A DNA stretch of 37,563 nt from an uncultured Verrucomicrobiota bacterium (lineage in GTDB: Bacteria; Verrucomicrobiota; Verrucomicrobiia; Limisphaerales; UBA9464): contig CAIVQB010000109.1 in NCBI GenBank assembly GCA_903907925.1, positions 1 through 37,563 of the forward strand. Reading direction: 5' to 3'. The position numbers and the translations under genes are program-made. Shown piece after piece: positions 1 to 37,563 of the stretch. How positions within the stretch are numbered: the first letter of the stretch is position 1; the number at the start of each line of letters is the position of its first letter. The notes under the pieces are model-generated. The model was given only the letters and a program-made list of their open reading frames with translations. It was not told the DNA's origin and did not search any database.

Positions 1-77
1 GCGAATATCCGTGGATCTGTCAGCACTGTTGTTGGTGCTAAACTCCAAAAATATCAGAAAAACCAATGGAAATAGGG

Positions 78-152
78 TGGTGCCAGCGGGAGGAATCGAA
101 CCTCCGACCAAGGGCTTATGAGTCCCCTGCTCTACCGCTGAGCTACGCTGGC
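78..152 (-). tRNA. tRNA-Met (CAT anticodon), CCA encoded
   Basis: Read on the minus strand, 152 to 81 folds as a 72-nt cloverleaf. The acceptor stem GCCAGCG pairs with CGCTGGC with discriminator A. The D arm is GCTC/GAGC, the anticodon loop is CTCATAA (anticodon CAT), and the T arm is GGAGG-TTCGATT-CCTCC. Bases 80-78 supply a genome-encoded CCA tail. The innermost anticodon-stem pair (A31-G39) is a mismatch. The CAT anticodon could be elongator Met, initiator Met or lysidine-modified Ile. The first acceptor pair is a normal G-C and the anticodon stem lacks the three G-C pairs next to the loop typical of initiators, so elongator Met is preferred. Confidence 0.93.
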
Positions 153-329
153 AGGCCCCCCGCGGGCCGGGATACATACGAAGGAGACGCTTCGACGGCA
201 AGCCGTTTCCAATCGGGCCACAGGCATCCCCGCGTCCCGAGGGCGGGAGTGTGGCCCTCCGCTTCGTCCGGGTTGCCCCAACAGCCCGGATCGTGCTTGG
301 ATGGGTTTCGCAGTTTTGGAGTGAACCCT

Positions 330-1748
330 ATGTCGCAAATCAAATTCGGTACGGACGGTTGGCGGGCCATCATCGCGGAGGACTTTACCTTCGCCAACGT
401 GGCGCGGGTGGCGCAGGCGACGGCCGACTATTGGAAGCAACACCCGGTCAAGGGCACCGAAGCCCGCGCCGTGGTGGGGTACGATCGCAGGTTTTTGTCC
501 GATCAATTCGCGCGCCGAACGGCCGAGGTGCTGGCCGGAAACGGGTTCAAGGTGACCTTGTCGGACGCCCCGGTGCCGACGCCGGCGGTGTCCTACGCGG
601 TGAAGCAGTTGAAGGCGATCGGCGGCGTGATGATCACCGCCAGCCACAATCCGCCCGCGTTCAACGGCTTCAAACTCAAGGCTTGGTTCGGCGGTTCGGC
701 CGATTCGGCGACTTGCCAGGGTGTCGAGGCATTGCTGGACGCCTCGCCCTTGAAACACACCACCTACGATCACGCCCTGGCGAGCAAGCTGATCGTGGTG
801 AAGGATCTCCGGTCACCGCATTACGCCGCCTGCAAGAAGCTGGTGGATTTCGACCGGATCGCGGCGTCCCGGCTTAAATTCGCGCACGAGGCCTTGTATG
901 GCGTTGGGGCGGGTTGCTTCGACGAACTGCTGGCGGGCACAACCTGCCAGGTCACGACTCTGAACGCGGAACACAATCCAAACTTCGGCGGCATCAACCC
1001 GGAACCCATCGCCAAAAACTATGTCAAATCCGCCGCCTACCTTGCGAAGCATCCGCACGATCTCTGCCTGGTGACCGATGGCGATGCGGATCGCGTGGGG
1101 GGCATGATGGGCAACGGAGAGTTGCTGACCACGCACCAGATCATCTGCCTGTTGCTGCGGCATTTTGTGGTGAACCGCCGGCAGACCGGACGGGTGATCA
1201 AGGCGTTGACCACCACCACCATGGTGGACCGGATCTGCGCGCGGTTCGGCTTGGAACTGGTGGAGACCGGTGTGGGTTTCAAGTACATCGCCGCCGAGAT
1301 GATCCGCGGGGACGTGCTGCTGGGTTTTGAGGAGAGCGGCGGCATTGGGTTCCCCGGCCATATTCCTGAGCGCGACGGCATCCTGGCCGGGCTGATGTTG
1401 CTGGAAATGCTGGCCCGGGAGAAGAAGCCGCTCAAGACCCTGCTGGCCGATCTGGAACGCGAGTTTGGTCCGCACCGGTACGCGCGGATCGATGTGCATT
1501 TCCCGTTGGAAAAACGCGCGGCGCTGATGCAGTACTGCAAACTGAATCCGCCCGCCAAGCTGCTGAAATCCCCGCTGGCCGAGGTGAAATCGGCGGACGG
1601 CGTGAAGTATGTGGCGAAGGATGGATCCTGGCTGATGCTGCGGGGCTCGGGCACGGAACCGATCCTGCGGATTTATGCCGAGGCCCGGACCGATGCCGAC
1701 GCGGCGGCCCTGCTCAAGGTGGGGGGCAAGATCACCCGGCAGGTGTAG
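330..1748 (+). CDS. Phosphoglucomutase/phosphomannomutase family protein
   Basis: A 472-residue alpha-D-phosphohexomutase, which interconverts hexose 1- and 6-phosphates in the cytoplasm via a phosphoserine. Visible landmarks are the N-terminal FGTDGWR (residues 6-12), the catalytic phosphoserine loop TASHNP (Ser105), the Mg-binding loop DGDADR (250-255), the sugar-specificity loop GFEESGG (332-338), and the C-terminal phosphate-binding RGSGTEP (438-444). All four domains are present and the length is normal. The frame stays open further upstream, but that part is the antisense of the tRNA gene. The ATG at 330 has a GGAG at 318-321, 8 nt upstream. Substrate (glucose, mannose or both) cannot be decided from sequence; GlmM is less likely given the GFEESGG loop. 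Confidence 0.93.
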   Translation: MSQIKFGTDGWRAIIAEDFTFANVARVAQATADYWKQHPVKGTEARAVVGYDRRFLSDQFARRTAEVLAGNGFKVTLSDAPVPTPAVSYAVKQLKAIGGVMITASHNPPAFNGFKLKAWFGGSADSATCQGVEALLDASPLKHTTYDHALASKLIVVKDLRSPHYAACKKLVDFDRIAASRLKFAHEALYGVGAGCFDELLAGTTCQVTTLNAEHNPNFGGINPEPIAKNYVKSAAYLAKHPHDLCLVTDGDADRVGGMMGNGELLTTHQIICLLLRHFVVNRRQTGRVIKALTTTTMVDRICARFGLELVETGVGFKYIAAEMIRGDVLLGFEESGGIGFPGHIPERDGILAGLMLLEMLAREKKPLKTLLADLEREFGPHRYARIDVHFPLEKRAALMQYCKLNPPAKLLKSPLAEVKSADGVKYVAKDGSWLMLRGSGTEPILRIYAEARTDADAAALLKVGGKITRQV

Positions 1749-1859
1749 AGCCCGGGGTCGACGGCCGGTGCGGCACCACGAAACGGCTGTTTTCCGCACG
1801 GACGGTTGCCTCGGTGTCGTCGCGGGATTACGGTGGCCGTGTCGCCGCCGCGGCATCGC

Positions 1860-3218
1860 ATGAAAAAGCGCCTTTCCTACGCCGTCCTCGTTTTTTTCCT
1901 CGCTGCATATGTCCTGCGCGGCGCGCAGGTATACCGGCAACTTGCCGCCGCCGCCGGCGAAAAGGACGACGCCTATCCGCAACTCGAACTCTTCTCCCGC
2001 GTTCTCCAACGCGTGCGGAAGGATTACGTCGACGGCGAAAAGCTGACCTACAAGGACCTCGTTCAGGGGGCGTTGAAAGGGATGCTGGGCACGCTGGATC
2101 CCCACAGCGAATACATGGAGCCGGTGAAGTACAATGAGTTGAAGGAGGACACCGAGGGCAGTTTCAGCGGCGTCGGTCTCCAGGTCGGAATGCGGGATGG
2201 CGCGCTCACGGTGGTGGCCCCCATTGAAGACACCCCGGCCTTCGAGGCGGGCATCATGGCGGGCGATCACATCGAGAAAATCGAGGGCCAGTCGACCGAC
2301 AAATTCAACATGGCCGATGCGATCCAGCACCTCCGTGGCGAGCCCGGATCGAAGGTCACCCTGACCGTGTCGCGTCCAGCCTGGACGGAGTCACGGGACA
2401 TCGTTCTCGCGCGGGCCGATATCCGGGTTTACACGGTCAAGGACAGCAACAACCGCCGCGAGTTCACGATCGGACCCAATCATCTGGGCTATCTGCGACT
2501 GACGCAATTCGGCGAAAAATCCGCCGACGAACTGGAGGAGGCGTTGGTCAAGCTGGAAGGGCAGGGGATGACCGGTTTGATTCTCGATCTTCGCGGGAAC
2601 CCGGGCGGCCTCCTGGATCAGGCGGTCGCGGTTTGTGAAAAATTTCTGGAGAAGGGAAAACCCATCGTCTCGACGGAAGGCCGCAACGCCGCGGCGGACG
2701 TGCAGCGGAAATCCTCCGGTTTTGGCAAGAAGCGGCTCAATTTGCCCCTGGTCTTGCTGGTCAACGGTGGCAGTGCCAGTGCTTCGGAAATCGTGTCGGG
2801 ATGCCTTCAGGACCTGAAGCGGGCGGTGGTGGTGGGTGAGCAGACGTTCGGAAAAGGTTCCGTCCAGAGCATTCTCCCATTGCCCGATGGCAGCGCCCTT
2901 CGGTTGACCACCGCGAAGTATTACACCCCAAGCCACAAGGTGATCCATGAACACGGCATTACACCGGACATCACGGTGCCGATCACTGATGAAGAGGAGA
3001 CGGCCATTCAATTGCGGCGATTGCCCGGAAGCGGGCTCAATCTCAATGATGTCCTGAAGAGCTACGAGCCGGAGAAGCGCGAGCGATTGCGGGAGATGGT
3101 CCATGATCAGCGGGATCCGCAGTTGGAACGGGCGTTGGACCTGCTGAAGGGCATCAATCTCTTCGGCCAGCGGCCCTCCGAGAACGCCGACAAGAACGTT
3201 CGCCCGGTTCTTCGCTAA
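1860..3218 (+). CDS. Carboxy-terminal processing protease (S41 family, CtpA/Prc type)
   Basis: A 452-residue periplasmic serine protease that trims C-termini of exported proteins. The N-terminus (1-23) is a signal peptide or anchor: basic MKKR followed by a hydrophobic run. A PDZ domain covers about residues 100-185, with the carboxylate-binding region near FSGVGLQV (102-109). The S41 core follows, with the GSASASE motif at 304-310 (likely nucleophile Ser307) and the general-base Lys332 in TFGKGSVQ. The 25-residue Ser-Lys spacing and Gln336 match the S41A dyad. The upstream 54 nt of open frame lacks any signal and was left out; the ATG at 1860 starts exactly at the signal peptide. It lies 111 bp after the phosphohexomutase and 21 bp before tsaD, so it may be co-transcribed. 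Confidence 0.93.
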   Translation: MKKRLSYAVLVFFLAAYVLRGAQVYRQLAAAAGEKDDAYPQLELFSRVLQRVRKDYVDGEKLTYKDLVQGALKGMLGTLDPHSEYMEPVKYNELKEDTEGSFSGVGLQVGMRDGALTVVAPIEDTPAFEAGIMAGDHIEKIEGQSTDKFNMADAIQHLRGEPGSKVTLTVSRPAWTESRDIVLARADIRVYTVKDSNNRREFTIGPNHLGYLRLTQFGEKSADELEEALVKLEGQGMTGLILDLRGNPGGLLDQAVAVCEKFLEKGKPIVSTEGRNAAADVQRKSSGFGKKRLNLPLVLLVNGGSASASEIVSGCLQDLKRAVVVGEQTFGKGSVQSILPLPDGSALRLTTAKYYTPSHKVIHEHGITPDITVPITDEEETAIQLRRLPGSGLNLNDVLKSYEPEKRERLREMVHDQRDPQLERALDLLKGINLFGQRPSENADKNVRPVLR

Positions 3219-3239
3219 ATCTTCCGGTGTTTTCCGCCG

Positions 3240-4340
3240 TTGCCCGGATTGATCCGCCGCCCCGTGATTCTCGCCTTTGAAACCTCGTGCGACGAAACGA
3301 GTGTCGCCGTGGTGAGGGAGGGTCGGGTGTTGGCCAACACCGTGGCTTCCCAGATTCGCCTGCACGCCGAGTACGGCGGCGTGGTTCCCGAACTTGCCAC
3401 GCGCGAACATTTGCGAAACCTGTTGCCCGTGGCACGTACCGCTCTGGCGACGGCCGGTGCGCAAATCGAGGACATTTCGGCCGTGGCTGTCACCCGTGGA
3501 CCCGGCCTGCCCGCGGCCTTGCTCGCCGGATTCACGAGCGCGGCGGGCCTGGCATTTGTCCTGGGGAAGCCGCTTTACGGCATCCATCACCATGAGGCGC
3601 ACCTTTATTCTCCGTGGATTTCAGGCGATCCGCCCGAGGCGCGATTTTCGGAGTTCGAGCCGAACATTTCGCTAATCGTCAGCGGCGGTCACACGCTTTT
3701 GGTGCATGTCCGTGGGGAACTGGATCATCACGTGCTCGGCGGAACGCTCGACGATGCCGCGGGTGAATGTTTCGACAAGGTTGCCAAGCTTCTGCAATTG
3801 CCCTATCCGGGCGGGCCTGTTCTGGATCGACTGGCGGCCGAAGGGGATCCCGAGGTCTATCGGTTTCCCCGCCCGATGATGACCGATGAGGGCTGGGATT
3901 TCAGTTTCAGCGGTCTGAAAACCAGCGTGCGTTATTTCTTGGAGAAGCACCCCGGACTGGCCGACGACCCGGTGGCGCTCCGCAACCTGTGTGCCGGCGT
4001 CCAGGCGGCGATCGTCGAAGTCCTGGCCACGAAGGTTGTCCGTGCGGCGCGGCGGTTGGGCGTGGGCTGCGTGACGGCGAGCGGCGGCGTGACCTGCAAC
4101 AGCGGTTTGCGCCGGGAATTGGAACGCCGCTGTGCCCGGTGGGGACTGCGCCTGCGGCTGGCGGAACGGGCGTTGTGCACGGACAACGCGGCGATGGTGG
4201 GTGTCCTGGCGGAACGGAAACATCAGGCGGGCGTGGCGCCGGATTCGCGTGACGCCGCCACACAGCCCGGTTGGGCGCTCAGTGACGGCTTCGAAGTGAC
4301 TTCTCCCGTTGTCAGTGGATCCTTGCCGCATCTGTCATGA
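3240..4340 (+). CDS. tsaD: tRNA N6-adenosine threonylcarbamoyltransferase TsaD
   Basis: TsaD transfers the threonylcarbamoyl group to A37 of ANN-decoding tRNAs together with TsaB and TsaE, neither of which is in this window. Signature features are the ETSCDET motif (residues 14-20), GGVVPELATREH near 46-57, the metal-binding His117 and His121 in HHHEAH, GGHTLL after the insert, and CTDNAAM near residues 313-319. Length (366) is slightly above the usual value. The start is uncertain: TTG at 3240 is the longest option, TTG at 3249 and GTG at 3264 are alternatives. The GTG gives a product beginning M-ILAFETSCDET, which matches the family N-terminus best. The stop overlaps the next gene by ATGA, suggesting translational coupling. 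Confidence 0.95.
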   Translation: MPGLIRRPVILAFETSCDETSVAVVREGRVLANTVASQIRLHAEYGGVVPELATREHLRNLLPVARTALATAGAQIEDISAVAVTRGPGLPAALLAGFTSAAGLAFVLGKPLYGIHHHEAHLYSPWISGDPPEARFSEFEPNISLIVSGGHTLLVHVRGELDHHVLGGTLDDAAGECFDKVAKLLQLPYPGGPVLDRLAAEGDPEVYRFPRPMMTDEGWDFSFSGLKTSVRYFLEKHPGLADDPVALRNLCAGVQAAIVEVLATKVVRAARRLGVGCVTASGGVTCNSGLRRELERRCARWGLRLRLAERALCTDNAAMVGVLAERKHQAGVAPDSRDAATQPGWALSDGFEVTSPVVSGSLPHLS

Positions 4341-5890
4341 TTCATCCGGATGAAACACGGCGGACGGGTCGATGGGTGTGGTGGCTCGCGTTGCTGGTGA
4401 ACTTGCTGGTTCACACTGGAAGTCTGAGTTCCTTCGACACGCAGGGCCGCTACAAGGTGACGCATTCGTGGTGGACCTCCTCTCCTGAAGCCACGCCGCC
4501 CATCGCGGTGTTCGATCCGCAGGGACGGCCCCGCGCCTGGTGGGGCCCCGGTCAGAGTGCGTTGATGTTTCCCGCGGATTTGATCGGAACTGCGATCGCA
4601 TCCCGGTTTGGCAGCGAGAACGTCCGGGAACATATCCGGACCGGATGGGTGTCGGTGGTCACCTTCCCTCTGATGAACGCCACCACCGTCTGGCTGGTTT
4701 TTCTGCTGCTGGGCGAGTTGGGATTTTCCAAACGAGCGTCGGTGATGGGTGCCGTGGCGTTGCTGCTGGGAAGTTCCTTCCTCAAGTTCTGCCAGGATCA
4801 TCAGGAAAACACGCTGCTGGATTTCCTCACGGTCTCGGGTGCGTACTGCCTGGTGGTTTGGCGCCGGACGGATGTGTCACGGCATCTGTGGACCGGCATG
4901 CTGCTGCTGGCTTCAGGATTGCTGGTCCGCCTGCCCCAACTGGCACCGGTTGCGGCGGTGATGGGACCGGTCGCTTGGGCGCTTCTCCGCAGGCCGGACG
5001 CGCGGCATCGGCTGTTCCATTTCTGCGTGGCGGCTGCGGTTTGCCTGGGGTTGGCGGTGCTGGTTGACCGCTGGTATCAGTATCATCGATTCGGTTCCTG
5101 GACCGGAACCTACATCTCGGTGCTGGCGGCCCAACTGCGCCGCGACGGTTTCACTCTCTCGAAGGACTGGCCGTTCGGTGGTGATTTCTGGGACGGTTTC
5201 CTCGGCCCGTTGATTACCCCCCAGCGGGGATTCTGGGCCTACGACCCATTGATCCTGCTGGCCATCCTGCTGCCTTGGGGTTGGCGCAGACTTCCCGGCA
5301 TCGCCGCCGGGCTGCTTCTCGCCGGCGGCGCGGCGTTTTTGGGACAAGTCTTGTTCCATGCCCGCTGCGATTTCTGGGATGGCGGCGGAAACTGGGCGAA
5401 TCGATACACGCTGGTGCCGATCCACTTTGTGTTGCCGCTGATTGTCGCGGCGGTTTGCGATTTCGGTCCGAAACCAAACCGCTCCGTCCGAGGCGCTCTC
5501 GGTGTGCTCTGCGCGTGGAGTCTCACCGTCCAGGTGGCTTCAGTGATCTATCCGGACTCGCTGGAGAGTTTTGTTCCCGGGGTTCATGTGAAGCCCTTTG
5601 CTCTGGGTCTTCAATTCGATCACCCCGTCTTTCTGGTGGGCAAGCGAATGGGATTCATCGTCGATCAACTGCAAGGCCGGATGCTGACCGATCCGGCCGG
5701 AATCATTTTCCACAGGGTCTGCCTGTGGCCCGCCAACGTCGCACGGGATTATTCACGAGTCGCACTGCCCGCTTGGTCGTTGTGGACTCTTCTGGCGATG
5801 GCGGCCGCGTCCTTGGGATGGCGGGTGCGCGCGGAGATGAGGCGAGGGAGTGAAAGGAATCCACAGTCGGCGGTCGGTGGTCGTGATTAA
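4337..5890 (+). CDS. Polytopic inner-membrane protein, GT-C glycosyltransferase-like
   Basis: A 517-residue protein with about 11 hydrophobic segments. The first runs near residues 13-30, further pairs lie between about 95 and 235, and more follow to the C-terminus. The loop after the first segment carries an acidic residue (Asp in SSFDTQGRY) followed by a charged and aromatic stretch ending in WGPGQSALMFP. This resembles the first-loop acidic motif and the (K/R)YGPGQSLL-like motif of GT-C-fold lipid-linked sugar transferases. That family link is an inference from layout; no diagnostic motif proves it. It overlaps tsaD by 4 bp (ATGA), so it is probably translated with it. No functional link to tRNA modification is apparent. 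It is convergent with ispD, leaving a 39-bp gap. Confidence 0.7.
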   Translation: MIHPDETRRTGRWVWWLALLVNLLVHTGSLSSFDTQGRYKVTHSWWTSSPEATPPIAVFDPQGRPRAWWGPGQSALMFPADLIGTAIASRFGSENVREHIRTGWVSVVTFPLMNATTVWLVFLLLGELGFSKRASVMGAVALLLGSSFLKFCQDHQENTLLDFLTVSGAYCLVVWRRTDVSRHLWTGMLLLASGLLVRLPQLAPVAAVMGPVAWALLRRPDARHRLFHFCVAAAVCLGLAVLVDRWYQYHRFGSWTGTYISVLAAQLRRDGFTLSKDWPFGGDFWDGFLGPLITPQRGFWAYDPLILLAILLPWGWRRLPGIAAGLLLAGGAAFLGQVLFHARCDFWDGGGNWANRYTLVPIHFVLPLIVAAVCDFGPKPNRSVRGALGVLCAWSLTVQVASVIYPDSLESFVPGVHVKPFALGLQFDHPVFLVGKRMGFIVDQLQGRMLTDPAGIIFHRVCLWPANVARDYSRVALPAWSLWTLLAMAAASLGWRVRAEMRRGSERNPQSAVGGRD

Positions 5891-5929
5891 ACTTTGGACC
5901 GACGCAGTGCCCTACCCATCGGGTGCGGA

Positions 5930-6616
5930 TTACGGCCGTTCGCCCCGGAGCAACAATTCGATAAACGGCAGGTCGGATGGGGAGGTTACTTTGGGATTGG
6001 GCAGGGCGACTTCAACCAGTTCGACGGGTTGACCAATCGCTTCGCAGGCGGCGGTGTCGTCGGTCACCTGGCCGCCCGAGGATCGGAGGGCTCCCAACGC
6101 CCTGCGGATCACTTCGAGGCGGAAGCATTGCGGGGTCTGGACCGTCCACAGCCGGGAACGATCGAGATGGCGGGCGATGCGGGTGCCCCCGTCGGATTCC
6201 TTGATGGTGTCCACGGCCCGCTGTGCGGCAACGGCGGCACCGGTGCGGCGGGCGGCTTGGATGCAGGCCATGATGGCAGCGGCGGGAGTGCAGGGACGGG
6301 CACCATCCTGAATCGCGACCAACTCGGTGGCGGGGTCGACCGCCTCCAATCCGTTCCAGACCGAATCCTGCCGCTCGGCACCACCTGCTACCAATCGATA
6401 CGGTTTCCGCAAGTCGGCACCGCGGGCCAGTGCGTGGAAGGCATCCTGAAGTCCGTCCCGAACGACCAGCACGATGGAATCGATGGCCTCGCAGCGATCG
6501 AAGCGCCGCCAGGTGTGGGCGATGACGGGCGCGCCGCCGACTTCCAGGAACAATTTGTCGATGCCCGGTCCCATCCGTGTTCCGCGACCGGCGGCGACGA
6601 TGACGGCGCAATTCAT
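5930..6616 (-). CDS. ispD: 2-C-methyl-D-erythritol 4-phosphate cytidylyltransferase
   Basis: IspD condenses MEP with CTP to form CDP-ME, the third step of the non-mevalonate isoprenoid pathway. The 228-residue length is typical. The nucleotide-binding loop AAGRGTRMG (8-16) with Lys21 is intact. AGGAERQDSV (77-86), DGARP (104-108), QTPQCFR (160-166), TDDTA (185-189) and Lys209 in NPKVTSPSDL all match the family. The ATG at 6616 lies directly before the CAVIVAAG strand, so the start is secure although no Shine-Dalgarno is seen. It follows ompH on the same strand, but a strong terminator separates them, so it probably has its own promoter in the short gap or depends on read-through. No ispF is adjacent. 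Confidence 0.95.
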   Translation of the reverse strand: MNCAVIVAAGRGTRMGPGIDKLFLEVGGAPVIAHTWRRFDRCEAIDSIVLVVRDGLQDAFHALARGADLRKPYRLVAGGAERQDSVWNGLEAVDPATELVAIQDGARPCTPAAAIMACIQAARRTGAAVAAQRAVDTIKESDGGTRIARHLDRSRLWTVQTPQCFRLEVIRRALGALRSSGGQVTDDTAACEAIGQPVELVEVALPNPKVTSPSDLPFIELLLRGERP

Positions 6617-6650
6617 GAAGGGCAGTTGGATCGGGACCGGTTCCGGGCAT

Positions 6651-6680
6651 GAAAAAGGGCGCGGACGTGGATCCGCGCCC
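6651..6680 (-). terminator. Intrinsic terminator after ompH
   Basis: Read on the minus strand, a perfect 9-bp GC-rich stem (GGGCGCGGA / TCCGCGCCC, 6680-6672 and 6665-6657) with a 6-nt loop is followed at once by TTTTTC (6656-6651). It sits 21 bp after the ompH stop and 34 bp before the ispD start. It is the only textbook Rho-independent terminator I found in the window. Confidence 0.9.
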
Positions 6681-6701
6681 TGAAATTAAATCCGGATCCG
6701 A

Positions 6702-7325
6702 CTACTTCTTCGGCTCCTTCTTTTCCTCGGTCTTGGCACCTTCAGGCGGTGCGTTGGCGTTCAGACTCTTGAGGACACCGTCCGAAATATCGCTGTCGGT
6801 GCCGGTGAGGGTGTTGAAGATGATGACCGGCGTTTGGTTCACGCTGGTGGCGGCGGTGTCGAGGACCAGTTGGAACCCACCGGCCTTGGACTTCTCTTCG
6901 ATCGCGCCGCGGATGTCCTTGAGAACCGACTCGCGCATGCGGAGCTGCTGTTCACCGAGCGATTGACGGGAGTTGGTGTCGAAGGTCCGGATGCTGTTTT
7001 CCTGTTCGCGGAGTTCGGTCTGCTTCTTCTCGACCTCCTTGGTGCGCTTGGCGCGCTCGTCGGCGGAAACGGCCTGATCGTTGGCGTTTTCGATCAGCTT
7101 CTTGAACTCCTCGTTCGCCTTCTTGTAGTCCTCGATGAGACCCGAGCGGGCCTTGTCGAAGTCGGCCGCGCGCTCCTTGAGCTGAACATCGGCCTGCTTG
7201 GTGCGCCAGTATCCATCGAACACCTTCTTGAGGTCGATGACGGCGATCTTGACCTCGGCGTGGGCGGAGGTGGCAAGGAGGCAGCCGCAGGCAATGGCGA
7301 TGAGTTTGATCAGATGGCGTTTCAT
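6702..7325 (-). CDS. OmpH/Skp family periplasmic chaperone
   Basis: A 207-residue periplasmic protein of the Skp family, which holds unfolded outer-membrane proteins on their way to the BAM complex. It has a signal peptide (1-23, basic MKRH, hydrophobic core, TSAHA cleavage region). The conserved KIAVIDLKKVFDGY strand follows, then a long charged alpha-helical hairpin (about 40-130, rich in Lys and Glu). The C-terminal strand region FQLVLDTAATSVNQTPVIIF (about 150-170) is also typical. The tail is Lys/Glu-rich. It lies 29 bp downstream of bamA, the usual gene order in many Gram-negative phyla, and is closed off by the terminator at 6651-6680. In other bacteria lpxD often follows; it is absent here. 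Confidence 0.92.
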   Translation of the reverse strand: MKRHLIKLIAIACGCLLATSAHAEVKIAVIDLKKVFDGYWRTKQADVQLKERAADFDKARSGLIEDYKKANEEFKKLIENANDQAVSADERAKRTKEVEKKQTELREQENSIRTFDTNSRQSLGEQQLRMRESVLKDIRGAIEEKSKAGGFQLVLDTAATSVNQTPVIIFNTLTGTDSDISDGVLKSLNANAPPEGAKTEEKKEPKK

Positions 7326-7354
7326 GTTCGGTTCAACAACGAGTGGGAAGGATT

Positions 7355-9898
7355 TCAGAAATCGCGAGTGTAGCCAACCCCGAATTGGAAGCGGCCGCCG
7401 CTGCCTGAATATTTGTCGTGGGTGATGGGGATGCCGTAATCCAGGCGCAACGGGCCGATCGGGAGGTTGAGGCGGATGCCAAAGCCAAAGTTATCCGCGT
7501 AAACACCTGTATCGGAACCGTCTGAGTACCGGGTTGGTTTGAAACTGAAGGCGTCGGGGTAGACCATACCGGCATCGTAGAACAGGGCGAACCGAAGACG
7601 TTCAATGATCGGGATGCTATATTCCGCTGACCCGAACCAGAAAGTTTTGCCACCGAGCGGTTCGCCGGTGAGCTCGTCAGCCGGTCCAATCTTCCGGAAC
7701 TTGTAGCCGCGCAGCGAGTAAAGACCGCCGAGGTATTCGCGGTCGAACAGCGGGACGCGGCCCTTGGTTCCGCGATCGCCATTGCCGTAAGCGTCGACCA
7801 CGCCGACGCGCGCGGTGATTTCCAGAATGTGGTCGGCCAGGATGTCCTGCCACACGCTGGACGCCGGGGCGAGACGCTGCGGGGTCCAGTATTGCGCGAC
7901 GCGCAGGTCGAGCTTGTACAGATCGACATTGCCGCCCAGCGGACCACCGTCGATTTCCGGGGCGAATTCGATGCGATGACCGCGGGTGGGAAGGATCGCG
8001 CTGTTGCGGGTGTCGTAGGCCAGGGTGAAGCCCAGTCGTGAGACGAGGCGGTTGCCTTCCTCAGCCAGCAATTGCGGTTGGGGACCGGCCGCGGTGTTGG
8101 TGCTGACCGAAACGAACGGAACACCACCCACCAGGTTGGTGGAGTACACGACGTTGGTGAGCGTCGCGGGATAGGTCGCCTTGTAAGCGTCCGAGAACTT
8201 GATCCCGATGTTTTCCAGCGTGTAGTTGACGCCGCCCACCAGGTTCAAGGGGAGCTGCTTGGTCAGGCCGATGCGCCCGCCCGCCTGGTTCTGAGTGTAG
8301 TTGTCGGAAAGATAATTGAGTTGGCGGTAATAGATCTCAGTGTCGAGTCGCAACCGGCGTCCGAGGAACCACGGCTCGGTGAAGCCGATGATGTAGTCCT
8401 GACGCTGCGAACCGTATTGGGCGCGGATGCGCGCCTTCTGGCCGCCACCAGTGAAGTAAGGGGGATTGAAGAGATCAAAGTTGCCCTGGGTCACCTCGAC
8501 GAAGCCGACGATGCTGTCCACCGAGCTGAACCCGGCACCCACCGCGATGTTGCCGGTGTTCTTCTCGTCGACGCCGACAATCAGGTTCTTGCGGTTCGGG
8601 ATCTCGGTGTCTTCCGGCTTGGTGTCGACTTTCTCGAAATACTGCATCTGTTCCAGGCGCTGCTTGCTGACCTTCACCCGGACCATGTCAAACGGTTCAC
8701 CCGGGGTGATCGCCAGCTCGCGCCGGATCACCTTGTCCTTGGTCTTGGTGTTGCCCTTGATGTCGATGCGTTCGATGTAGTATTTGTCGCCCTCGCGGAG
8801 GTTGTACTGGAGGTCGAGCGTTCCCTTTTCGATGTTGGCAATCTTCTGGGGATTCGCCCGGGCCTCGATGTAGCCCTGGCTTCCGTAGAAATCCTCAATC
8901 GCCTCGACGTCCTTCTGCAGTTTCTTGGGCGTGAAAATGGTGCCCGGCTTGAGCTGCAGGCCGCGGTAGTTCTTTTCGCCGTCCTTGGACCGGAGATTGG
9001 CGACGATTTCGGGCTGCTTGAACAGCTCGTTGCCCTTGAACTCGACGCCGCCGACTTTGTACCGGGTGCCTTCCGCAAGGTCGAGCCGCAGAACCATGTG
9101 GTTGGTCTTGGGATAATCGAACTTCACGTCCTTCAGCTCGAAATCGACGTAGCCGTGTTCGCCGTAGAATTCGCGGAGCTTTTCCTTGTCCTCCTCGAAC
9201 TGCTCGTCCTTGAGTTTTCCCGACCCGGTCAGCCAGGACCACATCCAGTGGCGACGGGTCTTGATCGTCTTGCGCAGTTTGGACTGCTTGAAGGCCGTTG
9301 CGTTTTCGAAAATGACGTTGTCAATTTGGACCTTGGGTGCCTCGGTGATTTCGAAGGTGACGGTTCCCTTGCCGAGGTTTTCGTTGATGCTGTCCTTGTA
9401 CTCGACCTTGGTCTTCTGCAGACCGGCCTTCTGGTACATCTTCAGGATTTCCTGGGCATCGTTGAACAGCTTCCGTTCGTCCACCGGCTCACCGGGCTTC
9501 GAGGTGACCTTCTTGCGGAGCTTGGTCACGCTGTACTTCTTGTTCCCTGTGAAACGGATTTCCGTCAACACCGGCTTGCCCTGCACCACGTAGGTGATGG
9601 TCACGCCCTTCGCCGTCCGGTCCTGTCCCACCCGGATATTGGAGAAGTAACCGGTCATGTAGAGGTTGCGGACATCGTCGTCGATGCTGACCTGGCTGAA
9701 GGCTTCGCCCTCCTTGACCCGGATGTTGCCGCGGATCAAATCGTCACTTACCGCCGGCGGCCCGAGGTGGCGGATGACCACCTTTTCGATCGGCGGCGGC
9801 GGGGTTGGGGCGGCCTCCTGGGCGGACGCATTGAACTGCAGGCAGGCGATCAACACTGCACAGCAGCGCAGGTGTCGGCGGGAGGCGGCGGTAATCAT
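7355..9898 (-). CDS. bamA: Outer membrane protein assembly factor BamA
   Basis: BamA is the barrel-forming core of the complex that inserts outer-membrane beta-barrel proteins. The chosen ATG at 9898 gives 847 residues beginning with a signal peptide (basic MITAASRRHLR, hydrophobic core, cleavage near NASA-QEA). The open frame runs 75 codons further upstream without any signal feature. POTRA repeats fill about residues 33-470, followed by the barrel. The conserved loop-6 motif appears as LRGY (729-732, canonical VRGF/Y). The protein ends ...YTRDF, with the C-terminal aromatic expected of a last barrel strand. It is the first gene of a bamA-ompH unit. Verrucomicrobial BamA proteins are often slightly longer than the E. 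coli one, as here. Confidence 0.95.
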   Translation of the reverse strand: MITAASRRHLRCCAVLIACLQFNASAQEAAPTPPPPIEKVVIRHLGPPAVSDDLIRGNIRVKEGEAFSQVSIDDDVRNLYMTGYFSNIRVGQDRTAKGVTITYVVQGKPVLTEIRFTGNKKYSVTKLRKKVTSKPGEPVDERKLFNDAQEILKMYQKAGLQKTKVEYKDSINENLGKGTVTFEITEAPKVQIDNVIFENATAFKQSKLRKTIKTRRHWMWSWLTGSGKLKDEQFEEDKEKLREFYGEHGYVDFELKDVKFDYPKTNHMVLRLDLAEGTRYKVGGVEFKGNELFKQPEIVANLRSKDGEKNYRGLQLKPGTIFTPKKLQKDVEAIEDFYGSQGYIEARANPQKIANIEKGTLDLQYNLREGDKYYIERIDIKGNTKTKDKVIRRELAITPGEPFDMVRVKVSKQRLEQMQYFEKVDTKPEDTEIPNRKNLIVGVDEKNTGNIAVGAGFSSVDSIVGFVEVTQGNFDLFNPPYFTGGGQKARIRAQYGSQRQDYIIGFTEPWFLGRRLRLDTEIYYRQLNYLSDNYTQNQAGGRIGLTKQLPLNLVGGVNYTLENIGIKFSDAYKATYPATLTNVVYSTNLVGGVPFVSVSTNTAAGPQPQLLAEEGNRLVSRLGFTLAYDTRNSAILPTRGHRIEFAPEIDGGPLGGNVDLYKLDLRVAQYWTPQRLAPASSVWQDILADHILEITARVGVVDAYGNGDRGTKGRVPLFDREYLGGLYSLRGYKFRKIGPADELTGEPLGGKTFWFGSAEYSIPIIERLRFALFYDAGMVYPDAFSFKPTRYSDGSDTGVYADNFGFGIRLNLPIGPLRLDYGIPITHDKYSGSGGRFQFGVGYTRDF

Positions 9899-10388
9899 GA
9901 TGGCGGCAATGCTGCCGGCGTGCGCCAGCGGGCGGGCGGATACAACCCAATCTGGCCCCCAACAGGCAATCTCCAATGCATTTCTTCGCAGGAACCCGCA
10001 CCGCGGCACCGGGGAGTCGACCGCCTTTTGACGGAACGTTCCGAGCCGCTCGCCGGGCCAGTCGATGCGAATCTCCGGCCCTGAAACTGGCAATAAACCT
10101 GCTAACGCTTCGCCCAATTCCAAGAAACACCGCGCCGGCTACGGATGATTCCGATCCTGGCGAAAGGCTTGGAAGCGGATGCCAGGGAGGTGGGGCGGAG
10201 GCCAAGGGAAAAATTGAAAAGGAAAAATTAAAAAGGGGCCGAGGAGGTCGCCTGGGAGCGGTCTCCCATTGGAAAGGTCGCCAGGTCGTGGAGTGCGCCG
10301 GCAAGTCGGATGCGGCCGTGCTTTTCGGGCGGGAGAAGATTGCCGGAGCTTCGGGCGTCAACGCTCGCGGTGAATTGACCCACCTGTG
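9899..10388. other. 490-bp non-coding region upstream of bamA
   Basis: The gap lies between bamA (minus strand) and the delta-60 remnant (plus strand). Open frames exist on both strands, but they lack signal peptides or recognisable motifs and reflect high GC. The one clear structure is the A-rich tandem repeat at 10207-10234. A bamA promoter must lie in or near this region, but I could not place convincing -35/-10 boxes. Confidence 0.6.
10207..10234. repeat. A-rich 14-bp tandem repeat
   Basis: Two adjacent 14-bp units, GGAAAAATTGAAAA (10207-10220) and GGAAAAATTAAAAA (10221-10234), differ at one position. The AT-only composition stands out sharply from GC-rich flanks. It lies about 310 bp upstream of the bamA start. 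Role unknown; it could be an UP-like or bendable element or a dispersed mini-repeat. Confidence 0.7.
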
Positions 10389-10844
10389 ATGTGGGCCCGC
10401 TTCAACGGGGCGTCGGCACCGGGCATCGTTCGGCTTGGCGAGGATGGAACCGTGGATGAGACCCTGAGTCTGAGTATCGAGTTGGGGAGCTATTTCGTTT
10501 GGGCACCGATTCGGCACGACCTTCTCTTCGCCCCGGATGGTTCACTCTACGTGGTTGGGCAGTACCTGCGTCCAGGAGATCAGTGGCCGTTTGCCATCAC
10601 CAAGATGGTCGCGGTGCAGGATGCGATACCCGACCTGCGGGTTGCCTCTCCTGATGGCCAAATTGTCCTCACTTGGTCGTCGATTGCGAACGCGAACGGA
10701 TACGTTCTTGAAACCAAAGTGGGACTGGGCCCGGAGGTGTCGTGGGTGCCCGTCACCGAGGGAATCGGAATCGAGGGCGGTTTGCAGGTTCTCAGGATTG
10801 CTTCGGGTGGATTGGGTGCCTTTTACCGACTACACGCCCCGTGA
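10386..10844 (+). pseudogene. 3' remnant of a delta-60-repeat (beta-propeller-like) protein
   Basis: The open frame encodes 152 residues with no signal peptide. The first part, GIVRLGEDGTVDETLS then LFAPDGSLYVVGQY and ITKM, reads as one delta-60-type repeat unit (RL..DG..D.....F, QPDGK....G.). The second part ends in an AFYRLHAP C-terminus, which is typical of large secreted Verrucomicrobiota proteins. A stop at 10371-10373 closes the frame upstream, and no further repeats are found in the other plus-strand frames before it. I read this as the last repeat and tail of a once much larger secreted protein whose 5' part was lost. It may still be translated from GTG 10386 or ATG 10389 as a small protein, but export would fail. 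Confidence 0.6.
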
Positions 10845-10921
10845 TCGCCGCGATCAGAAGCAGGCGATGCCCCAACCCTTCCGCCCCGGAAGCTGAAACA
10901 CCGCGTCGTCGTGCGAACCCA

Positions 10922-11821
10922 TCATTCCTGATTTGCGGGAGTCGCATTCGCCTCGGTGGAGGTTTTTGCGCGCCGGTGGCGGCGCAGCAGGCCGGAGCCC
11001 AATACCAGCGCGGTGACGACGCCTGCGGCTCCGATGGTTCCAGGCTCGGGAACCTCTTGTGGGGCGAAGTAGGTCAGGCTGTTGAGCGAATTCCGTGGGT
11101 CTGGACCCGCGTCGCCACCAGACCGGCCTCCCTGGCTCCGGTCCGTGATTCCCAATTGGAAAAACTGGAACAGGTTCGGCTTGGCGGTGGCATCGGCAGT
11201 GAACACTGATTGTGGCATCGGCGAAGCGGATTCCGCCAGATGGCCGCTGCCGACGAGACTGCGATCGAGCAGGACGGATTTTTCACTTCGGGCTTCCAGG
11301 TCGTAGATCTTCTTGCCGGAATTGACCGAGGTTAGATAGGGATTCAGTGCTTCGAATCCCAGGCCAACGGAGCCGCTGACGACAGGCGAAGGCTTCAGTG
11401 GGTCCAGATCGGAAAGGATGGCGTCCACCGAGGTGAATTCCTTCACCCCGAGTGAAACTTGAAATCCCGCTGGTCCGGTCGGGGGCGGGATTTCTCCACT
11501 CACCGCCGTCTTGAAATCCGCCATCAAGCCGTCCGAGCCTCCATTGGCGATGGTCACCGAGGGCTTGGGCAAAAAGAATCCGGCATCGATCGCCGGTCGA
11601 CTTTCCCTCTTCACATCGAAAGGAATCCCACCGCCAAGAACGTCGCCGACTGAAACCGCAAATCCGCATAGAATGGCCAGTCGAAGAGTGACGGCTGCCA
11701 CACTTCCGACCCCAAACGCCACCCCATTCGGGCAGCCGGAAACCTTTGCCGAGCGTTTCCCCTGAAACAGGCGGTTTTTCAACACCGACAGCTGTGAAGC
11801 AAAAGTCTTGCCTGGATTCAT
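10922..11821 (-). CDS. PEP-CTERM sorting domain-containing protein
   Basis: A 299-residue protein predicted to be exported and then handled by an exosortase, which recognises the C-terminal tripartite signal. That signal is visible as VPEPG (257-261), a hydrophobic segment (about 263-279) and a basic cluster RRHRR (280-284), followed by an unusually long hydrophilic tail of 15 residues. The N-terminal signal has a long basic n-region (KNRLFQGKRSAK) and a hydrophobic core at about 34-57, a form common in PEP-CTERM proteins. The middle part has no domain I recognise. The ATG at 11821 was chosen because the putative promoter at 11889-11931 would lie inside any longer version. No exosortase gene is in the window, so it must be encoded elsewhere. 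Confidence 0.8.
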   Translation of the reverse strand: MNPGKTFASQLSVLKNRLFQGKRSAKVSGCPNGVAFGVGSVAAVTLRLAILCGFAVSVGDVLGGGIPFDVKRESRPAIDAGFFLPKPSVTIANGGSDGLMADFKTAVSGEIPPPTGPAGFQVSLGVKEFTSVDAILSDLDPLKPSPVVSGSVGLGFEALNPYLTSVNSGKKIYDLEARSEKSVLLDRSLVGSGHLAESASPMPQSVFTADATAKPNLFQFFQLGITDRSQGGRSGGDAGPDPRNSLNSLTYFAPQEVPEPGTIGAAGVVTALVLGSGLLRRHRRAKTSTEANATPANQE

Positions 11822-11888
11822 CCGAAGCGTTGCAGCATGGAAACAGGGCGGCGATCCTTGGCCCCCCCGTCCCACAGGGTTGAGAACT

Positions 11889-11931
11889 ATCATAGGGATC
11901 GACCTAGGGCAATTCCCGTCTGACTCCCTAG
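11889..11931 (-). promoter_or_regulatory. Candidate activator-dependent promoter of the PEP-CTERM gene
   Basis: On the minus strand an inverted repeat CTAGGG-N16-CCCTAG (11931-11926 and 11909-11904) is followed by TATGAT (11894-11889), a near-consensus -10 about 68 nt upstream of the ATG. No TTGACA-like -35 is found at the right spacing. The inner CTAGGG box occupies the place where -35 should be, and the outer one lies about two helical turns upstream. This is the usual layout when a NarL/LuxR-type or similar activator replaces a poor -35. The regulator is unknown and the assignment is inferred. Confidence 0.4.
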
Positions 11932-12133
11932 TCGAAGTAGTATCGGAATCCATGGCCCCCGGCTTCAGTGGAAGATGTGTGACGCCGGGATTCTTTTCGT
12001 GACATGAATGTAACAACCTCTTGGTAAACTAGTTAAGAGGCTTAAAATGTCCGATCGATTCGGCCGCCTGAAGGTGGATCGGGGCCAATACAGTCGGGTT
12101 CCCGACGGAAAGGCCCGGAGAATGGGTTCGGTT

Positions 12134-12156
12134 CCCTAGGGCGAAAGGCCCTAGGG
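12134..12156. repeat. Perfect 9-bp inverted repeat CCCTAGGGC / GCCCTAGGG
   Basis: Two 9-bp arms flank a 5-nt loop GAAAG, and each arm contains the self-palindrome CCCTAGGG. It lies 44-66 bp past the stop of the DUF1080 gene. As RNA it would form a stable hairpin, but no U-tract follows on either strand, so it is not a standard intrinsic terminator. The same core occurs in the PEP-CTERM upstream boxes about 230 bp away. Confidence 0.6.
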
Positions 12157-12199
12157 CGGGGTGGGAACGCGCGCTCGCGATCTCCGACGAATTTTCAGA

Positions 12200-13144
12200 C
12201 TACTTGGGCGTGACCCAGATATTTCGGAAGAAAACCGGGTTGCCGTGGCCTTGCAAAAAGAAGGGCCCGCCTGTGGGGCCTTCCGGGCGTCCGTTTCCGG
12301 GAGTGTTGGTTTTGAGCTCCAGGTTTTCGTGAATCATCACCCCGTTGTGCCGCACGGTGAGGCGGGCGTTGGTCGTTTTGACCCCCGCGGCATCGTATCG
12401 GGCTGCGGTGAAGTCGATGTCGTAGGTCTGCCACACCAACGGTGGGAAGCACATGTTCACGGCGGGCTTCGCCTGGGTGTAGATGCCGCCGCATTCGTTG
12501 TTCTCGCCCTTCAAGCCGAAGGAATCGAGCACCTGGATCTCGTAGCGATCCTGTACGTACACGCCGCTGTTGGCCCGGTCCTGGCCGCGCCCGAGCGGTT
12601 TGAACGGCAGCAGGAATTCGACGTGGGCTGTGAAATTGGTGAAGGTCAGCTTGCTCTTGCAGCCGGCTGCCAGGAGATGGCGGTCGTCCATGTGGCCGCC
12701 TTCCCAGCCGTCCGCACTCGTGCCGTCGAAGAGGATCACCGCGCCGGCGGGAGCCTTTGCGCCCATTGTGGGGCTCGTCCGCTCGGTCTTTTCCATCGTG
12801 TACGGACCGCCGGTGGCCGTGGTGATGGTGATCTTCCCGTCTGCCAGCTCGGCGCGGTAACCGTTGACGTCGCCGGCGAACACGATTTTTCCACCTTCGC
12901 GTTTGCCGGGTGTCTCGGTCTTTGAATCCTGTTTCCAACCGGCTCCGGGAAGTCCACCCGGGTAGGTCACCATGCGAAAGGTATCCTGTCCCAGCGCGAT
13001 GATCTGCGCCCCGCCCCAGTCGTTCTTGTACTCGCCCTGCGCGGCGTAGTCGGGTCCGCCGGAAGCCGCGTCGAGGTAGGTGGGGAGATCGGCGGCCTGC
13101 AACGCCAATGCCGTCATCAATCCCGCCAGGAGGAACGCTTTCAT
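12200..13144 (-). CDS. Secreted DUF1080 (3-keto-disaccharide hydrolase fold) protein
   Basis: A 314-residue exported protein. Residues 1-18 form a Sec signal peptide (MKAFLLAGLMTALALQA). A first domain (about 20-130) carries the DYAAQGEYKNDWGGAQIIALG segment seen ahead of DUF1080 in planctomycetal and verrucomicrobial proteins. The DUF1080 jelly-roll follows from AGAVILFDGTSADGWEGG, with characteristic F..HVEF..P, RANSGVYVQDRYEIQVLDSFG, ECGGIY and W..YDIDFTAARYD segments. Characterised members hydrolyse 3-keto-glycosides, or bind glucans, in the periplasm or outside. No 3-dehydrogenase of the known Gfo/Idh or GMC type is adjacent. It is divergent from engB with a 151-bp gap that must hold both promoters; none is clear by eye. 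Confidence 0.88.
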   Translation of the reverse strand: MKAFLLAGLMTALALQAADLPTYLDAASGGPDYAAQGEYKNDWGGAQIIALGQDTFRMVTYPGGLPGAGWKQDSKTETPGKREGGKIVFAGDVNGYRAELADGKITITTATGGPYTMEKTERTSPTMGAKAPAGAVILFDGTSADGWEGGHMDDRHLLAAGCKSKLTFTNFTAHVEFLLPFKPLGRGQDRANSGVYVQDRYEIQVLDSFGLKGENNECGGIYTQAKPAVNMCFPPLVWQTYDIDFTAARYDAAGVKTTNARLTVRHNGVMIHENLELKTNTPGNGRPEGPTGGPFFLQGHGNPVFFRNIWVTPK

Positions 13145-13295
13145 GTGGTCCGCTGATTCAACCGTCCGAACCCGCGTTTGTCATCGAAGGAATTCCACCA
13201 GGGTCGAGTCAGGGCCGGGTATGGATGCCGGCCTTCAAACTTTGGCATGTCAGCGGCGGCGGATTGCAGGCATTGTCGCCAGTCCGTTTCGGCCC

Positions 13296-13979
13296 ATGAA
13301 CATCTCTTCCGCCATTTTCTACCGCAGCGCACCGGATCTCGCCTCGTGTCCGGACGAATCGATGCCGGAGTTCGCCTTCATCGGCCGGTCCAATGTCGGA
13401 AAATCCTCCCTGCTGAACATGCTGGCCGGGAAACGCGACCTCGCCCGGGTGTCGGCCACGCCGGGCTACACCAAGCTGATCAACTTCTTCACCATGAGCC
13501 GCACCTGGCGCCTGGTGGATCTTCCCGGCTACGGATTTGCCGCGGTGGCGCGGAAGGATCAGGCGAAGTTCAATCACGCCGTGGGGGAATATCTCGAGAA
13601 ACGTCCGAACCTCCGTGGCGTGTTCGTCCTCATCGATTCCAGTCTTCCACCGCAGAAGATGGATCTGGAATTTCTGCAATGGCTCGCGCGGATCTCCTCG
13701 CCGATCGTCCTGGTCTTCACGAAGACCGACAAGGCGACGGCAGCCAAGGTGCAGGCGAACATCGAGGCCTTCAAAGGGCACCTGACCGGATGGTGCGATC
13801 AACTTCCGGAGATTTTCACCAGTTCGTCCGTAAACCGGCAGGGCCGCGCCGAGCTGCTGGCGGTCATCGACCGGGCGCTCGCGGCCATCCCGCGCGATCC
13901 GACGATCACGCCCGCCGAGGTGATCAAACGCGCCGAACCGCCCGCCATGGAGCAACGGCGCGCCCCGTGGAACCGGTGA
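13296..13979 (+). CDS. engB: Ribosome biogenesis GTP-binding protein EngB (YihA/YsxC)
   Basis: EngB is an essential GTPase needed for large ribosomal subunit maturation. The 227-residue product has G1 GRSNVGKS (30-37), a G2-region TPGYTK (55-60), G3 DLPGYG (75-80) and G4 TKTD (142-145), with a G5-like SSSV further on. The conserved N-terminus (S..PEFAFIGRSNVGKSSL) begins soon after the ATG at 13296. The frame is open 216 nt upstream, but that stretch overlaps the divergent DUF1080 promoter region and has no family similarity. A short basic tail (EQRRAPWNR) ends the protein. Confidence 0.95.
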   Translation: MNISSAIFYRSAPDLASCPDESMPEFAFIGRSNVGKSSLLNMLAGKRDLARVSATPGYTKLINFFTMSRTWRLVDLPGYGFAAVARKDQAKFNHAVGEYLEKRPNLRGVFVLIDSSLPPQKMDLEFLQWLARISSPIVLVFTKTDKATAAKVQANIEAFKGHLTGWCDQLPEIFTSSSVNRQGRAELLAVIDRALAAIPRDPTITPAEVIKRAEPPAMEQRRAPWNR

Positions 13980-14296
13980 GGGGAATGGGTCCGTGCGCCG
14001 GAGTTCCGCGTTTACGCGGTTCGGGGAGCCAAGTCCCTCCACTCATCGCGCGATAGGTCCAACTTGGGGATTGAGCGAATCCAACAGGGCCGACACGGCT
14101 CGGCGATCAAGATTACGATTACGATTGAGGTTAAGTATTGGATTAAGAGGTCAGGGAGGGGTGGGGCATTGCACCAACGGAATTGACCCGATCCCCGGTC
14201 CGGCCTGATGTTGGGGGCCGTGGCGGCGCCGACCCATCCCAGTGTCGGGCTCCGCCGAGAGTCCGCTGTTGTTTCCCGCCGTTTGAAACCCGACCC
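13980..14296. other. 317-bp region between engB and the ABC-F gene
   Basis: No credible gene. A short near-tandem GATTACG motif occurs at 14111-14126, followed by an AT-richer patch to about 14150. The frame of the ABC-F gene is open over the last 114 bp, but that stretch shows no similarity to the family. No terminator or clear promoter boxes were found. Confidence 0.5.
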
Positions 14297-15907
14297 ATGC
14301 TATCCATTCGAGATCTCAAGATGTCTGTTGCCGGACGCGTTCTGTTTGAACACGCGTCGCTGCAGGTCAATTATGGTGACCGTGTGGCCCTGGTCGGGCC
14401 GAACGGGGCCGGCAAATCCACACTGTTCTCGATCATCCTGAAGCGAAACGTTCCGGACGAGGGTACCGTCGAGCGGGATGCGTGGACGATGGTCGGCTAT
14501 CTGCCGCAGGAGGGTGAGGCGGTCGGAATGGAGACGGTGTTGGAAGTGGCCACCGGGCGTGCGGGCGAAGTGCCGGCCCTGGAAAAGCAGCTGAAAGAGC
14601 TGGAAGCGGCCGGGACGGTCGACAGTCCCGAATACATGGAGGCCCACGCCAAGCACGATGCGTTGAACGATCCGCAGGTGGAGGCCAAGGCGAAGAAGAT
14701 GTTGAAAGGCCTGGGTTACAAGGAGACCGATTTCGGCCGGTTGGCGAAGGAAATGAGCGGTGGTTGGGTGATGCGGGCGCATCTCGCGCGGTTGCTGGTG
14801 ATGGAGCCGGACCTGCTGCTGCTGGATGAACCGACCAACCATCTCGATCTGCTGTCGTTGTTGTGGCTGCAGAACTATCTCAAGAATTATCCCGGCGCGG
14901 TGCTGTTGATCTCGCACGACCGGCAGTTCATGGACGAGATCATTACCGAGGTTTACGAAATCTCGGAGCGCAAGCTCAACGCCTACACCGGGAATTACTC
15001 CGACTATCTGCGGCAGCGCGAGGAGCGTTACGAGCAGCAACTGGCGGCCTACAAAAATCAGCAGAAGGAAATCCAGGCGTTGCAGGAATTCGCCGACCGT
15101 TTCCGTTCGGTCACCTCGAAGGCGTCGCAGGCGATGGCCAAGCTCAAGCAGATCGAGCGGATGGAGTTGATTGAGAAGCCGGCCCCGCCGCGCAAGCCGT
15201 TCCGCTTCCAGATTCCGGCCCCGCCGCGCGGCGGACAGCGGGCGATCTCACTGGAAGGAATCCACATGGCCTACGGTGCGCATCCGGTTTACGCCGGACT
15301 CGATCTGACTGTGGAGCGGGGAGAGCGCACCGTGTTGGTCGGGCCGAATGGTGCGGGAAAATCGACGTTGTTGAAGATCGTCGCCGGAGTGGTGGAATTC
15401 CAGCAGGGCGTGCGGAACCTGGGGCACAACGCCAAGCTCGGATATTTCAGCCAGCATCGTGCCGGCACGCTCGACCCCAATAAAACCGTGCTCGAAGAGG
15501 CGATGGCCAGCGCACCTGCGCTGCGTGAGGACGAAGCCCGGGGGATTCTCGGTTCCTTCATGTTTCGCAAGGAGGAGATTTACAAACCCACCGGCGTGCT
15601 CAGCGGTGGCGAGAAAAGCCGGCTGAACCTCATCAAGTTCCTGGTGGATCCGCCGAACCTGCTGCTGATGGACGAGCCGACCACTCACCTGGACATCACC
15701 ACGGTCGAGTCGCTGACGCTCGCGCTGGAGAAGTACGAAGGGACGCTGGTGTTCATCTCGCACGATGTTCACCTGATCCGCCGGCTCGCGACCAAGGTGT
15801 TGCACGTGGCGGGGGGCCGGGTGACGCCGTACGCTGGTGGATACGACTATTTCCTTGAGAAAACCGGTGCAGCGGACGATGCGCGCGCGGCGCTGACATC
15901 GGCGTAG
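14297..15907 (+). CDS. ABC-F family ATP-binding cassette protein
   Basis: A 536-residue soluble protein with two ATPase domains and no membrane segment. ABC-F proteins act on the ribosome (translation factors such as EttA, Uup and YbiT, or antibiotic protection). NBD1 has Walker A GPNGAGKST (34-42), signature MSGGW (153-157) and Walker B LLLLDEPTNHLD (173-184). A charged helical linker (about 235-300, with YLRQREERYEQQ) is the P-site tRNA-interaction motif region. NBD2 has GPNGAGKST (349-357), LSGGEKSR (435-442) and DEPTTHLD (459-466). The ATG at 14297 begins at the LSIRDLKMSV strand. Which ABC-F subfamily it belongs to is not decidable here; housekeeping use is more likely than resistance because no resistance context is seen. 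Confidence 0.93.
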   Translation: MLSIRDLKMSVAGRVLFEHASLQVNYGDRVALVGPNGAGKSTLFSIILKRNVPDEGTVERDAWTMVGYLPQEGEAVGMETVLEVATGRAGEVPALEKQLKELEAAGTVDSPEYMEAHAKHDALNDPQVEAKAKKMLKGLGYKETDFGRLAKEMSGGWVMRAHLARLLVMEPDLLLLDEPTNHLDLLSLLWLQNYLKNYPGAVLLISHDRQFMDEIITEVYEISERKLNAYTGNYSDYLRQREERYEQQLAAYKNQQKEIQALQEFADRFRSVTSKASQAMAKLKQIERMELIEKPAPPRKPFRFQIPAPPRGGQRAISLEGIHMAYGAHPVYAGLDLTVERGERTVLVGPNGAGKSTLLKIVAGVVEFQQGVRNLGHNAKLGYFSQHRAGTLDPNKTVLEEAMASAPALREDEARGILGSFMFRKEEIYKPTGVLSGGEKSRLNLIKFLVDPPNLLLMDEPTTHLDITTVESLTLALEKYEGTLVFISHDVHLIRRLATKVLHVAGGRVTPYAGGYDYFLEKTGAADDARAALTSA

Positions 15908-15983
15908 CCGGGCGGGGAAGCGGCTGTTACCCTCGTCCCGTGCGGTTGGAAATTCGGTCAACGTCGGCGCCCCCAAACGACCC

Positions 15984-16496
15984 ATGAACACTGAACCCAA
16001 GTCGAACGAACCCCTGCCGGAGTCCGCGGCGGAGAGCACCGTCGAGAGTGTCATCGCGGAGCATCCCTTCCTGCGGGGGCTCACACCCGAGCACCAGCGC
16101 CTGCTCGCCGGCAGCGCGCTGCGGGTGCGGTTCAATCCCGACGAACTCATCTTTCAGGAAGGCGAACCCGCCAATCGTTTCTATCTGATTGAAAAGGGAC
16201 GGGTGTTGTTGGAGTCGCATCTCAAGGACGAGGCGGCCGTTCAGGTTCAAGTCATCGGACCCGGCGATGTGTTGGGCTGGTCGTGGTTGTTCCCGCCGTC
16301 GTTCTGGCATTTCGATGCCCGGGCGAGCGGTCCCGTCACCGCCATTTTCTTCTACGGAACCCGGCTTCGCGAGCAATGCGAACAGGACCGCGATTTCGGC
16401 TTCGAAATGATGAAGCGGATGACCCACGTGGTGATCAACCGCCTGCAAGCCACGCGCGGGCAACTGCTCGCCGCCCGTCGCCGCGGTCCGGATTGA
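15984..16496 (+). CDS. Cyclic nucleotide-binding domain protein without DNA-binding domain
   Basis: A 170-residue cytoplasmic protein. Residues about 25-135 form one CRP-type cNMP-binding beta-barrel: HPFLRGL, RVRFNPDELIFQEGEPANRFYLIEKGRV and GPGDVLGWSWLFPP are characteristic. The phosphate-binding cassette is degenerate (GWSWLFPP, lacking the RxA/S of true cAMP binders), so it may bind another ligand or none. After the barrel only a short helix (FEMMKRMTHVVINRLQATRGQLL) remains; there is no helix-turn-helix. It may therefore act through protein-protein contact or as a ligand sink. It lies 76 bp after the ABC-F gene on the same strand. Confidence 0.85.
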   Translation: MNTEPKSNEPLPESAAESTVESVIAEHPFLRGLTPEHQRLLAGSALRVRFNPDELIFQEGEPANRFYLIEKGRVLLESHLKDEAAVQVQVIGPGDVLGWSWLFPPSFWHFDARASGPVTAIFFYGTRLREQCEQDRDFGFEMMKRMTHVVINRLQATRGQLLAARRRGPD

Positions 16497-16546
16497 ATCG
16501 GTCGTAAGCCCACGGTTCGGTTCACGCCCGAGTCGGTGAGTCCTGC

Positions 16547-18019
16547 CTACGCGAGGATTTCCCGGATCACCGCACCGTGATCGATCTCCAGTCGTTTGCG
16601 TCCGGGAACTTCGAGCCGTCGTGAATCCAGACCGAGTTGCCGCAGGACCGTGGCATGGATGTCGGTGACGTACCGGCGATTGTCCGCAGCGTGGAAGCCG
16701 AGTTCGTCGGTCCGGCCGTATTGGACACCACCCTTCACCCCTCCGCCGGCGAGCCACGCGCTGAAGGCCTGTGGATGATGATCGCGGCCGGTGCCTTCCG
16801 CGCCGGGTGAACGTCCGAACTCGGTGCCGAACACCACGAGCGTGTCATCAAGCAGACCGCGCTGTTTGAGATCCTTCAACAGACCGGCGATCGGTTGATC
16901 GACCTGCTGCGCCAGCGAGGTGTGGTTGGCCTTGATGTCGCTGTGAGCGTCCCACGCGCCGCCGCCGCCCCCACCGTGGAACACCTGGACGAATCGCACG
17001 CCACGCTCCACGAGCCGGCGGGCGACGAGGCAATGTTCTCCGAAGGATTTCGTCGCGTCCTGATCGAGGCCGTAGAGGCTGCGGATGTGCTGGGGTTCGC
17101 GTTCGAGCTGCAGTGTTTCCGGCACGCTGGACTGCATTTGGAAGGCCAGTTCGTAGGACTTGATCCGGGCGCGGAGATTCGCGTCGTCTGGATAGTCAAT
17201 GCCGGCTAGGCGGTTGAGCCGGCCGAGAAGACTGAGGTTGGCGACCTGTTGATCGGCGGTGAGGGTGGCGTCGGCGGGATGAATGAACGGGAGCGGATTT
17301 TTCGGATCGGTATTCAGACGCACGCCGCCGTGTTCGGGCCCGAGATAGGCCGCGCCGTAGGTGAAGGTTCCGCCGCAGCAATCTCCCGTGGGCGCGCCGA
17401 GAACGACGTACTCGGGTAGATTCTCGTTCAACGTCCCCAGACCGTAGGCCATCCAGGCACCGAGGGTCGGGTGCTCCAATTCGCGCGGATGCCGTCCCGT
17501 CTGCCAGGTGAGCTGCGCGCCGTGATCGTTATGAATCGTCCAGAGCGATCGCACCACTGCGAGATCATCGGCACATTCGCCGACGTGACGGAACCAGTCC
17601 CCCACCACCAGACCGCACTCACCGTAATGACGATAGCCCGTCTGAAGGGGCAGGATGACCTTGCGATTGCCGTGCGCCGGGTTGGCGCCGATGACGTCCT
17701 TGCCCTCGGTCGCCAGCACGCCCGCGTACGGCGTTTCGGCGATGGATTTTCCGGCGTATTTCGTCAGCTCCGGCTTCACGTCGAAGCTCTCCACATGGCT
17801 GACGCCACCGCAGAGGAAGATCCAGATCACCGCCTTCGCCCGGGGCGCGAAGTGGGGCGCACCGGTGGGTGGCTGCCACGCCGGAGTGTCTGCCCGCGCG
17901 CCATCGCGGAACAGCATCGCGCCGAGGGCGAGACCGGTGAAACCCATGCCGGTGTCGGCGAGAAACGCGCGGCGCGTGACGCCGGGACATCCGGAGGAAT
18001 GGGGTTGAGGCGGGTTCAT
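16547..18019 (-). CDS. DUF1501 protein with Tat signal (pair 1)
   Basis: A 490-residue exported protein of the DUF1501 family, related to the alkaline phosphatase/sulfatase superfamily but without a proven reaction. The N-terminus is a Tat signal: TRRAFL (15-20), a hydrophobic stretch MGFTGLALGAMLF, then a short ARA. The body has the family marks FLCGGVSHVESFDVKP, the mid-section SYELAFQMQSSVPETLQ, GVRFVQVFHGG, and the C-terminal EFGRSPGAEGTGRDHHPQAFSAW followed by DIHATVLRQLGLDSRRL. The conserved His and Asp residues of these blocks are intact. Its ATG overlaps the stop of the upstream DUF1549/DUF1553 gene by ATGA, so the two are translationally coupled and probably function together. Confidence 0.92.
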   Translation of the reverse strand: MNPPQPHSSGCPGVTRRAFLADTGMGFTGLALGAMLFRDGARADTPAWQPPTGAPHFAPRAKAVIWIFLCGGVSHVESFDVKPELTKYAGKSIAETPYAGVLATEGKDVIGANPAHGNRKVILPLQTGYRHYGECGLVVGDWFRHVGECADDLAVVRSLWTIHNDHGAQLTWQTGRHPRELEHPTLGAWMAYGLGTLNENLPEYVVLGAPTGDCCGGTFTYGAAYLGPEHGGVRLNTDPKNPLPFIHPADATLTADQQVANLSLLGRLNRLAGIDYPDDANLRARIKSYELAFQMQSSVPETLQLEREPQHIRSLYGLDQDATKSFGEHCLVARRLVERGVRFVQVFHGGGGGGAWDAHSDIKANHTSLAQQVDQPIAGLLKDLKQRGLLDDTLVVFGTEFGRSPGAEGTGRDHHPQAFSAWLAGGGVKGGVQYGRTDELGFHAADNRRYVTDIHATVLRQLGLDSRRLEVPGRKRLEIDHGAVIREILA

Positions 18020-20760
18020 CGCACCGTGACGAAATCGTTGTGGTTGAACAGAACGAGAATGAGGTTTTGAGCGGCGCGGGCAAAGGCCTTGTTCGCGAGT
18101 TCGGTGCTGACCGCTGCAGGAGTGAAAAATTCAGCGCACGACTGGCGTTCGGCCTCCGTTGGTCCGCGGGCCAGAATCCGTTGGAAGGCGAGTTCGATGA
18201 AGCGGATGTCGTTGCCGCCGGATTCTGCGGTCAGTTTTGTGGCGAGTGCGCGGGCCTGGCGCGCGGCCAGTTCGCTGTTGCCGAGGGCGAGGGCCTGCTG
18301 GGGCATCACGCTCGGCCGGCGTTCGTAGCATTCGGTCACGCTCGGGCCGTCAAAGATTTGGAGGAATTCCGCCTGCTTTTCCGCAGCGTGACGGAGATAG
18401 ATCGACCGTCGGAAGGAACTCAACGCGAGTTTCTGGTCAATGTCCGGACCGCCACGTTCGAGATCAAGGGCACCCGCTGCGTACAAGAGATTGTCCCTCA
18501 CCGCCTCGGCTTCAAGGCGGCGGGAATTCATCCGCCACAGGAAATCATTGTCCGGATCAATGGCGAGATCGGCGGCGTCGGGCGTCGACGCCATCCTGTA
18601 AGCAGCGCTGGTGACGATGAGGCGGTGGAGGTGTTTTAGGTTCCAGGGTTTGGGATCTGGGGTTTGGGATCTGGCGTCTTGGGAGAGAGGGGCGGAAATT
18701 CCCGAGACCCCAGACCCTAGACCCAAGACCCCATCACCCGGCTTCATCAACTCCGCGGCGAGCCAGTCGAGCAGTTGGGGATGCGTGGGGGGACGACCGT
18801 TCCGGCCGAAGTCGGCGGCGGTGGGGACGAGTCCGCGGCCAAAATGTCGGAGCCAGATGTGGTTCACCGCGACCCGAGCGGTCAGCGGGTTTTCTGGGCG
18901 GACGAGCCATTTTGCCAAGGCCAGTCGACGTCCGCTGCTGGTGGCCGGGAAGGATTCGGCGGGCCGCGGTGTGAAGGCCGCATCCAGCGGTTTCGTGAGG
19001 ATTTTTTCGGCATCGGCCAGTTGTTGATCCGCCGCCATCAACTTCTGTTTCGCACTGACGACGGTGTTTGTCGCGGCAGTAGCCAACGCGGTCTGGGCCT
19101 GATATTGTTTGAGCCGGGCCTCGGCGACGGCGACGGCGCGTTGAAGACGGACGGCGTTGGTCGCCGCCGGGGTGCGGTCCTCGTTTTGCTTTGGGGGATG
19201 GACGCTGCGGTCCGCCTCCACGACGGCCAACAAGGCCGCATGTTTCTTTTCAGTGAGATCGAGACTGAGTCGGGCTTCGTCCCTTTGGGCGGGAGTGGAA
19301 TTGGTCTTGGTGTGTTCCCGAGTCAGAGCCGCACGGGCGGCGGTGAGTGCCGCCTCGCTCGCGGAAATTGTGTCATGAATCACGAACTCGCGGGCGTCAG
19401 GACTCGCCGCCAGCCAGGGCAGTGTTACTTCCTTCACGTCAAGTTTTCCGCCCAAAGCCGCAGGGACCCCGGGTGGAATGATCGCATTGGTGAGGGGATG
19501 TCGTTCGTCGCCGCGGACCAGCACGAAGGTGGGTGTGTTGGTGGCGTCGTAGGCACGAACGAGGCCGTCCTTCACGGTGTCGAGTTGGCCGGGCAACCGG
19601 TCGGTGCGGACGTTGTGCGGTTCGAACACGGCACGCAGGGCGTAGTATTCGCGCTGCGAGATGGGGTCGACCACGTGGTCATGACATTTTGCGCAGCCCA
19701 CGGTGAGGCCGAGGAAGGCCTGTGAGGTATGCTTGACGGTATCTTCCAGCCATTGCTCGCGGGAGAGCATCTTGTAGTTGCGGACCAGAAATCCCGTGGC
19801 GCGCAACGCGTCGGGGTCCTCGGGCGCGAGTTCGTCCGCCGCGAGCATCTCGGTGACCAGGCGGTCGTACGGCTTGTTGGCGTTGAGCGATTCCACGATC
19901 CAATCGCGCCAGCGCCAGATATGCGGCTTCGAATCGCGGACCTGTCCTCCATCCGCCCAACCGGCCCAGTCGCTGTAACGCCACACGTCCATCCAATGAC
20001 GCGCCCAGCGTTCCCCGTGGCGCGGGTCATCGAGCAGGCGATCGACCAGGCGTTCGTAGGCGTCGGGTGAAGGGTCGTCGAGGAAGGCGCGTTGTTCCGC
20101 GGGGGTGGGGTTGAGCCCGATGAGATCGATGGAAACGCGGCGCAGCAGAACTTCTTTCGAGGCTTCCGGACGCGGTTTGAGCCCGCGGGCACTCCATTCG
20201 GCGGCGAGGAAGGAGTCGATTGGATTGCGCGGGGCAAAGGGTGCGACCGTGGGCGCAATGCCCGGAACCGGGGGGCGGACGACAGGATCGAATGGTTGCC
20301 AGCGGTAGCTCTTGAGATAGGCGGCGAACTCGGTGTGTCGCGTGGCTGCCGCCGCGAGTTCGGAACGGGAGGGCGTGTCCTTTGCGTCGCCCGGATTGTG
20401 GCCCAACAGCAATTCGGTTTCGTTGGGAACACCGTCCCCATCGGCGTCTTCCTGCGCGACGAGGGCCAGGCGCGTTTGCAGATCCTTCTTCTTTCCGGCG
20501 GCGGCCAGTTCCTCACCGAGTTTTCGCAGGCGATCGCCGAAGGAATTGTGCGGGAATTCGTCGAGGCTTTCGGGAAACTTTTGGGCGCTGGGCAGGTGAC
20601 AGGTCGTGCAGCGGGCGAGCGATGGGGTGAGAAAACGGCCGTAATGTTTCTCCAGCGCCGCGCGGTTGGCGGGCGTTGCGAAACTCCGGCCGCCCACCAG
20701 ACACGTCCCCAGAACGACGAGCCAAACCCGCCAGACCTGGTTGTTGGAGACTGTCTTCAT
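18016..20760 (-). CDS. DUF1549/DUF1553 protein with N-terminal cytochrome c-like domain (pair 1)
   Basis: A 914-residue exported protein. A signal peptide (1-29) is followed by a small domain with a heme-type CxxCH (Cys51-Cys54-His55), then an EF-hand-like calcium loop DADGDGVPNETE (105-116). DUF1549 (about 176-385) carries a second CxxCH (Cys356, Cys359, His360). Residues 465-590 are Ala/Gln/Lys-rich and probably coiled coil. DUF1553 (about 607-905) closes the protein. Residues about 674-706 are a foreign-looking insert encoded by the inverted repeat at 18643-18741. The two heme motifs suggest electron transfer, which is inferred. It is the first gene of pair 1 and is divergent from pair 2 across 141 bp. 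Confidence 0.92.
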   Translation of the reverse strand: MKTVSNNQVWRVWLVVLGTCLVGGRSFATPANRAALEKHYGRFLTPSLARCTTCHLPSAQKFPESLDEFPHNSFGDRLRKLGEELAAAGKKKDLQTRLALVAQEDADGDGVPNETELLLGHNPGDAKDTPSRSELAAAATRHTEFAAYLKSYRWQPFDPVVRPPVPGIAPTVAPFAPRNPIDSFLAAEWSARGLKPRPEASKEVLLRRVSIDLIGLNPTPAEQRAFLDDPSPDAYERLVDRLLDDPRHGERWARHWMDVWRYSDWAGWADGGQVRDSKPHIWRWRDWIVESLNANKPYDRLVTEMLAADELAPEDPDALRATGFLVRNYKMLSREQWLEDTVKHTSQAFLGLTVGCAKCHDHVVDPISQREYYALRAVFEPHNVRTDRLPGQLDTVKDGLVRAYDATNTPTFVLVRGDERHPLTNAIIPPGVPAALGGKLDVKEVTLPWLAASPDAREFVIHDTISASEAALTAARAALTREHTKTNSTPAQRDEARLSLDLTEKKHAALLAVVEADRSVHPPKQNEDRTPAATNAVRLQRAVAVAEARLKQYQAQTALATAATNTVVSAKQKLMAADQQLADAEKILTKPLDAAFTPRPAESFPATSSGRRLALAKWLVRPENPLTARVAVNHIWLRHFGRGLVPTAADFGRNGRPPTHPQLLDWLAAELMKPGDGVLGLGSGVSGISAPLSQDARSQTPDPKPWNLKHLHRLIVTSAAYRMASTPDAADLAIDPDNDFLWRMNSRRLEAEAVRDNLLYAAGALDLERGGPDIDQKLALSSFRRSIYLRHAAEKQAEFLQIFDGPSVTECYERRPSVMPQQALALGNSELAARQARALATKLTAESGGNDIRFIELAFQRILARGPTEAERQSCAEFFTPAAVSTELANKAFARAAQNLILVLFNHNDFVTVR
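18643..18741. repeat. Inverted-repeat mini-element inserted in frame in a DUF1553 gene
   Basis: The left part holds an exact 14-bp tandem GGTTTGGGATCTGG (18647-18660 and 18661-18674) followed by CGTCTTGGG. The right part (18701-18732) reads on the opposite strand as GGGGTCTTGGGTCTAGGG plus CTGGGGTCTCGGG. Both arms follow the pattern GGGTYTxGGRTCTxGG and face each other around a short spacer. In the protein it yields a Gly/Ser-rich stretch, GDGVLGLGSGVSG and beyond, that interrupts a segment contiguous in the two paralogues. No transposase is present; it looks like a non-autonomous REP-like element. Confidence 0.75.
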
Positions 20761-20901
20761 CCCGGAGATCGATCAGGTGTACCATGCGGCGACCGCGAGG
20801 GCCAAGAGCGGACCTCGGTATCGATGAAAGCCCGACCGACAATCGGCAGGACTTTCCCGAATGGGATCGCGTCGTGTACCGTCTGGATCAGCCTGGTCCG
20901 A
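20761..20901. promoter_or_regulatory. Divergent intergenic region between pair 1 and pair 2
   Basis: This 141-bp gap separates two DUF1549/DUF1553 genes transcribed away from each other, so both promoters must lie here. No strong -35/-10 pair or palindrome stands out by eye. The pair 2 frame is open through the whole gap, with a possible alternative ATG at 20824. The signal peptide begins only at 20902, which is why the later start was preferred. Confidence 0.4.
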
Positions 20902-23900
20902 ATGTCATCGCCCCAACTCCAACGGCTGAAGTCCTCTCTAGCTGCCGGCATCATGGGTATGTTGGCCACTTGGGCGACCGCCGTGGTTGGTGTTGCGGAG
21001 GTTGCCGTCGGTCCGACGAAAGCGGGGCCATCCCATTGGGCATTTCAACCGATCCAGGATCCCAATCTTCCGGCGGCAACGGCTTCCCGTCGATCGACCG
21101 ACACTCCCGTCGACCGGTTCATCGTGGCCCGGTTGACGGAACAAGGGTTGAACCTCGCTCCGGAAGCCACTCGACGGGTGTTGATTCGTCGGGCGGCGTA
21201 TGATTTGACGGGACTCCCCCCGACGCCCGAGGACATCAAGACCTTCCTTGATGATCCCGCGCCGGATGCCTTCGAACGGATGATCGATCGGTACCTGTCC
21301 TCGCCCCGGTATGGTGAACGTTGGGGACGCTGGTGGCTCGACGTGGCCCGATACGCCGACACCAACGGTCAGGACGAGAACAAGGTCATGGCCAATGCCT
21401 GGCGGTATCGCGACTGGGTGATCCGTTCGTTCAACGCCAACCAGCGGTTCGACTCGTTCATCACCGAACAACTCGCGGGTGATCTCCTCTCCACCAACGG
21501 CGTCAGCGAGCAGGCGCTCTTCGACCGCTGGACCGCCACCGGCTTTCTGGTGCTCGGACCCAAGATGCTCGCCGAGCAGGACAAACCCAAGCTGGTGATG
21601 GACATGGTGGATGAACAGATCGACGTCGTCAGCCGGGCGTTCCTGGGTCTGACCGTCGGTTGCGCGCGGTGTCACGATCACAAGTTCGATCCGATCCCGG
21701 CCCGCGACTACTACGCGCTCGCCGGAATTTTCAAGAGCACCAAGACGATGGCGAACCTGTCGTTCGTTTCAAAGTTCAACGAACGAAGAATCACCAGCGC
21801 CTCGCATCTGGAGGCCATTTCCGCTCATGAAGCGGCCGTTCGAGGACGCGGGAAGGAGTTGGAACAGGCCGTCCAGAAGGCCAACGCGGACCTGCTCGCG
21901 GGATGGCGAAACGAGTTGGGATCCAACCTGGCGGCGGCGGGAGCCTTGGAACGTGGGACGGTCCCTCCAAATGCCTCCAGCCGCAGTTCATCGATTCCTG
22001 AAGTGGTCAACCGGCTTCGGGAACGGATGATTCCCGATCCCAAAACCAATTCCGTCAGCCGGATATTACGACGCCTGAAGGATCAACCCGCCGCGTTGGA
22101 GGCATTCCTCGCGAAGATCGACCCTCCCGCGACCAACGCCGCCGCCCAGCAATGGGTGCCCGGTCGGATCGGTGCGGCGTTTCTGGCCACTGGCCACAAC
22201 TACCTGGAGATCCCGTCCTCGCCCGAACTGGAGCCCGCGCATCTCACGGTCGAGGCCTGGATGCGAGCGTCCGAGTTTCCGACCGAAGGCGACGCGCGAC
22301 GCTGGTTGGTGAGCAAGAACGCGAACGAGGAAACCCAGGGTCACTACGCCCTGATGCTGGATCACAACCGGGCAGGGGCGTATCTGAACATCGGTGGTGG
22401 ACGGGAGAATATCTATACCGTCTGGAGTTCGGACCCGGTGTTGAAACCCGACCAATGGTATCATCTCGCGCTGACCTACGATGGGTCGATGCTGCGCCTG
22501 TTTATGAACGGTCAACTGGCAGGTGAAACGGCCGTCAACCGTCCGCGGGTTCCGGGAACGGGTCCGCTGGTGCTCGGCCGGCGGCCGGACGGGTTCGTGA
22601 ATTTCAAGGGCACGCTGGATGAAGTGCGGGTCCATCGGCGGGCACTGGCGGCGGCGGAAGTGAAGGATCGATTCGAACATCCGGAGACGCCGTCCGGTGG
22701 CGACGTCGTGGCGCGTTGGGACTTCAACGATCTTTCCGAGAGCGAACGCGAGGCACTGGCATTTGCTGAAACCCGTGACGCCCTGTTTGGACCGGGCGGC
22801 GTTCTGGCGTTGCCCAAGGATCCGCGGCCGTTGTATCCAGCCTCGACCCGGGAGGCCATCAACGTTGCGGAGAAGGCGTTGGACGCATTGAAGTCGAGCG
22901 CGCCGCCGCCCCTGGAATTCGCCCTCGCCGTCGAGGAGGACAAGCCGGTGGATTTGCCGGTTCATCTTCGCGGGAGTCACCTGAACCTGGCCAAGGATCC
23001 GGTTCCGCGCGGATTCGTCCAGGTGGCGTTCAAGGCGGGGCCGACGCGGTTGCCGGCCGAGCAAAGTGGACGACTCGAATTGGCGCACTGGCTCACCGGC
23101 CCGGACAATCCGCTCACCGCCCGGGTCATCGTGAACCGCATCTGGCAGGCGCATTTCGGCGAAGGCCTGGTCCGGTCACCGGACAACTTTGGCGTGCGCG
23201 GCGAGGTGCCGTCGCATCCGGAATTGCTGGACTGGCTGGCCCGCGAGTTAATGCGGACCGGCTGGGATGTGAAGCGCCTGCACCGGTTGATTCTCTCGAG
23301 CGCAACCTGGCGGCAGTCCGGCGGCAGTAGGGAAGAGGGGCGAGGAAAGTCGGAGGGAATTTCTGTGGGCAACGCCGCGGATCCGGATGACAGGTTGCTC
23401 TGGCATTTTCCCAGGCAACGATTGGAGGCGGAAATGATCCGCGATGCACTGCTCGCGGTCTCGGGCCGTCTCGATGTCGCTCTCGGCGGATCGCTGGTGG
23501 ATTGGAAGAACGACGAGTACACGCCGAACGACGCGGTGTCCGCCGCCTCCGTCCGGCGTTCGGTCTACCTGCCGATCGTGCGCGACCGGGTGTTCGACGT
23601 GTTCACCATTTTCGATTTTGCCAATCCGAGTGTCGGCACTTCCAAGCGAACCCCGACGGTCGTCTCCCATCAGGCGTTGTTCTTTCTCAACAGTCCGTTG
23701 GTGAAAGAAAGCGCTCGTGGATTTGCTGAATCCCTGCGGACGGCCTCCGCGTCGGATCTCCCGCGCCGGGTGGGCCTGGCCTATGAACGTGCCTTCGGCC
23801 GGTTGCCGACCCCGGCTGAAACGGATCGGGCTCTCGAATTTGTCCGCCGAGCGACGCGCGGAACCGGGAGCGCACCCGAACTCGCGGCCTGGACCGCCTG

Positions 23901-23946
23901 GTGCCAGATGCTGTTTGCCGCCAACGAATTCGTGTATCGGGAATGA
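20902..23946 (+). CDS. DUF1549/DUF1553 protein with internal LamG-like domain (pair 2)
   Basis: A 1014-residue exported protein. The ATG at 20902 gives a signal peptide (basic QLQRLKSS, hydrophobic SLAAGIMGMLATWATAVVGVA). DUF1549 spans about 65-275 and contains CxxCH (Cys254-Cys257-His258) in GCARCHDHKFDPIPARDYYAL. A concanavalin-like LamG domain spans about 420-593, with TVEAWMRAS, WYHLALTYDGS and GTLDEVRVHRRAL as its clear blocks. DUF1553 spans about 720-1010, with NPLTARVIVNRIWQAHFGEGLV and LHRLILSSATWRQ. A purine-rich stretch encoding SGGSREEGRGKSEG sits inside DUF1553. The LamG domain suggests glycan or cell-surface binding (inferred). The stop overlaps the DUF1501 gene by ATGA. Confidence 0.92.
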   Translation: MSSPQLQRLKSSLAAGIMGMLATWATAVVGVAEVAVGPTKAGPSHWAFQPIQDPNLPAATASRRSTDTPVDRFIVARLTEQGLNLAPEATRRVLIRRAAYDLTGLPPTPEDIKTFLDDPAPDAFERMIDRYLSSPRYGERWGRWWLDVARYADTNGQDENKVMANAWRYRDWVIRSFNANQRFDSFITEQLAGDLLSTNGVSEQALFDRWTATGFLVLGPKMLAEQDKPKLVMDMVDEQIDVVSRAFLGLTVGCARCHDHKFDPIPARDYYALAGIFKSTKTMANLSFVSKFNERRITSASHLEAISAHEAAVRGRGKELEQAVQKANADLLAGWRNELGSNLAAAGALERGTVPPNASSRSSSIPEVVNRLRERMIPDPKTNSVSRILRRLKDQPAALEAFLAKIDPPATNAAAQQWVPGRIGAAFLATGHNYLEIPSSPELEPAHLTVEAWMRASEFPTEGDARRWLVSKNANEETQGHYALMLDHNRAGAYLNIGGGRENIYTVWSSDPVLKPDQWYHLALTYDGSMLRLFMNGQLAGETAVNRPRVPGTGPLVLGRRPDGFVNFKGTLDEVRVHRRALAAAEVKDRFEHPETPSGGDVVARWDFNDLSESEREALAFAETRDALFGPGGVLALPKDPRPLYPASTREAINVAEKALDALKSSAPPPLEFALAVEEDKPVDLPVHLRGSHLNLAKDPVPRGFVQVAFKAGPTRLPAEQSGRLELAHWLTGPDNPLTARVIVNRIWQAHFGEGLVRSPDNFGVRGEVPSHPELLDWLARELMRTGWDVKRLHRLILSSATWRQSGGSREEGRGKSEGISVGNAADPDDRLLWHFPRQRLEAEMIRDALLAVSGRLDVALGGSLVDWKNDEYTPNDAVSAASVRRSVYLPIVRDRVFDVFTIFDFANPSVGTSKRTPTVVSHQALFFLNSPLVKESARGFAESLRTASASDLPRRVGLAYERAFGRLPTPAETDRALEFVRRATRGTGSAPELAAWTAWCQMLFAANEFVYRE

Positions 23947-25361
23947 ACGTCATGCCGCACGACCTGCCACCGCCGGTGTCCCGCCGCCAGATGCTCCGCC
24001 AATGCTGCGGCGGGTTCGGGAATCTGGCGTTGCTCGGCCTGATGTCGTCCATCGAACGGGCGGCTGCGGGTTCGGCCGTCAATCCGCTCGCCGCACGGCC
24101 GCCGTTGTTCCGGCCCCGGGCCAAGCGGGTGATCTTCCTGTTCATGCACGGCGGTCCCTCGCACGTGGACACGTTTGACTACAAACCGCTGTTGATCCGT
24201 GACACAGGAAAGCCGCTGCCCTTCGACAAGCCGCGGATCCAGTTCGCGAAGACCGCCAACCTGCACTGTTCGCCCTGGGCCTTCCGGCACTATGGCCAGA
24301 GCGGCGCGATGATCAGCGACCTGTTTCCGCTGGTGGGTGCCTGCGCGGACGATCTGTGTTTCCTGAAATCGATCCACGGCACCAACGAGGCCCATGGTGG
24401 CGCGCTGCTGAAGTTGCACACCGGTTCGGACACCTTCGTGCGCCCGAGCATGGGTTCGTGGATTTCCTACGGCCTGGGTTCCGCAAACCAGAATCTCCCC
24501 AGCTTCATCACCATCAATCCCACGCTGGGCCACGGTGGCGTCGGCAACTGGTCGAGCGCGTTTCTGCCGGCCGTTCACCAGGGTACTCCGATCGGCGGCG
24601 GTGTTCCGGTGGAGAAGGCGACCATCAACTATCTTCACGATCCCAACGGGGACGCCGCGCTGCAACGGGCTCAACTGGATTTGCTGGGCGAGATGAATCG
24701 CGATCACCTGAGCCAGGCTGGGACCGATCCGGCGCTGGAGGCGCGCATCGAGTCCTTCGAACTGGCGTTTCGCATGCAGACCGAGGCGCCGGAGGTCATG
24801 GACCTGGGCGGCGAATCAGCGGCAACGAAGGCTCTCTACGGACTCGACGATCCCAGGACGGCGTCCTTCGCCCGCCAATGTCTGCTGGCCCGCCGGTTCA
24901 GTGAACGAGGTGTCCGCTTTGTCCAGGTGACGCACGGGTATTGGGATCAGCACGAGGATTTGACCAAGGATCACGGGCGGCTGGCGTCGGAAGTGGATCG
25001 ACCCATCGCCGGATTGCTCCGGGATTTGAAGGCGCGCGGGATGCTCGACGACACCCTGGTCATGTGGGGCGGGGAGTTCGGCCGCACGCCGACGCTTCAG
25101 GGTAAGGATGGACGCGATCATCATCCCCACGCCTTCACCATGTGGATGGCTGGCGGCGGGGTGAAGGCGGGAACCAGTTACGGCATCACCGACGACTACG
25201 GCTTCTATTGTGTGGACCAGAAGGTTCACGTCCATGATCTCCATGCCACGATCCTCGCGTTGATGGGAATCGATCACGAACAACTCACCTACCGTTACGC
25301 TGGACGCGATTTCCGCCTGACCGACGTGGAGGGAAGGGTGGTTCGCGAGGTGATGGGTTGA
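23943..25361 (+). CDS. DUF1501 protein with Tat signal (pair 2)
   Basis: A 472-residue DUF1501 protein. The Tat motif SRRQML (13-18) is followed by a weakly hydrophobic segment, CCGGFGNLALLGLMSSI. Family blocks are FLFMHGGPSHVDTFDYKP, SWISYGLGSANQNLPSF, GVRFVQVTHGYWDQHEDL, GEFGRTPTLQGKDGRDHHPHAF and the C-terminal DLHATILALMGIDHEQLTYRYAGRDFRLTD. The ATG at 23943 overlaps the preceding stop (ATGA), as in pair 1. In this paralogue the block after FVQV is HGYWDQHEDL, matching the fuller planctomycetal consensus. Partner of the LamG-bearing DUF1549/DUF1553 protein by coupling. Reaction unknown. Confidence 0.92.
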   Translation: MNVMPHDLPPPVSRRQMLRQCCGGFGNLALLGLMSSIERAAAGSAVNPLAARPPLFRPRAKRVIFLFMHGGPSHVDTFDYKPLLIRDTGKPLPFDKPRIQFAKTANLHCSPWAFRHYGQSGAMISDLFPLVGACADDLCFLKSIHGTNEAHGGALLKLHTGSDTFVRPSMGSWISYGLGSANQNLPSFITINPTLGHGGVGNWSSAFLPAVHQGTPIGGGVPVEKATINYLHDPNGDAALQRAQLDLLGEMNRDHLSQAGTDPALEARIESFELAFRMQTEAPEVMDLGGESAATKALYGLDDPRTASFARQCLLARRFSERGVRFVQVTHGYWDQHEDLTKDHGRLASEVDRPIAGLLRDLKARGMLDDTLVMWGGEFGRTPTLQGKDGRDHHPHAFTMWMAGGGVKAGTSYGITDDYGFYCVDQKVHVHDLHATILALMGIDHEQLTYRYAGRDFRLTDVEGRVVREVMG

Positions 25362-25383
25362 GTCGGAACGATTCAGAAAAAGT

Positions 25384-25426
25384 GCAGATGACACTGATTT
25401 CACGGATTCACACGGATTCCTGAAGA
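25384..25426. repeat. Short CACGGATT-type mini-repeat
   Basis: The segment after pair 2 contains ACGGATTC at 25402-25409 and again at 25413-25420, each preceded by TCAC/ACAC, within an otherwise non-coding 191-bp gap. Short strings of this kind are dispersed in many bacterial genomes. Only one locus is present in this window, so dispersal cannot be shown here. Confidence 0.35.
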
Positions 25427-25552
25427 GCCGATCGAATGACGGCAATCCGGGACTTGTGGGAGGTCGGCTCGGTCCATAGCGTGGCGGCGAATCCAACCTT
25501 GGTGAAGCACCCGGCTGCGCGGTCTCTGCCGGCTCTTTGTCTCGATTCTTCC

Positions 25553-26704
25553 ATGAAATCTGCACCTGTATTGTTTTGGCTGGTTGCGGCCCTGGCTGTG
25601 GGCGTTCCGCTGAACGCTGCCGTCGTCCCGGCTTCATCCGCGCCCGTTCTTCAACCGTTCGTCGAGAAGCACCAACTCGCCGGCGCGGTGGCGTTGGTGG
25701 CCGACAAGGATCGGGTTCTTTCGGTCGACGCGGTGGGTTTCGCAGATATCGGTGCGAAACGGCCGATGAAGGCGGATACGATGTTCTGGATTGCCTCGCA
25801 GTCGAAGGGAATGACCGCCGTCGCGGTGATGATGCTGGTCGATGAGGGAAAGATCCGGCTCGACGACGCGGTGGAGAAGTATTTGCCGGAGTTTCGCGGC
25901 CAGCAGGTCGTCGCGGAGAAGAACAAGGACCACACTGTTCTCCGCGCGCCGGGACATTCGATCACGATTCGTGAGGTGCTCAGCCACATGAGCGGACTTC
26001 CGTTTCAATCGGCGATCGAGGTGCCGACGCTGGATGGACTGCCCCTGGCCGCTGCGGTTCGAAGCTACGCCATGACCCCGCTGCAGACCGAACCGGGCAC
26101 GCACTATCAATACTCGAACGCCGGGATCAACACGGCCGCCCGCGTCCTCGAAGTGGTGAGCGGGATGAAGTACGAGGAGTTCATGCAGCGGCGGTTGTTC
26201 GATCCGCTCGGAATGAAAGACACCACCTTCTGGCCGAGTCCGCAGCAGGCGCGACGGATCGCCAAGTCGTACCGGCCGGACAAGGCGAAGACCGATCTCG
26301 AAGCTTTCCCGATCTCACAACTGATCTACCCGCTTTCCGATCGAGTGCACCGTTTTCCGATGCCCGCTGGCGGGCTGTTTTCGACCGCGGGCGACACCGC
26401 GCGGTTCTGCCAGATGCTGTTGAATCGGGGAGTCGTCGACGGCCGACGTCTCCTGAGCGAGGCGTCGTTTCAGGAGTTGAGCCGGAGGCAGACGCCGACA
26501 TCGGTGAAGGAAAGTTACGGCCTGGGGTTCTCGGTCAACGGCGACGGTTTTGGTCATGGCGGCGCGCAATCGACGAACATGGAAATTCGCACTGCGAACG
26601 GCATCGTCGTCATTTGGATGGTTCAACATGCCGGTTTCCCGGGCGAAGGCGGCAAGGCCCAGGGGGTCTTTCGGGATTGGGCGGTGAAGCAGTTCGGGAA
26701 ATGA
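25553..26704 (+). CDS. Secreted serine hydrolase of the beta-lactamase (class C-like) family
   Basis: A 383-residue exported protein. The ATG at 25553 starts a Sec signal peptide (MKSAPVLFWLVAALAVGVPLNA). The penicillin-binding-protein/beta-lactamase fold shows its three active-site motifs: SxxK as SQSK (Ser82-Lys85), YxN as YSN (187-189), and HGG in GFGHGGAQST near the C-terminus, in place of the KTG of true beta-lactamases. HGG-type members are mostly esterases or peptidases, so a resistance role is unlikely. It lies 191 bp after pair 2 and 7 bp before the GSDH-like gene, with which it is probably co-transcribed. Its place among carbohydrate-type enzymes suits deacylation of a polymer, but that is inference. 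Confidence 0.88.
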   Translation: MKSAPVLFWLVAALAVGVPLNAAVVPASSAPVLQPFVEKHQLAGAVALVADKDRVLSVDAVGFADIGAKRPMKADTMFWIASQSKGMTAVAVMMLVDEGKIRLDDAVEKYLPEFRGQQVVAEKNKDHTVLRAPGHSITIREVLSHMSGLPFQSAIEVPTLDGLPLAAAVRSYAMTPLQTEPGTHYQYSNAGINTAARVLEVVSGMKYEEFMQRRLFDPLGMKDTTFWPSPQQARRIAKSYRPDKAKTDLEAFPISQLIYPLSDRVHRFPMPAGGLFSTAGDTARFCQMLLNRGVVDGRRLLSEASFQELSRRQTPTSVKESYGLGFSVNGDGFGHGGAQSTNMEIRTANGIVVIWMVQHAGFPGEGGKAQGVFRDWAVKQFGK

Positions 26705-26711
26705 GGTCTTC

Positions 26712-28097
26712 TTGTCACCGGTGCGTTTGATCTCCTTTCCGTGGATTGCCGTTTGGACGAGTGCGCTTCTGGGCTCGATGGCCCTCGGTGCTCCGGCCGC
26801 GGTCGTCCTGCACCGAACGGTCCTCGCCACCAACCTGACTGAACCGATCGCCCTGGATTTCGCGGTCGACGGTCGGGTGGTCTTCGCGGAGCACCATGGC
26901 GCGGTGAAGATTTGGAACCCGGGCACCGGGATCACCACGAGCGTTGCGGCGCTCGATGTTTTCACCGGCCCGGAGGATGGAATTCTCGGACTGGCGTTGG
27001 ATCCGGGTTTTGCCACCAATGGTTGGATCTTTCTCTACCACTCGACGCCGGGCGTGCTGGAGAATCGAGTCTCCCGCTTCACGCTCGATCACGGTGCGAT
27101 CGATCCTGGTTCGCAGAGGATTCTGCTCCGCATTCCGACCCGGCTTCCGAAGCCGAATCATTCCGGTGGCTGCCTTGGCTTCGACGGGGCGGGGAATCTC
27201 TATGCCTCGACCGGCGACTACACCTACGCCGATAAATCGGAGGGATTTGCCCCGCTCGACCGGCGTCCCGGACATGAACTGAACGATTCCGAACGGACCG
27301 CGGCCAACACGGCGGATTTCCGCGGCAAGATTCTGCGGATTCATCCGGAGCCCGATGGCACCTACACGGTTCCGGCCGGCAATCTTTTCAAACCCGGCAC
27401 GCCGAAAACTCTGCCGGAAATCTATGTGATGGGTTGTCGCAATCCGTTTCGGTTCACGGTGGACCCGGCGACGGGCTGGTTGTACTGGGGCGATGTGGGG
27501 CCGGACGCCACTGGGCCGAATTCGACGCGCGGTCCCGCGGGGTTCGATGAATTCAACGTGGCCAGGACTGCGGGCAACTTCGGTTGGCCGTACTTCAGCG
27601 CCGACAACCGGCCTTACCTGGCCCACGACTTCGATTCGAAGGTCAGTGGAGAACCGTTCGATCCGCTGCATCCGGTCAATGATTCACCCAACAACACCGG
27701 CGTCCGCGAATTGCCTCCGGCTCGACCGGCGTTTCTGTGGTATCCGCCCGGACCCTCGTCGCGTTGGCCGGAGGTCGGCTCGGGTGCACGTTCGGCGATG
27801 GCCGGTCCGGTCTACCACTTCGATCCGAATCTTCGATCCATCCGGAAGCTTCCCCGCGAGTTCGACGGGGCGGTGTTCCTGTTCGAATGGGAGCGGGGTT
27901 GGATCAAGGCCGCGTGGCTCGACGAATCCGGATCCCTCGCCCGGTTGGAATCCGTGACGTGTCCGGAAACCGCGAAGTTCAAACGCCCCATCTGCATGAA
28001 ACTCGGACCGGACGGTGCGCTGTACCTGATCGAATGGGGCAGCAACTGGTCGGGGAATCACGATGCCGCGGTGGTGCGGCTGGAGGGGATTCCGTGA
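26712..28097 (+). CDS. Secreted PQQ-dependent sugar dehydrogenase-like protein (GSDH family), copy 1
   Basis: A 461-residue exported six-bladed beta-propeller of the glucose/sorbosone dehydrogenase family. Soluble members oxidise aldoses with PQQ and pass electrons to an acceptor. A signal peptide precedes TNLTEPIALDFAVDGRVVFAEHHGAVKIW. The catalytic-base His is retained in PNHSGG (His150), and the PQQ-contacting RNP motif is at 243-245 in MGCRNPFRFTVDPATGWLYWGDVGPD. The start is TTG at 26712, preceded by GAGG at 26703-26706; GTG at 26721 is an alternative with the same signal peptide. Many family members lack proven dehydrogenase activity, so the enzyme call is family-level. It is paralogous to the gene at 28897-30420. 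Confidence 0.85.
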   Translation: MSPVRLISFPWIAVWTSALLGSMALGAPAAVVLHRTVLATNLTEPIALDFAVDGRVVFAEHHGAVKIWNPGTGITTSVAALDVFTGPEDGILGLALDPGFATNGWIFLYHSTPGVLENRVSRFTLDHGAIDPGSQRILLRIPTRLPKPNHSGGCLGFDGAGNLYASTGDYTYADKSEGFAPLDRRPGHELNDSERTAANTADFRGKILRIHPEPDGTYTVPAGNLFKPGTPKTLPEIYVMGCRNPFRFTVDPATGWLYWGDVGPDATGPNSTRGPAGFDEFNVARTAGNFGWPYFSADNRPYLAHDFDSKVSGEPFDPLHPVNDSPNNTGVRELPPARPAFLWYPPGPSSRWPEVGSGARSAMAGPVYHFDPNLRSIRKLPREFDGAVFLFEWERGWIKAAWLDESGSLARLESVTCPETAKFKRPICMKLGPDGALYLIEWGSNWSGNHDAAVVRLEGIP

Positions 28098-28109
28098 AGT
28101 GCGGCGGAT

Positions 28110-28880
28110 TCAGGCGGGGATGATTTCGCCGAGAAGGATGTGTCCGGTCGCCAGGAATCCGGCGCGCTGGAGGCAACGGCGGGACGCGGTGTTGTCGGGA
28201 TTGCAACGGGCGGCCGGGATGGCGCCGAGTTCGTAGCAACACCGTTTCAGCTCCTGGACCAGATAGGAGCCCAGACCCTTCTGGCGATGGTCTTTTTCCA
28301 CCTCCATGTAAATGTCGCCGTAGGGACGATTGTAGTGAAACAGGATCCCGCCGCTCGCCACCTTCTCGCCACTGAGTTCGAGAACCCATTCGCCGCCGCC
28401 CTGTCGGCGGTTGAGGTTCTCACGAACTTCGGCATCCGGGGTGAGGCAGCGAAGGACCACGTCATCGCGGCGGAGGTCGGTACTGTGCTGGTCCCAGAAA
28501 ACAATCTTCTCACTGACGATGTTCCGACCGTAGGCGTGCAGGATCACGGTGAGCAGGCGTTCATGGGTCTGCACTTCGAAAAAGCCCACCGAACCCGTCT
28601 TCCGCAGGGCCTCGAAGCAATCGAATCCACAGGCCTGGTGTTCGGGCAGGAGATAGAACTCAAAGAGGGTCGGCTTGTCCTTCCAAGGGCCGCCGATGGC
28701 CACCGAACAAAATCCGATGGCGATGCCGTCCCGCCGGAAGAGATGCGAATGCGTCCAGCCTTCGCGCCGATGAATGGAGTCATGAACAATTTGACAGTTC
28801 ATTTCCGCCCGGTGGCGCGTCCGGAGGGGAAGGATCTCGTCGGCGGTGGCGGGTTCGATTTGAAGGTTCATGCCCGACAA
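28110..28880 (-). CDS. GNAT family N-acetyltransferase
   Basis: A 256-residue cytoplasmic protein. The C-terminal half is a GNAT domain: GDIYMEVEKDHRQKGLGSYLVQELKR carries the acetyl-CoA pyrophosphate loop RQKGLG (199-204), and ARCNPDNTASRRCLQRAGF is the typical motif B end. The N-terminal half (about 5-145) resembles a second, degenerate GNAT fold without the loop, so this may be a tandem-GNAT protein. Substrate not predictable. It is convergent with GSDH copy 1 (12-bp gap) and lies immediately downstream of GSDH copy 2 on the same strand (16-bp gap), so it is probably co-transcribed with copy 2. Confidence 0.85.
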   Translation of the reverse strand: MSGMNLQIEPATADEILPLRTRHRAEMNCQIVHDSIHRREGWTHSHLFRRDGIAIGFCSVAIGGPWKDKPTLFEFYLLPEHQACGFDCFEALRKTGSVGFFEVQTHERLLTVILHAYGRNIVSEKIVFWDQHSTDLRRDDVVLRCLTPDAEVRENLNRRQGGGEWVLELSGEKVASGGILFHYNRPYGDIYMEVEKDHRQKGLGSYLVQELKRCCYELGAIPAARCNPDNTASRRCLQRAGFLATGHILLGEIIPA

Positions 28881-28896
28881 GAGAATTCGTGGAGCG

Positions 28897-30420
28897 TTAT
28901 TTCAAGTCGGCGTGATACTCGATCCGGACCAACTGAGTGTCGCGATTCCCCGTCCAGGCGGTGCCGTTTTCCAGAATGTAGAGGCAACCGTCCGGGCCCA
29001 GTTCGATGTCCATTGGACGCATGAAAGTTATGCCCGGACAGAACGGTTCCATTCGCAGAGCTCCGGTCGGGGTTTTGGCGATCTGATCGTGCTCGTCGAG
29101 ATGCACGGCGAGGACCCAGTTCCGTGACCATTCGTAGATGAACAGGGTGTGATCGAATTCCCGCGGTAGCTTCGCGGCGGATTTCAACCGGTCGTTGAAG
29201 TAATAGACGGGACCGGCCATGGCGGTGCGTCCCCCCGTCTTGACTGCGGGAAACCGGGTGGAGGCACCGTAGGGATACCAGATGAAGGCCGGTTGAGCTG
29301 GCGGGAGTTCGCGGGGACCGGTATTGAGACGCGATTCGTTCAACGGATGCTGTGGATCCCAGGGTTCGCCGCTTTGACGGGTCTCGAAGTTGTAGCGTCG
29401 ATAGGGCTTGTTGTCCCCGGCGAAGAACGGCCAGCCGAAGTTGCCCGCTTTGCGCGCTTGATTGATTTCGTCAAACCCCGCCGGGCCGCGAGTTTCGCTC
29501 GGGCCACCGGAATCAGGTCCGACTTCGCCCCAGTAAAGAAACCCCGTCTTCTGATCAACGGCGATGCGGAAGGGATTCCGGTTCCCCATCACATAGATTT
29601 CGGGGCGGGTATTGGGGGTGCCTTTGGGGAACAGATTGCCGGCGGGAATGGTGGCGGTGCCGTCCGGTTCGGGATGAATACGCAGGATCTTTCCACGCAG
29701 ATCGTTGGCGTTGGCCGCGGATTTTTGGGAGTTCCAAGGCCCGCGGCCGGGCCGTTCATCGACAGGGGTGTAGCCGTCGGATTCGCCGGGATGAGTGTTG
29801 TCGCCGACGGAAGCGTACAAATTGCCATGCGCATCGAAGGCCAGTGATCCGGCCGAGTGGCAGCATTGCTCCCGCTGGGTGGCGACGCGCAGAAGGATTT
29901 TTTCCGAAGCGAGATCAAGGGTGTCGCCGCGCAGGGTGAAGCGGGAGACCCGATTCTCACCGGTTTTTCCTGTCGCCGGATCCGTCCCCGTTTCGGGATT
30001 GGAATAGAACAGGTAAATCCAATGGTTCTTCGCGAACCTAGGATCAAGTGCGATGCCCAACAGTCCGTCTTCGAGCTCACTGAAGACCTTGATCTTTCCG
30101 AGGACGGTGGTGGCCTTGGTGTCCGGCTTCCAAACCTTGAGCACCCCGGCGCGTTCGATGAAGAAGACGCGCCCGTCGTCGGCGACGGCGATCTCCATCG
30201 GATCCACGATCACGTCATCGATCTTGCCATCGCCATCGAGATCGCGATCCGCCTCCAGGATGACCTTGTGAAAATTGCCGTCGGTCTGCGGGCCGGAAGG
30301 TTTTGGGGTGGGCTTGTCCTCAGCGCATAGCGTTGGCACCAGGACGGGCAGGGACGCGATCGCGAGAAAAAGGCCGACCAAGGCGGAACCCAACGTGTGG
30401 CGCGGTGTTCGGGGAATCAT
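28897..30420 (-). CDS. Secreted PQQ-dependent sugar dehydrogenase-like protein (GSDH family), copy 2
   Basis: A 507-residue exported beta-propeller, clearly homologous along its length to the protein at 26712-28097 (shared GKILRIHPEPDG, PAGNLF, EIYVMG.RNPFR and GPAGFDE blocks). The ATG at 30420 begins a signal peptide (MIPRTPRHTLGSALVGLFLAIASLPVL). The mature N-terminus carries a calcium-loop-like DRDLDGDGKIDD (58-69) missing in copy 1. The catalytic His is in CCHSAG (His188) and RNP is at 281-283. An extra loop with paired Cys186-Cys187 precedes that His; vicinal cysteines close to the active-site base are noteworthy. Two paralogues within 3 kb on opposite strands point to an old duplication followed by divergence. 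Confidence 0.87.
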   Translation of the reverse strand: MIPRTPRHTLGSALVGLFLAIASLPVLVPTLCAEDKPTPKPSGPQTDGNFHKVILEADRDLDGDGKIDDVIVDPMEIAVADDGRVFFIERAGVLKVWKPDTKATTVLGKIKVFSELEDGLLGIALDPRFAKNHWIYLFYSNPETGTDPATGKTGENRVSRFTLRGDTLDLASEKILLRVATQREQCCHSAGSLAFDAHGNLYASVGDNTHPGESDGYTPVDERPGRGPWNSQKSAANANDLRGKILRIHPEPDGTATIPAGNLFPKGTPNTRPEIYVMGNRNPFRIAVDQKTGFLYWGEVGPDSGGPSETRGPAGFDEINQARKAGNFGWPFFAGDNKPYRRYNFETRQSGEPWDPQHPLNESRLNTGPRELPPAQPAFIWYPYGASTRFPAVKTGGRTAMAGPVYYFNDRLKSAAKLPREFDHTLFIYEWSRNWVLAVHLDEHDQIAKTPTGALRMEPFCPGITFMRPMDIELGPDGCLYILENGTAWTGNRDTQLVRIEYHADLK

Positions 30421-30502
30421 CGGGCCCGAGTAAAACGGACCGGAGGAACGGCGGCACGCGTTTTTGGCGAATGACGATCGATTCGGTGGCGGTCGGTTCG
30501 CG

Positions 30503-31399
30503 TCAACGTCGTGCGCGTTCCTCTCTCCACTTCGCGACGGCTTCCGGATGATCCGTCTGCACGCCATCGACGCCGGATGCGGCTGCCTGATTCCAACGAC
30601 CGGGATGATCATTCCCGCCGAGGGTGTCGGGCCAGATGGCCACCCCCAGCGCGTGGGCCGCGTCGACCAGTTCGGCGCTGTCCTTGGCGTCGATCCGGTC
30701 CAGCACTTCGACCGGGTGTTCGGTGAGCCAGGTTTTCAAGGCGCTCGGGGAGGTGGTGGCCTCGCGGGGCGGGGTTGTGATCAGCGGCAGGCGGGGAACG
30801 ATACCGCGCCAGACCGGAATGGCGCCGGCGCCATCGTAGACTGCGACCTGCTTCTCCATGCCGGCATCCGCGATCATTTGGGCAACTGCGGGCCGGTCCC
30901 CATCCTTGAAATCGAGGTAGATCTTGATGCGCCCCCGGCAGGCCAGAAGAGCTTCCTTGAAGGTCGGCGCTGTCGTCTTTGGGAGATCGGAACCCGCCGG
31001 TGCCTTGAGCGGCAGATCCTTGATGGCCGTCCATTCCAACTGGGAAAGCGGCACATCCGGTGCGTCCGGCAGCATTCGCCGGGGCTTCGAATCGTGCATC
31101 AGGAAGTGGACACCGTCCTTCGTTCGGCGGATGTCCATCTCGACGTAGTCCGCGCCATCGGCAATGGCGGCTTCGATGGATTGGAGGCTGTTTTCCGGGG
31201 CTTTTTTGAGGTGCGATCCGCGATGGGAAACGATTTGAAATGAATGCGTGGAAGCCGGAAGTGGAAGGAGCGTGGGCAGCGGGACGGAAGTTGCCGGTGG
31301 GGACGAAGCCGGTTCGGCGGCCGAGACGACCAGGGCCAGGCTGAAACAGGCCAGACGGAGGAAGTGGGTGACGGCGGGTCGATTTCGGCTCGGTGACAT
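30503..31399 (-). CDS. Secreted glycerophosphodiester phosphodiesterase
   Basis: A 298-residue exported enzyme that would hydrolyse glycerophosphodiesters to glycerol 3-phosphate and an alcohol outside the cytoplasm. The ATG at 31399 starts a signal peptide (MSPSRNRPAVTHFLRLACFSLALVVSA), followed by a Pro-rich linker. Catalytic features of the GDPD TIM barrel are HRG (59-61), PEN (68-70), Glu87 and Asp89 in VEMDIRRTKDG, and His102 in FLMHD. The C-terminal GVDGVQTDHPEAV is also diagnostic. The open frame continues far upstream over the divergent gene but has no similarity there. It lies 82 bp upstream of GSDH copy 2 on the same strand. Confidence 0.92.
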   Translation of the reverse strand: MSPSRNRPAVTHFLRLACFSLALVVSAAEPASSPPATSVPLPTLLPLPASTHSFQIVSHRGSHLKKAPENSLQSIEAAIADGADYVEMDIRRTKDGVHFLMHDSKPRRMLPDAPDVPLSQLEWTAIKDLPLKAPAGSDLPKTTAPTFKEALLACRGRIKIYLDFKDGDRPAVAQMIADAGMEKQVAVYDGAGAIPVWRGIVPRLPLITTPPREATTSPSALKTWLTEHPVEVLDRIDAKDSAELVDAAHALGVAIWPDTLGGNDHPGRWNQAAASGVDGVQTDHPEAVAKWREERARR

Positions 31400-31544
31400 G
31401 ACGGCATCTGAACCCACCACGAGTACGACAACAAGCGACAGGATGGTAACGGGCGGATTCACGGACGGATCCGCGCGGTTGGTTCGCCGTTTCCGGGGCT
31501 TCCGACAATCGAATGCCCGTGGCAGGATGGCGTCGGACTCCCGA

Positions 31545-34310
31545 ATGAACCGCTGGCCGATGATGCTGTGGCTGCTGGCCGGGTCACTCCTGCGCACCGT
31601 CGCGGAAGTGCCCAAGGCGCCGCATTGGGCCTTCCAGTCGATCCGCCATCCCGCACCTCCCGCCGTCACCCATGCCGCCTGGTGCCAGACGCCTCTCGAC
31701 CAGTTTATCCTGGCTCGATTGGAAGTCCGGGGAATCCAACCGGCACCCGTCGCCGGTCGGCGAACACTCCTGCGCCGGGTGACGTTTGATCTCACCGGAC
31801 TGCCACCGACCGCCGATGAACTGGACGCGTTCGTCGCGGATCCCGCTCCCGATGCCTTCGAACGCCGGTTCAACCGTCTGCTGGATTCTCCGCAATACGG
31901 CGAACATTGGGGGCGCCATTGGCTCGACGTGGTGCGCTACGCCGACACGGCGGGTGAGACGGCCGATTACCCGGTGCCGGTCGCCTGGCGGTATCGCAAC
32001 TACGTCATCGACGCCTTCAACGCCGACAAACCTTACGATGAATTCCTCCGCGAACAGATCGCCGGCGACATTCTGGCCCGGGGTGGTCCGCGGGATCGCT
32101 ACGCCGAACGGGTCACGGCCACCGGATTCCTCGCCATCTCGCGGCGGTTCGGGTTCGACTCCGAGAACTACCATCACCTCACGCTGCAGGACACCATCGA
32201 CACTCTGGGCCAGAGCGTGCTGGGCCTGACCCTCGGCTGCGCGCGATGCCATGCCCACAAGTTCGATCCAGTTTCGACGCCCGACTACTACGCGTTGTAC
32301 GGGATCTTCGAAAGTACGCGGTATGCGTTTCCGGGTTCGGAACAGAAACAGAAACATCGCGCGTTGGTGCCGCTGGTGCCGCCCGGGGAATCGGCTCCCC
32401 GATGGCGGGAATTCGAGGGACGCGTCGCGGCGTTGACAGCGGAATTGGAACGGAGAAAGAGTTCGGCTCCGGCGGCGGTGCTCCGTTCGCTGGACGATCT
32501 GGATGGAGATTTTGAGATGCAGGCTCCCGCGGCCGGCGGCAGCAAAGGGGTGTTGGTGGCACCGTGGGTTTACGAGGGACCGATCTCGGTGTCGACCGAC
32601 GCGCAGAGTCCGTTCAAGAACGTACACCCGGGCGGACGAGTCGGGGTCAGCATCGCAGCCGGGACCCACGCCTATCGCATCGCGCAACAGTTGAACGCGG
32701 TGCGAACTCGCGAATCGGGCAGCAAAGTTTATGTGAACCTCGACTTCCGCGTGGCGACGAACACCCCGACTTCTTCGGGCGTTCACCGTTTTTGGATCGG
32801 GTCTGGTCCCGCCACGCCGGCGGTGGAGCTGTTGATATCAAGCCAGCAGATCGCGTTGCGAACCGGGGACAAATCGGAGGTGTTGCGGCCGCTGCAGCCG
32901 AACCAATGGCACAACCTTCGGCTCACGCTGGATCTGGGTTCCAGTACGGTTTCTGGAAGTGTGGGCCGACCCGGTGATGAATTGAGTTTCGGTGAGCACC
33001 GACTTTCAACGGCGTGGCGGGGGCCGCTCGATTTCCTGGCCGTGGACGGGACCGAATCGAAGGCGGGCGGCCTCCCGGCGATCGCGTTCGACAATCTGGC
33101 GATTCAGGAAGTTCCGATCCCGGCCGTCACAACCACGCCATCCGTGTTCGCCGGGGCAGGGGATTCGGGAGACACGCGGGCTCTTCGACAGGAGTTGGAG
33201 ACGTTGCTCGCCGAGGGACCGTTTGAGTTGGCATATGGCGTGACCGAGGGAACGCCGCGGGACGCGCGGATTCAGTTGCGGGGCGAGCCGGACAAACAGG
33301 GCGATGAAGTGCCGCGCGGTTTCCTCAAGGCGATCGGGGGCGGGCCGTTGCCCAAGACCGCATCGGGCAGCGGTCGATTGGAACTCGCGGAATGGCTGGT
33401 GAGCCCGACGAATCCGTTGACCGCGCGGGTGATCGTGAACCGCATCTGGCAGTATCATTTCGGGCACGGGTTGGTGAGGACTCCGAATGACTTCGGATTG
33501 CGCGGACAGCCGCCGACCGATCCCGACCTGCTGGATTATCTCGCGACGCGTTTCGTCCAGAGCGGTTGGTCGATCAAGGCGCTCCACCGTTTGATTCTGT
33601 CCAGCGCCGTGTACCAACAGGCCAGTCTGGCCTCCCGACCCGCCGACTCGCGCGTTGTCCTTGAATCGGCCGAGGATTGTCCGGTAGTGGCCACTGGATT
33701 CGCCGCCCGATCACGGACGGACTCCGTCAACGCCGATGACTACGGGTCCTTTCCCCGGCGGCGTCTCGGCGCGGAGGAGACGCGCGATTCGATCCTGTTC
33801 GTCACCGGCGAGCTGGACCCGACGCCGGGTCATGGGCATCCGTTTCCAGCACCGACCGGTTGGGGTTTCACCCAGCACGGTCCGTTCAGTGCGGTTTATG
33901 AGGGAAATCATCGCAGCGTTTACCTCATGACCCAGCGCATCAAACGCCATCCCTTCCTTGCGTTGTTCGATGGTGCGGATCCGAACGCCAGCACTGCGGG
34001 GCGGCGCACCACGACCGTGCCTACCCAGGCGCTCTTCTTCCTCAACGATCCGTTTGTCCATGCGACGGCGGAACATCTGGCCGCTCGCGTGATCGCGCGC
34101 GGAGAGGCCGCGATTCCGCGGATTCGGATCACCTATCGGACCGCCCTGGGTCGAAATCCCACACCGGTTGAACAGGTCGATGCGGTGAAGTTCCTGGACG
34201 CCTATCGAGCCGCGCTGGTGGCCGATGGAAAAGCGGATCCGGACCGGGTTGCGATGGCGGCCTTCACCCGCGTCCTGCTGGGCAGCAACGAATTCCTCAC
34301 CGTCGATTGA
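31545..34310 (+). CDS. DUF1549/DUF1553 protein with internal concanavalin-like domain (pair 3)
   Basis: A 921-residue exported protein. The ATG at 31545 gives a signal peptide (MNRWPMMLWLLAGSLLRTVA); ATG at 31527 is an alternative adding six residues. DUF1549 (about 45-250) contains CxxCH (Cys232-Cys235-His236) in GCARCHAHKFDPVSTPDYYALYG. The middle (about 325-525) is a beta-rich domain with LNFDFRV-like and WHNLRLTLDLGSSTVSG strands, a concanavalin-type fold different in sequence from the LamG domain of pair 2. DUF1553 (about 605-920) has NPLTARVIVNRIWQYHFGHGLVRTPNDFG and LHRLILSSAVYQQ. The usual DP-NRLLW segment is replaced by a longer divergent stretch. The DUF1501 partner starts 5 bp after its stop. 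Confidence 0.92.
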   Translation: MNRWPMMLWLLAGSLLRTVAEVPKAPHWAFQSIRHPAPPAVTHAAWCQTPLDQFILARLEVRGIQPAPVAGRRTLLRRVTFDLTGLPPTADELDAFVADPAPDAFERRFNRLLDSPQYGEHWGRHWLDVVRYADTAGETADYPVPVAWRYRNYVIDAFNADKPYDEFLREQIAGDILARGGPRDRYAERVTATGFLAISRRFGFDSENYHHLTLQDTIDTLGQSVLGLTLGCARCHAHKFDPVSTPDYYALYGIFESTRYAFPGSEQKQKHRALVPLVPPGESAPRWREFEGRVAALTAELERRKSSAPAAVLRSLDDLDGDFEMQAPAAGGSKGVLVAPWVYEGPISVSTDAQSPFKNVHPGGRVGVSIAAGTHAYRIAQQLNAVRTRESGSKVYVNLDFRVATNTPTSSGVHRFWIGSGPATPAVELLISSQQIALRTGDKSEVLRPLQPNQWHNLRLTLDLGSSTVSGSVGRPGDELSFGEHRLSTAWRGPLDFLAVDGTESKAGGLPAIAFDNLAIQEVPIPAVTTTPSVFAGAGDSGDTRALRQELETLLAEGPFELAYGVTEGTPRDARIQLRGEPDKQGDEVPRGFLKAIGGGPLPKTASGSGRLELAEWLVSPTNPLTARVIVNRIWQYHFGHGLVRTPNDFGLRGQPPTDPDLLDYLATRFVQSGWSIKALHRLILSSAVYQQASLASRPADSRVVLESAEDCPVVATGFAARSRTDSVNADDYGSFPRRRLGAEETRDSILFVTGELDPTPGHGHPFPAPTGWGFTQHGPFSAVYEGNHRSVYLMTQRIKRHPFLALFDGADPNASTAGRRTTTVPTQALFFLNDPFVHATAEHLAARVIARGEAAIPRIRITYRTALGRNPTPVEQVDAVKFLDAYRAALVADGKADPDRVAMAAFTRVLLGSNEFLTVD

Positions 34311-34315
34311 ATCCC

Positions 34316-35731
34316 ATGAAACCGCACGCTGCCTTCGATCCGACCCGCCGGGGATTCCTGCGATCCATGGTCGGCGGTTCCCTGATGTATCCGGCGCTGT
34401 TTGCGGAATTGCTGGCGCAGGATTCCGGGCGGGCCGGTCTGGAGGATCCGTTGCTGCCGCGATCGCCAATGTTCGCGCCCAAGGCCAAACGGGTGATCTT
34501 CCTCTACATGAGTGGCGGCGTGTCGCATGTGGATTCCTGGGATCCCAAGCCGCGGTTGTTCGCCGATGCCGGGAAGACCATCGCCGTGGATGAATTCCAA
34601 GGGCGAAAGGGCGACTTCAAGATGTTCGCCAAACGGCCGCAGTGGGATTTCGCGCGCCACGGAAAATGCGGCACCGAGGTCAGCGCGCTGTTTCCTTACA
34701 TGGCGGAATGCGTGGACGATTTGTGCGTGATCCGGTCGATGCGGTCGGATCACACCAATCACTACGAGGCGACGCTTGGGATCCACACCGGTTCCTTCAC
34801 CTTCGCCCGGCCGAGCATTGGATCGTGGGTCAGTTACGGATTGGGCTCGGAGAACCGCAACCTCCCGTCGTTCGTTGTCATTGCGCCGAAAACGCCGTAT
34901 GCCGGCGGGCAGGTCTGGGCGAGTGATTTTCTGCCGGGCGCGCATCAGGGAACTCTGGTGGTGCCGGGTGCGGAACCGGTGGCCAACATTCGGCGGCGGG
35001 TCGGTACAAGCGCGCTGCAGGAATTGGAATTGGCGGCGATGGCGAAGATGAACCGGGCGCATCTCGCGACCCGCGCGGAAGACCCGTTGTTGAGCGCGCG
35101 GATCAAGTCCTTTGAGACCGCCTTCGGCATGCAGATGGAGTTGCCGGACGTCTTCGACCTCTCGCGCGAGAGCGACGCCACGCTCCAGCTCTACGGCCTG
35201 GAACGCGGCAGCACCAAGGGTTTCGCCTGGCAATGCCTGGTCGCGCGACGCCTGGCGGAACGGGGCGTACGCTTCGTGGAGTTGATCGATGTCGGCTCCT
35301 CGGACAATTGGGATGCCCACGGCGACATGCTGACCCACACGCCGCTGGCGAAGAATGTGGATCAGGCGGTGGCCGGATTGCTGCAGGATTTGAAATCACG
35401 CGGGATGTTGGAAGACACCTTGGTGGTATGGACCACCGAATTCGGCCGCACGCCGTTCAATGCCGCGGCTGATGCCAAGGGCCGGGAGCATCATCACTGG
35501 GTGTTTTCCTCGTGGCTGGCCGGTGCGGGTGTGAAGCCCGGCACGGTGTACGGTGCGTCGGATGATTACGGCATCAACGTGGCGAAGGATCAGGTCCACG
35601 TGCACGACTTCCACGCGACGATCCTCCACCTGATGGGCCTCGACCACGAACGCCTGACCTACCGCCACACCGGCCGCGACTACCGCCTCACCGACGTCTC
35701 CGGCGAGGTGGTGCAGGGGATATTGGCGTAA
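34316..35731 (+). CDS. DUF1501 protein with Tat signal (pair 3)
   Basis: A 471-residue DUF1501 protein. The Tat motif TRRGFL (11-16) begins the signal. Conserved blocks are FLYMSGGVSHVDSWDPKP, SWVSYGLGSENRNLPSF, GVRFVELIDVGSSDNWDAHGD, TEFGRTPFNAAADAKGREHHHWVFSSWLAGAGVKPGT and DFHATILHLMGLDHERLTYRHTGRDYRLTD. ATG 34316 is preferred over TTG 34307, which would overlap the preceding stop, because the Tat n-region is then of normal length. The HHH at the position where the other two have DHHP is a small difference in an otherwise strongly conserved motif. Partner of the preceding DUF1549/DUF1553 protein. Confidence 0.91.
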   Translation: MKPHAAFDPTRRGFLRSMVGGSLMYPALFAELLAQDSGRAGLEDPLLPRSPMFAPKAKRVIFLYMSGGVSHVDSWDPKPRLFADAGKTIAVDEFQGRKGDFKMFAKRPQWDFARHGKCGTEVSALFPYMAECVDDLCVIRSMRSDHTNHYEATLGIHTGSFTFARPSIGSWVSYGLGSENRNLPSFVVIAPKTPYAGGQVWASDFLPGAHQGTLVVPGAEPVANIRRRVGTSALQELELAAMAKMNRAHLATRAEDPLLSARIKSFETAFGMQMELPDVFDLSRESDATLQLYGLERGSTKGFAWQCLVARRLAERGVRFVELIDVGSSDNWDAHGDMLTHTPLAKNVDQAVAGLLQDLKSRGMLEDTLVVWTTEFGRTPFNAAADAKGREHHHWVFSSWLAGAGVKPGTVYGASDDYGINVAKDQVHVHDFHATILHLMGLDHERLTYRHTGRDYRLTDVSGEVVQGILA

Positions 35732-35793
35732 GTACAAATAGCTTCCTCGAATCCATGTCACCGAACGGATTCCGAGCGCCAAAGGTGCGCCCC

Positions 35794-35964
35794 ATACCAG
35801 CCTGGGGTGCAAGCCCCAGGACTCGATCGATCTCAACTCATCAAGGGCTGAAGGCCCGTTCCAACGGGACAACCTTGTGATAGGTCCGAAGCCGATGTAT
35901 CGGGCTTTCAGCCCTTGACCGATCTCTCACTCCGTACCCTGGGGCTCGCGCCCCAGGCTGGTAT
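35794..35964. mobile_element. 171-bp MITE/REPIN-like palindromic element
   Basis: The ends are a perfect 14-bp inverted repeat, ATACCAGCCTGGGG (35794-35807) and CCCCAGGCTGGTAT (35951-35964). Each end also forms its own hairpin: CCTGGGG-TGCAAG-CCCCAGG (35801-35820) and CCTGGGG-CTCGCG-CCCCAGG with slight offset (35938-35957). Inside lies a second inverted pair, TCAAGGGCTGAAGGCCC (35841-35857) with GGGCTTTCAGCCCTTGA (35902-35918), matching at 16 of 17 positions. No transposase or open frame with function is inside, and no obvious target duplication is seen. It occupies the gap between pair 3 and the AT-rich genes. Read as a non-autonomous element, probably mobilised by a REP-associated (RAYT/Y1) transposase elsewhere. 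Confidence 0.8.
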
Positions 35965-36025
35965 GAAACGGACCGTTGGCCCTGGAGAGAGCGGTGGCCG
36001 AACCGGTTCCAAGGATTCGGGTTGC

Positions 36026-36778
36026 TCAGTTGGCGGGACGGAGCGGTCGAGGTGAAAATCGAGGCTCGAACGCATAAAAACGCTCCAGCATTGCGTCGCT
36101 CGGCTCACCGATAAGAGAAGTCATATGCTTTAAAAACCGCTCGTAGTTGTTCCGCGCGTCGACATCCAGCGAAATTCGCTGAGCATTCAAGTTGTTCAAC
36201 TCCGATTGGGCGCGAGTTTCCTTCTCCTCGGGTGAGAGAGTTGAATCCGCCTGTATCTGGCCGATCTTCGCGTTGTACGTGAAATCCAGGTCAAAGATGT
36301 CGTGGCGCATGTCCATTACATTTGCGCGCATTTCGTAGACCATTCGCACTGCGCTGTAGATGCGGGCACTGCCCGGCTTTTCGGACTCAATCAAATCCCT
36401 CACCCTTTTGAGATATGTTTCAAAGTCTACGTTTGATTCGAAGTCACTTTTGGCCATGAGTTCATACTGATCCGTTCCAATGAATTGTTCCATTGGACCA
36501 TCCACTACGACTGTGGTAATGGTAATGTTTGAGTGGACAATAAAATAGCTATTGGTCGCTCTTGTGGGGTGGCTTGATTGAAGAATCGAGTTGTGTGGAT
36601 CAATTGAGTGTTTTGCGGAGTTTGCCACGGTGCGAGTGTTCGAAATGGAGTCAACGACCACCCCATTTCCTGAGTTCTCGGAACCGATACTCTTCATTCC
36701 TATCTGGGTTTTCCAATACAGAATCGCGATCAAGCCAAATGAAACAAAAACTGCCAGAGCTAGTGGGCGTTTGTTCAT
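36026..36778 (-). CDS. Hypothetical membrane-anchored protein in AT-rich DNA
   Basis: Function not recognised. The ATG at 36778 gives 250 residues beginning with a short cytoplasmic stub (MNKRP), one hydrophobic segment (about 6-22) and then a soluble, Ser/Thr/Asn-rich part that would face the periplasm. Residues about 130-230 are rich in Glu, Asp, Arg and Leu and look alpha-helical, including SPEEKETRAQSELNNLNAQRI; a coiled coil is likely. Base composition is visibly lower in GC than upstream genes, and codon choice is more relaxed. It follows the secreted protein at 36825-37520 on the same strand by 46 bp, so the two may form an operon. Confidence 0.7.
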   Translation of the reverse strand: MNKRPLALAVFVSFGLIAILYWKTQIGMKSIGSENSGNGVVVDSISNTRTVANSAKHSIDPHNSILQSSHPTRATNSYFIVHSNITITTVVVDGPMEQFIGTDQYELMAKSDFESNVDFETYLKRVRDLIESEKPGSARIYSAVRMVYEMRANVMDMRHDIFDLDFTYNAKIGQIQADSTLSPEEKETRAQSELNNLNAQRISLDVDARNNYERFLKHMTSLIGEPSDAMLERFYAFEPRFSPRPLRPAN

Positions 36779-36824
36779 GTGTATTTGTTCCGGAATCCAG
36801 AGATTCAAACGTGGTAAGAGGCTG

Positions 36825-37520
36825 CTACCAAGTAATTCCAAGGCCTGCGCCGCTTCCATGCGTCAGGTTAAATGGGCCTCCTTTCGGGATCGTGGGGTAG
36901 GAAACACCATTGTTTGCGATCGAGCATGTAAAAGTTTCGGTGGATATGCCCGACACTTCATTGCAGTTGCTCCGCTCCCGATCCCATGCCGAACAGGTAA
37001 TCTTTGCATTTGTGACGGGTGACATATGGTGAGGATTCACCTTGTATCGATGCGTAACCTTAAATGTAATATTTGCATCAGTTGTTGCTGTAAAGAATTC
37101 CGAATTGCCCATGGGCATGGTGCATTGGTGAGTCCGAACACTAAATGGGATATCTCCTTCAGATCCACCTGCGGAGATTGAAAATGGCACTACTGAAGTG
37201 ATGTTAATCGGATTTTCAACCCCGGTCATCTGGGTCGTTCTTTTGAATAATGCCTTCCCTGCGCTGTTAACTTGAGCAACCCAGGTGCTGGATGAATTTA
37301 CGCCGCGATACGATGTGGTGGATTTGTACTCGTACTTATACAGTTCCATTACAACATCGGCGGCACCGAATCCGGCGGTTATTGGTGCGATGAGCGCACT
37401 TAAGCCATCTACTACAGGGCCGGCAGCCCCTGCCTTTTCTGCCATACAGCAATGGATTGATTGCAGAGCAACCGACATTGCGATGATGAATGTGGTGGTG
37501 GGGAGAATTGATATTTTCAT
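36825..37520 (-). CDS. Hypothetical secreted protein in AT-rich DNA
   Basis: Function not recognised. The 231-residue product starts with a signal peptide (MKISILPTTTFIIAMSVALQ, cleavage near the HCCMAEKA region). The mature part is rich in Thr, Ser and Asn, predicted mostly beta, with four well-spaced cysteines (in HQCTMP, ITCSAW, SNCNEV and FTCSIA) that could form two disulfides. The C-terminus is Gly-rich (THGSGAGLGITW). Composition is close to balanced AT/GC, unlike the rest of the window. It is the first gene of a possible two-gene unit with the membrane-anchored protein, and a 13-bp palindrome lies 25-37 nt ahead of its ATG. Confidence 0.7.
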   Translation of the reverse strand: MKISILPTTTFIIAMSVALQSIHCCMAEKAGAAGPVVDGLSALIAPITAGFGAADVVMELYKYEYKSTTSYRGVNSSSTWVAQVNSAGKALFKRTTQMTGVENPINITSVVPFSISAGGSEGDIPFSVRTHQCTMPMGNSEFFTATTDANITFKVTHRYKVNPHHMSPVTNAKITCSAWDRERSNCNEVSGISTETFTCSIANNGVSYPTIPKGGPFNLTHGSGAGLGITW

Positions 37521-37544
37521 AAACTCGATTGGTTTTTGTGACTA

Positions 37545-37557
37545 AATCAGACTGATT
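37545..37557. promoter_or_regulatory. 13-bp palindrome upstream of the AT-rich gene pair
   Basis: AATCAG-A-CTGATT is a perfect inverted repeat with a single central base, 25-37 nt upstream of the ATG at 37520. Size and position suit a repressor operator overlapping or following a promoter. The window ends 6 bp further on, so promoter boxes cannot be judged. A chance palindrome is possible. Confidence 0.35.
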
Positions 37558-37563
37558 GTGAAC

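What the first reader, a model, noticed from the sequence alone, without database searches (positions are those of the whole stretch)
36026..37520. Two unknown exported-protein genes with distinct base composition
A signal-peptide protein with four cysteines and a membrane-anchored helical protein lie 46 bp apart on the same strand. A 60-bp sample (37201-37260) has 26 G/C against 38 in a sample from the pair 2 gene (22861-22920). Neither sequence resembles a family I know. They look like a transferred two-gene unit, for example an anchored receptor with a secreted partner.
Basis: partly seen in the sequence, partly recalled or inferred. Interest (0 to 1): 0.5.

Follow-up and report, generated by a model that had tools for sequence, protein, structure and literature searches.

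The report
Fast-changing exported protein with anchored partner
A small low-GC gene pair in an uncultured bacterium makes an exported protein that changes unusually fast between relatives and a membrane-anchored partner that is often duplicated; it looks like a module for conflict or recognition at the cell surface, but its function is untested.

Summary
Gene A (36825-37520, minus; signal peptide, four mature cysteines) and gene B (36026-36778, minus; one N-terminal helix, helical domain) lie 46 bp apart at 48% GC in a contig that is otherwise about 62% GC. The pair is a real conserved unit. In 320 genomes of the order, A is in 13 and B in 16, with 12 in common, all in one family and three genera. 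A comes first, followed on the same strand by one to six B paralogues (plus a fragment in the longest array). No profile, solved-structure or fold library names either protein.

Between two species of the genus A has dN 0.129 and dS 0.078, its neighbour B 0.032 and 0.078, and a control gene 0.003 and 0.136. At one shared chromosomal site whose flanking protein is 95-98% identical to that of one reference genome, the A proteins are 27-70% identical to that genome's A.

My preferred reading is an exported variable effector with membrane-anchored, immunity-like partners (0.38). A hypervariable surface protein with its assembly partner is a close rival. It works like a polymorphic-toxin/polyimmunity locus, but no known toxin or immunity domain was found, so I do not file it as a member.

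The parts
36825..37520 (-). gene A, 231 aa: signal peptide (about 1-27, read from the sequence), second hydrophobic stretch (about 40-58), predicted all-beta domain, cysteines 133/176/186/199; exported, fast-evolving family
36026..36778 (-). gene B, 250 aa from ATG 36778 (the longer mechanical ORF starts at 36859): N-terminal hydrophobic helix (5-25), low-confidence linker (about 21-94), helical domain (about 95-240)
36779..36824 (-). 46-bp gap between A and B; the gap from A to the next ORF in 12 loci ranges from -4 to 102 bp, always on the same strand
37472..37563 (.). last 92 bases of the contig, identical to C135:102-193; in C135 the first 16 or so codons of A are followed by the end of a multicopy element
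35775..35983 (.). dispersed imperfect palindromic repeat just 3' of the pair, many copies in the genome; probably not part of the module

Best explanation
Genes A and B are a compact, exchangeable envelope-conflict module. SHOWN: A has a signal peptide and is followed on the same strand by B or a B array; A changes much faster than B or the neighbouring genes; the unit is patchy and sits at several different chromosomal sites. INFERRED: A is exported by Sec, folds as a disulphide-stabilised beta protein and acts outside the cytoplasm on kin or close relatives, as a diffusible or surface-bound effector whose exposed face diversifies. B is held in the inner membrane by its single helix with its helical domain on the same side as A, where it binds and neutralises A (its own, or those of neighbouring strains). 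The tandem, variable B copies would then be a membrane-anchored polyimmunity array.
For: A is directly followed by a recognisable B in 12 of 14 loci with enough sequence; in the other 2 (L062; L148, where the A match itself is weak) an unrecognised ORF with an N-terminal hydrophobic helix overlaps A by 4 bp. Two further A copies lie too near a contig edge to tell (L141, L146). B arrays hold 1-6 ORFs of 220 aa or more on one strand, plus one 140-aa fragment in the longest, the layout described for homogeneous polyimmunity loci (PMC3482391, passages read). A diversifies: G002/G004 A dN/dS 1.64 (bootstrap P(dN<=dS) 0.028), B 0.41, with A and B differing in replacement-to-silent changes (Fisher p 0.0066); control genes between the same species dN 0.003/dS 0.136 and 0.014/0.179. 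At a shared site in g3, A dN/dS is 0.61-0.85 where it can be computed, flanking gene 0.02-0.06, B 0.26-0.29. In G002/G004 the signal-peptide end is spared: about 3 replacement changes in residues 1-40, 7-16 per window in the rest. One cysteine is invariant in 12 of 12 A proteins and a second in at least 90%.
Against: No toxin or immunity domain was recognised in any of 12 A or 24 B members, and PADLOC found none in the window pair. B is under purifying selection and does not diversify along with A (G022/G028: A 39%, B1 76%, B2 61% identical), whereas a cognate immunity protein is usually expected to co-diversify; B may bind a conserved part of A or not bind it at all. dN/dS above 1 was seen in one pair only, and the within-gene Fisher test there gave p 0.079; G038/G047 A is at 0.41. 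No secretion system or cell-targeting part was noticed beside the pair. The A fold model is of low confidence (pLDDT 63).
Confidence: 0.38

Rival explanations
1. A is a hypervariable surface-exposed protein (a target of phages or protist grazers, or a kin-recognition tag), and B is its conserved membrane-anchored export, assembly or retention partner. A varies to escape recognition and B stays conserved because it handles the unvarying part of A.
For: A varies and B varies much less. A sits at a variable chromosomal site in g3 with alleles 27-70% identical to that of G040, beside a flanking protein 95-98% identical. Signal peptide and cysteines are kept.
Against: It does not explain why B, not A, is amplified to as many as 6 diverged copies beside a single A. 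No surface-layer, pilin or outer-membrane anchor domain was recognised.
Confidence: 0.3
2. A secreted ligand (A) and an anchored receptor (B) form a signalling or self-recognition pair.
For: Exported plus single-helix membrane topology and an operon-like layout. A and B similarity across 11 loci correlates (r 0.83 over pairwise identities, not corrected for shared ancestry).
Against: B has only a few residues before its helix, hence little to signal with inside the cell; no kinase, sigma-factor or anti-sigma domain was recognised; the ligand would evolve much faster than its receptor.
Confidence: 0.12
3. The genes are drifting passengers of a low-GC island under relaxed constraint, with no selected function.
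For: Low GC, patchy presence, one copy of A interrupted by an IS-like end, dN/dS of A near 1 in some pairs.
Against: A frames stay open at 16-44% identity to the window protein across three genera, and conserved cysteines persist; B is under purifying selection, dN/dS 0.26-0.41. A changes far faster than its flanks while staying in frame.
Confidence: 0.1

Closest known systems
Homogeneous polyimmunity loci of polymorphic toxin systems (Zhang et al. 2012, PMC3482391; passages read; author name recalled)
   Same: Tandem paralogues on one strand with short gaps, copy number differing between close relatives, next to a fast-evolving exported protein.
   Different: No known Imm or Tox domain; B is membrane-anchored; the putative effector has a plain signal peptide and no large delivery module; the passages name extended arrays (four or more genes) only from proteobacteria, bacteroidetes, firmicutes and actinobacteria, as of 2012.
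Secreted bacteriocins with a membrane-located immunity protein (recalled, not tested by any search)
   Same: Small exported variable protein encoded just upstream of a small membrane protein.
   Different: A is about 230-280 aa with a predicted beta domain and a Sec-type signal peptide; no double-glycine leader was established (one of 12 members gave a Bacteriocin_IIc match at E 0.049).
Conserved staphylococcal antigen Csa1A (4bih), best VIA-align row for A
   Same: Weak structural match: Z 4.4, rmsd 5.2, 104 residues, 6% identity; exported tandem-paralogue family (recalled).
   Different: Z 4.4 is within the range of unrelated folds; the PDB sequence search gave no relative.

Membership tests
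Polymorphic toxin / polyimmunity system | Recognisable toxin domain in the effector | tested here: not met
   12 A members against Pfam-A: 2 weak matches only; PADLOC no match for the window A
Polymorphic toxin / polyimmunity system | Recognisable immunity (Imm) domain in the partner | tested here: not met
   24 B members against Pfam-A: 22 weak, mutually inconsistent matches, none an Imm family
Polymorphic toxin / polyimmunity system | Partner gene immediately downstream, same strand | tested here: met
   Recognised B in 12 of 14 loci with room; unrecognised membrane-helix ORF in the other 2
Polymorphic toxin / polyimmunity system | Tandem same-strand immunity paralogues, number variable between close relatives | tested here: met
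   1-6 B ORFs plus a fragment; G049 and G040 share flanks but have 6 plus a fragment and 4
Polymorphic toxin / polyimmunity system | Effector toxic, partner protective | not testable with these tools
   needs an assay
Known fold or family of any kind (Pfam, NCBIfam, PHROGs, PADLOC, PDB) | Significant match of A or B | tested here: inconclusive
   No significant curated-profile or PDB-sequence match; B gave one PHROG of unknown function at E 0.003; Foldseek none at E <= 0.001; models built from 3-4 sequences, so absence is weak evidence
Phage or plasmid cargo | Homologue in phage or plasmid records or viral contigs | tested here: inconclusive
   A by tblastn: no match in 50,697 phage or 72,556 plasmid records at E <= 0.1; g3-type B patterns gave 260 stretches in viral contigs, none confirmed; B was not searched in phage or plasmid records, nor A in viral contigs

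The most novel reading that the evidence does not exclude
A previously undescribed interference or self-recognition system of Verrucomicrobiota: a Sec-exported, diversifying effector of unknown fold, neutralised by a membrane-anchored helical immunity family that is stockpiled in tandem arrays at a fixed chromosomal hotspot and carried elsewhere as a two-gene cassette.
Probability: 0.3. Interest if true: 0.7.

Novelty: new variant of a known kind. Interest (0 to 1): 0.48.

Why it matters
If A is an effector and B its immunity, this would be a very compact weapon-and-shield design (two short genes, membrane-anchored immunity arrays) in a phylum where, as far as I recall, little is known about contests between strains. 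If A is instead a recognition target, the same locus marks where phage or grazer pressure acts on these uncultured bacteria. Either way the shared g3 site with strongly differing A alleles is a ready-made marker for strain-level typing and a direct test case for diversifying selection.

Tried and rejected
Known-family labels: Pfam, NCBIfam, PHROGs and PADLOC gave only weak, inconsistent matches or none. The PHROG match of B at E 0.003 is to a helical stretch in a family without function, so I gave it no weight. The Ca_bind_SSO6904 match of window B (E 0.04-0.05; 14 bits against a cut-off of 25) is not accepted.

Fold searches: no row stands out. A: best VIA Z 4.4. B: best VIA Z 7.0 to SPX-domain helices, in the range of unrelated helical bundles. 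Gamma-haemolysin and leukotoxin rows in Foldseek for A have E 0.16 or worse and TM-scores below 0.2; I reject them as evidence for a pore former.

Mobile element: no transposase or integrase was noticed beside the pair (the neighbouring ORFs of the relatives were mostly judged by eye, not by profile), and no phage, plasmid or viral-contig relative was found. Cassette mobility is inferred only from differing neighbours. G038/G047 and G049/G040 are counter-examples: there the locus is syntenic.

Contig-edge enrichment: 10 of 20 loci lie at or within 1 kb of a contig end against 6.2 expected, P 0.047 (loci flagged by hand, rounded genome statistics, cut-off chosen after seeing the loci). I treat it as not established.

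Empty site: the window's flanking genes have orthologues in relatives, but no relative joins both flanks without the pair, so no empty site was shown. Of 18 g3 genomes searched for the hotspot flank, 14 matched. The five with a 72-73% identical flank (G009, G016, G036, G042, G044) have other neighbours; of the three remaining ones without A, G026 and G043 have the flank at a contig edge and G034 has only 657 bp before it, so none shows an empty site.

Literature: four completed searches; their listings held no description of this pair. I read passages of PMC3482391 only.

Full report
Setting. The window is the whole of contig C109 (37,563 bp) of a 148-contig, 4.6-Mb genome. The three relatives that could be named are Verrucomicrobia MAGs. 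That they come from lakes or reservoirs is my reading of the isolate names and was not checked in a paper. notes that the record of the window's own genome may be left out, so the window's name is not known.

The observation. Gene A (36825-37520, minus, 231 aa) and gene B (36026-36778, minus, 250 aa) are present. The unit is 48.3% GC; the lowest of the 1495-bp windows (50-bp steps) in bases 1-35700 is 57.5%. Contig C135 overlaps the last 92 bases exactly and, after about 200 bases at 49-51% GC, enters a host-like gene at 58-71% GC. If C135 continues C109, the low-GC stretch is an island of roughly 1.5-2 kb.

A real, conserved unit. Single-sequence searches of 194 relatives gave A in 12 and B in 13; two of the 12 A matches, at E 0.005-0.008, did not recur in the profile search. 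Profiles over 320 genomes of the order gave A in 13 and B in 16, all in one family and three genera of 118. Twelve genomes have both (chance overlap 1e-17, ignoring that the genomes are related). The one A-only genome (G041) has an unrecognised ORF with an N-terminal hydrophobic helix in the B position. In all four B-only genomes (G001, G026, G031, G034) B is cut by, or within 120 bp of, a contig end on the side where A would be. A sample of 387 genomes of the phylum gave B only in the window's own genome. In 14 loci with room, a recognised B follows A in 12 and an unrecognised membrane-helix ORF in 2 (L062, L148; the A match of L148 is weak); two more A copies are too near a contig edge to tell. 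The gap after A in 12 loci is -4 to 102 bp. One B was recognised in each g1 and g4 genome that has it. In g3 there are arrays: two in most loci, four in G040, and six plus a 140-aa fragment in G049.

Not in a fixed place. The gene next to the window pair (a DUF1501-type protein by recall) has orthologues of 83-88% identity in five of eight relatives searched. The downstream neighbours differ, and the A and B matches of those genomes lie on other contigs or, in G006, are absent. G022, G028 and G031 share B arrays at 73-82% DNA identity with flanks that do not align apart from one 72-bp stretch (G031 is cut by a contig end). Against mobility, G038/G047 and G049/G040 are syntenic across the locus, and G002/G004 share part of the upstream region. 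In g3, six genomes (G022, G038, G040, G046, G047, G049) hold A- or B-family genes next to the same flanks: QueG (name recalled) and a DMFA2_C protein on one side, a beta-lactamase-fold protein on the other. In three of them (G022, G038, G046) the two sides lie on separate contigs, so their being one site is inferred. In G047 no A was found there; the genes nearest the DMFA2_C side are other unknown ones, among them a small cysteine-containing protein with an apparent signal peptide.

A is the fast part. Between G002 and G004, A has dN 0.129 and dS 0.078; B 0.032 and 0.078; two DUF1501-type genes 0.003/0.136 and 0.014/0.179. The dN/dS of A is 1.64; the bootstrap gives P(dN<=dS) 0.028, but the within-gene Fisher test is only p 0.079, so positive selection is suggested, not proven. 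The difference from B is firmer (p 0.0066). Other A pairs: G038/G047 0.41 (flanking genes 0.02 and 0.12); hotspot pairs 0.61, 0.62 (partial), 0.69 and 0.85 (flanking gene 0.02-0.06). For G040/G049 and G049/G022h silent sites are saturated, and G022/G028 is near saturation (dS 3.1, ratio 0.21), so these say nothing about selection. The nine B pairs lie at 0.26-0.41. G022/G028: A 39% identical, B1 76%, B2 61%. In G022 and G028 the low GC belongs to A (0.44 and 0.43, against B1 0.57 and 0.60); in G038/G047 both genes are about 0.40, and in the window both 0.48.

Anatomy. A has a signal peptide (read from the sequence; no predictor was run), a second hydrophobic stretch (19-residue mean of at least 1.0 in 10 of 12 members) and a predicted all-beta domain (pLDDT 63, pTM 0.63; residues 1-43 unreliable). 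Cysteine 133 is invariant in 12 of 12, cysteine 186 in at least 90%. B has an N-terminal helix, an unstructured linker and a better-predicted helical domain (10-residue blocks of pLDDT 58-97). No known fold stands out.

Explanation. An exported, variable protein next to amplified, anchored partners is what an effector with immunity proteins would look like, and the B arrays match the published description of homogeneous polyimmunity loci (PMC3482391, passages read). The main difficulty is that B is conserved while A varies, which fits a surface protein with an assembly partner almost as well. I give 0.38 to the first and 0.30 to the second. Membership in polymorphic toxin systems is not claimed: no toxin or immunity domain was found.

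An interrupted copy. In C135 the first 16 or so codons of A run into 101 bases that also occur at 12 further places, each within 64 bp of a contig end. This looks like the end of a multicopy insertion sequence; no transposase was identified. C109 reads through uninterrupted, so the assembly holds two versions of the start of A. Whether they are alleles in a mixed population or a second, truncated copy is not resolved.

Noticed in passing
L004 (contig C135) 1-101, and the ends of 12 other contigs of the same genome: A sharply bounded repeat of at least 101-139 bp lies within 64 bp of the ends of 13 contigs, probably the terminus of a multicopy insertion sequence; in C135 it interrupts gene A near codon 16.
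   Followed up: partly
35775-35983: Dispersed imperfect palindromic repeat; the 1.8-kb query gave 104 matches in the genome, of which 102 are to this stretch, one of them the stretch matching itself.
   Followed up: partly
L063, L064, L141/L140, L144/L143, L146/L145, L147: A shared chromosomal site in genus g3, between QueG/DMFA2_C and beta-lactamase-fold genes, carries exchangeable low-GC cargo: A/B arrays with differing B numbers, and in L147 other unknown genes including a MauE-like membrane protein (E 5e-5, 24 bits, below the cut-off of 27) and a small cysteine-containing protein with an apparent signal peptide.
   Followed up: partly
L060 3024-6216: Near the B array of G031 lies an unknown 601-aa ORF of lower GC (0.54) followed by a 448-aa ORF of 0.70 GC with an N-terminal hydrophobic helix, possibly an enlarged analogue of the A/B layout; neither gives a hit with the A or B profile.
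   Followed up: partly
L146/L141 (gene A of G038 and G046): The first 70 or so codons show no DNA difference, then divergence sets in, suggesting recombination that swaps the mature part of A.
   Followed up: no
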